From: Xanthostigma xanthostigma
Lineage: Eukaryota; Arthropoda; Insecta; Raphidioptera; Raphidiidae
Reading direction: 5' to 3'
NCBI GenBank assembly: GCA_963575645.1
Contig: OY754472.1
Span: 1,674,001-1,738,000 of the forward strand
Length of the DNA stretch: 64,000 nucleotides
In this document: one piece after another, positions 1 to 64,000 of the stretch
How the letters are laid out: each line of letters begins with the position of its first letter
Numbering within the stretch: position 1 is the stretch's first letter
Translations under genes and position numbers: made by a program
Notes under the pieces: model-generated
Told to the model about the DNA's origin: nothing
The model's input: only the letters and a program-made list of their open reading frames with translations
Databases searched by the model: none

Positions 1-275
1 ACTCGGATCTGAACCAGTTCAAAGAGCCGGCTCCGACAGAAGATCCGTGAGAGCCGACTCACTTTTTTATGAGCCGACGGCTCAACGGATCCGCGTAACT
101 CAGTGAAACACTTAACACACAGAAGCAATAAGTATCTGTCAGCTCAAATGACTCATGCATCATATGTCCATCATATGTACAACCAACAACACTATACAGT
201 GTACACACTACGCACAGGCGCTACAGCTTATTACAATGTTTCACAACTATTTAAGGTATTGTATTGCATATTGTA

Positions 276-796
276 CTGTTGGATTTTTAAAAGAAGACCG
301 GTCTATGGAATGTAGTCCTATGACCTTATTGCAGAAGAGCGCACATGTATTTTATATTAGTAAAAGGTAATGATCCTGGAACCGCTTCTATGCAATAAGG
401 GAGTCCAGTCGATCAAACGTACAACAATTGTGTTATCGCGATAATTTTACTATTGCTATAGCCGTACGACTATACAGCGACACTTGCTAACAGTACAAAA
501 AAATCATACACCAGACAGTACATAGGCGTGCGTCCACGGACTAAGTTGAGAGGTGTTGTCTGAATATCATCAAAATGGAAAGTAAAAAGGGAAAAACAGT
601 TAGAAGTGGCGCTAGGGAGGTCATAGCGAATGTAATTAAAATGTGCAAGTTAGAGGCTCAAAATAATGCCTTAACATTTAAAGCTATACATTGTTTGCAC
701 TCCTTGCTATGCGCCGCCTATGAATTCCGATAATTTGGGAACACATCAGCGACTTCTTGCCCTTTCCCCACCGGTCTTCTTTCGCCGATCGCACAG
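276..796 (+). mobile_element. Non-autonomous Tc1/mariner-type element with TA duplication
   Basis: This 521-bp insertion is absent from the paralogous copy at 24 kb, where the flanks join as gcatattgta/atatgc. It is bounded by TA (274-275 and 797-798). Its imperfect terminal inverted repeats share AAAGAAGACCGGT about 14 nt inside each end and CTGT at the tips. TA duplication is characteristic of the Tc1/mariner superfamily. The element keeps only the start of a transposase (575-733), so it would need an autonomous partner. Confidence 0.7.
575..733 (+). pseudogene. Transposase N-terminal fragment
   Basis: An ATG opens a 52-codon frame starting MESKKGKTVRSGAREVIANV and ending in TAA. A lysine-rich start followed by SGAREVI-type helices resembles the N-terminal DNA-binding region of Tc1/mariner-like transposases common in arthropods. 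After roughly residue 35 the sequence no longer looks like that family. This fits an internal deletion that removed the catalytic domain. It lies inside the TA-flanked element at 276-796. Family assignment is from memory of the motif and should be checked by profile search. Confidence 0.5.
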
Positions 797-1434
797 TAAT
801 ATGCTTTCTGTAACATAGCAAGTAGCAACCTGTAAAACCCCGCCTTATAATATGTGAGTCAGTCACTGGCATAATATTACGTGATATGATTGACTCAACT
901 TTCTCAGTGGCTCAGTTGACTCGAATAACATATTCAGAACTCGGCTCTTTTTGAACCGGTTCAGGGAGCCGGCTCACATACGGGATCCAGATGCAAAGAT
1001 GCAGATCACTTAAAAGACCCGTTTATCTCATCTCTATTCTGGATACGGCGCACATTCGAATTTGTGAAATGCAACTCGTAGATCCGTTCTTGTGTCTCTG
1101 TTACGAACATAAAGTCGCACATTTTCACAAACACGCGCGTTACCCTGTTATATCACTTTGACATGTAAATTATGTTACTACAATGTAGAGGTTTGTTACC
1201 TATCCATGTATTTACACTACCCGGACCCTCCCACTGCCGCACTCTATCCTCCTTTTTATATATCTGCACAGTATACACACATGGTTTTTAACATCCGTAC
1301 ATCGTATGAATACAAATTTTAAAAATCGAATAGACTAAACAAAGCGAAATGTTATACGTTTTTACACACCCCTTATAAAAAAGCAACTTTTCATTCCAGT
1401 AAAATGATTTGGATTTAAACAAATAACACTATAC

Positions 1435-1800
1435 ACACAAAGCTGGATTTGCCGCTAGATTTGATTACTAGTTTTATAGCGCTTGTTTTCTCGATTGTTT
1501 TTATGCGCTCGCTTCACACGAGACGTCTTTTCAAGCTTGTTTTGTCGATAGATCTGGTTCGCGCGCAGTGACAGTTCAAATATAAACGCAGTGCAAAACG
1601 TGTCTGTTAAGTCTGACTCTGAGTAGAATGACGCCATGTTGGTTTGTGGGCCTACGTGACAAGATACTGCTCCCTGATTGGTTCTTGCTCATACCTAACA
1701 GCGGATCTAGCAAGGAAAATAGCACCTGTTCTAATTTTAAAACTTATCTTGTGAGCTAGCAGGCGAGCCCGCAGTGACGTCATTTCCAGCCTCGTATGTT
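1435..1800 (-). repeat. Truncated copy of the element at 40092-40406
   Basis: Shares long patches in reverse orientation with 40092-40406, including the GACGTCA-containing end, 'acgagacgtctttt' and 'tctagcggcaaatcca'. Neither end shows the TTAA seen at the other copy. A short open frame here is conserved only because the repeat is. Confidence 0.5.
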
Positions 1801-1885
1801 TTCCTAAAGCGATCTGTTTGTAACCATTTAATTCTATATAAGATGAACAGAGATAGCAAACTTTCGGCTAGTTTGGTGTATACTA

Positions 1886-2224
1886 TTTTTCTTCATAGCT
1901 CGGTCGCAAGTACGCTTATTAAATACATTAATTAATTAATTTCTTATTAATTACATAAAAACACAGATAAATTCCAAGCAAGCAGTTTTGAGGTTATATC
2001 ACAAATGACAGCTGTTCGCGACTATTAGCTAAAATGTAACAGGGTTACTATATGGAAACGACATCTAAACAACAGTTGGTTGGTTGTTTTTTTTCTTTAC
2101 TGCCGCCCGAACGTACGTACTTCCCGCATAAGCGCTTGTAATCCCACCAATGCGTAAATGTTAGATTTGCTGCTTTACAGTTGATCCCGAAAGTATGTAC
2201 TTTCGATCGCGGTATGAAGAAAAC
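1886..2224. mobile_element. Small TIR element, copy 1
   Basis: About 340 bp ending in inverted repeats of the form TTTTCTTCATA-CTCGGTCG with a second block AAGTACATACTTT. A second copy lies at 14714-15011 and matches across the interior (for example 'ggaaacgacatctaaacaac' and 'tcccaccaatgcgtaaatgt'). No coding sequence and no clear TSD, so the superfamily is not assigned. Confidence 0.55.
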
Positions 2225-2485
2225 TTCTTATTAAAGACGCGTTTTGTAAGTTTTAATAAAAATATTTTTAATTAAAGAAGCTCAAACACAAACCGATATA
2301 GAAGATAATATTTTGTTGATTGAATTTTCCACAAACTTCGCTATAACAAAATTTGAACCATTCATAAAATATTAATATGTTTGATATTAAAATATTAAGG
2401 GAATGTTGCCCGACAAAAGAGAATTTCACTGTAGTGTTATGCCGCGGTTAAACTACATGGTCGGGCACAATTAACAGTCAATTTT

Positions 2486-2899
2486 AGTAATAATAATAAT
2501 AATGCGTTTAATGTCCGTTTCTCGACTTAATGTCATAACAGACGCCATTCACACCATTACTATTTTTTTCTACCACACTTCCCGTTATTTTCTACAATTT
2601 TTAACCTTCAACTGAATAGCAATGGGCGAATGAAGGAATTTTTAGGAAATTAAGATAAGGTAGGCAAATTTTGAGCATAGGAGTTTGACAGGTAATCGGC
2701 CATGGCCTTGAATAAGGAACCATCTCGATATTTATCTGGAATTATCGAGGGAAACCATGGAAAACCTCAACAAGATGCCCGGTACTGGGCGAGAGGCGGT
2801 AGGAAAAAGTCCCAGTCACATCTGCCCCTGCCGGGATTCGAACCCGGTACCTCCCGAATGCGAGTCTAGTGCTCTCACCGCTGCGCCACCCCGCTCGGT
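2486..2899 (-). mobile_element. tRNA-derived SINE with 10-bp TSD
   Basis: Read on the minus strand, the element starts with a tRNA-like head: an A-box-like region (GGTGGCGCAGCGGTGAGAGC) and a B box (GGTTCGAATCC). A body follows with the motif GGAAACCATGGAAAACC in reverse sense, and it ends in a (TTA)n tail at 2486-2502. The direct repeat AGTCAATTTT flanks both ends (2476-2485 and 2900-2909), as expected for LINE-mediated retroposition. A second diverged copy is at 53222-53597. RNA polymerase III transcription is inferred from the boxes only. Confidence 0.8.
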
Positions 2900-2939
2900 A
2901 GTCAATTTTTGTAGATAAGTACGTACATTTCTATACTAA

Positions 2940-3445
2940 CTAGCGATCCGGTCTATTTTGTAAGGTCCATATGATCGAAACTACTCATTACCCACGGCTT
3001 CGCACGCGATTCAGACGAAACACGGATGCATTTCTATATTATTTGGCATAGTTACTCCTTTTCCCTCTAATAAATTTCCAAATTGACGACATTCACGTGA
3101 TAAACCTTGAAAATGACACCCATGTTGATTTTTAGACTATTTACCTCTTTTCACTCTCTGAAGGGGTTGTTTTTGAAAAAGCATGAAACGCGTGTTTATT
3201 TATTTGTTGACAGGAGTAATCCTGCGCATTGTCGAATGAATCTTATATGGTTTCTTCATGAAAACAATTTTTGGGCTTCCGGTTGAATTTCCAAAAATCC
3301 GTTCTTAGCGGATGCCTATACGTCATAATAACTATCTGTGTGCCAAATTTCAGCCCAATCCGTTCAGTGGTTTGAGCTGTGCGTTGATAGATCAGTCAGT
3401 CAGTCACGGTTTTCTTTTAAATATTTAGATTATTTATATAAATAG
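2940..3445 (+). repeat. RTE-like retrotransposon 3' region
   Basis: Begins near 'actagcgatccgg' and ends with 'ttcagtggtttgagctgtgcg' followed by tandem 'cagt' and an AT-rich end. This is the style of 3' untranslated ends of insect RTE-like LINEs. No reverse transcriptase frame is present. Confidence 0.5.
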
Positions 3446-3959
3446 ATACCTAAGTGATAATTTATAAGGACAGATTATTGCCCAATCTATGAAACAGTTT
3501 TTGACGATTATTAATTGTTGTTGACCCTGTACATACATACTTATGTAATATAATGTTCATTATTATAACATACATGAGTATATGGATGAAATTAATTCCA
3601 TAGTCTGGAGACTGGAGCTTTTATATAAAGTGATGTGTTTGAAATTTCGCGTTAATTTTGTACTGCTGTACAGGACCGTAATACAGAACAATGCCATTGT
3701 TCATAAATTGTTTTTTTATTGAATTCGATAGTCATACGCTGGGAAGCCTATAGATGTGAATTTTGAAATCATCCTCTATTTTCACAAAAACGCTGAAACA
3801 CGTAATTCTTAATTTCATATCAAAATCCTAAACATGAATTTTAATGTTCCAAATTTGGGAAATGATGGGCTCCCCATACAAAGTTTCATCCCCGAAGTTA
3901 TTCCTCGGTTATTAAAAAAAGACAGAAGTATATGTTTGCACCCCCATATACTTTTATTC

Positions 3960-4940
3960 TATACTGAGCATATGAATCATTGTCTGTATACTCAATGTGC
4001 GGTAAGTGAACGCAACAAAGCGTATCGGAAATATATCTGCGTCTCTTTCTTCGATGTAATTCCTTCTGATTTCTTAGATGATAGGATTGGTTGATGTACT
4101 TGCATTCAATCTGAATAAAGTATCTCTGTTTCAAAAACTTTGTCGTTTTCAATGACGTTAACATGGGCGTACCCAGCTTTTGGCCCAGGAGGGAGCAAAT
4201 TAGAAATTTCTTAAGCCGGGTCCCCCTCGCTTGTTTTGCCCTCCTGGATACGCCAGTGCTTACGGCGTAAAAAAAGACAGAACTATATGTTTGCACCCTA
4301 ATGGTTCGATTGTGATTTTATTCCTATGCTCAGTATATAAATAAAAGTATACTAGTGTGACCTGTGCGAATTATTCGCACTAAATAAGTATAATAATTAT
4401 CACTTTACAAAATTATTTTTTAAATATGATTGCAGGTATTCAATTCGTTTCTAATTTTGCACACTGCTTATAACGTTCTTCTTTTTGTTGTGTTACAATA
4501 TGAAGCTCAGATGACAGATCGAAGAAATATTTTACTAAAATTGTCATATAGAGGCGCAAGTAGCAAAAGCGTTGAGCTAAGCCGTCAGATGGCATCATGC
4601 AGCATTGCTGTGACGTTGTTCAGCGTTGCTCGCTGTTTCAAAATTAAAGCCGTCAGAAGGCAGTATGCAGTATTGTGTCTTACAATATGAAGGTCAGATG
4701 ACAAATCGAAGTGTTGACGTTGTTTCAAAATTAAAGCCGTCAGATGGCAGACGTTGTTCAGCGTTGCTGTGTTTTAATTAATTTACAAAAACAAAAGCAA
4801 TAATAAATTTTTTAGTTGTCGATGTCAGTAGAGCAAGCAATTATCTGTAAAGTGATATATAATTTATGCGGAGTAATTGTGAGGTTTTTTCTAAAAAGGG
4901 AGGCAAACATCTTTAACCTTATAGCGTATTAATATAATAT
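3960..4940. repeat. Dispersed repeat D, copy 1
   Basis: Nearly the whole segment recurs at 57040-57965 and part of it at 48480-48875. Shared landmarks are a small hairpin around 'gcgaattattcgc', the stretch 'attgcaggtattcaattcg' and several 'cgtcagatggca' units. Open frames inside are shared by the copies but contain no recognisable domain, so they are not called as genes. A short module with TIR-like ends (ggcgtacccag / ctggatacgcc, about 4162-4255) sits inside this copy and the 57-kb copy. Confidence 0.6.
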
Positions 4941-5344
4941 ATGATGGGATTTGTGAACTTGTCGCGTTCAGATTCGAGAGCCAATCCTGTCGGTTTTGAA
5001 GCGGATGGCAAATGAGAATGAAACATCTAGTGTCGCGCTTTCGTAACGAGATGGGGATAACAAAACTAAGTTATGACGTCAATTAATCAGTTTCACGGTT
5101 ACGTGACGTGTACAGTGACTAAGTGAACGCCTATTATTTATTCTGTATTATATACTGATTTTCTCTAATGGAAATTTCTCCGATGCTATGAAAATTGGGA
5201 AATTCATTATATTCTCTCAAACGTTCGTGCTCGTTAATAATTTCACTGAATCATTTATACATATATAGTCAACTTTGCGTTACTGGAAATTATGTTGTTT
5301 ATATCTAGTTAAGTCACTTAAATATTTATTCTATTTTACTGTAT

Positions 5345-6042
5345 ACTAGCGGTCCCGTCCGGTTTCACCCGGGTGTAAAAGAACGAATAGGTACACACAT
5401 TCATCTTAGTTTACCGAGATGAATGTTGTGTCCAAATTTCATGATGATCGGAGTTACCGTTCAAAAGTTTTTGTCGATAAAAAGCAGTAATAATTATACT
5501 TTTTTAAACTAATAATTTTTTATAAAATAAATAAAACAATTAAGTTAAAAAAGATTTTCACTTTAATTATCAAAATATAACATATGTTTCGCTGTCACAG
5601 CAGCTTCATCAGATATACAGTACAGTACAGTTTTATTTATTTTATTTTATAATGGATTTTCATCAAGTAAAGGCAGAAACTAATTAAATAAAATTAAAAT
5701 AAATTTAAAGCAATGTAGAAAATAAAAAAAAATAAAAACATTTTCGCCCAACGTGGGGCTCGAACCCACGACCCTGATATTGACAGTCGTACGCTCTACC
5801 GATTGAGTCATCCGACGTTATCTACTGTCAATGCTATAATATGAGTATATTTAGTTAGTGCATTTCACCTGAATAGAAGCTTATTTTCTAAAAATTAATT
5901 AAAAAAACATTTTCCAGAGGACCAAATTGTGAATCTAAACCATTCTCGAATCTCCTTGAACACACACAAAAAATTTCATCAAAATCGATCCAGCCGTTTA
6001 GGAGGAGTTCAGTTACATACACACGGACAGAAGAAATATATA
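5345..6042 (+). repeat. RTE-like repeat with internal tRNA-Lys-like segment, copy 1
   Basis: Opens with 'actagcggtcccgtccgg' and shares its first 150 bp with 12768-13370. It ends with a different tail ('cagccgtttaggaggagttc' and 'cagaagaaatatata') typical of RTE 3' ends. A tRNA-Lys-like sequence lies inside on the opposite strand (5745-5819), at the same relative place as in the 12.8-kb copy. It is therefore part of the repeat and not an independent insertion. Confidence 0.6.
5745..5819 (-). pseudogene. tRNA-Lys-like sequence inside a repeat
   Basis: The minus strand resembles an insect tRNA-Lys in the D arm (ACTCAATCGGTAGAGCG), variable loop, T arm (GTGGGTTCGAGCCCCAC) and 3' acceptor (GTTGGGCG). 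The anticodon arm is degraded: the loop reads CTGTCAA and the stem bases do not pair. A second copy at 13053-13128 has the same anticodon region. This marks a tRNA-derived repeat component and not a working tRNA gene. Confidence 0.75.
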
Positions 6043-6044
6043 TA

Positions 6045-6477
6045 CAGGGTGTCCCAGAAGTCACGCACTTCCTCGTAGGGATCGAAAGAGAAAATTATTC
6101 TGAGACTAAAAGTCCTTAGCCATTTTTTAATCAGACGCATAGATAATTAATTATTAATTAATGAAAGTGACCAATCAGGAGCGATTTGATTTGTTTTCCG
6201 ATTTTATTTGTTTTTCTCCCGTATCTTGGATAACTGTCTTCCGTTGTCAGTCGTCTCTGAATAATTAATTAAAATTAATTAAAAAACATCCAGTGACTGT
6301 CGGGAGAAAAACAAATAAAATCGGAAAACAAATCAAATCGCTCCTGATTGGTCACTTTCATTAATTAATAATTAATTATCTATGCGTCTGATTAAAAAAT
6401 GGCTAAGGACTTTTAGTCTCAGAATAATTTTCTCTTTCGATCCCTACGAGGAAGTGCGTGACTTCTGGGACACCCTG
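6045..6477. mobile_element. Foldback mariner-type MITE, perfect 177-bp arms
   Basis: Starts with CAGGGTGTCCCAGAAG and ends with its complement, flanked by TA on both sides (6043-6044 and 6478-6479). The left arm 6045-6221 and right arm 6301-6477 read as exact reverse complements by eye, around a 79-bp spacer. The CAGGGTGTCCCA tip is shared with the longer family at 22692 and 25080, but the interior differs. It encodes nothing. Confidence 0.85.
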
Positions 6478-6481
6478 TATA

Positions 6482-7550
6482 TAAAGATTAGCGCTGGTAC
6501 TTTTTGATGAAATGAAAGTGTCTTGAGAAAGTCAAAAAGATAAATCAGTTCCTTTTTTTAACATTAAAATTACAATAACATGAAAAATGCAGATCACGCA
6601 GGCAGTATTTTATGTACTAATCAAATATTTCCGTTTTTCGTCTTTTAAGGTGCTGCGTGGCGTCGGTTACTGGCTCTCGCGTTTCAGAATGTGCGGGAGT
6701 GTCTACGTTTTCGATTGAGTCGAGATAGTGTTGTCGTAAGGAGGAACACCTGTATTAAATTTAAACATTTTATACATCCTGAAAACATAAATAACATTGG
6801 TATTGACCTGTAGCACCTACATTTTTCTTCCGACGCTGCGGGTTGATTCGTCCCCCGGCTCCGCGTTCGCGCGAGTAAGTGTTTAAACAAAAATTTAAAT
6901 CATTCAATCTACAGGACAACGACTGGACCTACCAGATTGAAGGGACCAGCACCGACCAGTCCAATGACAGTGTTAAAAAAAACTTTATTATGAATTCGCG
7001 ATTTTTAACTCGTTATAGGTATATTTAAATAAATTGATATAATAAAACAAGGACTCCAGTGCAGTGTTTAAATCAATAAAGTAACAGTATAGTCAGTGCG
7101 CGACTTTCAACTCGTGTGCAAAACTGGATCCAGGGCCCTACAGAGATTCATCATTATTCACAAGTTGGTATGTATTACAATATATTCTTATGTTGCTTTC
7201 TTTTAACCAGACGTTTGATAAGCCTGCATATTATGACGTAGTGTCTGTTCATTGCTTTTTATCCACAAATTATTTGAGAAGTTTAAATTATGTATACATA
7301 TACTATAATTTCTACCCTAACTGCAAATCGGAGCACACTTTTTCATAGTCAGAATAGTTTCTTGTAACCCCAAGAACGATCACTGAAATTTTTAGCCGTT
7401 TGAGATTTTAGGTATTTCACGAAGATCGTTCTTGAACTATTATGCTGTTATCATTATTAATGGGGAATTATAAAACGGTCGAATAAAAAAAAATTTTGGT
7501 GACTGATGATGAGATACTGTTTTAATAACTTGAGATATTAAAATAATAGT
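6482..7550. other. No recognised feature
   Basis: AT-rich sequence with one moderately GC-richer patch near 6650-6890. No long open frame, paired repeats or splice-bounded coding segment was identified. Confidence 0.4.
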
Positions 7551-7602
7551 TGGGTGACTAAATTACTAAGTGAGCGACTAAATTACTAAGTGAGCGACTA
7601 GA
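7549..7602. repeat. Short tandem repeat, about 22-bp unit
   Basis: Two and a half copies of 'gtgagcgactaaattactaa' in a row, with small differences in the first unit. Confidence 0.8.
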
Positions 7603-7711
7603 ATGCCTTCGGTAATTTTGAAGCAGATATCTTGTTTTATTTTTACTTTTTATTATTTTTTTTCACTTTGAGACATCAACTTAAAACTCACATTTTCATG
7701 AAGATTGAAAA

Positions 7712-8354
7712 CAGCGTTGCCAGACGTCCCGATTTTGGCGGGACGTCCCGATTTTTAAATCAAAATTAAATGTCCCGCTTTTCGGGGATAACTCGGGGAT
7801 AACTTTAAAAGAAGTTAAATCTTCACAGATAGATAGATAGATAAATTTTTATTTACAATTTTATATTTACAAGTATTTACATTTGCTCAGTGTATATTTA
7901 CAAAATTTTCCAACTGATTTTGTGTTGTGTTTAATATCATGAATAAGTAATTCTTATAAATAATTATTCTCTTATTGCACTTTGCAATTTATAACACTCA
8001 CTCCACAGACTATTGTTTGAAACGCCATATTTTTCTAATGAAGAAAACTTTTTTGATTTTGATTTCTGTTTTTTTTTTTATTCTGAAGACGAATAAGACT
8101 CAACTATTTAACGATAGGGTAAATCTGATTTAAAATATTATATTTTTATTAAAATATATTTTCTATGGCTATTTTTGCTATCTATTGTCACGTAAACGTA
8201 ATTTTAATTCAAATAAAAAGATAAATAGGTATTTGAAAACTTCTGATTATATACGTTTTTTTACTATGTCCCGCTTTCGACGAAAGAATCCCGCTGTTTT
8301 CACTCAAAGAGTTCCAAAATCCCGACTTGGCGAAAAAAAAAACTGGCAACGCTG
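7712..8354. mobile_element. hAT-type MITE, copy 1, 8-bp TSD
   Basis: The terminal inverted repeat CAGCGTTGCCAG (7712-7723 and 8343-8354) is bounded by an exact 8-bp duplication, ATTGAAAA (7704-7711 and 8355-8362). That combination defines the hAT superfamily. The second copy at 23908-24371 shares both ends and much of the interior but lacks about 180 bp, including the (GATA)n run at 7829. No transposase is encoded. Confidence 0.92.
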
Positions 8355-8362
8355 ATTGAAAA

Positions 8363-9105
8363 CCACCGCTTTTTTTGATAAAGGGGTATGCGAATTGTCT
8401 CGCAGTGAAACGCGATGGGGCAAAGGTGGAGTTTTTAAAAAAATAATTCCGTGGCGCGTATTATATAATGATGCGGTCACTATAAATGTTGAAAGACAAT
8501 TGATTAGGTAACAATTTATAACAAAGTTGTTGGACAGGTACTTCCATAGACACTAATCTAAAATATATTAGACTTGGTTTTACATCAGATCTCACAACTT
8601 TTTGTAGCGGAAGAACTGCGTTGCGAGATTTAGCATTTTTTTACATTATATGCTTTTTGATGGGATGTTAGTATTTCTACCAGACACTCGCTAAGTAGAT
8701 ACTGCTATATGCTGATCGGTATGTAGTACTATGTGGCGTGTGCATGTTGGTACCTTTGGCTTTTCGCACCTCTCCACCCATATCCGCGGTTGGCAACACT
8801 GGCACACCGTGTGTGAGGTACAAATGGAATGTTATCATATACATAATGGAATATAATTTAAACTGTATAACTGTACACGACTACGAGCCAAACAGGAGGC
8901 GCGTTTAAATTTTTCCAAAAGGCTCCAAAAATCTCAGTTCAGGAATTTACCCAAAATAATAAAAAAAGTTCGTAACAGAGGAGAGCTGACACAATACGCT
9001 AGGAAAGTATCTTTTGACACGCCCTCTCGTGTTTTTTTTTTTTAAATTCTGGTTCAGTCAAAACCTTAATACGTGCATTTTAATAAGGATTAATTGTTGA
9101 ATAAA
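8363..9105. other. No recognised feature
   Basis: No long frame or repeat pair was identified in this stretch. Confidence 0.35.
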
Positions 9106-9204
9106 ATGGGAAAAAAGCTATCAATTCGGAAGTGCTGTGTTGTTGATTGTAAAGATACACCAACTAAAAATCCAGAATTACAATTCCAACGTGTTTCGCA
9201 CGTT
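9106..9204 (+). pseudogene. THAP-type zinc finger N-terminal fragment
   Basis: An ATG opens the frame MGKKLSIRKCCVVDCKDTPT and continues KNPELQFQRVSH before running into the RTE-like repeat at 9205. The CCVVDC spacing and the following LQF-RV stretch match the start of a THAP (C2CH) DNA-binding domain. The downstream Cys and His ligands are absent. THAP domains occur in transposases and in host regulators, and which one this came from cannot be decided. The repeat probably inserted into or deleted the rest. Confidence 0.5.
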
Positions 9205-9484
9205 AATCTTCGTTTATCGAGATGAATGTTGTGTCCAAATTTCGTGATGATCGGAGATACCGTTCAAAAGTTTTTGTCGGACGGATAAATTTTGAGTTAT
9301 GTTTCATTGATGCTCCGCTCCTATTGGTCGTAGCGTGATATTTATATACCCTATAGCCTTTCTCGAAAAATGGGCTATCCAACAAAAAACATTTTTTTCA
9401 ATTCGAACCAGTTGTTTCTGAGATTAGCGCGTTCAACCAAACAAACAAACAAACTCTTCAGCTTTATTACACGCTTTATATTAG
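9205..9484 (+). repeat. RTE-like repeat, copy 2 (5'-truncated)
   Basis: Matches the 3' half of 12768-13370: 'gatgaatgttgtgtccaaat', 'tgatgctccgctcctattgg', 'gggctatccaacaaaaaa' and the end 'gattagcgcgttcaa' with (CAAA)n and 'cttcagcttta'. The 5' part with the tRNA-Lys-like segment is missing. Confidence 0.65.
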
Positions 9485-9629
9485 TTTCACTTGTAAGTTT
9501 GTATGTATGTATTTATGTATGTATATAAGCATGTATGTTTGTAAACTCGTTTGGACTACAGCAAGTGATGGACTACAGCAAGTGGTTTATACCAAGTGCC
9601 GAGTGAAAAATCAGTGCAAATTATCCAAG

Positions 9630-9800
9630 TGTGTAGGCTTTCACGGCCGGTGTTGATCCAAATCTTCTTGTTTTCCGGGCTTGTACGCCGTGGTTCATTG
9701 GTATATCTACCTGACGTTTCGTCTACAACTGCTGTAGACATTATCAAAGGCGATGTGGTAGCGGACAAAGTGTCCTTCTAGGCTGTGCTCACACTTGCCT
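9630..9800 (-). repeat. Penelope-like terminal fragment with hammerhead-like motif
   Basis: On the minus strand the segment around 9712-9755 reads TTGATAAT, then GTCTAC-AGCAGTT-GTAGAC, then GAAACGTC. This is a perfect 6-bp stem II between hammerhead-like core strands, although the first core strand deviates from CTGANGA. The flanking 'aggctttcacggccggtgtt' is a familiar widespread insect repeat sequence. No TSD was found. Confidence 0.4.
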
Positions 9801-10036
9801 GTGGGCAGCCGAGACGATGAGTGCAAATTATGTTTCTGAAAATAGTAAGGCGTATATTCTCTGAAAATTTTAAAATGCGCAACCTTGCGCAGTAAACATA
9901 ATTGCGCGGGTGTGAGAGTCCAAATGTATTTAGTTCCAAATATACAAATTGGCATCATCTGTAACCGAGTCTGGCTGTAATGGATTCAACGTGGAATTGC
10001 TCCCAAATGTACAATCATTATGCATTAATACATAGC

Positions 10037-10057
10037 TCACACACACACACACACACC
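10037..10057. repeat. (CA)n microsatellite
   Basis: About ten CA units in a row. Confidence 0.9.
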
Positions 10058-10278
10058 TACAAACACAGGAGCGCGTAGTTCAACACAATATTATAGATTA
10101 GATATGCGGGCATGGTATGTAATGTTAGTATGTTAGTGTTGACATTTATACGAACGTATCTGCCAAACGTCGCGACGTTGCATTGCGGGTACGCTTCGCA
10201 CTTTTGCCACGGGGGGCACTGTCAGGATTAGTACTCCTTGATGCCCTAAGCATTTCTTGTCTATGGAGCCTCATCTCT

Positions 10279-10946
10279 AAAGCGGCCTACACACCTTGAT
10301 ACAAGCTGCATCGACTCTTATGTTTCATGATGCTAGTAGCAGTGTGTGTAGTACTGAATCACGTATTTGGCATCAGTTGCGGCTTGCAGCGATGCAGAGT
10401 CTGGAATCCGATTTTGGTCGGCGAGCCACGACGACGAGTCGGTGATGGTGATGCAAGTTTCAGCGTGTGTAGAATTGCGTCGATGCCAAGATGATATTAA
10501 TTTATTTTCCCGCGCCATTTTAGAGGTTACTTTGTTGTTTGTGTGTGTAAATTCCATGATGGAAAATGAACATAAACATTTATCATCTGCATACGTGCCT
10601 TTGGAATACAATTAATGTACTTTTAGCTCTTCCAATAAAGCATTTGAATAACGCTTTCTTTCTATAAACCATATTTTTGACCATTTCTTTTTATGGAGTA
10701 TAAAGAGTGCCCCAACTACTGCTAATAAAACTAGTGTTGGCAAAACGTACCTCATTTTATTCGTCAAGCACTAGGTACCTAAAAAATAACTTAAACTACT
10801 GTTCTTCTGTTGCATGAACATGGAGTCGATTCAGGCATTGCAATAGGTTTCGATTTAAGTAGGCGTTTATGCAACTGATGCAAGTTTCATGAAACATAGA
10901 GTCGATGCCTGCATCGCAGCTTGTGCCAAGGTGTGTAGGCCGCTTT
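10279..10946. mobile_element. TIR element of unassigned class
   Basis: Inverted ends AAAGCGGCCTACACACCTTG, continuing as ACAAGCTGC and 'gactctatgtttcatga' in both arms, enclose 668 bp. A frame at 10367-10615 (82 codons) is open but has no recognised domain. The flanks do not show a clean 8-bp or 3-bp duplication, so hAT and PIF/Harbinger both remain possible. Confidence 0.65.
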
Positions 10947-11059
10947 GCAGCAGTCTAATTATAATATTATCAATCTGTCATGTAAATGTCAAATGTAAAT
11001 ATCATATAGGTACAAATATACAAAAAGATATTCAAATCATGGAATAATATAATAAATTT

Positions 11060-11150
11060 CGAAAGATTAAAAAGGAAGAATCCTGGTGGCATAGGATCGA
11101 TGAAACAAAGCAAATACTGAAGGTTTTTAATTCTTCCTTTTTAATCTTCC
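11060..11150. repeat. Fragment shared with the repeat at 62150-62240
   Basis: Shares 'gaatcctggtggcatagga' and 'gcaaatactgaaggttttt' with the 62-kb copy, which continues into a hammerhead-like region that is missing here. A short inverted 'attcttcctttttaatctt' flanks it. Confidence 0.55.
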
Positions 11151-11589
11151 AACATTGAAACAGGATCATCATCACTCTAAATTATTAGAGTTATTTTTTC
11201 ACAATAATAAATTTCCTGGAAAACCTGAAATTATCAGGGAAATTCGAGATCATTTTCTGTGGCCACCCTGATAAATAATTATTAGCACGCTCATGAATTA
11301 AAATTCGTACATATAATATAGATGTCAAATTCACACATACCGACACATTAATAAATTATTCTATATGTGTGTGTTTATTATACATAGATACTTACTATAC
11401 ATAATAATGTAGAATTTCAGCATTCAGCAGAGAGAGGTGTCAGCTATAAATTGTATCAATTTCAGAGTAATTTGAACAGTGAATTATGAAAGCTGTAGAT
11501 CACAATCATGTTCGTCGCGTAACATGTGATACCTGTATACAGAATGTAACAAAAAAAAGCAACCCGTCTAAGGTTCACAAAACGAATAG

Positions 11590-11905
11590 TCAGAGTGCCC
11601 GTCGGCAAAAATTTTATTGATACATACTCTCCCCAAACTTTGTATATGGCTTCATTAGGCCTAGTCTGACACCTATTTCCTCTATGACTTTTCTTGATTT
11701 TGGGGCGTTTTCCCTCTAAAGTTTCCGAAAGATGTCGTTATGACGACATGTAAAAATTTATAGATACTGTTTGTTTTTTTAATTGGATAGCTTAAAAACT
11801 TCAACCAAAACGCTAAAATAATGTTCTCTGACAAATAACATGAACCATTTAAAATGTCTGACACCTCGAATATGTCGAACATATTCGAGGTGTCAGACAT
11901 TTTAA
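11590..11905 (-). repeat. Repeat with shared open frame, copy 1
   Basis: Reverse-oriented copy of 52604-52890. Both carry an open frame containing FEVSDILNGSCYLSENIILA and ...FLSYPIKK...IYKFLHVV, with a few amino-acid differences. No known domain was recognised. The left boundary here is a palindrome, 'gaacatattcgaggtgtcag' against its complement. It may be a processed host fragment or an element interior. Confidence 0.5.
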
Positions 11906-12013
11906 TTTAACTTCCCAGTTTGGTGAATATTAAAGCCCATCAAAAACGTAAATATGAAAAAAGGGGCCAAGTTCTTGTCAAAACTGGGTTTTTTGTCTTA
12001 AAAAAAATAGGTT

Positions 12014-12180
12014 CAAAAACTAAAATCTGACTACTGAAAAGTATGAAACAAGAAAATATTCTCATCTGAGGATAGCCGTGGTCATATGCCACCTACCCTA
12101 ACAAAACATTTTAACAGTAGTAAGCGATCATAAGCTCTGGGGCAAAGTGCATCACGCTAGACATCTAGAGGAGCCTTCAT
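12014..12180. repeat. One-armed copy of the TIR element at 21489
   Basis: Matches the left arm and centre of 21489-21747 ('ctactgaaaagtatgaaaca', 'ggatagccgtggtcatatgc'). It loses similarity after 'aggagccttcat', so the right arm is missing. Confidence 0.6.
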
Positions 12181-12767
12181 TTAACATAAATAATCTACTG
12201 AATATAAATAGAACTGTATATAGTTAATAAATAAATGTGTTAAATAAATTTGGGTGTAAATAATCTTTGTGTATATAGTTGTATAGTGACTTTGTATTCT
12301 CCATTACTTCTTCTATTATAGACGCTGATGACCTTAGCTGTTGAGCGTCTATAATTCACAATCTCTCTCTCTTCTATTATCTTATTAGTCAGAATTTATT
12401 GTTTTATTTCTGTCGCGTTAAAGACGTGCTTTCTGTTTATTTGTTTAACTGTTTTGTTTAACGTTTAAATTACTGTACCACGCACCAGAACAGTTTTGTT
12501 ACAATATTTTTGGAGCATTTTGTACCACCTGCATTGTGGGTATATCGTACTTATACTACAATACATAATATTATGTAATGCGTTAAAGTTATGTTTGTTT
12601 GGTGCGGCGCTGTGAAATAATTATGTTGTATACAAATAACGCCGACTTGTCATATGGAATAATATCTACTTATGTGTACACAGTGTTCCAAAATGTGCTG
12701 TTTTTACGTAACGGATCCTTTTTTGTTTTAATAGTGATGACAAATACAGATTTGCGTGGATAAAGAG

Positions 12768-13370
12768 ACTAGCGGTCCCGTCCGGTTTCACCCGTGTGCA
12801 AAAGAACGAATGGGGAAGGGAGGAACATGAGTACACACATTCATCTTAGTTTACCGAGATGAATGTTGTGTCCAAATTTCATGATGATCGGAGTTACCGT
12901 TCAAAATTTTGGTCGATAAAAACCTGTATTTACCTATACTTTTTTTAACTCATAATTTTTTTTTTTAATTAATTAAATTAAATTAAAATAAATTTGAATG
13001 TAAGCTTTAGAAGAAAGCAATGTAGTAAATAAAAAAAAAAAAAAAATATATTCGCCCAACGTATAGGGCTCGAACCCACGACCCTGATATTGACAGTCGC
13101 ATGCTCTACCGATTGAGCCATCCGAGGTTGTGTACTCACAACGCTGATATGAGTATATTTAGGTAATGTATTTGTATTTATTTTTGAGATACATTTTTCA
13201 TTAATGCTCCGCTCCTAATGGTCGTAGCGTGATATTATATAGCCTATAGCCTTCCTCGATAAATGGGCTATCCAACAAAAAAAAATTTTTCAATTTGAAC
13301 CAGTAGTTCCTGAGATTAGCGCGTTCAAACAAACAAACAAACGCTTCAGCTTTATATATCCGTATAGATT
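12768..13370 (+). repeat. RTE-like repeat with internal tRNA-Lys-like segment, copy 3
   Basis: Most complete copy. It runs from 'actagcggtcccgtccggtt', through the antisense tRNA-Lys-like segment at 13053-13128, to 'gattagcgcgttcaaac' with (CAAA)n and 'cttcagctttatatatccg'. No coding frame, so it resembles a SINE or LINE 3' end. Confidence 0.65.
13053..13128 (-). pseudogene. tRNA-Lys-like sequence inside a repeat, second copy
   Basis: Same arrangement as 5745-5819, with a two-base insertion in the T arm ('gtatagggctcgaac'). That insertion breaks the T stem and argues against function. Confidence 0.75.
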
Positions 13371-13778
13371 AAAATTCTATATAGCGAACTTCGAATTTAC
13401 GAAAAACTTGAGGTTGAAAAAATCGAATTATTTTTTATTGCATAAATTGATTCCTAATCATGTTTAGAATATGTTGGTAAAATGATTTTATAATATTCAA
13501 AGTTGTTGGAAAGATATAGCTGTTAGAAGAGGAGGTGTTCGGAGTGCTTATTTGAGCGCTTGGACACCGAGCTTATTGAGACCTTCTAAAACAAATGAGG
13601 AGCAAACATGCAAAACTCAATGAATGTATTTTTGTTTTGTTTTTGAGATACTTATTTATATCAATTCTAGCTAATTTTGGTGAGCTTTTTGCAGATGATG
13701 AGTTAATATTTCATAGTTTAAATCGTACTTGAATCTTTAAACGCGTTTTTCTCAAAACTGTGTATTTCTAATTTGTTT

Positions 13779-14090
13779 GTACGCGCCACGGATCTAAAAG
13801 GTTCGGAATTTAGTCATAAACAGCGTCGCAAAGGCACATTTTAGAGCCGTTGATACTCCCACCACCTCCCAGCTACCTGCACGGAACGTGCGCTCGTCGG
13901 TGATTGGCCGTGATCGCTCGTTGCCTTTGTCGCTTTCCTGCTTTAAAGTACAGTCGAATACGCTGTTGTCAAGTTGTTATTGCTATGTTAGTTTTGTTGA
14001 GTTGCGAGTTTGTAGTTTTTCAACAGACTGTACAAGCGCAAGCCCGCATTCGCATCTAACTTCCGAGCCTTTTAGATTCGTGACGCGTAC
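13779..14090. mobile_element. MITE with about 30-bp inverted ends
   Basis: Left end GTACGCGCCACGGATCTAAA and right end (complement) GTACGCGTCACGAATCTAAA, both continuing as AGG-TCGGAA, enclose 312 bp of GC-richer sequence. No duplication is obvious. The open frame inside (13888-14115) has no recognisable domain. Confidence 0.65.
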
Positions 14091-14713
14091 TATATCTTTG
14101 ACATCACTGGTTTAGAATACACCCTGTATAGTTAATCACCGAAACGTATATAGAAAACGGAAACACTGCAGAGTTATATGTTAAAAGGGCATCTCGTATA
14201 AGTTTCTAACTTACATATTATATCTGTATAGATATGTTACATAGATGCAGTCATAGTAATCGGTATCCTGCATACTAGGTTACTGTCTGGAGTCTTGTGT
14301 GTGTGTATAGGGTCCCTAGGGAGGGTGGAGCATCGCGACGTCGATCAATGCGTCGCGCGCCGTCGGTTCGACCGCCGCATTGGTTGCATTTTCCACCGGT
14401 AGGCGGTGCCACTAAATGCTAAATCACTCGAGTCTTCTTTCTTTACACGCACCGTGTCACCCGCCATCTGAATTATTGCGTTAAGCGTAATGGTGGTCAA
14501 CTATACCTCCTTGTCTCTCTCTCTCCCTGTATACAGGGTGAACGCTGACACGCGTGCCATAGTCGTATCAAATAACACCGCACTTTAGGTTACGAGGCAA
14601 CCGTTCTACCGCCACCGCCACTGCCAGTTTTTATATAGTATATGGTATACGTACTTCGCCTCGGGTATCATTGCGCGCAATGCAAGAATATCAAACCCTT
14701 GTGGCGTATATTA
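14091..14713. other. No gene; scattered fragments
   Basis: Contains 'acaccctgta' and 'ctgtatacagggtg', which look like decayed mariner-type tips, and a GC-rich patch at 14320-14480 without a recognised domain. Confidence 0.35.
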
Positions 14714-15011
14714 TTTTTCTTCATACCTCGGTCGTAAGTACGCTTATTAAATACATTAATTAATTACATAAAAAACACATCAACCAGCTTTGAGGTTATA
14801 CGTAAAAACACGAATGACAGCTAAAATGTAACAAGGTTGCTATGGAAACGACATCTAAACAACAGTTGATGGGTTGTTTTATCTTTACTGCCGCCCGAAC
14901 GTACTTACTTCCCGCATCAGTGCGTGTAATCCCACCAATGCGTAAATGTTAGACTTTCTGCCTTACAATTGATGCCGAAAGTATGCACTTTCGATCGAGG
15001 TATGGAAAAAA
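14714..15011. mobile_element. Small TIR element, copy 2
   Basis: Second copy of the element at 1886-2224, slightly shorter. The right tip reads 'tcgaggtatggaaaaaaga', complementary to the left tip 'tttttcttcatacctcgg'. Confidence 0.55.
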
Positions 15012-16976
15012 GAAGTTTTACTTCAAAACTAAATCGTTGTTCGGCTTTTCGGGACAGTCAATTTGAAAAAAAAAAATAACTATTCAGCGATGTAAATTAT
15101 TATATATTTTCGTATTATACATTTTTTTTACATACGGTTCAGGATACATAAAACAATTTTTACTATTTTAAACTAATGCTTTTATTCTGACAATTTTCTC
15201 TATGGGCCTTCTGTAATCTGTGTATTTTGCTAGCACTTAATAATTCAGTTTTATTTTTGTTGTGTGTTGGTGATTTGGATAGTTTACAGAAAGCCCTTAA
15301 AAAATATTTATAGAATAGAAACATATTTTTCAATACTGTACAATATGCATATACCAACTGTCGATTTCTTAATCAAATTTTCAGTCAACCAAACATAAAA
15401 TTTTACTAAACTCATTTTTAACTTTTTTAAATTTTGTGTAACTCAAAGCTTCTTTTTTTTTGTTTTCATGTACCAAAATAAATCGTGATCACGATTTCTA
15501 TGAAGCGGATAAATCGAAATGTCAGATAAATGAGAACCAAGAAATATATAAAATTTTTAACTATTTAGTTTTTTTCACGCCGACGCTTGATTTTAGCGTC
15601 AAATGCGACCACGTGACAGAATTTCGGCTTGAACTCCATCTCGAAAAAATATAAAGTCGAGTTTTCGCGTCAGCAAGATTAGTTGTAAAAAAAGACATCC
15701 ATATCGAAGAATCTCGTTTGAGATTCTTTTCTGTGCTAAATTCCGACGAATCTCTAACGTATTCTTATACATTGATTTTGCCTGTCTTTCGAATATACAA
15801 TAAGTATGATGATAGTATTAAAGAATCAAAGAATAATTAATGGTTTTTAGTAAAAAATATATGATGAACGGATTCTAAAAAATGACCCAGTGTTAATATA
15901 AACATTGAGATAAAATAAAAGTATAAAATACTGCAATCGGCCATGTTGACTGAAACACCGAATGACGTCACGCCTTCTTAAATCAAAAACAGATTATTAA
16001 AACACTTAAAGTAAATAATCACCGTCTTGCTTAAATTTTTGTGGTGATCATTCACTTCTGCGTTATTTAATTAGTTGATTTGTTGTTTATTCGTTTATAA
16101 CACTTACGTCATAGATTAATTTTGAGGTTAGTTTACTTGCAACTAAAGAAAACCGTACTATTTTGTACTACTTTTAAGATAATACTTAATGATGAGTATT
16201 TGGAATTAACTTCAATGGATCACAGTTACTCTATTTATTGAATAGAGTCAATCTTCAGATAATACTTAATATAAATCATATCATTAAGTAAATTTACATA
16301 ACTTCCTCAGAAATACCTCTGAACCACAGTTCTACACCCTTAAATACAACATCTAATGTCAACTGTTACTAAGGCGTGATGTCACAAGCGTTTTCGCAAT
16401 TACTTCAGAATAAAAAGACAAAAGTGCAACAATTTGCGTTAAAATTTATTTTATTGCTGAAATAATGTTTTTTTTTTTTTTGAAATAGTAGACGTTATTA
16501 GAACTGGATTTCAAAATTTGTCATCATGCCTGTAGATTATGCTCAACATCTGAAACTATCTATCGAAAACTGTTGTGATTTTGGAATACTTGTTTTGATT
16601 AAGAAAGTACTTAAGTATTTGAATACTAAAGCTACGTCTTTCAAATTTTATAATTATTAATTATCTTTAACATCACATATCACGAACTTACAATCTACTT
16701 TATAATGTCTTATACAGAGTATTAAGTTAAATATATTATATTATAATCTGTGGAGAGGGTATTTTGTTAATTAATTTTTATTACTCATGCGGGAAAAGTA
16801 TCTTTACGCATGCTGTTACGGTTGAAAAGTAGCTATTTTCATTTGCGTGCGGAAACTTTATTTGTCGCACTGAAATTATTGTTTGCCGCACGTAAATTCA
16901 GAGAAGAAAACAAAATAATAACGGTGTTAATGTCAACGAAACAAACTGTCATTTGAAGCAGATTTGAGGTTAAAAT
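15012..16976. other. Long stretch without recognised features
   Basis: Very AT-rich. Short frames at 15163-15357 and 15460-15654 show no domain or codon bias. The tips of a repeat shared with other places ('agaagttttacttc') occur at the left edge. Confidence 0.4.
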
Positions 16977-17351
16977 TTTCGATTATGGACTTTTATTCTT
17001 GACAATTTTAACAATCTTAACTGAATTTTCAACTTTTTAATGATTTAATTTATATTTTATTACTTCTAATTTCTTTCTTTAATTATTTACTGCAAAAAAT
17101 ATGTAAAATACAGATATTTACATAAATTTATTTTTTCTAACCTAACTTTGTACAAAAAATTCAAAAGTTAGTCCATTAAGTAAAATACTGAAATAATTAA
17201 TCAATATTAAAAAAAAAATATTTATCTATGCTTTTATGACAATAATTTATTGGTATCATCGACTTATAACCTTTTGTAAAAATTTATTATGGAAAAGTTC
17301 CCATTTAGAATTCGACTTACTTTTGATTGGGACAGTAACGCATCAACCTCC
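16977..17351 (-). mobile_element. TTAA-flanked DNA element, truncated copy
   Basis: Reverse-oriented 5' half of the family seen complete at 28067, 35698 and 46062. It begins next to TTAA (17352-17355) with 'ggaggttgatgcgtta' and proceeds through 'ctaaatgggaacttttccat' before breaking off near 'tcgattatggac'. Confidence 0.7.
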
Positions 17352-17889
17352 TTAAAAATCAGTTTGAAAACGAAAAAAAAACCTAAAATTCGACTTGTGT
17401 GATTTCGGCTACAGATATATTGCCACTATTTTCTTACACTCGGTATAATAAAATTTTCAATTGTTGCTGATTATCTACAAAGTAGCCGACAAACACGATC
17501 AATAATTAGCGAACATTATAAACAATTAGAATAAGGCGACATTAACACCAATTATTTCTTCTTTAATGAGATAATGAGTTCAAATAATAAAAACAATAGT
17601 TTATTCTCGGCAAGGAGATAATTTAGTATTCGGGGCAAAGTTTTTTTTTAAATTAATATTTATAGAATTATAATTGCCGGATAAAGAGTCACGTTATTAG
17701 TTGAAATATTTCGGATAGTTCGTCTAAGTAGTTCCCAAACTATGTTCCGTTAAGGATTTTTATAAACCGAAGAGCGCAAAAAAATCTACCAAGTTAACGT
17801 GTATAGGGTTCCTTATTTAGCGAAAGAGGCATGAAAACAAAGGAACGCTTTGTAGCCATTGTGTGTTAAGTTATTTTTTAAAACTTGCG
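17352..17889. other. No recognised feature
   Basis: AT-rich, with no repeat partner or coding segment identified. Confidence 0.35.
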
Positions 17890-18326
17890 GCCCGGTTTGG
17901 CTTCGATCGAAATTGCAAATTGCCACAGTTTTTCGTCGACTTGCGTTGCAAAACTGGTCTCCACGAAAAGCGCTTTTATTTTAACGCGATAATATATAGC
18001 CTATGTCCATCCTGAAGGTCCGTTCTAAATATTGGTGATAAAATTTTTGAAATCGGATGAGTAGTTTCGGAGATTACCTCCTACATCCAAACTTACAAAC
18101 TTTACTTCTTTATTCAAATCTTTGATTAACGTCTGAATAAAACTCTTCAAATAAATAAAATTGTCGACCAATTTTTTTCAGGCCATATATTGACAAAAAT
18201 TATATAAAAATATAAATCAAATTAAAAAAGTATGATTTATATTTTTATATGATTTTTGCCAATGGTTTGAAAAAAATTGTTCGGAAATTTTATATATTTA
18301 CTTCTTTATAATATTGGTATAAAGAT
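17890..18326 (+). repeat. RTE-like 3' end, second family, copy 1 (interrupted)
   Basis: Matches 41168-41402: 'gcggcccgg', 'actggtctccacgaaaa', 'ttttaacgcgata', 'agtttcggagattacctc' and the end 'ctttataatattggtat'. It is split by the 185-bp insertion at 18113-18297, and a hAT element follows at 18327. Confidence 0.65.
18113..18297 (+). mobile_element. Penelope-like palindromic element A, 11-bp TSD
   Basis: The exact duplication TTACTTCTTTA (18102-18112 and 18298-18308) brackets 185 bp starting with the family tail 'ttcaaatctttgattaacg'. Inverted arms follow around 'ataaatcaaattaaaaaag'. The related repeat at 41380 preserves the uninterrupted site (aactttagctctttataat). This copy has lost the central hammerhead-like region. 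Confidence 0.8.
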
Positions 18327-18567
18327 CAGGGGTGGCAAACCTACGGCACGCGACAGATTATTGTGATAGAGGTACAAAATCGAATATGCTAGCTGTCGAA
18401 AAAAATTGACTATCACCAAATAAACCAATTTAATGGCGCTTAGTTTTCATGTTTGAGTCATTTTTTTGACAACTAGATTTCTTCGGCTGCTTGTTGGCAC
18501 GCCATGGCTACATCAAAATTTTTTGTAAAAAATTGGCACGTAGATGTAGAAAGGTTTGCCACCCTTG
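18327..18567. mobile_element. hAT-type MITE with CAGGGGTGGCAAACCT ends
   Basis: Inverted ends CAGGGGTGGCAAACCT and CAAGGGTGGCAAACCT (complement) enclose 241 bp. The right flank GTATAGAT is matched on the left by GTATAAAGAT, an 8-bp duplication with a two-base insertion. CAGGG-type tips and 8-bp TSDs are hAT traits. Confidence 0.7.
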
Positions 18568-19166
18568 GTATAGATGAACAAAGATAATGTTGTTTTGATG
18601 ACAAAAATTGTATTATAATTTTGGTTTCTTCGAGATATTGGGCAAATTTAGTGAAAATTTTTAAGGAAATAATCTTTTTCCGAGCCACACAATTATACAA
18701 AAGCGTCATAACGTCGTAAATTACGTAATAGAAAAAAAAAAATGATTCGGCCTCATTTTCTAGATTCGAATTTGCGAAAGATTCAACGGAATTTTCATTT
18801 TAGTTAAAAAAATATATAAACACTGAAAATACAGAAAGCTGAGATAATTTTAATACTTAGTGACAATACAAATTTTTTATACAGTTTCGTAAACACTATA
18901 TGTTTCTATATATTTTATTTCATCTTTGGCAAAATTTGTTGGTAAAATATTAACCGTTAATAATAAACACGCAAATAATATTATAAACAAAAACTTTTAA
19001 AAAATCACATAACCTTTTTATTAGTCATTAATTGATTTCGGATAGTATTCCTTATATAGACCCAGATCCCAGACTCACCAGACTTGGGTTATTTCAGTGC
19101 TGTTAAGATTTTATCAGTAAATAAACAATCTACATTAATTCATGAAACTCAAAAAAATCATCTAAT

Positions 19167-20030
19167 CCAAATCTTTGATTAACGTCTGATCTCTTAAATA
19201 AATAAAATTATCGACAAATTTTTCAGACAATATCTTAACAAAAAAAATGGTTGTCTGTAAAGTCGGTTTACGGACGATAGTTTTACGTGATAACGTATTC
19301 CGTAATACATAACCTAAACCTCCCAAAATTTGGTTTCAATCCGCTTATCCTTGGTGTCGGAATGATAAGAAATGTCAAAAGTGACGTTTGCAACTTACAA
19401 AGTATTATGTTCTAATAATAATTAGTTATTCCAATACTTAACTTAGCAGGCTTTGCATTTCACAATATACTAATGTCAAAAAATTGAATTAAACATTAGA
19501 AATGCAGCTGTTTTCATGTTAAGACAAGACATACGTTTGCTTCTAATTTCCATGTACGGCAAACAAAGACAACCGACCGCGTCGCGTCATGCATTACACA
19601 ACATTGCATTTATACAGCTATTTTTCTATATAAATTTGTATAAAATATTTTTCTATATAAATTTGTATAAAAAAACTGTTTAGGCAAATTCTGTTATACG
19701 AAATCTATGTAAAATGTTCTCCTCTTTCGTTTAAGACTGGTTTCAAACCGATCTGATTTAAATTGAGCGAGAAATTATCAAAAAGCACGCACAGGGTCAG
19801 GCGGAACGTTACGCGTTAGGAACGTTACGCGTTAGGAACGTTAGGAACGTTACGTTACACTTTTTCGAACATGCAGCCGGTGTTTTATCAATTTATAATA
19901 TTGGTGATTCATCAATTTATAAGACGTTATCACGTCAAAAAAAAGTATAATTAATACAATAATGTATTAATTATATTTTTTTGTTAATAGGTATATTGTC
20001 TGAAAAATTGGCCGATAATTTTATTTATTG
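19167..20030 (+). mobile_element. Penelope-like palindromic element A with nested insertion, 14-bp TSD
   Basis: The duplication AAAAATCATCTAAT (19153-19166 and 20031-20044) flanks a copy that starts with the family tail and ends with 'aattggccgataattttat'. A second element (19248-19936) has inserted into its A-run, which accounts for the length. Confidence 0.75.
19248..19936 (+). mobile_element. A-run-targeted repeat P, copy 1
   Basis: Begins TGGTTGTCTGTAAAGTCGG, with a hairpin GTCTGTAAA/TTTACGGAC, and ends 'gacgttatcacgtc'. Both ends abut runs of A inside the host element. It contains a short tandem array of 'aacgttacgcgttagg' at 19803-19862. Class unknown. Confidence 0.6.
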
Positions 20031-20373
20031 AAAAATCATCTAATGCTCTCACTCGCACTCATATGCATGCATAATACCATTGCGCACGTAGGTAAGCACG
20101 TGTTTCATGTGCCTTTAGAACCTGTTATCTCTAAAAGGCCCCCGCTTTCAAGCTAGCAAATCGGCAGTACTGAAATGACGCAGATCTGCCGGGTCTGGGA
20201 TCTTGGTCTAATTGAGTGTTTTTTGGCTTCAAAATCTGTCCCCAAATAAATATCGATCGATATTTCATATTACATCAAATATGTAGTCGAAGAAACCCGA
20301 ACCTATCCGAAATCTGATTATTATTAAATATAATTAAAAACAGATCAAATTAATGAGAATTGTAACACAGCGA

Positions 20374-20729
20374 CTATGTCTGAGCGTCTTTGGTACTGTT
20401 ATTGGACGTGTTCGTGGGACTCCCCGGTCCGTTGCCGACGTCGCTCTTCCTGCCCTGCAACGCCTGCAAAGTGAGCGGCGGCAGGAGCGGAAAATTGAGT
20501 CCGCCGGTAAATCCTGCGGCGGCCGCCTGCTGTTGAAAGTTGGCGACGTGCTGCAAGCTTTGCAACAGTGCCGCCGAGTGTTCTTGAGCTTTGCGCCGCA
20601 ATTCGGCAACACTGGAGGAACGCTGATCGTTGGCCAGACTGTTGGTCTCGCTGTTGGTCAGTGGCAACAGCGTCGTACCCAAACTCGATATGGGTTTTAT
20701 TGGACAGCAGGAACACAGTCCGGGGAATG
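20374..20729 (-). CDS. Terminal exon of a paired-like homeobox gene (OAR-like C-terminus)
   Basis: On the minus strand an excellent acceptor (pyrimidine tract ending ttatttgcag) precedes 356 nt: two bases completing a split codon, 117 codons and TAG at 20374-20376. It is GC-rich against an AT-rich background. The peptide starts FPGLCSCCPIKP. Residues about 37-58 read SSSVAELRRKAQEHSAALLQ, which resembles the OAR (aristaless/Rax) motif found at the C-terminus of paired-like homeodomain transcription factors. It continues with Gln/Ala-rich and Ser/Thr/Asn-rich tails. The upstream exon at 29262-29392 joins in phase. Homeobrain, Vsx, Rx, otp and Arx relatives are candidates, but I cannot choose between them without the homeodomain. 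Role (nuclear DNA-binding regulator) is inferred from family. Confidence 0.8.
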
Positions 20730-20910
20730 CTGCAAATAACAAAAGAAGTATAATTCCATTGTTCCATTTTGATGGAAGGAAACATGATCTCCTTCTCGCT
20801 ACACGCCAGGGCGCAGATTTGCGGGGTAATTCCCCCCAAGACCATAATAATAAAAAATAAAACTGAAAATTTCGCGAATACTTTAACTGATACAAAATAA
20901 GTACAAAAAA

Positions 20911-21488
20911 TTGGTTGTCTGTAAAGTCGGTTTACGGACGATAGTTTTACGTGATAACGTATTCAGTAATACGTAATTTATGTTCTATTTCTCCTATCTT
21001 CTACATATAATAATTATAATATATCGAATCTATGATATTGCATCTTTCGCTTCAAATTTAGGTTAATTTTATTTATTAAAATTTCTCACCACCTATAATA
21101 AAAATTGTTTTTTTAACTTTCTTTCTTTCGTATTTATTTTAAGTCTCAAAGATTAACTGTCATAATATTTTGAAAACAATTGTTTCATTGTTTATATAAA
21201 ATTCCAAAACCTACTTACAATATTTAAGTATTTTCATACGTCAGAAAATTGATTTTTATAATGATAAAATTTGTATGAAAACGATTTTTTCGAGAGATGA
21301 GACCTAGCTAAACGATTTTTTGCCCCCCAAAATCCCTTTTCAGTAAATTTCATCCAAATCGTTAGGGCCGTTTTCGAGAAAAGCACGCACAGGGTCAGGC
21401 GGAACGTTACACTTTTTCGTGCATGCAGCCGGTGTTTCATCAATTTATAAGATTGGTGATTCATCAATTTATAAGACGTTATCACGTC
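20911..21488 (+). mobile_element. A-run-targeted repeat P, copy 2
   Basis: Full-length type, 578 bp, from 'ttggttgtctgtaaagtcgg' to 'gacgttatcacgtc', preceded and followed by A-runs. It matches 55327-55907 in reverse across the interior ('gttagggccgttttcgaga', 'gcatgcagccggtgtttcat'). Confidence 0.65.
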
Positions 21489-21747
21489 AAAAACTAAAAC
21501 CCGACTACTGAAAAGTATGAAACAAGAAAATATTCTCATCTGAGGATAGCCGTGGTCATATGCCACCTACCCTAACAAAACATTACATTTTTAACAGTAG
21601 TAAGCGATCATAAGCTCTAGGGCAAAGTGCAGCACGCTATACATCTAGAGGGGCCTCATATATATGAGATGGCATACGACCACGGCTATCCTCAGATGAG
21701 AATATTTTCTTGTTTCATACTTTTCAGTAGTCGAGTTTTAGTTTTTT
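21489..21747. mobile_element. TIR element C with about 77-bp arms
   Basis: The left arm (21489-21565) and right arm (21671-21747) are reverse complements with about two mismatches. They contain 'ctactgaaaagtatgaaaca' and 'ctgaggatagccgtggtc'. The centre is about 105 bp. Partial copies are at 12014 and, interrupted, at 42436-43490. No clear TSD. Confidence 0.7.
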
Positions 21748-22454
21748 AACTTATTTTTTATTTAAATATTTTTTTTGTTTTTTTTTGTTTTCAATTTGCA
21801 CACCCCTGAGACCAAAATTCAAAAATAAATGTGGCCTATGTTGCCCGGGCCATAATAACGAATCGATTGACACCTAATTTATCAAAATCGGATGAGCAGT
21901 TTAGGCGCTACGGTGGAACATCCGTAAATACAAACATACATAGACTGCTAAACTTCGCCGCAGTCAGATAAAGTACAAAATTTAGACAGCGACAGCGTAT
22001 TTTGTAACATAATTTAGTTTGGGAATTAATATTTTGATTGACACCTTCCTTCGTGAGTATTCTTGTTTGATATTATTGAAAAATAACGTTATAGTATACA
22101 CAGTTCTTCTTTTTTATTTTTGTCAATCTTCGAAAGCGTCTCATGGAAAATGTAAGCAACAATAGAGAAAGCGACTTTAAAATACTGGTGGTTTTATAGC
22201 ACGCATTCCTAATACTTGTATAACCTATAAATATCACAACGAATTGATCTATAAAATGATTTTTAAAACCTAATTTATGATGCCAAGATAGTGTAAGAAC
22301 ACTTGTATTATGTAAACAGCAATAATGTTACGAGTGCTGTCAAAAATTGCAGCCAATTGGGCGACGGGACCATTCCAACTTCAAAATGTCGATAGTATAA
22401 TAAAGAAAATCAAATTTCTGACATCGCGTGAGGTGACGCGGATAATATGATATT

Positions 22455-23431
22455 CAAATCTTTGATTAACGTCTGAATAGAACTCTTCAAATAAATAAAA
22501 TTGTCGACCAATTTTTTTCGGACCATATATTGACAAAAAATTAATATAAAAATATAAATCAATATAACAAAAGATGACGTTTCGATCCGGATTTATATTT
22601 CTTAGATATTTCTGAAGAAGATCCAAATCCGGCTCGAAACGTCATCTTTTGTTATATTGATTTATATTTTTATATTAATTTTTTGTCAATACAGGGTGTC
22701 CCATTAAGAATGGGACATAGAACAACCGCAGATTCTCCAATTCAAAATAAAACGATTAAGCGAAATATGCTTAGATAAAATGTTACTCGTTTCCGAAATA
22801 CGGGGTTGAAGTTGAAAACTGAAAAATTATTAATGTCCATAATTTTTTTAATTACACCGTATAATTTTACTCAAATCGGCACACTTGTTAAACATGATAA
22901 AATGCACCTAACAATAAAAAAATTAGTTCAGCACGCTCTACCAGTAGCGTACGGCAGGAGTAAATAATGCTTGTACCCCTTCTAAATGCTACGCCGCTGT
23001 CTAAATTTTAATTTTGGTTTTCGAGATATTCGCAGTTTTTTTAAGACAAAATTGTAAAAATGAATATTATTAATAATAATAATACAAATAAAAAGTACAT
23101 GTCTATCTATCTTTAACTGCGAATATCTCGAAAACCAATGACTTTACAACAAACTAACAAGTGTACATTATTGACTTAGAAAATATCAAAAAAATTAAAA
23201 TTATAGTCAAAATTAAAATTTAGACAGCGGCGTAACATTTAGAAGGGGTACAGGCATTACTTACTCCTGCTGTACGCCACTGGTAGAGCGAGTAACATTT
23301 TATCTAAGCATATTTCGCTTAATCGTTTTATTTTGAATTGGAGAATCTGCGGTTGTTCTATGTCCCATTCTTAATGGGACACCCTGTATATGGTCTGAAA
23401 AAAATTGGTCGACAATTTTATTTATTTGAAC
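22455..23431 (+). mobile_element. Penelope-like palindromic element A with hammerhead-like cores, 11-bp TSD
   Basis: The direct repeat AATATGATATT (22444-22454 and 23432-23442) flanks it. It starts with the tail 'caaatctttgattaacgtc', then arms around a central inverted pair. The core reads CTGAAGAA-GATCC-AAATCC-GGCTC-GAAACGTC on the plus strand, with the mirror copy on the other strand. Its right arm is separated by a mariner MITE at 22692-23386. It encodes no protein. Confidence 0.8.
22692..23386 (+). mobile_element. Mariner-type MITE, copy 1, TA duplication
   Basis: CAGGGTGTCCCATTAAGAAT ends, with inverted repeats extending about 90 bp, are bounded by TA (22690-22691 and 23387-23388). The 695-bp length and interior match 25080-25750 in the opposite orientation. 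It has inserted into the Penelope-like element, so it is younger than that element. Confidence 0.85.
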
Positions 23432-23837
23432 AATATGATATTTGCTATTCGTTACCATGGTTAACTACATAATAATATGTTCCACGTCATGTAAAAATTA
23501 ATCAAAGCATGCTTAACTAGTTTATTTCTGACGTGTCAAAATTGTCGACTGTTTAAAGAAATCAACACTTTGACTGCACTAGTATTAACTTATGTGGTAT
23601 CTTACGGCGTGTGTGAATATTATGAGAACGAGTGTAATATAGTTGTGTATATGTTTAGCAGATAAGCAGATGATAGGACGACATAGTCGTAATATAACGC
23701 GCCGCAATCTACTTACAGAGCCCAACATTGTCAATTTGCCACCACTTTGCACCTGAGATCGGTCCCGTTACACGCTCGTGACTCCGCCACTCCCCCTCCG
23801 CCCCCTTACGCGCTGCGTTCGTCGAGTCTTGTCTCTT

Positions 23838-24803
23838 AGAGATGAGATAAACGGGTCTTTTTAGTGATCTGCAACTTTGCATCTGGATCCCGTATGTGAG
23901 CCGGCTCCAGCGTTGCCAGACGTCCCGATTTTGGCGGGATGTCCCGATTTTTAAATCAAAATTAAATGTCCCGCGCGGGACAGGCTCAGTCCCGCTTTTC
24001 TTATAAATAATTATTCTCTTATTGTAAGTTGCAATTTGTAACACTCACTCCACAAACTATTGTTTGAAACGCCATATTTTTCTAATGAATAAAACTTTTT
24101 TGATTTTGAATTCTGTTTTTTTTCATTCTGAAGACGATAGGGTAAATCTGATTTAAAATATTATATTTTTATTAAAATGCATTTTCTATGGCTATTTTTG
24201 CTATCTATTGTCACGTAAACGTAATTTTAATTCAAATAAAAAGATAAATATTTGAAAACTTCTGATTATATACGTTTTTTTACTATGTCCCGCTTTCGAC
24301 GAAAGAATCCCGCTGTGTTCACTCAAAGAGTTCCAAAATCCCGACTTGACAAAAAAAAACTGGCAACGCTGGCCGGCTCCCTGAACCGGTTCAAAAAGAG
24401 CCGAGTTCTGAATATGTTATTCGAGTCAACTGAGCCACTGAGTTAGTTGAGTCAATCATATCACGTAATATTATGCCAGTGACTGACTCACATATTATAA
24501 GGCGGGGTTTTACAGGTTGCTACTTGCTATGTTACAGAAAGCATATTACAATATGCAATACAATACCTTAAATATTTGTGACTTAAGTAAAACACTGTAA
24601 TAACTGTACCGCCTGTGCGTATAGTGTGTACCATAGCCAGACATATTATGATGCATGAGTCATTTGAGCTGACAGTGCTTCTGTGTGTTAAGTGTTTCAC
24701 TGAGTTATGCGAATCCGTTGAGCCGTCGGCTCATAAAAAAGTGAGCCGGCTCTCACGGATCTTCTGTCGGAGCCGGCTCTTTGAACCGGTTCAGATCTGA
24801 GTT
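23838..24803. mobile_element. GAGCCGGCTC element, copy 2 (inverted relative to copy 1)
   Basis: Reverse complement of 1-1035, without the Tc1/mariner insertion but with a hAT MITE at 23908-24371. Its outer end runs into 'gagttacccaaccct'. Confidence 0.65.
23908..24371. mobile_element. hAT-type MITE, copy 2, 8-bp TSD
   Basis: The CAGCGTTGCCAG inverted tips are bounded by the exact duplication GCCGGCTC (23900-23907 and 24372-24379). The uninterrupted target survives in copy 1 of the host element near 970, which confirms the boundaries. A 64-codon frame crossing the right end is not considered a gene. Confidence 0.93.
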
Positions 24804-25079
24804 ACCCAACCCTATTGTCTCTCGAGCCTAATACGCGATCTACATGTTCTAGAAGTTATCCGTTGCGCCAAACTATGATAAACTAAAGCCCCCCCCTTTT
24901 TTTTTAATAATTCCCCCCAATTCCTCTTCTTATACTTCCGACGTATGAAGGATTTCGACTTAGGTAGATACAGTAAGGAAATGTTCGGCTTGTAGAATGT
25001 AGATGTTAAGATTCACATTCTAAGTAATTTTGAGTTGCTATGTTCAATTTATTTTTTCGAGTTATGGAGGGAAAATATA

Positions 25080-25750
25080 CAGGGTGTCCCATTAAGAATG
25101 GGACATAGAACAACCGCAGATTCTCCAATTCAAAATAAAACGATTAAGCGAAATGTGCTTAGATAAAATGTTACTCGCTTTACCAGTGGCGTACGGCAGG
25201 AGTAAGTAATGCTTGTACCCCTTCTAAATGTTACGCCGCTGTCTAAATTTTAATTTTGACTATAATTTTAATTTTTTTGATATTTTCTAAGTCAATAATG
25301 TACACTTGTTAGTTTGTTGTAAAGTCATTGGTTTTCGAGATATTCGCAGTTAAAGATAGATAGACATGTACTTTTTATTTGTATTATTATTAATAATATT
25401 CATTTTTACAATTTTGTCTTAAAACCAAACAAAGTAGAAACTAATGTAATGAAATTTTTAAAAAAATTTTTAAAATTTCATTACATTACTCCTGCCGTAC
25501 GCCACTGGTAGAGCGTACTGAACTAATTTTTTTATTGTTAGGTGCATTTTATGATATTTAACAAGTGTGCCGATTTGAGTAAAATTATACGGTGTATTAA
25601 AAAAATTATGGACATTAATAATTTTTCAGTTTTCAACTTCAACACCCCGTATTTCGGAAACGAGCAACATTTTATCTAAGCATATTTCGCTTAATCGTTT
25701 TATTTTGAATTGGAGAATCTGCGGTTGTTCTATGTCTATGGGACACCCTG
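25080..25750 (-). mobile_element. Mariner-type MITE, copy 2, TA duplication
   Basis: Same family as 22692-23386, with its interior in the opposite orientation and TA on both sides (25078-25079 and 25751-25752). The right terminal repeat has a short deletion (ctatgtctatgggacacc). A local palindrome of 'aaaaatttttaaaatttc' type sits near 25450. Confidence 0.85.
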
Positions 25751-25985
25751 TATATGTAGGGACTCATTGATTAAATAGAGCGTTGAGATTTATAGGAATG
25801 GAGGTTTTGGACTTGAAGGGAAGGGAGCAAAACATTTTTTCGAGTTTTAGAGGTTTTCGACTGTATTAAATTTAGATCATATTGACCTTAAGATATCACA
25901 GATTTAAAAATTACTCGCAGAAAATAATTATGATTTACTTGCTTGGCGAAATTAATCCTCATTCAAATAGACATGTTATATTTAA

Positions 25986-26395
25986 TAGCGGTCCGTCCCG
26001 GTTTCACCCGAGTGCGATAGATATGTCTGTAAAATGTATTTCGTCTGAACTAATAGCTTTGAGCAAATTCTACCAGATTTGCTTCTGAATTAATAGCTTT
26101 GAGCAAATTCTAACAGAGGTCACTACTTGTTACCAACACAGCTTTTTTTGTTTGCTTCTGAACTAATAGCTTTGAGTAAATTCTATCGGATGTCGTTGCA
26201 TGTTACTAAAACAGTTTTTTTTTGAGCAAACGTCGTAATTTTGTACAACTATTTAATAAAAACTATCCTATAGCGTAAGTTGCACCAAGCAAGACACATT
26301 TACAAAATTTCATTCAAATCGGCTCAGTGGTTTCGGGGATTAGCGCGGCCAAAATTGTGACACGGGAATTTTATATAAATAGATAGATAGATAGG
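25986..26395 (+). repeat. RTE-like 3' end, third family, with (GATA)n tail
   Basis: Starts 'tagcggtccgtcccggttt' and ends 'ggctcagtggtttcgggg', 'attagcgcggccaaaat' and a (GATA)n tail. Three tandem units of 'actaatagctttgagcaaat' occur at 26048-26185. Other pieces are at 34370-34575 and 63740-63895, both on the minus strand. A fragment of another element ('cgggcgaagcagcaccgggc') follows at 26410. Confidence 0.65.
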
Positions 26396-26439
26396 CAATT
26401 CTAAAAACCCGGGCGAAGCAGCACCGGGCAGCTAGTTCA

Positions 26440-28062
26440 AAATTAAATCTAGTATTGTATACTACAAATGAATGAGGTCTTACTATTCGAAAACTAATCA
26501 CTAATCAGTAATCATGACTAGAGTCTCTCTCTAAGTACAAAGTGCAAATATTATAAGAACGGAGATAGGAAGAAAGTTGGGTATGTCAAAATTTATAAAC
26601 AGCATGCGGCATTATAGTGTCACATTCGCAAATTAGATTTGAATGTAATTTACGTGCTACAGCGGAACACGACGCCAAGTATATATAGTATCCATAGGTA
26701 CCACGTACTACAAAGTATCAGTGTTGAGTATATATAAGCAGTACTCTTCAGCTACCTGATGTACCGAGGACTCCAAACCTGCCGTAACGAAATACAGCGT
26801 AAACTCTATAATAGCGACACTCGAGGGACTGTGCACTTTGTGGCGTTATTGAGAGTTGTCGTTAAACGGAGAGAAGAAATAATCCATAAATATTTTTAGC
26901 GACTGAATCCAAAGCGTCTTCCAACATCACTTATCTTTTCTCTCGCCTCTATTGCGCGGAATAAAAAAACTTTTTCGTCAATACACAAAGATTTTCTTTT
27001 ACTCGCCATGTTCACAGTTTGCAAGTTTGTGGGCAACTAAGAATATGATAACTTATCGATAAGCAGCTGAAAGATAATCTCAACAAACAAAAGAACGAAT
27101 TTCTTAGAATCTTCAGTACGCATGGTGCCGACAACAAAGCAACAAAATAACAAACACCTACTGTGTTGTGTAATGATGACGTATTGTTGTCGTTATTTAG
27201 AGTGTATCATTGTATGAGCAACAAGGTAAACCAACTAGAATTAAGTAGTTTTAAGGAGTTTGTCGTTATATTATTTCGGGAGATGGGACTTTTTTGTGTG
27301 AAATTTCCTGCTCTTTCAGAATCTTTTTTGTGATTTCAGATATCTGCAATAGTTTTTAAGATATTCGCAAAACACCAAAACCTCCCCTCTTTTTTTCTTT
27401 TACTAAAGTGTTTATAACTTTTTCAATTTTTTTGTCCCTCACTTAAATTTTTCCAAAAAGTTTCTAGGTGTCATTCCGAGTCGAATGACACAATGATCAT
27501 AATTTTCGGTGAAGCAGGACTGGAATTCATAAAAAATGAAAACATGTGAACTAGATAATCAAGATATAGATCTAGATTTGCATTTCGCGACCTCAATGAA
27601 AACTCGGTAATCTCGTTACCTGCATTATCCTCAGTAGTGCCGGCTGTTTTACTCTGATCATATTTTATAAAAGCGGGTGACAGGCAAATTTTGATAAATT
27701 GTACACTTTATCTCATTTATTTACGCGCATATAACGTACAAAAGTTAGTTTAAAATAACACTTACGATTATTATGATAAATTACACTCTTATGTTACAAA
27801 TTACATATACCTTAATATATGGAAATTATTAAGATAAATTCATATCATTTCACTAGAAGTTTCGATTTCATTAAATTTTTTTGTGTATTTCATTGTTTTT
27901 CGTCATTTTGATAATTTCATTTCCATTTTCAAAATTAATTCTAACCTTTATTTGTTTTTTTACAAATATAACTGATTTTAATATTTGAAAATGGATACCC
28001 CGCACAAACCTTATGGCAATTGATTCTCGATTAAATTGATTAAAAAGGTTTCATTTTACAGT
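26440..28062. other. Mostly unassigned; possible decayed pogo-like MITE at 26793-27208
   Basis: 'actctataatagcgaca' near 26811 and 'tgtcgttatttagagtgta' near 27187 form a weak inverted pair next to TA, reminiscent of pogo/Tigger ends. Nothing else was recognised. Confidence 0.35.
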
Positions 28063-28066
28063 TTAA

Positions 28067-28752
28067 GGAGGTTGATGCGTTACAATCCCAATCAAAAGTA
28101 AGTCGAATTCTAAATAGGAACTTTTCCATAATAAATTTTTACAAAAGGTTATAAGTCGATGATACCAATAAATTATTATCATAAAGGCATAAATAAACAT
28201 TTTTTTTAATATTAATTAATTATTTCAGTATTTTACTTAATGGACTAACTTTTGAATTTTTTGTACAAAATTAGGTTAGATATAATAAATTTATGTAAAT
28301 ATCTGTATTTTACAGATTTTTTGCAGTAAATATTTAAAAAAGAAATTAGATGTAATAAAAATTAAAACTAAAACATTAAATTGTTAAAATTGTCAAGAAT
28401 AAAAGTCCGTAATCGAAAAGTGCTAAGGTTTAATAATTTTTTTTTATTGATTAAAAGTCTCCTAATTAAATTGGAAATAATATTAAAATATGCGAAGGGC
28501 ATCGATGCTTTACATAGTTAGTTTTTGGAACTGCTGACATTATTTGGTTATTTGCAAAAAATTAAAATGTACTGCATGCTAGGTTGACATATTTTCCATA
28601 AGACTACATGTAAAAGTTTTTTTTTAATTTTCAACTTTATAAATCTTCTAATAATTTTGGATTTTTTACAGAAAATTTGGTCATAAAAAAATCTATTAAA
28701 AAAACTTTATTTCATATTTTTTTTATTATCTTCGTAAAACGGCTCAACCTCT
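28067..28752 (+). mobile_element. TTAA-flanked DNA element, complete copy
   Basis: 686 bp bounded by TTAA (28063-28066 and 28753-28756), with inverted tips GGAGGTTGA-GCGTT and the complement of AACGG-TCAACCTCT. The interior matches copies at 35698 and 46062 ('gctgacattatttggttat'). A TTAA target is known for piggyBac and Sola3. The tips do not settle which. Non-coding. Confidence 0.8.
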
Positions 28753-28756
28753 TTAA

Positions 28757-29261
28757 AGGTCACCATGGGCGAGCCTAAAAAACCGATAGTTTTTTACCTA
28801 CAGATATGTTTAGCGAGTATTTAGATATTAGGGGGAATTCACAAACATGTTCTGCATGTTCAACTTTTGTGCTTTTTTTAGAAATAGAAAAATAGTCGAA
28901 AATAGGTGGAAAGTGTTACCCTCTATAAAATAATAATGTCATATTCGGATTCAGCGCGCTCGAAAACATATTTCTAGAGCTTAGGATTTTTTAAGATTGT
29001 GAATTCAATGGATATCCCTACATCTATAAAATCATATTTGTAGCTAAAAATCTATTGGTTTTTAGGCTATGACCTTTAAACTATAAAATAAAACCATTTT
29101 CGATCAATTTAACGGAGAACCAAATCCCATAAGGTTTGTACGGAGTCGAAATCTGTTACTGGCTTTTAATCTAGTTGATATAAATATAGGAATATTATTT
29201 CTCGCATTATTTTAACGTCTATAGTTTTCGGACATACTAAAGCAATAAACATTGTACCAAC
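28757..29261. other. Intronic sequence, no recognised feature
   Basis: Unremarkable AT-rich sequence between the TTAA element and the exon at 29262. Confidence 0.4.
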
Positions 29262-29392
29262 CTTTTAAAGCTGGAAATAGTGGCGGAGAAAATTGTGACG
29301 ACAGATGAGATGCCAGGTGCGGCGGAAAAAATAACGGTGGTGTATTTCTAGGGGCGTTTCCACTTTCTAATATTGGTCTAAAGCTTCCCATA
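29262..29392 (-). CDS. Internal exon of the same paired-like homeobox gene
   Basis: On the minus strand the acceptor ttttctttttgtttcag precedes 131 nt: one base completing a codon, 43 codons and a final G, followed by the donor GTTGGT. The peptide reads MGSFRPILESGNAPRNTPPL then FFPPHLASHLSSQFSPPLFPALK, a proline/leucine-rich linker of the kind found between homeodomain and OAR motif. The final G plus the CA opening the 20374-20729 exon gives GCA (Ala), so the frame continues. The reading frame also stays open past the donor into the intron for a few codons. The preceding exon must supply two bases of the first codon. No homeodomain exon was found upstream in the window. Confidence 0.72.
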
Positions 29393-29467
29393 CTGAAACA
29401 AAAAGAAAACATATAATAGTACAAATTATTATGATCAATTTTATATGTAAAATTATAATATATACTT

Positions 29468-29801
29468 CAAATCTTTGATTAACGTCTGAATAGAACTCTT
29501 CAAATAAATAAAATTGTCGACCAATTTTTCTCAGAACAATATATTGACAAAAAATAAAAAAATAACAAATCAATATAACACAAGATGACGTTTCGATTCG
29601 GATTTGGACTTCTACAGAAAAATCTAAAAAATATAAAAATTATTAGTATTAAGTATTTAATATTTAATATAGAATGCACGATGATTGAATATTTTTGAAA
29701 GAATCAAAAGAATTAATGAAAAATTAATAACAAACAAATTTTTTAATACGTAGTCAATATATTGGTCTGAGAAAAATTGGTCGACAATTTTATTTATTTG
29801 A
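29468..29801 (+). mobile_element. Penelope-like palindromic element A, 13-bp TSD
   Basis: The duplication ATAATATATACTT (29455-29467 and 29802-29814) flanks 334 bp with the tail 'caaatctttgattaacgtc'. The left arm carries 'gacgtttcgattcggatt' (hammerhead-like core, minus strand). The right arm ends 'attggtcgacaattttatt'. The centre has diverged or been partly deleted. Confidence 0.8.
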
Positions 29802-29845
29802 ATAATATATACTTATTGTAGTATAATTTAACATAAATAAAAAAT

Positions 29846-30130
29846 TTAACTGATCTCGACATCACGATGAACGTTCATCAAAGCTAATCCAGTCAGTCGT
29901 GACTGTCCCATGCTGTTTCTCAAAAATGCTTTTAGCCTCCTCAACGAGGAAAAAGTACGCTCTGGTGTCGCCGTCGTCACAGGTAGCGTCACGAGTATTG
30001 ACTCATGGGAAACATTACTGCGTTACAGCTGTCCAGCGCTTCTAGTGGTGTAGTGGGCCATGCCGCAGCAACTATTTTTGACCACTTCGCTCGCCACACC
30101 GATAACTCTCCTTCAAAACTTGTTTGACTT
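29846..30130 (-). pseudogene. hAT-like transposase C-terminal (dimerisation) remnant
   Basis: The minus strand encodes SILVTLPVTTATPERTFSSL, RRLKAFLRNSMGQSRLTGLA and LMNVHRDVEIS followed by TAA at 29846-29848. The pattern TPERTFSSLRRLK...MGQ.RLTGLAL...HRD is the hAT C-terminal dimerisation region, in the style of ZMYM/P52rIPK-like proteins. Upstream, another frame reads W-KW...TPLEALDSCNAVMFPM, the expected preceding segment, so a frameshift lies near 30003. No catalytic region is present. It sits just beyond the 3' tail of the LINE. Confidence 0.75.
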
Positions 30131-30381
30131 GGCAAGTTTACCAAACGCTTTCATGAATTCGAATTATTTGTAAATGTAATTGTTAGTTACGAAAAAACTT
30201 ATTTAACCTTGTACTGACTTGCGATCAACGCCAAAGCGGCATATGATATAATGATTTAATGATTTAATGATTTATTCAAAAAAAAATAAGTAGGTATTAA
30301 TGAGTTTACAGGCGAAAGCCTAAGAAACTCAAAAAAAAAATATATATACATAAGTAGTAAAATAAAAAAAGTTATAACAGT

Positions 30382-33231
30382 TTAAAATAATTGTCTTAAT
30401 AAGTATTTTATGGAACTCAAAGAGTTATCCATAATATCAATATTATTTTTATTGATAAGACCACACATCACATGCAGCGGTGAATTTGCCAAGCGTACGG
30501 TTTTAGCATTGGGCAAATAAAAAGTAGAAGTGACTCGCGTCCTGCTTACATGTTCTTTGAAAGGAATCAAACTCGAAAATGCAGAATTGTCCACCATATT
30601 ATGTAGAACTTTATACAGATAAAGTACCGAATAATAGTTACGTCTAGAAGCTAAACATTTAAAATTAAATTCAGATAGCAAAAGTTCATGATCAAAACCT
30701 TGAGGTGGATATGATCCATGCTTTCTGTAGTAAAGATATTTTAAGAATTTACGCTGAACAGATTCCAAATTATTAATGTGCACTTTATACACCGGACTCC
30801 AGACAACCGAAGCATACTCTAGCACTGGCATAACCAAAGTTTTAAATAATAAAGAAAGAGTATTAATATTATAGATATCTCTTGAGTTTCTTATAATAAA
30901 ACCAAGTACCCTTTGAGCTTTACCACTAGTGATTTTAATATGTTCGGAAAAGTCAAGTTTTTTATCCAATATAACACCTAAGTCTCTTATTTGATTTTTT
31001 ATTTGTAGATTATATTTATCCATTTTGTAATTAAAATTAAAATTGGTATTTCGGCGTGAAAAGCACATAACACTGCATTTTGATATATTAAAAAATAATT
31101 TATTTTGCAAACTCCACTTATATATATTATTAACATCTATTTGTAACTGCTTGCAGTCATCAATACTAGTTACCCGTTTAAATAATTTTAAGTCATCAGC
31201 ATACAGAAGTACCTCAGAATGTTTTATTACATCAACAATATCATTTATGAATATAAGGAATAAAAGGGGCCCAAGGTTTGAACCTTGAGGCACCCCAGAT
31301 GTAGCACTGAAGGGTTTAGATATAGCATTGTTACATTTAACCATTAGGGATCTATTTGTTAAGTAAGATTTTAGCAGCACTAACAATTCTGTACTAACAC
31401 CAAAATTTGAAATTTTTTGCATAAGAATTACATGATTGACTCGATCAAAGGCTTTTTCGAAATCAGTAAACACTACATCAGTTTGGTAGCCATTCTCCAT
31501 ATTATTTAGCAAAGGTTGCACAAAATTAAGCAAGTTTGACACTGTCGAACGACAGGGCATAAAACCATGTTGGTATTCTGTAACTCGGTTACTGACATGA
31601 TGGAATAGCTTCTTGTATAAAATATGTTCAAAAATTTTAGACAAAACAGACACTAAAGCTATCGGTCTATAATTCTTAACATCATTTTTTTCTCCACTCT
31701 TGTAGATAGGACATATATATGATATTTTCCATTTTTTAGGAAATACGCAACTTTTGGTAATTAAGTTGAATAGGTAACAAAGAGGGTAAATAAAAAAATC
31801 CTTACAGCCTTTAATAACAAAAGAAGGGATGCCATCAGGACCAATAGCCTTATTGCCCTTCAAATGATCAATGGCCTCATGAATGTCCTGCTCTAATATT
31901 GAGTCGAACTTCAAATATAGATTAGTAGAGCTTTGATCAGCGTTTTCTATTTCAAACTGCTTACACTTAGTATACACTGATTGAAAATACTGAGCAAATA
32001 AGTTAGCACAATTCTGAGGACCTTTTGCAGTTAAATCACCGAAAAACATATCATCTGGGATATCACTTGATTGCCTTTTGCTTTTTATAAACGACCAGAA
32101 ATACCTAGGGTTCATATGAATATTTGCCACACATTTATCAATATAGTTTTTATATTCCAATCTAATTTCATTTTTTAATTCAGAACGTAATTTGTGAAAT
32201 ATGTTATACAACAACTGACTACGCGTTTTTTTGAATTTTCTGTGCATTTGATTTTTCAATTTAATTTTTTGTATAATCTTTTTAGTGTACCAGCAAGGAT
32301 ATATTGATTTTGCCGGGATAGTTTTCGGAACACATTTTTCAAACAGTTCTGTAAGTACCGTATAAAAACGATCTACACAGTCATTAACATCGTTTATAGA
32401 TCTCAACTCCGTCCAATCACATTTCTTCAATAATTCGTATATAAGTGTATAATTGGCTTTTTTAAAATTGAAAATTGCTGAGTTATTAGGTGTAATCCTA
32501 TTACTTATTCTAGAATTAAATGGGATATTTATGTCCAATGGTGGATGAAAGCGTTCATCAATTTTGCTCAGAGGGTCACTTGACACAGTAACCTCAATAT
32601 TTGAGATATCACTGACGACAATGTCAAGTATTTTAAAATCCATATTAAAAACTCTATTGTATTGATATAGGTTATTAAAATTTAAAAAATTATTGAACTC
32701 AAAAGCATACATATCTTTTATCATATCCGGCAAAAACGTAATTGATGGAGAGTTCAAGTCACCTAAAATTATTACTTGATCACCTTCATAGAATGTATCT
32801 TTAACTTGTTCAAAAACTTCATAAAAATTTAAATAATCCTGAATGTTAGCATTGGGGTCAAAATACGCAATTAGGAAATATATATTATTTGAATGATAAA
32901 CATTTACTCTAACACACAGTAATTCACAATGCGGACTGATAGCACTATCAAACAAGTCAATACGTTGACAATTCCACTCACTTGGGTTATTCTTGATTGC
33001 CAGTAGTACACCACCTCCGCGTTTACGTCCAGACACAGTGGCGTCTCTATCATATCTGAACACATCATAACGTTTATCGCATATTTCACTGTTATTTATA
33101 CTATTCTTCAACCAAGTTTCAGAAAAACCAATAATATCATAATTATTCATGGAAATGTTGAGTAATATATCAGATAATTTCGTATTCAACCCCCTAACAT
33201 TCTGGTAGTAAACACTGATACTATTAAAATC
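30382..33231 (-). CDS. LINE ORF2: endonuclease and reverse transcriptase
   Basis: Open for about 950 codons without a stop. The N-terminus carries an apurinic-type endonuclease (EEP fold): YYQNVRGLNTK, then GFSETWL, RGGGVLLAI, LGDLNSP and similar motifs in the first 230 residues. The reverse transcriptase spans roughly residues 440-720, with VFTDFEKAFDRVNH (motif A), SGVPQGSNLGPLLFLIFIND and the catalytic YADD at about residue 663. A 270-residue C-terminal region without RNase H follows. The frame begins upstream of the first plausible initiation codon and overlaps the ORF1 stop (33234-33236) in another frame, suggesting coupled or re-initiated translation. The protein would nick target DNA and prime cDNA synthesis. 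Intactness suggests recent activity, but the copy lacks most of ORF1. Confidence 0.9.
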   Translation of the reverse strand, partial: DFNSISVYYQNVRGLNTKLSDILLNISMNNYDIIGFSETWLKNSINNSEICDKRYDVFRYDRDATVSGRKRGGGVLLAIKNNPSEWNCQRIDLFDSAISPHCELLCVRVNVYHSNNIYFLIAYFDPNANIQDYLNFYEVFEQVKDTFYEGDQVIILGDLNSPSITFLPDMIKDMYAFEFNNFLNFNNLYQYNRVFNMDFKILDIVVSDISNIEVTVSSDPLSKIDERFHPPLDINIPFNSRISNRITPNNSAIFNFKKANYTLIYELLKKCDWTELRSINDVNDCVDRFYTVLTELFEKCVPKTIPAKSIYPCWYTKKIIQKIKLKNQMHRKFKKTRSQLLYNIFHKLRSELKNEIRLEYKNYIDKCVANIHMNPRYFWSFIKSKRQSSDIPDDMFFGDLTAKGPQNCANLFAQYFQSVYTKCKQFEIENADQSSTNLYLKFDSILEQDIHEAIDHLKGNKAIGPDGIPSFVIKGCKDFFIYPLCYLFNLITKSCVFPKKWKISYICPIYKSGEKNDVKNYRPIALVSVLSKIFEHILYKKLFHHVSNRVTEYQHGFMPCRSTVSNLLNFVQPLLNNMENGYQTDVVFTDFEKAFDRVNHVILMQKISNFGVSTELLVLLKSYLTNRSLMVKCNNAISKPFSATSGVPQGSNLGPLLFLIFINDIVDVIKHSEVLLYADDLKLFKRVTSIDDCKQLQIDVNNIYKWSLQNKLFFNISKCSVMCFSRRNTNFNFNYKMDKYNLQIKNQIRDLGVILDKKLDFSEHIKITSGKAQRVLGFIIRNSRDIYNINTLSLLFKTLVMPVLEYASVVWSPVYKVHINNLESVQRKFLKYLYYRKHGSYPPQGFDHELLLSEFNFKCLASRRNYYSVLYLYKVLHNMVDNSAFSSLIPFKEHVSRTRVTSTFYLPNAKTVRLANSPLHVMCGLINKNNIDIMDNSLSSIKYLLRQLF

Positions 33232-33233
33232 TT

Positions 33234-33535
33234 TTAGCGCGGAAGAATTTGTTGAGGAAGTGATGGGAAAAAAACTCTATTTTTATACGTTGTTCTCTTC
33301 TTAACAGATTCATGGACAGCTATGTTCTCAGGCCAAAAAGTGGCGTTACAGACAGTTTTGAAGTCTGACTCACGAATGCCAATTTTAAATGACAAAAAGT
33401 CAGCATCCTTTGAGGTAGTTAGAATCTCACATTTAATATCATCCGAGTCGATTTTGGAAGCAACATAATTTTTGACGGTTTCTTCTGACGTCATTAGACT
33501 TAGTCGTCCAACATAGATCCACTTTCGAATTGATA
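33234..33535 (-). pseudogene. LINE ORF1, C-terminal part
   Basis: The minus strand reads IYVGRLSLMTSEETVKNYVA, FLSFKIGIRESDFKTVC and FWPENIAVHES before TAA. This resembles the C-terminal domain of ORF1 proteins of Jockey/CR1-type LINEs. The frame upstream continues into tRNA-derived sequence (translated MGFEPTTVRS), which is not part of the protein. The 5' part is lost. Confidence 0.7.
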
Positions 33536-33540
33536 TGAAA

Positions 33541-33690
33541 TGTTGGTCAGCGTGCTGGCCTTTGGATCGCACTGTCGTGGGTTCGAATCCCACCTCTGCT
33601 CATGGATATTTTGTGTTTGTCGTTTAGACCCAGCTTTGAAATTTAATTATACTGGCCAGATACTAAGAGGTAGTGCCACCCCCCCCCCCC
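33541..33690 (+). mobile_element. tRNA-derived SINE fragment, 5'-truncated
   Basis: 'gttggtcagcgtgctggcc' resembles an A-box region and 'gtgggttcgaatcccacctc' the T arm. The first about 15 bases of the tRNA are missing at the LINE junction. A non-tRNA body follows ('tgtttgtcgtttagaccc'), ending near a run of C at 33679-33692. Confidence 0.55.
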
Positions 33691-33755
33691 CCAAGTGATA
33701 TTCTCTTGTATATGTGCATATGCTCTATATATGTGGATATATACAATTAGATATA

Positions 33756-34267
33756 CAGTAGAGACGCGATAATCCGTACTAATTAAAACACAGCCGATCC
33801 GGATTATCAAAATGTCCGCATTACTGGATGTAATTTTAATTATCAAGAAAACAAACTAAAATGCGTGCTCAAAGGATTTATTCATACGTAAAAATAAAAC
33901 TTTTAATTTGCCAAGAATTTCGTTTTTTACTTGCAGTGATAAAGTAACGTGTGATCGTTTACGCGGCGCCATAGTGCGTTCTCTATCTAATTCTATCCGA
34001 GTTTGACAACGACTACATACATACTAAAACCACCTAACTTCTCTCACTTCTATGACAACAAATATATATGTAACTGTTTGTAACACACCGCCGACCAATA
34101 GTGTTGACGCAAATAGTGCCGGTACAGCTACTCAATAACTAAGTATCATGATCCGGATTACTGAAACTGGAAAAATCCGGACTACAATGTACATAATACT
34201 ATCAAACGACTGTCCGAATTACCAAAGAATCCGGATTATGAAGGTTTGGATTAACGCGTCTCTACTG
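33756..34267. mobile_element. Pogo/Tigger-type MITE, TA duplication
   Basis: Inverted ends CAGTAGAGACGCGATAATCC and its diverged complement (ggattaacgcgtctctactg) are bounded by TA (33754-33755, 34268-34269). The interior carries further 'aatccggatta' motifs, as in pogo-like elements. Non-coding, 512 bp. Confidence 0.75.
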
Positions 34268-34295
34268 TACCTTTTTTATATAAAAAAAAAAGATA

Positions 34296-34368
34296 TGAAA
34301 TGTAACAATGAAAGATGAGTGAGAGAGATGGAGCATTTCTGTCACTCATCCTTCATTGTTACATTTCA
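34296..34368 (+). ncRNA. Hairpin of pre-miRNA size (candidate)
   Basis: A 27-bp stem, TGAAATGTAACAATGAA-GATGAGTGA paired with its complement and one mismatch, closes a 19-nt loop. The total of 73 nt is within the pre-miRNA range. It could equally be a tiny foldback repeat. Nothing shows expression. Confidence 0.3.
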
Positions 34369-34369
34369 G

Positions 34370-34577
34370 GATGGATGCCGAAAAACGTGGAATTCACAGA
34401 TACGAAAAAATATTTTAGTAGTATGTATAAAACGAATTTACTCCAAGCTGTTAGTTCAGAAGCAAATCTGGTAGAATTTACTCAAAGCTATATTAGTTCA
34501 GACGCCGAGCCGCAAACGAAATACATTTTGCAGGATTATATCTATCGCACCCGGGTGAAACCGGGACGGACCGCTAG
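34370..34577 (-). repeat. RTE-like repeat, third family, 5' part
   Basis: Reverse complement of the start of 25986-26395: 'cacccgggtgaaaccgggac', 'cgaaatacattttgca' and 'gaatttactcaaagctat'. Confidence 0.65.
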
Positions 34578-34647
34578 TAATCTATAGAGAGAGAGAGTAG
34601 GATCTAAAATTTCTAAAATGAAAAGAATGGAACAGATGATCGTTTAA

Positions 34648-35367
34648 GGCCCCCATACACCTCGTTCTTTTTTGGCAGTTTTCATCGTCACGATAAAACA
34701 CGTCGGTCAAAACCGAAGTGTATGGGCAAAAACTGTCGATGAAACACGGCAGTTTTTTTATCTGCCGAATCTTGATTTTAAACACGACGTGTTTGCTGGT
34801 TGTCGTTTTAAATCGTAATGTGTGGCGCTTTCCGATAGAATCGACGTGTTTATTCAGTGGTGCGACGTACAGCAAATAAGTCATATTATTAATTAAATGA
34901 TTGTAATTAGTTTGAGTATTGATTTATATTTTAACCGTTTTAGTGCTAAGCAATTTTGACAAAAATAAATGAAAATTGCTATAAACATATTGATTAATTT
35001 AGAGGAAAAAATAATGGTGTCAAATAAAACACTCTAATTTAGACTAATATCAATCAATTTTATTAATTATTTTTGCATTATATTGTTTATTAATGTTTAT
35101 TAAACATAAAATAATATCAATATTATTGTATTTTCCATCAAAGCAGATCGTATTAATGATGCCACGACTTCAGAAAAACTGAACGAAACTACGCCTCTGT
35201 GTGGATATGGCCGTTGTTCGTGTTTAAATTAACCGTACAGTTTTACCCGTGCGGTTAAAACTGCCATAAAAGAACGAGGTGTATGGGGATGGCCGTTGTT
35301 CGTGTTTAACCGTACAGTTTTACCCGGCGGTTAAAACTGCCAAAAAAGAACGAGGTGTATGGGGGCC
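34648..35367. mobile_element. DNA element with long TIRs flanked by TTAA
   Basis: The ends GGCCCCCATACACCTCGTTC and their complement, continuing as TTTTTTGGCAGTTTT, enclose 720 bp with TTAA on both sides. The right side holds a tandem duplication of about 85 bp ('ggatggccgttgttcgtgt') that repeats the inner terminal region. Non-coding. Confidence 0.7.
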
Positions 35368-35697
35368 TTAACATTGTCTGCGGTATAGTTGGTTTTATAA
35401 TCCGATTGAGAGGCATTATACCTTTGGGATTTCAAAGGGAAATTGAAGTTAAAATCTTTAGTAAATATGTATTTTTCTGTAGAATATAAATAAAAAATGA
35501 CGGTCGGCAGATTTTTAAATGTGACATCAGATTTGTGTCTATCGCTTGGGTAAGAGGATCTAGAAAAATATTACATTTCAGAGAAAAGGAATACATTCAT
35601 GATAAAAATGGGATTCGAGGTATATTTTTGTGACTATTAATAATTTAAATATTTTATCTACCTATCTTGAAACAAGTGCGCTTCGACTACTTTTTAA

Positions 35698-36685
35698 GGA
35701 GGTTGATCCGTTACAGTCCCAATCAAAAGTAAGTCGAATTCTAAATGGGAACTTTTCCATAATAAATTTTTACAAAAGGTTATAAGTCGATGATACCAAT
35801 AAATTATTGTCATAAAGGCATAAATAAATATCAATATTAGATGCTTGGGAAAAACCAAATTCCAAAAAAATTTTTTGTTTAAAAAGTTTGGAAAACCTTT
35901 AATGAGCTGCTTTCTTATCATAATATTTTTTTAATATTAATTAATTATTTCAGTATTTTACTTAATGGATTAACTTTTGAATTTTTTGTACAAAGTTAGG
36001 TTAAAAAAAAAATTGGTTGTCTGTAAAGTCGGTTTACGGACGATAGTTTTACGTGATAACGTATTCCGCTCGAATATCATATTTAATAGTACATAACCTA
36101 AATTTTAGTAGCTGTCAAACTTGGGCCAATCGTGCGCGGAACGTGACACTATTTCGTGCATGCAGCCGGTGTTTCATCAATTTATAAGACGTTATCATGT
36201 CAAAAATAAATTTATGTAAATATCTGTATTTTACATACTTATTTTTTGTAGTAAATAATTAAAAAAAGAAATTAGAAGTAATAAAAAAACACATTAAATC
36301 ATTAAAAAGTTGAAAATTCAGTTAAAATTGTTAAAATTGTCAAGAATAATAGTCCATTATCGAAAAGTGCTAAGGTTTAATATTTTTTTTATTGATTAAA
36401 AGTCTCCTAATTAAATTGGAAAAAATATTAAAATAACGTAAGACATCGATGCTTTACATAGTTAGTTTTCGGAACTGCTGACATTATTTGGTTATTTGCA
36501 AAAAAATTAAAATGTACCGTTTGCATGCTAGGTTGACATATTTTCCATAAGACTACATGTAAAAGTTTTTTTTAATTTTTAATTTTATAAATCTCCTACT
36601 GATTTTGGATTTTTTACAGAAAATTTTGTCATAAAAAAATCTATTAAAAAAACTTTATTTCAGATTTTTTAACGGCTCAACATCC
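35698..36685 (+). mobile_element. TTAA-flanked DNA element with nested insertion
   Basis: Same family as 28067-28752. TTAA occurs at 35694-35697 and 36686-36689, with tips ggaggttgatccgttacag and the complement of acggctcaacatcc. It is lengthened by repeat P at 36013-36201 and by about 90 bp near 35835-35925 not seen in the other copies. Confidence 0.8.
36013..36201 (+). mobile_element. A-run-targeted repeat P, internally deleted copy
   Basis: Only the two ends remain (ttggttgtctgtaaagtcgg and gtttcatcaatttataagac...gtc). It sits between 'aggttaaaaa' and 'aaaaataaatttatg', where the homologous element at 46245 reads 'aggttagaaaaataaattt'. That gives the empty site. Confidence 0.75.
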
Positions 36686-36867
36686 TTAAGTTGTTAATTT
36701 TATTTCTGAAATGTATAGTTATCGAGTTTTCAGATATTTTTATTACCTGCAGTCGAAAGTAAAATATGTAGCTATATAAAATGCCAAAGTTTGGTCGACA
36801 TTTGGCATAAAACCAGGTAAGACACCTTCGAATTAGTATTTTGCAGTTATAGGGTTTTCTATATTGT

Positions 36868-37130
36868 AAAGAACTCTTCAATAATATAATTATCGTCCAA
36901 TTTTTCAGACAATATATTAACAAAAAAATATATAATTAATACATTAACGTTTCAATCCGGATTTGGACTTCTTCAGAACTGATCTAAAAAATATAAAAAA
37001 TAATTAATATTTAAAATCTAATTAGCTTTTTATAAAATCTTTCAAAATTATTAATGATTATCAAAATAATGAAAATGTAGATGGCAACGAATAATTAACA
37101 ACTTTAATTTTTTTATTAAAAATAGCTGTG
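36868..37130 (+). repeat. Penelope-like element A, partial copy
   Basis: Contains 'aagaactcttcaataatat', the left arm, and the hammerhead-like core on the minus strand (CTGAAGAAGTCCAAATCCGG then ATTGAAACGTT). The tail start and the right arm are missing. Confidence 0.6.
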
Positions 37131-37256
37131 CCAAGAAATTGAATGTCAACCAAATCAATTTTTCTTTATTAATAGTTATTGGCGTAACTAGTAGTCTAAG
37201 TCATTCATCGCGCTGACAGGTCATGACTTAGCCTACAAGTTACGCCCATAATTTTC

Positions 37257-37651
37257 TTCAACAAATGCGCGTTATTCATGTTTTATTTATTGTTATTAAT
37301 GAGATGTTGTAAATATCTATTTATTTCTTTATAAAAAAAACTGTCAATACTAACAGCACCAAACAGCACGATTTAATGTTTTGGTTTGAGGTTAGCCGGT
37401 TATGAATAAACTCCATGTCGAAAACATTCGGCCTCTCAATTTTAGCCTCAATGGGTGGTAACGGAGTTGTTGTTACCTACTATTTCGTTACGACTCAGAA
37501 AATAGTTACGTTTATTTTCATTACTCCACAATGGCCGAGCTAGTAGGAATCTTCATTGAGTTATGACAAGTAATTGTCACCAGTCGGTAAATGGCTATTT
37601 AGGGCTCGGTTTTTAGGCATGATAAAACATGAATAACGCGCATGAGTTGAA
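37257..37651. mobile_element. MITE with 29-bp inverted ends
   Basis: TTCAAC-ATGCGCGTTATTCA (continuing TGTTTTA) occurs at the left and its complement at the right with two mismatches, enclosing 395 bp. No confirmed duplication. A separate inverted pair of about 25 bp ('tggcgtaactagtagtctaa' and the complement of 'agcctacaagttacgccca') sits just outside the left end, at 37181-37246. Confidence 0.65.
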
Positions 37652-38418
37652 TAAAATACATTATATTATCAAAATTCAAATTTCAATAAAAAACTCGATG
37701 GGTGAAGATCGAACCAAATCGGTATCTTATACTGATCTTGGAAACGATGCAAAGATGAACATAAACCACTGACGTCGGGTCGTTTTTGTTTGCGCTAAAT
37801 ATTCCGGTTGGAAAAAAATCTTGTTTATTGCTCAAATTTGAAATACAGAAGTCAACAGAAACGTTATATGTAATATTATGCATTTAATTAATTAATTTAT
37901 GCGACGGAAGACGGTAAACAAAGACATTAAACTCGACAGGCGAAGTAGTTCAAAAGTCGCGGTGTGTTCGCATTTTATATATATAAAAGACAGGATCAAC
38001 GAAATCCTTTAAAATGGTTTACTTAATTCCTCATATCCCGTGGGAACACAATGCACTTTAAATATAATGCAAGTTGACTGAAGTTAAGACGGCATGAACG
38101 CAGCCTCTTTCAAGGGATGAATGGGTGTTCTGAAACAAAACACTAGTTAAGTCTCAAAAATGTCTGCTCTCTGATTTTTACTTCCTGCGGCTACGGGGAG
38201 TATTGGAATCAGTCCGATTTTTTTTCGGGATTTTTTCTTTAATTTTTCTACAGCCAATTTGGTTTAATCTTATTTTTATATACACTTCCGGTTAGTCTTC
38301 TGATTTATCACTGTGTTAAAAATCGCATTTTTAATAATTATTTACTTGAAAACTTTACGACCAATGTCTTCAGGTTATTATCTATACATTGCTCTATCGG
38401 GTGTATAACCTTAAATGT
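37652..38418. other. No recognised feature
   Basis: No gene or repeat pair recognised. A TA-rich run lies at 37976-37985. Confidence 0.35.
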
Positions 38419-39709
38419 GGCACTTCACATGGCTATTTGTGTTCGCTATTGGGTGTTTGTTGTATTAAGCAAAATATAAGACGATCAAGAAAAACATGCA
38501 AATAGAGGTAAATACGACCATCCACACATGGCAGTCAAATAGCAAACACACAAACATTTGGCAGCAGAACACAAGGTTCAAAACTCCAGGAATTTTAGCA
38601 CTGTTTCATTGTCCCAATTCATTTTCAATAGTAATTGTTCCAGTTCAGACACAAAAATACTGCACGTCCGTACTAGACGTGTGTCGATCGCGATTGATCG
38701 AATCGTTTTGATTCGATCACCACCCGTGACTGAGTGATTGAATCACTGAATCTCACAAGATCCAATCGTTCGGTCTCGAGTCGATCGTCAGCTCAATAGC
38801 AACCAAAGAGCCACAGGGAATAGATGACAGAGCGTGACCGAGTGATTGAATGATGAATTTCTATGGTAGAGTCGTGACTCGTGAGTCATAATAACATACA
38901 ACAATCACTTGAATGAATGCTACATCTGTACCATGCGAACGATTTTTTTCCAAAGCTGGAATGACAATAAGTGCAAAAAGAAGTTCTTTAAAACCCGAAA
39001 AAAATTCTCAAGTTTTATTTCTTAATCATAACCTATAGTGTCATAAAATAGATATAAACATTAATTTAATCTTAAAATACCTACTTGGTGTTAATTTATC
39101 GTATCTCATTATCTATTTTATATAAGTAATTTGAGTCGAGTTAAATAAAAGCCTCATTGTTCTGTTCAATGGTAAGTTTTTCTTTCGTACAAACAAGCTA
39201 GCGCAGAAAATTACATCAACAGGTCAATGGTAACTCGTATAGAAATGAAATAGGTACTCAGACAGCCGATCGAACGATCGAATCATTGTGATACTATCCC
39301 CTAACCTGTAGGTTGCGATCGACCTAGGTCGCAGGAAATGTTCGATCGACACACGTCTAATAGGTACAAGCTGATCGATCAAACGATCGAAACATTGTGA
39401 TACGATCACTTAACCTGTGGGTCGCGATCGACCCGGGTCGCAAGAAATGATCGATCGACACACGTCTAGTCCGTACAGGTTCACGGCGCGTGCGCTTCTG
39501 AATATGGCCATTGTGTGGACGGTTTATTTGCCTATTTGACTCGTTTGATGTGCCTCGAAAAACCGACAAGCGCACGGTAACGCGTATTTGGTATTGGCCT
39601 TATTTGTCAAATAGGCAAATAAGGCCGACACTTTGTCAAATATAGACTGTCCACACTTGGTAATCGTTTGCCAAATATGCCAAATACACAAATAGCCATG
39701 TGAAGTGCC
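38419..39709. mobile_element. Outer TIR element carrying a nested hAT element
   Basis: The ends GGCACTTCACATGGCTATTT (+GTGT) are exact inverted repeats of 24 bp. Many 'caaatag' and 'caaatatgcc' motifs lie just inside both ends, a subterminal pattern seen in hAT elements. An 8-bp duplication was not found. The insertion at 38674-39468 accounts for most of the interior. Confidence 0.65.
38674..39468. mobile_element. hAT-type element, 8-bp TSD, duplicated right end
   Basis: The inverted ends TAGACGTGTGTCGATCG are bounded by GTCCGTAC on both sides (38666-38673, 39469-39476). The right terminal region is present twice in tandem (about 39250-39358 and 39362-39468), each ending in 'gatcgacacacgtcta'. 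The interior is rich in 'gatcgaacgatcg' palindromes. No transposase frame. Confidence 0.85.
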
Positions 39710-40087
39710 GGCATAAGATATAGATTGTTTCATCAAAAATTCGATATGTCTGGTTTTGCCTTTTCGAACCAATAGTAGTTAATTTATTTACATTGAAAAT
39801 TGATTTTGAGTTTGTATAGTTATCGTTTTATGTACAAAACGTTAACTTCGAGCCGGGTTCGTAATATATACCAGTCTATAGACGCTACAGAGACTCCAGA
39901 AACTAAGTGATACCTACTTTGCAATTAAATTCAAACTTTATTAAATGTGATTAAACCATTTGAGTACATACTGATTCTGGCCTTTACTTTGACCACTCTG
40001 CTTGCATTGCAAATTCTCTTGATTATAAACTGTGTCGGCATTTCAACTGAGCGGCGTTTGCTCATCAACCAGTTTATAATATGAATA
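39710..40087. other. No recognised feature
   Basis: Unassigned AT-rich stretch. Confidence 0.35.
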
Positions 40088-40091
40088 TTAA

Positions 40092-40406
40092 AGCCGCTTC
40101 CCACGAGGCTAGAAACACTGCAGGCAGACTACGAGGCTTGAAATGACGTCACTGCGGGCTCGTCTGCTAGCTCACATGATGGATTGTAAAATTAGAATAG
40201 AGACTATTTCTCTTGCTTGGTCTCGGGCTTGCTCTGAGCAAGAACCAATCAGGAAACAGTATCTGTATCTACAAAGCAAGCTCGAAAAGACGTCTCGTGT
40301 GAAGCAAGCACATAAAACCAATAAAAAAAACAGCGCTAGAAAACTAGTACCTAGTGAAATCCAGCAAGGAATCTAGCGGCAAATCCAGCCTCGTGTGCAT
40401 CGGCCT
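40092..40406. mobile_element. Small TTAA-flanked element
   Basis: 315 bp between TTAA at 40088-40091 and 40407-40410, with short inverted tips AGCCG...ACGAGGCT. A truncated relative is at 1435-1800. Further inverted pieces of the same repeat ('cacacgagacgtctttt') continue at 40420-40520. Confidence 0.5.
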
Positions 40407-40410
40407 TTAA

Positions 40411-41167
40411 GGAGGCTAGTTTTAGCGTGCTGTTGGTGATGGCTTTTATGAGCTAGCCTCACACGAGACGTCTTTTCGAGCTTGCTTTGTAGATGGGCTT
40501 GGTGACGCGCATCCATTCACGGACATGCGCATGAGACTCAGAGTATATTAAGTGAGACAGACGTACAAATGTCTACACCATAGTGTTTAAGTCTTTCTCG
40601 CAATCTTTGCTAGCAATATAGAGGATATTAAATATATGACACTACGTCACTACATGACGCCATGTTTGTTTGTGGGCGTTTGACTACGTCACCCACGTGA
40701 CAATATACTGTTTCTTGATTGGTTCTTGCTCAAAACAATGGAATGCATCTTGTGACCACGCACGCATTTTAATGTATTGGTGTTATATATCTCTATCAAT
40801 TAATTCTTTTATCAAGATGTGCCGTTACTTTGTGATGGCGACATGAGCTACAGTGATATGGCAATCTAATTAGAATGTTAGTAGTACAAATTAAGCTCCG
40901 TCTGAGCTGTGTAGCCCGCTTGCTATGTATATCTAAATATATCACACCATCTCGTCGGCTGCAAATTTACACTTCTCTCTATCTCTCCTTGTATACCGTA
41001 TACCTACAAATATGATTTTAATATATTGAATGTGTTGACTGAACGCTCGAAACGTCCGTACCAAGTGCACAGTAAACCCAGCGTTGTGAACGAAATGTCA
41101 AGTTTTTATTATAGGCGCGACCCAAGCTTTAGCTGGAAGCGCCTATATGTACTCGCTTTTTTAAAAT
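40411..41167. other. Repeat debris and unassigned sequence
   Basis: Carries a reverse piece of the 40092 repeat and segments shared with 1640-1690 ('tgacgccatgtt', 'gattggttcttgctca'). No gene found. Confidence 0.4.
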
Positions 41168-41402
41168 ATAGCGGGCCCGGTCCGGCTTCGCCCGAGTTTG
41201 TAAATTGACACCGTTGCAAAATTGGTCTCCACGAAAATGGCTTTTTTATTTTAACGCGATACTATATATAGCCTATGACCATCCGGAAAGTTCATTTTAA
41301 ATATTGATGAAAACTTTTTTGTAATCGGATAAGTAGTTTCGGAGATTACCTCATACATCCAAACTTACAAACTTTAGCTCTTTATAATATTAGTATATAG
41401 AT
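41168..41402 (+). repeat. RTE-like 3' end, second family, uninterrupted copy
   Basis: From 'gcgggcccggtccggcttcg' to 'ctctttataatattagtata'. It serves as the empty-site reference for the insertions at 18113 and 18327. Confidence 0.7.
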
Positions 41403-42309
41403 TAGGCTCGCTAGTATATTTGCCATTTGGCACATACACTATTGGCGTCGGTCGGACCAATGTTGTCACCATTTTTTTTACTTAAGTTATCAGTGACATC
41501 TATTAGTGCTAATTTTTTATAAGCGTTTGAAACTTCTTATTAAAATATAGGTATAGCAATATATAAGAGCTTGAGTTGTGCTTTTTAATTCTGTAGCGCA
41601 TGCAGAAAAAAGTATTTTATCTTCTGAGAGTTCTGAGTTTGTTTTTTAATTACTCGCGTGATGTAATATTTTTCTAAGTATTATTTTAAAATGAATTTTA
41701 GTTAAATAATATTTAATATTTACTTTCACATTAATTACAGCTCACGAATTTCTCAATATAACATTGGTCTCAATAATGATAGAAAGTTTGATTCGACAGT
41801 AATATTTGATCTAGTGTCATATTAAAGAATTCCAATAATCCGGCACCCGCTAGTTTTTTAATTGGTGATACTCTACTGTATTGTCAGAAAATTAGTTTTG
41901 ACAGTGACATTAGATTGTGATCATTAATTTACAATTTTTATACATTCAAGAACAGTCTAATGTCGTTGTTACACTGCCGTGCAGAACTGATTGTACTCAC
42001 ACAAGAAACAAATGAATGATTTGCATTTGTTTTTTAGGTTAGATTTTGAACAATGAAAAACGTTGTTTCAGAGGGGGTATTTGTAAACTATGTTAATTAA
42101 TATATTATCTGTATTCACAGTTAAAAAGCAATATTGTTTAAATCGGTGAATTCTTTTTCGAGCATGATATATTTCTACGATGATTTTCTTATGGAAAAAT
42201 GTATGTGATCGGAATGTAACGTCATTGTCAAATAATTTTTTTCCCAGCATAAGACCCTTCGTTTCCACCATAAAATTGTGGTGGCAGCAAAGGGTCGCAG
42301 CAATAATTT
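41403..42309. other. Unassigned, with a pogo-like end remnant near 41830-41882
   Basis: 'caataatccggcacc' and 'tactctactgta' resemble pogo/Tigger tips. The partner end is not evident. Confidence 0.4.
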
Positions 42310-42322
42310 AAATTCGGATGTT

Positions 42323-42428
42323 CAAATCTTTGATATTTTTTATATTCTTTAGCTCAATTATTTGAATTATATTTTTATAATTTTTGTTAACATATCGTCT
42401 GAAAAATTGGTCGTTAATTTTATTTATA
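42323..42428 (+). mobile_element. Penelope-like element A, short copy, 13-bp TSD
   Basis: AAATTCGGATGTT (42310-42322) and AAATTCGGACGTT (42429-42441) flank 106 bp that retain only the tail start (caaatctttgat) and the right arm end (aattggtcgttaattttat). Confidence 0.7.
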
Positions 42429-42565
42429 AAATTCGGACGTTTTATCCTCAGATGAGAATATTTTTAACCGACGAAAAACAAAAACGGAGGAGGTTCTCAA
42501 TTCGACGCGTATATTTTTTTTTTTTTTATTTTTTTGTTTTTTTTTTTTTTTTTTTTTTTTTTTTA

Positions 42566-42895
42566 TTTATGTATGACCACGCATAACTTTTTACAGAAAA
42601 GTCCGATTTTGATAATTATTTTTTTGTTTGAAAGGGTATACCCCGAAGTTGGTCCCATATAAATTTGGTAAAAAAATTCCAACCCTAAGGGTAGGAAAAC
42701 AGGGGATGATTGATTGTTCACTCACTGATTGTAATGTATGACCACACATAACTTTTTACAGAGTGGTCCAATTTTGATAATTATTTTTTTATTGGATAGG
42801 GTATACCTCGAGGCTCGTCTCATATAAATTTGGAAAAAAAACTCCTACCCTAAGGGTGGGAAAATAGGGGGTGATTTATAGTTCACTCACAGATT
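42566..42895. repeat. Tandem duplication, two units of about 160 bp
   Basis: Two successive units start 'atgtatgaccac-cataactt' and end 'ggtgatt-attgttcactcac', diverged by roughly 15-20 percent by eye. They probably belong to the RTE-like 3' end. Confidence 0.7.
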
Positions 42896-42950
42896 TTCAT
42901 GCTTTGTGTATTACAATTATAAATTATATAGCCACAAAAAATTATAAAAT

Positions 42951-43443
42951 AAAAACTTTTTAACAAAAAAATTAAACCGCCGAAAAACTGAAAAACAAAA
43001 AATAATAAATCTTTTTATTTAACTAAGTTCTATCTAAGTAGTTGAACGTATGTGACAGTCTAGTATATCTAAGTAATTTTGAGTCGGCGTCAAACCATCA
43101 ATGAACAAAGATCACTAAAAGAAATAACCAAATCAAATTAACAATGATACGTGAAATCTCCAGCAATAAACATTAACATTCCAAACATGCGCTCTCCACA
43201 CAACCACTCGCAAAGACGTGTGCCCTCAGTGTGCCCGTTCGGGTTGCTCTGTCGCTGACATTAACTTCGTGAACGCTCAGAGATTTTCGGCGAAGGATTG
43301 TTGACGCCGACTCAAAATTACTTAGATATACTAGACTGTCACATACGTTCAACTACTTAGATAGAACTTAGTTAAATAAAAAGATTTATTATTTTTTGTT
43401 TTTCAGTTTTTCGGCGGTTTAATTTTTTTGTTAAAAAGTTTTT
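42951..43443. mobile_element. Foldback element, perfect 143-bp arms
   Basis: The arms 42951-43093 and 43301-43443 are exact reverse complements by eye (outer tips aaaaactttttaac; inner tips gagtcggcgtcaa) around a 207-bp spacer with higher GC. No TSD is definable because both sides are A/T runs. Non-coding. Confidence 0.75.
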
Positions 43444-43899
43444 TCTTGTTTCATACTTTTCAGTAGTCGGGTTTTCGTTTCTGAACTTATTTTTTTACTC
43501 TACCGTGCCAACAAAAACAAAAAAACAAATAAATAACAAATGACAATAGTTTGGTTACGATTCAGTTAGAACGATTGTGTACAGTTAAATCCCGCCAGTC
43601 GAACCATAATATAATCAGATCAGTCTTATAAGTCTTCACGTCTCGAACAGGTAGCAGTTCTGTATATATATACGTCAGCTAAAACACACCTGTACCTATG
43701 TGTGTATATCACCTGCAATTAATTAATCAACTAATTACCCAGGTAACAGTATCAAAGCACTTTAGTTGGTCGGCGTCTGTAGCGCTAACCCCTTTAGACC
43801 TGCCTACCTACATAGGTACTATATAGAACAACACCATCTCTTATACGTTTAGTAGAACGCCGGGTACAGCTCAACAATTAAAATATGTCAACGACGCTC

Positions 43900-44790
43900 A
43901 CAAATGTCCTTGGCGACGTGATCATTCCAACTTTAAATGGTGACGTTTAGTACAGTATAATGAAGAGAATAACATTTCTGATATCGCGTGACTTGACGCG
44001 GGTAACGGCTAGTATTAAATATGATATTTGATATTCGTTGCCATGGTTACCTACATAATATGTTTCACGTCGTGTAAAAATAATGAAAGCATGCTTAATT
44101 AGTTTATTCAAATCTTTGATTAACGTCTGATTAGAACTCTTCAATAAATAAAATTATCGACCAATTTTTCAGACAATATATTAACAAAAAATATAATTAA
44201 TACATTAACGTTTCGATCCGAATTTGGACCTTCTTCAAAACTGATCTAAAAAATATAAAAAATAATTAATATTTTAATTTCTAATTCGCTTTTTATAAAA
44301 TTCTTTCAAAATTTATCAAAATATTGAAAAAATGTCTTAATTATATTTTTTGTTAATATATTGTCTGAAAAATTGGTCGATAATTTTATTTATTAATTAG
44401 TTTATTTTTGACAGATCTACAAAACCAAAGAACAGTTGTTTTTTTTCAAAATATTTTCGAAACTATAAAGTTTAGCAAAAAAAATGTTTAACGAAACTTT
44501 CTTGAAAAAATAAATAGAATAATAAGCCGTTATGAAAAGTAAACAGTTATTATATAAAAAAAAAAAACACCGTTATAGTATATATCTCCTCTGAGCATGT
44601 GCCGACAATAGGGCTCTTCGTATTAGCATGTCGAACATCGTCGCAAAATTTGGTTTCAATTCGCTCGTCCGTTTGACCTGTATCGAGCCACAGGCAAACA
44701 AAAATCGGTTCAGCGGTTTCGGAGATTAGCGCGGAGGAACATTGTGGCCAAGTTTAAATTGACGAACTGTGTACGTATACACACACACAA
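43900..44790 (+). repeat. Dispersed repeat E, copy 2 (interrupted)
   Basis: Shares its flanks with 22340-23550 and 60834-61410. It is interrupted by the Penelope-like insertion at 44109-44392. The end resembles a retroelement 3' region ('ggttcagcggtttcggagat'). Confidence 0.6.
44109..44392 (+). mobile_element. Penelope-like palindromic element A, reference copy, 14-bp TSD
   Basis: The exact duplication TTAATTAGTTTATT (44095-44108 and 44393-44406) flanks 284 bp. Order: a 33-nt tail (caaatctttgattaacgtct...), a left arm (aaattatcgaccaatttttc), a hammerhead-like core on the minus strand, a spacer, and a right arm complementary to the left. Two paralogues (23500 and 61080) show the uninterrupted target 'gcatgc-taacta-tttattt'. 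Inverted terminal repeats with a one-sided tail and variable TSDs are the structure described for Penelope-like elements. Non-autonomous. Confidence 0.85.
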
Positions 44791-45000
44791 TGTACCTATA
44801 TGTGAAATATTATACCGACATCTCTCGCCCGTTAGTATCGTCGTCTTGTTTCTCCCGCGTACTAAACCGGCTTATCTTGTGGCCGACGCCAAGTATACCC
44901 TTACAAACCTTATACACCGCCTTCTTCGTCTTCTTGGTCTTCATTGCTTTCCAGTAGCGACTCGTTCAAAAAATTGTCAACGAGATCTTTGTTTCTAATT

Positions 45001-45565
45001 ATAAATAAAAAATCGCAGGATTGTGGACAAATATTAGATTTATTAATTGTACGACGTTTCGTCTATAAATTTAGACTTTTTCAAGTACAAATTGAAAATT
45101 ATTAAAACAATAATTGTGAAATTAAACATTAATTACTAACCTTAGCAATTAACAAAAGTTAAGGTACATAAGACAAAAACATGGTAACAAGTAGGTAATG
45201 TATAAATTTTTTAACCATAAAAAAATTAATTAAAAATTCGAAAGTTAGTTCAATTTCATAATATAGTTGTAATGACCACTTAAATTTTGAGTGTCTGTTC
45301 TATAATATTAATAGAACTGTTTTTTCTAATAAAACACATTTCACTGATATTACGTTTCTTCCAATTTGACTCTTTATCTAGTATTTGCTATGGTTAGTAA
45401 TTAATGTTTATTTTCACAATTATTGTTTTAATAATTTTCAATTTGTACTTGAAAAAGTCTAAATTTATAGACGAAACGTCGTACAATTAATAAATCTAAT
45501 ATTTGTCCACAATCCTGCGATTTTTTATTTATAATTATCTCGATGGACACGATATCTAATATATA
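45001..45565 (-). mobile_element. Penelope-like palindromic element B, 13-bp TSD
   Basis: TTTGTTTCTAATT (44988-45000 and 45566-45578) flanks 565 bp. The arms at 45001-about 45140 and about 45400-45532 are reverse complements, and a 33-nt unpaired tail (45533-45565) follows the right arm. In each arm a hammerhead-like segment has a perfect stem II GTCTA...TAGAC followed by GAAACGTCGTAC, although the first core strand reads TTGAAAA instead of CTGANGA. Confidence 0.8.
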
Positions 45566-46061
45566 TTTGTTTCTAATTTTTAATTTTCATCCCGTTTGTT
45601 TTTTTTTCGGTTTTTGGCCATTTTGATCACCATACTTAGACACAAGTTTTCAATACAAAAAGTAGAATAAATTGAGTAGAAGGTTATTTGCTTGGCGTTT
45701 AAATCATAGAGATATAAGTAACTAGAGTACGCTAGTTCGTATGCTTGCCATAAGTGAAAGTGTCCTCAGCTGAGAGAGAGAACGCTGCAGAAAATCCAGA
45801 AAAGCAGATATTTGTTTACTCAAATCAGCATTGTATCATTTAATAATAATAAAATAATAATAATTTATTCCACTTAAAGAAAAAAAATACATCACATACA
45901 AAAGATCGATTTGGAATTTTCCAACCCTACTTGGCTATTGCCAGTGCTAGGGTTGGATTATTATGGACGTACGCGAGAGTGAGTATATATTTAAAAAAAA
46001 GGAAAAAAAAGAATATAATAATAATAACAGCAAGCAAATGATACATTTTTTTTTTATTTAG

Positions 46062-46731
46062 GGAGGTTGATCCGTTACAGTCCCAATCAAAAGTAAGTCG
46101 AATTCTAAATGGGAACTTTTCCATAATAAATTTTTACAAAAGGGTGTAAGTCGATGATACCAATAAATTATTGTCATAATAAATAATTTTTTTTTAATAT
46201 TATTAATTATTTCAGTATTTTACTTAATTTGTACAAAGTTAGGTTAGAAAAATAAATTTATGTAAATATTTGTATTTTACACATTATTTGCAGTAAATAA
46301 TTTAAAAAAGAAATTAGAAATAATAAAAATTAAAATTAAATCATTAAAAAGTTGAAAATTCGGTTAAAATTGTCATGAATAAAAGTCCATAATTGAAAAG
46401 TGCTAAGGTTTAATAATTTTTTTTATTGATTAAAAGTCTCCTAATTAAATTGGAAAAAATATTAAAATATGCGTAAGACATCAATGCTTTACATAGTTAG
46501 TTTTTGCAACTGCTGACATTATTTGGTTATTTGCAAAAAATTAAAATGTACCGTTTGTATGCTAGATTGACATATTTTCCAGACTACATGTAAAAGTTTT
46601 TTTTAAATTTTGACTTTATAAATCTCCTAATGATTTTGGATTTTTTACAGAAAATTTTGTTATAAAAAAATCGATTAAAAAAACTTTATTTCAGATTTTT
46701 TTCATTATCTTCGTAAAACGGCTCAACCTCC
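46062..46731 (+). mobile_element. TTAA-flanked DNA element, uninterrupted copy
   Basis: 670 bp with tips ggaggttgatccgttacag and the complement of cggctcaacctcc. The right flank is TTAA and the left flank is degenerate (ttta). It is the cleanest reference for the interior. Confidence 0.78.
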
Positions 46732-46858
46732 TTAAAAAGTTATTGGTTAGTTGAGGATTAGTTTAAGATATTATAAATGACTTCAGACTCTTTTCTGTCG
46801 CATAACCACCTGAATATTTTTTTATTAAAAGTTCTAATGTTTCGAATTAGTTGCTTTT

Positions 46859-47187
46859 AGAGCTGTAACAAACCGTATGTATTCGTTACTGAGTAACGGG
46901 TACATCGTCTGACCCGAAGTAACGAATCGTTACTTACAAATTCATTTCGTTACTCGCATCTGTCGTATCCATGTCAGTTCGACTCGTTTGATGCGGTTAT
47001 AAATACGTCATACAGTATCACGTCTGCGACGCGCCTCGATGCGATGGTACATGCTCGATGCTGTTAGTACACGATTGTATGTAAAAAGTAACGAGTAACG
47101 TAACGATGCGAAAGTAACGGGTACTGATTCTTTAAGTAACGAATACATACGGGTACACAATTTCTCGTTACTTTTACGGCTCTATAG
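46859..47187. mobile_element. hAT-like MITE with repeated AGTAACG motifs
   Basis: The tips TAGAGCTGTAAC and the complement of TTACGGCTCTA enclose 329 bp with many 'gtaacg' and 'cgttact' motifs near both ends, a subterminal layout typical of hAT elements. An exact 8-bp TSD was not found. Confidence 0.55.
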
Positions 47188-47258
47188 TTACCATAGAAAT
47201 AAGGAACTGTTCTCTCTCTTAATTGCAGACACTTTCACGGCTCGCTCGCGTACTCTAG

Positions 47259-48479
47259 CCCGTTGCCTCTTCCAATTCCGGTAGCGCACCTCTGTTGAGT
47301 TCGGAGCGAAGCGCAGAGAAGCCCGCGAGGAGCGTCAAATAGCATTTCCATTTTAAAGCGAGACCGCGAAAGCCTTTTATGAATTAATATGTTAATTTAG
47401 TTCGCACGTCGTGAACGAAGCCGACATGTGTTATGCACGAGTTTAAAGTAATAAGACGATGTAATATCATAATACCTATAATAATAATGATGCCGGCGTA
47501 TAAACAATGAACTTACGTAACTATTATCTACACAGACCCTCCGCTCCGCCCTGCAGTCTATAACCTCCTATGTTAGTATTCTTCGTACAAGATGCCGCGG
47601 AATTATGTAACGCGAAAGTCTCGCATTCCTTTGTTTTTAGTCGTTCGTTTTTACGAGCAACGACTGGTTAAATTGAGGTTAACTTTCTCTAAGGATACAT
47701 ACGCGAGACTCTCTAGTATTTGTTGATGAATATTATTAATAATAATAATATAATCAATGTTTATTTGTTGAGTGCAAAACGTCAATATACAGTTAAAAGT
47801 GCGGAAACACGAGCCGTCATATTTACCTATACTATGACGTCAGTGTTGTAGTATACACAACAAGTGCAAATAAGACTCGGTATCGTTTACGCGAGTGTAT
47901 TTCCCATAAGGCACTTACACTATTGGCCTCGGTCGGATAGCGGGACCTAAGGGTCGACGTTTCATAGTCTCCTAAGAAGTTTGGCACCATTTTTGAAAAA
48001 GTATTTTACCTATATTATCTGTGCGGGCTATAACTTTCGAAGAAGTTAATTGATTTTAACGAAATTTAGACTACATATTGAAATCCATCACCGCACAAAA
48101 CCTATTTAAAATGGGCCGAATCGAGCCACTTTAAGGGTGGGTTTTAGGGGTTGAAAAATATTTTTGGTCCTAAAAATAACGAAAAAATTCTCCGAATAGT
48201 TTCAAAATTGAAATTTAACCTATTAGTAAAGATGAAAATGTGCTGTCAAAATTTTATTAAAATCGGCCCAACAGGACCGGACTTAAAAAAAATTATGAAA
48301 ACATTAGATTGTAGATATGGATTTACTTAGTGAAGGGTGAATTTAATTTGATAAATTGATAGTAATATTGAAATTATTTTAAGGGATGTATTAAGGGGTT
48401 AAAATTTTTATTTTGTCCAAAAATAAAACGGTTAAGTTCACATAATAAAGCCACACTATCTGTGTAAGAAAATACACTA
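47259..48479. other. Unassigned; LINE 3'-UTR-like stretch at 47990-48470
   Basis: 'gctataactttcgaagaagt' and 'agggtgggttttaggggttg' are of the style of LINE 3' regions. A region of higher GC at 47260-47400 has no frame or domain. Confidence 0.4.
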
Positions 48480-48875
48480 TACTAGCGTGACCTGTGCGAA
48501 TTATTCGCACTAAATAAGTATAATAATTATCTCTTTACAAAATTATTTCTTAAATATGATTGCAGGTGTTCAATTCGTTTCTAATTTTGTACACTGCTAA
48601 TAACGTTCTTCTTTTTGTTGTAAAAGAAATATTTTACTAAAATTGTCATATAGAGGCGCAAGTAGCAAAAGCGTTGTTCAGCGTTGCCCGTCAGATGGCA
48701 GACGTTGTTCAGAGTTTAATTAAGTTACAAAAACAATAGCAATAATAAATTTTTTAGTTGTCGATGTCAGTAGAGCAAGCAATTATCTGTAAAATGATAT
48801 ATAATTTAGGTGGACAAATTGTGTGGCTTTTTCTAAAAAGGGAGGCAAACATCTTAAACCTTAGCGTATTGATAT
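48480..48875. repeat. Dispersed repeat D, partial copy 2
   Basis: Matches the right half of 3960-4940 with internal deletions ('cctgtgcgaattattcgcac' to 'aagggaggcaaacatctt'). Confidence 0.6.
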
Positions 48876-49351
48876 ATATGATTGTCGGCAGGGTTTCGCA
48901 CTGCGACCCGAGTTTACTTTTTTTCAAAACACTCTGTATAAGACGGTATACAGTAGGCACCTACTGTGTGTGCCTCGTGTATATATAGGATAAGTTAGAA
49001 AATTACGCACCGGCAGCCAGTCAAACGACGAATGCGCGTGGTTAGTGCGACTTCGCGCGAGAACTTTAGACTGGAGCACTGTAAAAGTAAGATGGGCTCA
49101 TTATAATGCGAAAACATATAACCATAGCCTACTTATTTATTTAGAACATTCTCCACAACATAAATACAATGATTATTTATTTAAAACTACGTCAACGGAG
49201 GGTGGGGGTGTGCTAGTGCCTGTATTTTCGTGAGGATTGCACGGTGGTACGTAGTCAGTGGCGGCTCGTCCACGGGATGATCGACTTTCAATGTTGAATT
49301 ACAATAAAAACTTTAAAAAAATAGCAATTGTGCACATGAAAGTAAAGAATA

Positions 49352-49748
49352 GAAATCCCCCGATTTACACGGTAGATACGTTCCTGAGAAAAACGTGTAA
49401 ATCGAAAATTAAAAATTTTCAAGTCAAAACCGTGTAAATCGAAAAGCTTGCAGAAAATGCATAATTTTGCTATTTAACAGTTGTGATTTTTTTCAATATT
49501 TTTAGGTGTACACAGAAATAAAAATTACGGAAACACTTTAATTTTATGCGAAGAAATACAGACATAGTGTGCGTGTGCAGCAAGTCAGCACATAAGCTCG
49601 GGATTCCCCGTGAGATGTGTACACAGCGCACGTGTTCAATCACACTAGCATTTAGTAGAGTGCGATAAAAACAAAAAAAAACTTATTTGGAAAACCGTGT
49701 AAAAGCGAAAACGCGTAAAACAAGTACCGTGTAAATCGGGGGTGGGTG
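49352..49748. mobile_element. Pogo/Tigger-type MITE
   Basis: The ends CCCCCGATTTACACGGTA and TACCGTGTAAATCGGGGG are inverted, and further 'cgtgtaaatcgaaa' motifs lie just inside, as in pogo-like elements. TA lies at the right (49749-49750) and probably at the left ('aatag'). Non-coding. Confidence 0.65.
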
Positions 49749-50345
49749 TATAGTGATTTTCGTTCAACAGCGAGAGGATGTCCCCCAAATCGATATAATT
49801 TAATTTTTTGAATAAGCCATCCTCAGTTTAAGCTTAGATATAGTCAAAAAAATAATGAAATACATTGTTGAAAACATAATTATACATATTTACCTATATT
49901 TTTAAACGATGGAATAAACTGCCAAGCAGTATTAGATGCGTCATAAATAAAAAAAAAACGAGTGTGCTTTAGACCACACGACTTAAGTAAATCTTCTTCC
50001 TGTCATAGTTTGTTATTGATCACCCGAAAATTCACAAAATATGAACTTTAAAATGATTTTACAATTTTATTCACTTAAAACGTAGAATATTTAACGTATT
50101 GAACAAAATATTAATTTATAAAATTGTTCAAGAACGAAATGAACAGTCCAATGTAAGAAGAAAGAAATATAAACAAAAGTAATACATTGCAATTACTTAG
50201 CTCTCGTTGGATTTTAAGCGTACATCTTTATGAAATATTGTTTAAAGTAGGTTTACAAAACTTTTTTCTGTCACCCGATAGCGCCACTGACAAGTAAAGT
50301 ATGTGTCATTCTATTGTTAGTACTGCTTAGACAGGTCGCAGTATG
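49749..50345. other. No gene recognised
   Basis: The segment 'acccgatagcgccactgac' just upstream of the LINE resembles 'acctgatagcgccactagcc' just downstream of it (51944). This could be a long diverged duplication or two copies of one repeat. Confidence 0.4.
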
Positions 50346-51779
50346 CGGTGGGTATATTTTGCGATCTGTCTAAGGCATTTGATTTTGTAGATCACGAAAT
50401 TTTATTAGATAAATTGTATTTTTACGGTGTAAGAGGCACAGCACTAGATCTTTTAAAGTCTTATTTAAGCGGAAGATGCCAATGTACCCAAATAAAAAAT
50501 TGCCAATCTTCTTGGCTAGATATTGAAAAAGGGGTACCCCAAGGGTCTATCTTGGGACCCTTACTCTTTATAGTATATGTAAACGATTTAGCATATAATA
50601 TACCTTTAGCTGAAGTTACGCAATATGCTGATGATACAAGTTTGTTTCTTTGTAACGACAATAGCACTAATTTGATAGAAAATATAAATATATCTTTAGG
50701 TAATGCAAAAAATTGGTTCGCCGCCAATAAGTTACTAATGAATGACAGCAAAACATTTCAAATCAACTTTACCACGAGAAATAAAAACCAGCTTCAGTTA
50801 CATAACCAAACAAATTCGGTTAATTTTCTGGGAGTGACACTAGATTCTAGCCTTAATTGGTCAAGTCATATTGATAAACTGGCAGGTAAGCTGTGTTCTT
50901 CAAATTATGTGTTACGTAAACTTGTAAATTTGGTAGACAACAAAGTTATCAAAATAGCTTATCATTCTTTCATCCAATCTCATATCCGGTATGGGTTGAT
51001 ATTCTGGGGTAATTCTCCATATTGTGATCGCATTTTTAAGCTCCAAAAGCGAGCCATAAGGACTATTACTAAATCTCAGTGGAATGATTCCTGCAGATCT
51101 TTATTTGTTAAACTTAATATAATGTCACTATGCTCCCTTTTTATTAATGATTGTTTGCTCTTTGCGAAAAGCAACAGTCAAAGTACACACTCCGATCAAC
51201 ATAATTACCTTACAAGATACCGTAAGGATACACGCATACCGAAGGTGAGATTGGGTCTGACTGACAGAAGCTATGTATGCATAAGCTATAAATTTTTTAA
51301 TGCTTTGCCTCTTACACTACGACAATTAAATTTTAAAAATTTTAAGAACAAAATAAAAGAATAGATATCACAATATTTCAATTAATCCTTACACAAGATA
51401 GATTGATAAAAGTCTTTATTTAAAAATTCACGACATGTTTCGACAACATGGTTGTCATCATCAGGTGATAATTCAAAAAATTTTCGATATATGTAAAAGA
51501 TTATATAAAATTAAAAGATTATTAAGATCATATATCGAAAATTTTTTGAATTATCACCTGATGATGGCAACCATGTTGTCGAAACATGTCGTGAATTTTT
51601 AAATAAAGACTTTTATCAATCTATCTTGTGTAAGGATTAATTGAAATATTGTGATATCTAATCATATCAACACAAGAATTAAGAGAAGAACCTTATCTTT
51701 TAAAATAAAAGAAGTTTGCATAAAAGAGTGCGTATATTCCACTGAGGAATTTTTTAATATTAATTTCAACAAATTTTAA
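50346..51779 (+). pseudogene. LINE reverse transcriptase, truncated and interrupted
   Basis: Open from 50348 to an insertion-created stop near 51364. The motifs present are VGIFCDLSKAFDFVDHEILL (motif A), KGVPQGSILGPLLFIVYVND (motif B), YADDTSLF (catalytic) and LGVTLDSSLNWSSHI. The C-terminus, ...FKNKIKE, is interrupted by the palindromic insertion. Beyond it the same frame resumes as KIKEVCIKECVYSTEEFFNI and ends at TAA 51777-51779. The endonuclease and the first RT motifs are lost by 5' truncation. Confidence 0.85.
51362..51701 (+). mobile_element. Penelope-like palindromic element C with hammerhead motifs, 12-bp TSD
   Basis: AAAATAAAAGAA (51350-51361 and 51702-51713) flanks 340 bp. Two long arms, 51362-about 51494 and about 51528-51660, are reverse complements. 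A 41-nt tail (51661-51701) follows the right arm. Each arm holds a hammerhead-like segment: CTGATGA, one extra T, a 6-bp stem II (GACAAC-CAT-GTTGTC in the left arm, one G-T wobble in the right), GAAAC, AT, GTC, with stem I TCAC/GTGA. In the right arm these lie at 51554-51594 (plus); in the left arm at 51428-51468 (minus). It interrupts a LINE frame. Confidence 0.85.
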
Positions 51780-51928
51780 CTATTGTATTTCACGATATAT
51801 TTGTTTTAGATTTTAATACTGTAAGGCTGTAATACTTTAATACTGTATGTACCTTTTTTTTTCTTGACTTTATCTATGTGGGCTTGCCCACCAATGATAC
51901 AATAAATTTACTTACTTACTTACTTACT

Positions 51929-52603
51929 ATTTTCGGCTACCTGATAGCGCCACTAGCCAGTGAAGTATTTGTCATCCTCTTTCTATCTTCACTAACTTAT
52001 ATCTCCCTCTCAACTTCCGTTCGCCTCGCCCGATCACACTTCCGTAAATCTCTCATCACGCAATTACCAGCTTACTCCCCAAGTCAAGTGTGCGTAAAGA
52101 AGTTTTACTTCAAAAAACAGTTATTGAATAAATATAAAGAGATGCTACTGGAAAATAATAAATATAAATAACTCAATTTTTTATAGTTATAAATTTAGTA
52201 ATTTATAAATGAATATAAATAAAATAATATAAATATACAGTTATTGAATTATAATTATATATTTTGTCAATATATTGTCTGAAAATTTGGTCGATAATTT
52301 TATTTATTAATTTGGTATTCCATTGATACGCCATTGGGGCGTTTTAATAAACGCAGGGGTTTGAAGCTCGATAGAAAATTAGGGGGTTACGTGAGAGAAG
52401 GATTTTAAAATCGCGCTCCCCATTCTATTTCACAAAATCTAGTAAGCTCTTAAAACAATATATGGAAATGTTAAAACTTATCCGGGATTATCTGATCAAC
52501 AAAATCTCAAAAAATAATGTAGTAAAAAATCATCACGAAATTGACGTTTAATTTTGAATTTGTATATGAACTATCAACATATTTTTTAAAGTGACTTTCT
52601 TTC
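51929..52603. other. No gene; partial Penelope-like arm at 52246-52315
   Basis: 'tgtcaatatattgtctgaaa' and 'ttggtcgataattttattta' match the right arm of element family A. The open frame at 51878-52171 begins in the LINE tail and has no domain. Confidence 0.45.
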
Positions 52604-52900
52604 TTGGCGCGCAAGAATATGTCGACCATATTCGAGGTGTCAGACATTTTAAATGGTTCATGTTATTTGTCAGAGAACATTATTTTAGCGTTTTGGTTGA
52701 AGTTTTTAAGCTATCCAATTAAAAAAAAAAACAATATCTATAAATTTTTACATGTCGTCAAAACGACATCTTTCGGAGCCCCAAAATCAAGAAAAGTCAT
52801 AGAGGAAATAGGCGTCAGACTAGGCCTAATGAAGCCATATACAAAGTTTGGAGAGAGTATGTGTCAGTAAAATTTTTGCCGACGGGCACTCTGACTAACC
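52604..52900 (+). repeat. Repeat with shared open frame, copy 2
   Basis: Forward copy of 11590-11905. Its frame runs on to RKVIEEIGVRLGLMKPYTKF and stops at 52870. The DNA matches until 'gacgggcactctgact'. It is not a recognised protein. Confidence 0.5.
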
Positions 52901-53221
52901 TAATGTCAGCAATATTTATTCACTTTTTCTGATTTTTCTGCAAAATTTAATGGATTATGATATGGCTACCTCTTGCTGCAGTAGTAGAAACAAAATCGAC
53001 TATTTGTGTTTTATTTAAGAGAACTTTAATCATAATTTTTTCACATATTATTCCAGTAGATTATTACAGCAATAGATTAGTATTTGAATTCTATATGAAA
53101 CAATAATTAGTGCTGGAGGTACTTATTAAATAATGACCAGTTGATATGCACAATATCTGTTTGATCGCATTATGTGACAGCATAAATTATTAACCTTCAT
53201 AAATATATGTCTAAATTTCAA

Positions 53222-53597
53222 TAATAATGCCTTTAACGTCGCCATTCGCAACATTACTATTTTCCATCTACCACACTTCCCGTTATTTTATACATTGTTA
53301 AACTTCCACTTATCAATGGGCGAATGAAGGAATTTTAGGACATTAGGATAAGGTAGACAAGTTTTGAGCATTGGAGTTTGCCATGGCCTTGAATAAGGAA
53401 CCATCTTGATATTCATCTGGAATTATTCAGGGAAACCATGGAAAACCTCGAGAAGATAGCCGGTACAGGAATTACCGTTTCTCGGCGAGAGGCAGCAGGA
53501 AAAACTCCCAGCCACATCTGCTCCCGCCGGGATTCGAACCCGGTACCTCCGGAATGCGATTCTAGTACCCTTACCACTACGCCACCCCACTCGATAT
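53222..53597 (-). mobile_element. tRNA-derived SINE, second copy
   Basis: Diverged copy of 2486-2899 with a recognisable B box (complement of ggattcgaacccgg), an A-box region with substitutions, and the conserved 'gggaaaccatggaaaacct'. A short (AAT)n lies at the left end. No clear TSD. Confidence 0.7.
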
Positions 53598-54344
53598 TTT
53601 GTATATATATTATTTGGGGGACTATTCCAAGACCTTTTGTAAGCAGCCAGACCTATCCGAAGGAGCTAACACTGAATGAGCGCGATGGTATTATACGCAT
53701 GCATATGAGTGCAAGTGAGAGCATTAGATGGCTTTTTGACAGGTTCGTGAAATTTAGTTTGTTTATTTGTTTCCATGGAATTTTTCTCTTTTAAACTCGA
53801 CTACACTGCGCGTGTATGTAAACAAATAACCTAAATTTCTAATCTTGGTATATCAGTAGAATGTTAGACAATAGAGCAAATAACGTTTTAACCAATTATG
53901 ATTCATTACATTGTTAATATCATAACAAATGCAGCAGTGCACAGGTGTAATAATTAATTGATAGTATAATTATCAACGCTGAAATACATATTACATTATA
54001 CATCTGAATTTAATCTACAATGGAGATAATCTCAATCTATCACAAAGCAATCCAATCACATATCAATACAGCAAATTATATCGATAATTCCTTTGAAGAT
54101 ATAATTGGAAAGCGATTAATGTTACACAATTTATCTAGATAATAGTTTAGGGTGAAATTAAGTGAGGTTATCCAGAGTAAGAAAGTCATTGTTAACGCCA
54201 AAAGTGCTTCCAATGAAAAGAGGAAAACTGGATCTCAGTTCCTGTCGATAATATAGTGTGGCTTTATTTTGAGAACTTGACCCAAAAAAAATTTTCAGTC
54301 CCTAAATATCAACTTTAAAATGGTCCGATTAGGTTTATTTTAAA
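53598..54344. other. No gene recognised
   Basis: A short stretch near 53680-53760 ('gcatgcatatgagtgca', 'gtgagagcattagatg') matches 20045-20075 in reverse. It may be part of an unidentified repeat. Confidence 0.35.
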
Positions 54345-54500
54345 TAGGCTTCGTGCGATGATGGAAGCAAAATAAAATGGGTCTAGGGATAAGACCTTGA
54401 GGAACTCCATCGATGAAAGTATACCGTATACTACGTTGATTTTGATTATGTCCTTGATAAAAGAGACATACAACTTTTGATAAAGAGAGATATACTCCAT
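54345..54500 (-). pseudogene. Decayed LINE reverse transcriptase remnant
   Basis: The minus strand at 54361-54420 reads TFIDGVPQGLIPRPILFCFH, a recognisable RT motif B (GVPQG..L.P.LF). The upstream part of the domain continues in a shifted frame, and no YADD box follows. It is too short and decayed for family assignment. Confidence 0.5.
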
Positions 54501-55035
54501 GCTAATTGGAAAATCAGGGAATAGCCTAAGGAAAAAAATAATGAGGTATATTTTTGGCGCTCTTTGTTCACCTTACATTGAGAAAATAGACAAAGCTCGG
54601 TATGGTTAATTCATATCTAAATGTTTTTTACTGACATTTTTTTTTTCATTTAAATTAATACGAACGCCTAAGTCAAATTATACAAAGTAAAATATTTTGA
54701 AGGAAAAAAAAAAGAAAAACGAAACTCAGGAAGCGTATAAAAATTTTAAAAGAAAAACTTAGGTATATAAATTATGTTCTTTCATAATGAAATAAAATTT
54801 CAGATTCTCAGTAAATATATGTTTATTTAAAAAGTCTTTTAATATTTAAACAGCTACATCACTTTTCTACATTATGAGAAAATTGTCTTTGCGTTTATAT
54901 TATATGTGTATAATAACGTCAGCTTATGCGAAAATGTCTTGTGCCGGTGCTCCAGGGATGCGGGAAAATTCTCCATTTAGGCTGGAAACAGTGCTCGACC
55001 GACTGTCAGCGCATACTGTACGCGCTGATCGTCAA

Positions 55036-55218
55036 AATATTTTTTTTTAAATAAGCTTAAAACAATAATGAATAAAAAATACAAGTATTATTGTGAAAAA
55101 AGCGTGGGGCGCTTTGTTCCACATTTTCGTACATCGAGCGCCCCACGCTTTTTTCACAATAATACTTGTATTTTTTATTCATTATTGTTTTAAGCTTATT
55201 TTAAAAAAAATATTTTTT
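55036..55218. repeat. Long hairpin, arms about 78 bp
   Basis: The arms 55036-55113 and 55137-55218 are near-perfect reverse complements ('gtattattgtgaaaaaagcg', 'tggggcgct') around a 23-nt loop. A third partial copy of the outer arm lies at 55262-55310. The GGGGCGC-containing tip recalls the hairpin at 56637. Confidence 0.75.
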
Positions 55219-55326
55219 TAGTTTTTAGTTCGATATAAAGCGTGTTTTTTAGTTTTTTTTAAACTATATTTATTTATTCATTATTGTTTTAAGCTTATTT
55301 TAAAAAAATTATTTAGAATTTTTTTT

Positions 55327-55907
55327 GACGTGATAACGTCTTATAAATTGATGAATCACCAATCTTATAAATTGATGAAACACCGGCTGCATGCACGAAA
55401 AAGTGTAACGTTCCTAACGTTCTGCCTGACCCTGTGCGTGCTTTTCTCGAAAACGGCCCTAACGATTTCGATGAAATTTACTGAAAAGGGATTTTGGGGG
55501 GCAAAAAATCGTTTTAGCTAGGTCTCATCTCTCGAAAAAATCGTTTTCATACAAATTTTATCATTATAAAAATCAATTTTTTGACGTATGAAAATACTTA
55601 AATATTGTAAGTAGGTTTTGGAATTTTATATAAACAATGAAACAATTGTTTTCAAAATATTATGACAGTTCATCTTTGAGACTTAAAATAAATACGAAAG
55701 TTAAAAAAAACCATTTTTATTATAGGTGGTGAGTAATTTTAATAAATAAAATTAACCTAAATTTGAAGCGAAAGATGCAATATCATAGATTCGAATTATT
55801 ATAATTATTATATGTAGAAGATAGGAGAAATAGAACATAAATTACGTATTACGGAATACGTTATCACGTAAAACTATCGTCCGTAAACCGACTTTACAGA
55901 CAACCAA
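55327..55907 (-). mobile_element. A-run-targeted repeat P, full-length copy
   Basis: Reverse-oriented full-length copy (581 bp) of 20911-21488, bounded by T-runs on both sides. Confidence 0.7.
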
Positions 55908-55934
55908 TTTTTTTTGTAAAAAAATTTTGTCATG

Positions 55935-56020
55935 TAACAGGGCTTGGTGGAAGATCAACTTAAAGTTGAACCGTGCCTTTTGTACGTTTATATTATGTAC
56001 AATAAAAAATTTATTATTAT
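55935..56020 (+). repeat. Probable LINE 3' tail with (TTA)n
   Basis: 'tacgtttatattatgtacaa' followed by 'taaaaaatttattattatta' has the look of a 5'-truncated LINE end. No coding part. Confidence 0.4.
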
Positions 56021-56636
56021 TATAGCATAGCTATGTGTGACATGATTGGGAGGAAAAATGTAAATTTTATAGTTAATACACCTCTGGCGATGTTTTGTGC
56101 CATCCTTGTCGCACTTACCATACGGCAAGATACAGAAGTTCTGTCTCCCGGTCCAGTGTTATGACAGTGATACTTTCATTAGGTTAATTTTACTCTAAAT
56201 AAATTACATATCTTAAAAACTTCTTTTCGAATTAAGAAAAGTTATGTTCCGCCAGCAAAGCCGCTTTGAAATAGGAAAATAATTCTTAATTCTTTTTATT
56301 TATATGAATATAAATGTGTATTTGTATAATAAGCGCCGGGAAAGTAAATTTTGATATAGAAAATTCTCATTCTCATATTTCTACACTGTTTGAAACAATT
56401 CGTGCAAGAAAACAAGTTTTCAACTTTTCTAAAGAATTTAGTATCAGAATTTTACAATTCTCGTGCTATGAACAGCTAAACGTGTATTTAAAAGTAGCTA
56501 TATTACACCACAAGGTCCGAAAGTGTGCTATTCTTGCCCTGCGCGTCATGATGCCTGAAGGTATCATGGTGCGAAGGGCAAGTATATCAGACTTTCGGCC
56601 AGAAACAAAAAACATTTTTAATATACCACGTTTTTA
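56021..56636. other. No gene recognised
   Basis: A 107-codon frame at 56314-56637 has no domain and no splice context. Its copy status is unknown. Confidence 0.35.
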
Positions 56637-56868
56637 AAGCGAACTAAAAAGTATAAAATAATTTCTTTACAGACAGATTTTTAACTTCTAGGATATGAAG
56701 CGAAAAACGTGGGGCGCATGTGACAATTATATAAAAAGCGTAGAGAGTATAGCTATCAATGAAAAAATTCGATTTATGAGATAAAACGGATAATGTGCCC
56801 CACGTTTTTCGTTACAAGTTAAAAATCTGTCTAAAGAAATTATTTTATACTTTTTACTTCGCTTTAAA
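56637..56868. mobile_element. Small inverted-repeat element
   Basis: The left arm 'agcgaactaaaaagtataaa' through 'acagatttttaact' is complementary to 'agttaaaaatctgtctaaag' through 'tacttcgctt'. A second inverted pair inside (cgaaaaacgtggggc / gccccacgtttttcg) flanks a 90-nt centre. Confidence 0.6.
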
Positions 56869-57039
56869 AGCGTGGTATGTTAAAAATGTTTTTTTAATTC
56901 TATATGTAGAATGTAGATGAATCATTTATTTTTGTAAGAATGCATTCTAATGTTCTACATGACAGCGACATTAGACTGTTTTTGAGTGTATAAAAACTAT
57001 AATTATGTGATTACAATCAAAAGCATATATCTATTAATT

Positions 57040-57965
57040 AACTATATGAATCATTGCCTCTCTGCTCAAGAGTGAGTGAACGCAACAAAGCGTATCGAAA
57101 ATATGTCTGCGTCTCTTTCTTCGATGTAATTCTCCGATGATAGGATTGGTTGATGTACTTGCATTCAATCTAAATAAAGTATCTCTGTTTCAAAAACTTT
57201 GTCTTTTTCTATGCCGTTAACATGGGCGTACCCAGATTTTGGCTCAGGAGGGGGCAAATTAAATTTATTAAGCCGGGTCCCCCGTGCTTGTTTTGCCTTC
57301 CTGGATACGCCAGCGCTTACGACGTAAAAAAATACAAAAGTATATGTTTGCATCATTATAGTTCGATTGCGATTTTATTCCTATGCTCAGTATAGATTAA
57401 AAGTATACTAGAGTGACCTGTGCGAATTATTCGCACTAAATAAGTATATTAATTAACACTTTACAAAATTATTTTTTAAATATGATTGCAGGTATTCAAT
57501 TCGTTTCTAATTTTGCACACTGCTTATAACGTTCTTCTTTTTGTTGTATTACAATATGAAGCTCAAATGACAGATCGAAGAAATATTTTACTAAAATTGT
57601 CATATTATAGAGGCGCAAGTAGCAAAAGCCGTCAAATGGCATCATGCAGCATTGCTGTGACGTTGTTCAGCGTTGCTCGCTGTTTCAAAATTAAAGCCGT
57701 CAGATGGCAGTATGCAGTATTTACAATATGAAGGTCAGATGACAGACCGAAGTGTTGACGTTGTTTCAAAATTAAAGCCGTCAGATGGCAGACGTTGTTC
57801 AGCGTTGCTGTTAATTAATTAATTTACAAAAACAAAAGCAATAATAAATTTTTTAGTTGTCGATGTCAGTAGAGCAAGCAATTATCTGTAAAATGATATA
57901 TAATTTATGTGGAGAAATTGTCCGGTTTTTTCTAAAAAGGGAGGCAAACATCTTAACCTTATCGT
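57040..57965. repeat. Dispersed repeat D, copy 3
   Basis: Parallel to 3960-4940 over most of its length with small indels. It is followed immediately by the Tc1/mariner-like element, which may have inserted at its edge. Confidence 0.65.
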
Positions 57966-57974
57966 ATTAATATA

Positions 57975-58805
57975 CAGATTGTATCAAATCAAAACCGTCC
58001 ATAGAACATTCTGTGTGTAAGACAGAGACGATAATAATAAAGCACTAAAGCAGTAAGTAAGAATGAGATAAATTATTGCTAATAGTTAGTTACTGTGGTT
58101 ATACAATCTGATAGTATCGTTTTTGTTTTCTACAGTAAAAATCACAATTTTATCAAATGTCAGTATTCACTAGTGAAATTATTGATAAAATGGCTATTTA
58201 TACTGTTCGGGAAAAAATCCAAATAATTAAATAGTTTTATGGTGGTAATTCAACCGCCGACATAATAAATTTATTTGTAGCTGCCTTTGAAAACAGACTG
58301 TCTCCGTATAAAAGAACAATTCGCAGTGTCATACGAGAATTTGAATCAAATGGTTGCCTATCTCCGAAAAAAATTTTTTTTATGGAGATTTGTGAAATCC
58401 AAAATTTATGGCTTTCAAGAAAATAGAGCTAATAATTTGAACGAATTGAAAATACAGATTTACGTTGACCATGAGATGTCAGTCAATGTGAGGGAAAATA
58501 TTTATAATCGATTAGGATATTGTTTGGCAGAACGTGGAGGTTTTTTTGAACATTAAATAAATTAATTATTAAAAGTATTGTTAAAACTTTTGTACCAGAT
58601 ATAAATAATAAATCGAATTAATATTACAGTTTAGTTGTTTTAATTGATAAATTGGTAAAAAGATTTACAGTGTACGTAATTATATATTTACGTAACCACA
58701 GTAACTATTAGCGATCATTTATCTCATTCTTACTTACTGCTTTATATATCGTCTCTGTCTGACACACAGAATGTTCTATGGACTGTTTTGATTTGATACA
58801 ATCTG
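57975..58805 (+). mobile_element. Tc1/mariner-like element with about 125-bp TIRs, TA duplication
   Basis: CAGATTGTATCAAATCAAAA ends, with inverted repeats reaching 'gttactgtggtta', are bounded by TA (57973-57974 and 58806-58807). At 831 bp it is shorter than a complete element (usually 1.3-2 kb). Its coding part is an internally deleted transposase. Confidence 0.85.
58190..58556 (+). pseudogene. Internally deleted Tc1/mariner-like transposase
   Basis: The N-terminal frame from ATG 58190 reads MAIYTVREKIQIIK, then an in-frame TAG, then FYGGNSTADIINLFVAAFEN and RTIRSVIREFESNGCLSPKK, a helix-turn-helix region. At a poly-T run near 58370 it jumps to another frame, FLWRFVKSKIYGF...LNELKIQI...NRLGYCLAERGGFFEH, and a stop. 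That is the typical C-terminus of this family. The whole DDE catalytic core is missing, so the protein cannot work. Confidence 0.75.
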
Positions 58806-59398
58806 TATATGATGATGATGATCAAAAGTTATTTACAAATCAATTTTTTTGACAAAGCTTTTTGCAAGCCAGCATTGTGCTTATTACGCAATGAATTGTG
58901 CTTTGAAATTCCATATATCCAATTTTGGATTGTGCATAATGCGTCCTTAAAAAAATATAACGATCGACCGAATAAATATTTAATATTTTGATTAAATTTT
59001 AAAACATGAACAAAAATTCCATTACGGATAAAACACATCGCGCAATGGTTCTAAATTGTACACGACAGCTTATAAAATTCTCTTTTAGTATAGAGTTTAT
59101 TAATTTGACTGAAGTCTATTAAATTAATATTTTATAACGTAAACTAGCTGATGTTATTATATACATCAAAACTTCCCTCCGTTATATGGGGGTAGGTACT
59201 TGATATACAGAAATTATATTCCAGCATCAAAAGAAATTACAGCACTCATTCCCTTTGGCTGCTGTTATAAAAATTAAATCAAATTTTCCTCAATAAAGTT
59301 TTGTCGGATACAAGTCTCTAAAATTCGCTCGAGAAAGTCGGCCAGTCAACTTATCATTTCAAAAATGCACTCGCGTATTATCTATATGTTACGGTCAA
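58806..59398. other. No gene recognised
   Basis: A (GAT)n run lies at 58809. Overlapping short frames on both strands at 58809-59038 have no domain. Confidence 0.35.
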
Positions 59399-59803
59399 TG
59401 TCCGAAATCCGGGCAATGTCGACAATGCCCGAGCCACATCGGGTAATGTCCGAAGGTTCAAAAAATAGATTGTTTATAAACATGAAACGCTGACATTTGA
59501 TTGTATCTTTATCATGATAAGTTATCATTAACGCTTTATAGAATTTTTATCACTGATATCAACTATTGAAAAATATATTTTTCAGCTTTCTATTACAATA
59601 ATTGATGATTGAAAACACGTATAAAAATATATTCTTCAATAGTTGATATCAGTGATAAAAATTTCATAAAACGTTAATGATAACTTATCATGATAAAGAT
59701 GCAATCAAATTAATGTCAGCATTAATTCATGTTTATAAAAAATCTATTTTTTGAACCTTGTCCGATTTTGCCCGATGTGGCTCGGACATTGCCGGATACA
59801 GGT
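59399..59803. mobile_element. MITE with long imperfect arms
   Basis: The arms contain 'cgagccacatcggg', 'ggttcaaaaaatagatt', 'tttataaacatgaa', 'tatcatgataagttatcatt' and 'cactgatatcaactattgaa' in inverted order, around a short centre at about 59587-59615. The tips (gtccg...gggcaatgtc) are GC-rich repeats. TSD not resolved. Confidence 0.7.
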
Positions 59804-60059
59804 GACCGGTAATTGCTCGTATTCCTCTCGGGAGTAGAAACTATGACTAATTTCGAATGATTTAACCTCTATCACTTGACGGTCGGAAATGCGTCATTTT
59901 CGAGAAAATCTACTTCGATTTGCTTTTTACAAAAGTCCGAATTTTGGGAGTTAAAAATAAAGAAAAAATATTCTCAATTTTTGGCCTGAATTTTTCCATG
60001 ATCTTGTAGCTTACTAATTGGCCAACCTTCCTAAAGGTATAAATCTATTCTGTCTTACT

Positions 60060-60450
60060 TCGAGGGCATAAATATTTATTCGTCTGATAAAATAATAATG
60101 GCCGCCACATAGATCATAATACCTAACCTATAAAAGTGGAGTATAATGTCTACAGTTGCTCGTGTGAACTTATTTATGTGTTGTTCATAACCATTTGTTA
60201 GGTGTGTAGTTGTAAAACATTAAAGTTAGTGGAACTTTTTTTAGACCTTTACACTAACGCCATCGGTCGGATTTTTGGGTGAACGTCAAAATATTCAACA
60301 ACAAGAGCAAGGAGTATAAGTGCAGTGTATGTTTATTCTTTAACTTACTTTTCTACCTATTATTTTGCTTGGTCAATTGAAAGTAAATTTTATTCTAACG
60401 AATAAATTTGTTCCAAGATTAGTGACTTCTGTCTTTAATAGTGTTCGATG
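60060..60450 (+). repeat. Inverted-repeat arm F, left
   Basis: Pairs with 62480-62880 in reverse: 'taaaataataatggccgcca', 'cctaacctataaa-gtggagt', 'gttgaatattttgacgttca' (complement) and 'aagtaaattttattctaacg'. The similarity is diverged but continuous. Confidence 0.65.
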
Positions 60451-60571
60451 AATGTGGGCCGGTGCAGGTCAATCTTGAGTTGACGTGTATGCAACTGGTC
60501 GACTATAATGTAACAACACTGCCTCATCAGGAATTCACCATAGCGCTGCTAAAAAGTATCAAAGTATGAAT

Positions 60572-60592
60572 ACGGAGACGCGCGCGCGCGCG

Positions 60593-60623
<31 letters not shown>
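60572..60623. repeat. Compound microsatellite (CG)n(TC)n(TG)n
   Basis: 'gcgcgcgcgcg' followed by a TC run and a TG run. Confidence 0.9.
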
Positions 60624-60624
<1 letters not shown>

Positions 60625-60833
60625 CTTCAGCTCTGGCCACTGTTATCATGTATTTGTGCGCTTTTTTAGAAAGAAAAACTTCACATACCTGATGCTATAT
60701 GACTGCACGTAGGTGTACATATTATGTAACGCAATCAAGGGCGTAGATGTTTTTTTTCTGAGCGGGGTGGGGGGTTAAGCGTAAAAATATTTTTTTTTTC
60801 AAGTTTTATTAATGCGAATAAAAATTCAAGCCA

Positions 60834-61410
60834 ATTGGGCGACGGGACCATTCTGACTTCGAAAATATAAATACATTTGATATACCTAGTATAATAAAGA
60901 AATTTCCAGCCAATTGGGCGACGGGACCATTCCAACTTCAAAAATGTTGACATTTGATTATAATAAAGAAAATAAAATTTCTGATATCGCGTGACGTGAC
61001 GCGGGTAATGGCTAGTATTCAATATAATATTGACTATTCGTTGCCATGGTTACCTATATAGTATGTTCCACGTCATGTAAAAATTAATCAAAGCATGCCT
61101 AACTAATTTATTTCTGACAGATCCGCATAAAACAAAAGAGCGGATGATTTTTTTTATTTTCAAAATATTTCCGAAACTATAAAGTTTAGAAACAATACTT
61201 TCTTGAAAAAATAAATAGAATAATAAGCCGTTATGAAAAGTATACCATTATTATATAAAAAATACCGTTTTAGCATATATCTCTTCTGCGCATGCGCCGA
61301 TTTTCCCCAAAAACAATAGGAATCTTCATATTTGCATACCAAACATCCTCCCAAAATTTGGTTTCAATCCGCTCATCCGTTTGACCTGTATCGTGTTCAC
61401 AGACTAACAG
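60834..61410 (+). repeat. Dispersed repeat E, copy 3 (uninterrupted)
   Basis: Contains the first motif 'ccaattgggcgacgggacca' twice (60834 and 60908), then follows the other copies without the Penelope-like insertions. It therefore acts as the empty-site reference. The open frames across it have no domain. Confidence 0.65.
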
Positions 61411-62149
61411 ACGCACAGAGATTTTTTTTTGGATTCGGGGGACCTCAAAACGGATAGATATTGTAAAATTTTTGAAAAGTGATTTTTGACCTAAACTAGT
61501 ACCATTCCCCACTTGTGGGTTGGAATGGTAAAATGTTCTAAAAAATTGCCTTTTGACATTGAAAATTTTTCGTGGAAAGGATGTACTAAAACCATGACGA
61601 GTAAGAAAACAGACAGAAATTAAACGAAACTTTGACACATACATTATAGATTGTCTAGTTTCTGATTTGTCTGAACGATGCTGGTAAAGACTACAAGATA
61701 TTTCAAACACCCACACAAATTAACGATGCCATTACATAATATTGTTACGAGACCAAAGTGATATAATAATGTTATTGATAAATTATATAACGATTACTGG
61801 AGATATTAGAAGAGAAAAGGGTGTTATAAGTGTGACATATAGGTTGTAATTTGTGACAACTAACGGCGTCGTTAATTACCTCTTCTGTTGTTACAGTAGT
61901 TAACGAGCCGACAAACCAATTACGGCCACCAAGCACTTATGACATCATGTGTTTAATTAAGATTAAAAGATTTTAACGGTTTTTCTACAGCCAGCTCAAA
62001 CTAATACAATGAAGCGAAGCACATTTCGTTTTGTATTTTATATTGTCAAATGTTTGACGAGTTTTATAAACTCACAGAGCTTCTAAAATTAAAAACTATA
62101 TCAAAAAATTGTGAAAGATAACTCTAATAATTTAGAGAGATGATGATCC
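61411..62149. other. No gene recognised
   Basis: A 148-codon minus-strand frame (61270-61716) crosses the repeat boundary and has no recognisable domain. The rest is AT-rich and unassigned. Confidence 0.35.
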
Positions 62150-62330
62150 TGTTCAAATGTTGGAAGATTAAAGGAAGAATCCTGGTGGCATAGGATCGAT
62201 GAACGAAGCAAATACTGAAGGTTTTTATTGCATTTTATTGTCTGACGTTTCGGCACTCTTTATGCCGTCTTCGGAGAATCAATGCTGTCTGTTTTCTCAG
62301 TATTGTTGTTATATATAAAGTAAATTAAAA
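62150..62330 (-). repeat. Penelope-like terminal segment with hammerhead-like motif
   Basis: The minus strand at about 62240-62275 reads CCGAAGA-C-GGCA-TAAAGAG-TGCC-GAAACGTC. This is a 4-bp stem II between hammerhead-like strands, the first differing from CTGANGA at one base. The adjoining sequence is shared with 11060-11150. No second arm or TSD was identified. Confidence 0.5.
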
Positions 62331-62479
62331 CAAAAAATGTCATCAAAAGAATTACTATTTTTCTTGAAAGAACGACTAGATTTTTACTGAAAACTGTATA
62401 AATGTGTCTGTTACTTGTATAAAAATTATACTGATATCTATATCAAAAAATACTGCCTCGTTTAATACCCATATCCACC

Positions 62480-62880
62480 GAACACTATTCAAGGAACAAA
62501 ATTATTCGTTAGAATAAAGTTTACTTTCGATTCACCAAGCAAAATATTAAATAGAAAAGTAAGTCAAAGAATAAATATATACTGCACTATACTCCTTGCT
62601 CTTTTTGTTGAATATTTTGACGTTCACCCAAAAATCCAACCGATGGCGTTAATGTAAACGTCAGAAAAAAATTTCACAAAATAATAATGTTTTATCCTAA
62701 CCCAATTGCACACAAAACTTCCACTAGCTTTAATGTTTCACAACTGTACACTTCACAAAAGGTTAATAAACAACACATAAAATAATTCACAAGAGCAAAC
62801 TGTAGATATAATACTCCACGTTTATAGGTTAGGTGTTATGATCTGTGTGGCGGTCATTATTATTTTATCAGGCGAATAAA
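62480..62880 (-). repeat. Inverted-repeat arm F, right
   Basis: Partner of 60060-60450. Part of it is duplicated again at 62910-62990 ('acctaacctataaacgtgga', 'gtgtggcggtcattattatt'). Confidence 0.65.
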
Positions 62881-62999
62881 TATTTATACTCTAAAATTTG
62901 GACAGAATACCTAACCTATAAACGTGGAGTATTATCCACGTTTATAGTAGGTTATCTGTGTGGCGGTCATTATTATTTTATCAATGGAATAAATGTTTA

Positions 63000-63735
63000 T
63001 ACCTTCGAAGCAAGACAAAATAGATGTATACCTGCAGTAAACATAATTATGGCTGGTGAATTGAATTATCGCTATTATTTATTCGGAGGAATAGTTACCT
63101 GATGAAAAAATTAACCGAATAAAAAACTACTTACGTTCGGTGAATATGGCCATTAAAATTCGTGAAAAACATTTTTTTAATTGCGTTTAGAAAACCGCGC
63201 ATATTATTAAGCGTGGACCAGAGCCCATTCGTGAAGGTACCAATGTTATTTAACGGAGCAGCGCACATTGAACCAGCACCTGCCACCAGCAACAAGCGTC
63301 GGTCGGTCGCTTGCGATTTCTGCATCATCTCCATAACGTATTCACAGTCAAGGGTATATGCATCGCTATGTTGTGCTGAAGTTTCGAAACCCCAGTCCCT
63401 TTGCAGATGCTGTTATAATAATTCACATATTATTCTCTGTTTACGCTTTAAGTGCGTGTTGCTTTCAATTAACACAGTTATATGTATTTTAATTATCAAA
63501 TTAATAATTAATTTTAATAAGTATGTCGCAGTAAAATTCAAAAAGTTATACCATCAACTGCAATGACGTTTTTAATTTAAAATAATTTCGTTAATTGCAA
63601 GCAGACCGTTTTATGTTTTCGAAATGGAAAGCGTTTTTTTTGTTTCTTTGTTTTAAAATATAAAAAAATCGATCACGCTTGGAGAGGGTTCTGCAACATT
63701 CCGTTTTCCGTGACTATTTGTAACTTAGGATTTTC
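63000..63735. other. Unassigned; GC-richer open frame on the minus strand at 63131-63334
   Basis: The minus-strand frame begins MEMMQKSQATDRRLLLVAGA and continues to residue 67. It lies in a patch richer in GC than its surroundings, with 'gcgtggaccagagcccattc' on the plus strand. No domain was recognised. It could be a fragment of a transposase or a host exon. Confidence 0.3.
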
Positions 63736-63739
63736 GCTT

Positions 63740-63900
63740 AGGTTTTCCTGTAAACAATATACAAATATTAAACTCTCCGCGCTAATCTCAGAAACCACTG
63801 AACTGATTTAAATGAAATTTTGTAAATGTGTCTTGCTTGGTGCAACTTACGCTATAGAATAGTTTTTATTAAATATTATGTACAAAATTACGGTGTTTTC
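63740..63900 (-). repeat. RTE-like 3' end, third family, fragment
   Basis: Reverse complement of 26225-26360: 'gaaattttgtaaatgtgtct' and 'ttggtgcaacttacgctata', with the 'ccgcgctaatctcagaaacc' end. Confidence 0.65.
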
Positions 63901-63915
63901 TCAACAAAAAAAAAA

Positions 63916-64000
63916 TTGGTTGTCTGTAAAGTCGGTTTACGGACGATAGTTTTACGTGATAACGTCATAAAGAAACATTGATGAACTCTATGACGTCACG
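63916..64000 (+). mobile_element. A-run-targeted repeat P, partial at window edge
   Basis: Starts after an A-run with ttggttgtctgtaaagtcgg and continues to 'gtgataacgtcat', where it departs from the other copies. It may be a different subfamily. Confidence 0.6.

Follow-up and report, generated by a model that had tools for sequence, protein, structure and literature searches.

Small hammerhead variants of Penelope-like elements (PLEs) that cleave as dimers were reportedly described by Lunse, Weinberg and Breaker in 2017 and by Cervera and De la Pena in 2014. PLE hammerheads have no stem III, may cleave as dimers and require a palindrome at the stem III position (PMC6155905, PMC7761336, PMC6466107). 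These small variants comprise a minimal type I motif in the pseudo-LTR (pLTR), which has no stem III of its own, carries a palindrome instead and is expected to act as a dimer; the motif described below is similar in each respect and shows no demonstrable difference from them (PMC6466107, PMC7761336). The type I hammerheads of newt and axolotl were also reported to have a very weak stem III, whose loop is palindromic, and to work efficiently only as dimers; they differ from the present motif in that they reside in tandem retrozymes and keep the loop 1-loop 2 contacts (PMC7229834). Two PLEs offer the closest comparison for the insertion itself. Poseidon PAc of Anolis carolinensis uses AT-rich targets, of which both strands are cleaved and primed, and has two start sites that define the tail (PMC11167929), while Penelope of Adineta vaga exhibits head-to-head inverted pLTRs, a 31-bp tail at one inverted pLTR, a 9-bp duplication and unrelated DNA captured between pLTRs (PMC3846280). 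All of these features resemble what we found here, though the word hammerhead does not occur in the main text on the latter (PMC3846280).

The locus lies in a 64,000-nucleotide stretch of Xanthostigma xanthostigma (Raphidioptera; assembly GCA_963575645.1, contig OY754472.1, positions 1,674,001 to 1,738,000), which is hereafter called the window. A sequence-only reading of this DNA had proposed hammerhead-like motifs in both arms of a palindromic insertion spanning 51362..51701, and had linked them to PLEs. The limits of this 340-bp palindromic element (51362-51701) proved exact, and it is flanked on both sides by a perfect 12-bp repeat, AAAATAAAAGAA (51350-51361 / 51702-51713). Its palindrome arms (51359-51493 and 51529-51663) are 135 nt each and 99% complementary. 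The element is an insertion of a PLE, consisting of two head-to-head pLTR copies with a 41-bp tail and a 12-bp duplication, where the tail is defined as in PMC3846280 and PMC11167929. Its features are as follows.

50321..51361, + strand: insertion host, an interrupted reverse transcriptase (RT) ORF belonging to a non-LTR retrotransposon (Pfam RVT_1, E 1.5e-21)
51350..51361, no strand: left target-site duplication copy, 12 bp, AAAATAAAAGAA (flank repeat; overlap in the empty-site search exactly 12 nt)
51362..51535, sense on the - strand: left pLTR copy (BLAST), with its short outer end at 51362
51428..51468, - strand: left-arm hammerhead motif including stem I TCAC/GTGA (pattern and fold; core to GTC 51432-51464)
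51433..51438, - strand: ACATGT palindrome of the left arm (stem III half-site for a dimer)
51529..51660, sense on the + strand: right pLTR copy (inverted-repeat and BLAST comparison)
51554..51594, + strand: right-arm hammerhead motif including stem I (pattern and fold; core to GTC 51558-51590)
51584..51589, + strand: ACATGT palindrome of the right arm (stem III half-site for a dimer)
51661..51701, + strand: one-sided tail of 41 bp, confined to the right outer end
51702..51713, no strand: right target-site duplication copy (flank repeat; empty-site search)

The insertion point falls in the 3' part of the host RT ORF, and the element sits in a sense-oriented retrotransposon. For the empty-site search, the flanks were joined without the element and one repeat to give a 198-nt query, and 40 of 80 candidates were scored. 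An empty site was found in 38 of the 40 genome matches listed, which cross the junction unbroken at 82–99% identity, and the other two were the window's own flanks, overlapping by exactly 12 nt. This indicates an insertion accompanied by a 12-bp target-site duplication. Of the features by which PLE membership is judged, the element itself has inverted pLTRs, the optional tail at one end (30–40-bp class; here 41) and a short target-site duplication. The BLAST matches of the left and right pLTR copies overlap by 7 nt at their junction, which constitutes a microhomology, and at its inner end the left copy reaches further upstream into the PLE leader than the right copy does. Within the window, no convincing further copy of the element was detected (best match E 0.002 over 46 nt). 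Elsewhere in the window, an uninterrupted 964-aa frame at 30382-33276 (-) resembles, as judged by eye, an endonuclease and RT of another non-LTR retrotransposon.

When read in the sense direction, each arm consists of TCAC CTGATGA T G(A/G)CAAC CAT GTTGTC GAAA CATGT C GTGA, in which the motif CTGATGATG..GAAACATGTC occupies 51432-51464 (-) and 51558-51590 (+). The core, GAAAC, GTC and stem I TCAC/GTGA are found in both arms, exactly as the sequence-only reading had listed them. The stem II that it gave for both arms (GACAAC/GTTGTC, loop CAT) is correct for the left arm only, as the right arm has GGCAAC/GTTGTC, whose second pair is a G-U wobble. From the letters, cuts would be predicted between 51432 and 51431 in the left arm and between 51590 and 51591 in the right arm. 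The hammerhead-like pattern CTGANGA..GAAAC..GTC has two matches in the window, both located in the element, while shuffled sequences gave 0.03 on average, which corroborates the proposed presence of the motif in the two arms. Throughout the genome, the stricter pattern CTGATGATGN{8,24}CGAAACATGTCG matched 14 times in 623 Mb and its reversed form 0 times; by their place, all 14 matches fall in pieces of this PLE family.

The covariance-model search that had been suggested as a check gave a negative answer. No Rfam hammerhead was matched at the locus at gathering score or up to E = 10, when the window, the element and the right arm alone were searched, with the left arm covered within the element. 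The Rfam matches at this place came from models of long-hairpin microRNAs, from a single bacterial sRNA and, weakly, from a snoRNA, and none of them reached its gathering score. Over the genome, RF00163 gave two sub-threshold places, neither of them at the locus (73 of 81843 candidates scored). These near-threshold Hammerhead_1 matches are located at G000:C1:5417285-5417330 (+) and G000:C1:46574205-46574250 (-), with 33.6 bits against a cut-off of 34, and could represent a retrozyme family.

The type I topology had been recognized correctly, with stem I open, and it is stem III that needs a different description. The minimal stem III claimed earlier (AC/GT around AT) is impossible within a monomer, because its 2-nt loop is disallowed under nearest-neighbour rules; a stem III closing within one molecule, as in a canonical monomeric type I hammerhead, is hence absent. 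The letters at this position, ACATGT, are self-complementary, so that stem III can form only between two RNA copies, and the ACATGT:ACATGT duplex was computed at -4.6 kcal/mol. If formed, it would join two separate RNAs or a pair of pLTRs carried by the same tandem RNA. For the isolated arms, the best folds (-11.3 / -10.7 kcal/mol) keep stems I and II and place core letters in three further pairs, while the open hammerhead without stem III scores -7.1 / -6.5 kcal/mol. The full transcript of the element was predicted to fold arm on arm at -209.4 and -205.0 kcal/mol on either strand. Such pairing hides both motifs, and cleavage from the window copy is therefore unlikely as judged from the folding model, though one motif could still fold in an RNA initiated between the two arms.

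Relatives of the element were collected using the right arm plus tail as a query, for which 40 of 84 candidates were scored, so that the counts are lower bounds. At least 53 matches were obtained genome-wide, and local BLAST of the matched loci gave at least 60 related pieces, some of which are parts of split copies. Conservation of the motif was scored on the 40 pieces that span the hammerhead. Loss of the core over many copies had been named as a finding that would speak against the motif, and the core is intact in 33 of the 40. GAAAC is kept in 38, stem II in 34 and ACATGT in 34, while 28 pieces have a cleavable base located between ACATGT and GTG; all scored elements occur together in 23/40 when the cleavable base is excluded from the criterion, and in 21/40 with it. 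Stem I amounts to 3 bp in the window's PLE family, as the fourth pair is kept in just 6 of the 32 distinct rows. Among these 32 rows, no pair was changed on both sides, and the paired cells (87.7%) were below those of all 500 shuffles. A consensus fold of the 40 pieces recovered stem II alone, with no compensatory changes. Beyond this genome, two patterns gave 0 relatives in viral contigs. Bacterial and archaeal genomes gave four matches, three of which were judged by eye to be chance. The fourth (L003, 618-652) has the appearance of a PLE hammerhead with ACATGT in a contig binned as Oscillospiraceae, which is probably eukaryotic contamination.

Hammerheads were also examined in other PLE families, using 20 endonuclease loci chosen by hand from 151 matches. 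A sense motif was observed in 15 of them and none in the other 5. The pattern without stem filter gave 12 matches in these loci (11 loci) versus 0 for its reversed form; the pattern with stem filter gave 21 versus 5 reversed and added 4 more loci, including family F. MAFFT misplaced stem II across families, and the pairs were hence counted by a script. In representatives of five families (A/B, C, D, E, and F), CTGANGA is followed by one extra A/T and then by a G-C-closed stem II, where the extra base and the G-C first pair were both required by the script parse and thus built in. When the extra base is omitted, however, the first stem II position becomes T or A opposite C, which gives no pairing. 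The extra T between core and stem II, which the sequence-only reading had noticed and regarded as a deviation, is indeed present, but it is no defect of the window locus, since one extra A/T is common to the five representatives. The title of a 2001 paper reportedly refers to a viroid hammerhead with an additional core nucleotide, which presumably lies at the same place as the extra T of the window motif.

Stem II pairs 10.2–10.4 are formed in all five families despite their differing letters, whereas stem II arms crossed between families pair at 0 to 2 of the 3 positions. At the sequence level, this supports covariation of stem II between the five families. The palindromes at the stem III site are ACATGT, ACTAGT, ACGT, ACATATGT, and ATGTACAT in the representatives; as compared between the window and L081, L085, L072 and L082, they vary between 4, 6 and 8 nt and are still self-complementary, and in each representative a cleavable base directly follows the palindrome. 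CTGANGA, GAAA and the cleavable base at position 17 are also kept in the five families. The palindrome is broken in a further copy, L089, which retains the core and GAAAC. As read from the script parse, stem I is weak in two cases, with a single pair in L079 and two pairs in family F. A further similarity concerns the position of the motif. PAc is cut 26 nt after the start of an ATG located at the start of stem II (PMC11167929), and the distance from ATG 51564 to C17 at 51590 in the right arm is also 26 nt, which places the extra T in that ATG. The ATG at 51564 opens only a dozen codons before a stop at 51600-51602, whereas that of PAc is the start of its ORF (PMC11167929).

The link to PLEs proposed earlier was right, as it is borne out both by the anatomy of the element and by sister copies that carry an endonuclease frame. 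In L039, a GIY-YIG frame lies upstream of a pLTR of the window's PLE family (PF01541, E 1.2e-6, above the cut-off), and a second copy, 97% identical, has a 465-aa open frame at the endonuclease, which is the longest such frame of this family. Among the loci examined, neither an intact parent ORF of the window's own family nor its RT was found. The related family L090 contains RVT_1 and GIY-YIG in one 844-aa frame, before which the hammerhead motif is located in antisense and after which in sense. GIY-YIG together with RT, the combination that characterizes endonuclease-containing PLEs, is thus represented by GIY-YIG in L039 and by both domains in L090. As a whole, the sequence-only interpretation was right in kind and is partly supported, with stem III and the extra base re-read. 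The PLE leader also contains an 84-nt GT-AG intron, which was identified by exact pattern in L039 (1898 onward) and L040. It is absent from L042 and L056 by exact pattern, and from L010, L035 and L043 as seen in BLAST blocks. Its retention in some copies and absence from others suggests that sense RNAs, with or without splicing, served as the templates of insertions. PMC3846280 leaned to an antisense template for Adineta vaga without excluding a sense one, whereas the intron-less copies found here point to sense.

To compare the ends of the copies, we used coordinates q, in which q1 = 51529 and the predicted cut is q62/63. The outer ends of the pieces cluster at approximately q133 (short) and q173 (tailed). 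All of the 22 tabulated inverted pairs, which were matched by proximity and whose short and tailed labels were assigned by hand from BLAST tables, are arranged head to head, and every pair combines a short outer end with a tailed one. This count omits L055, L056, L057, L058, L059 and L068, whose second part has no outer end, and L045, which is split by other DNA. A flank word of at least 12 nt is common to 14 of the 22 pairs versus 0 of 462 mismatched flank pairs, and these 14 pairs, taken alone, also have one short and one tailed end. Seven of the eight pairs that share no 12-nt flank word are among the more diverged copies, and widely spaced pairs of this kind are only putatively both arms of one insertion. 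The start sites of PAc exhibited no strand difference in vitro (PMC11167929), whereas the tabulated pairs use one of each. The target-site duplications of the window's PLE family are 12–14 bp, compared with 8–10 bp in Adineta vaga (PMC3846280). The short end of L064 is about 10 nt shorter than the other short ends.

The positions of the inner ends vary among loci (q-41/q1 for the window; elsewhere, for example, 104/14, 78/2, and 67/31), and some pairs have equal inner ends, namely 77/77 (two loci), 91/91, and 44/44 (L045). Recurrent outer ends combined with variable inner ends are expected when two cDNAs start from fixed priming sites and are then joined by their ends. L026 (C5:13855312) and L029 (C2:19730453) share the hairpin junction q77/q77 on different contigs and with different flanks, for which either a self-priming hot spot or a shared palindromic template may account. 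In L035 (G000:C2:15303400-15308900, 597-4800), the members of an inverted pLTR pair lie about 3.9 kb apart and are accompanied by a 13-bp duplication; the intervening DNA, apparently unrelated and partly repetitive, looks captured, as in rotifer PLEs.

Since both cDNA start sites are located downstream of the predicted cut, only arms ending at q63 could arise from a cut RNA. Local BLAST located none of the 60 pieces starting at q57–q66, and 40 pieces run through the predicted cut, which indicates that their templates were uncut RNA. In a closer check using references for both subfamilies, 1 of the 44 arms of the tabulated pairs started exactly at the cut. This is the left arm of L069, with a 32-nt match of 91% identity; the next nearest starts are 4 nt after the cut (L028) and 7 nt before it (L047). 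In L069 (G000:C7:8127500-8133000, 1275-2638), the left arm is split by approximately 1 kb of other DNA and the right arm starts inside the leader intron. It is the one candidate for an insertion from cut RNA. A single arm among 44 could reflect either chance or an infrequent cut template, and no pile-up is visible at the cut. By analogy, this is in line with the results on the anole PLE, in which RNAs with a mutated ribozyme were inserted normally and protein was required for cleavage (PMC11167929).

We consider, with a probability of about 0.92, that the window element is a small insertion of an endonuclease-containing PLE, generated as a double-cDNA product joined head to head. The duplication, the empty site, the two recurrent outer ends, the variable inner ends and the endonuclease frame upstream of sister copies were observed, and from them we infer which enzyme acted, how the steps were ordered and how priming took place. 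A PLE protein would cut both strands of the non-LTR retrotransposon at an A/T-rich site with a 12-bp stagger. Two cDNAs, one per target strand, would then be primed from two start sites in the 5' portion of the PLE RNA, which are separated by approximately 40 nt; the cDNAs would extend back through the hammerhead into the leader, stop at different points, and be joined head to head at a short microhomology. The hammerhead motif would be carried along passively as a part of the PLE leader.

Several other explanations were weighed against this double-cDNA insertion. A chance resemblance to the hammerhead would agree with the missing Rfam match and the missing within-family covariation, but it is hardly credible in view of 0.03 matches expected in the window, the counts of 14 versus 0 in the genome and 12 versus 0 in other PLE families, and the between-family covariation, and it was rejected on the genome-wide counts, the other-family counts and this covariation. 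A metazoan retrozyme, which is a small non-autonomous element moving via self-cut circular RNA, would share the type I motif and the size of a few hundred nucleotides, and retrozymes co-occur with PLEs (PMC7229834). Retrozymes are, however, described as tandem repeats with loop-loop contacts (PMC7229834), whereas the copies here are inverted, a monomer stem III is impossible, and just 1/44 arms starts at the cut site. We regard this origin as very improbable and rejected it on the inverted arrangement and on the run-through of the sequence across the cut site into PLE sequence. An equally slim chance is given to a DNA transposon of the foldback or MITE type that would hold the motif by descent in its inverted repeats. 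Near-perfect inverted repeats with a flanking duplication, as well as the one inner junction common to L026 and L029, fit such a transposon, but the inner ends otherwise vary by locus while two outer ends recur, a tail is present on one end of each pair, single-armed copies exist, one copy has an endonuclease frame, and the intron is absent in some copies. The variable inner ends contradict it, and it was rejected.

The remaining explanations concern what the motif or the locus does at present. It is rather unlikely, though deserving consideration, that a real motif is no longer mainly a ribozyme and is kept as an RNA-dimer or protein-binding site, with cleavage being incidental. The palindromes in five families, the inner ends that are not piled up at the cut site, and the normal insertion of ribozyme-dead anole PLE RNA, whose cleavage needs protein (PMC11167929), are consistent with such a role, but the catalytic letters are kept in five families beyond the need of a dimer site alone, and L089 still has its core and GAAAC without a palindrome. 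It is improbable that the host now uses the locus as a source of long hairpin RNA for the small-RNA silencing of PLEs; the predicted arm-on-arm fold of -209.4 kcal/mol and the sense orientation within a retrotransposon would suit this function, but the element is a single copy whose arms are 99% alike. A long shot is that the PLE hammerhead may act first as an RNA-pairing device, whose palindrome joins two template RNAs or two pLTRs. If this were true, pairing would let two RT subunits prime both target strands, one per start site, and would explain the one tailed and one short end of each tabulated pair, the palindrome kept while its letters change, and the straight passage of most insertions through the cut site; in that case, the role left to cleavage would be to free the templates or to act at another step. 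The odds of this role were lowered slightly because one arm starts exactly at the cut.

Under the preferred reading, a double-cDNA insertion of an endonuclease-containing PLE, this genome is a natural record of such events, in which the outer ends of 22 tabulated inverted insertions recur at two positions, while their inner ends vary and do not pile up at the cut site. Within this record, it is the paired insertions that merit attention, each tabulated pair combining a short with a tailed end. Furthermore, several PLE families with covarying hammerheads make both the structure and the dimer pairing testable by sequence swaps.
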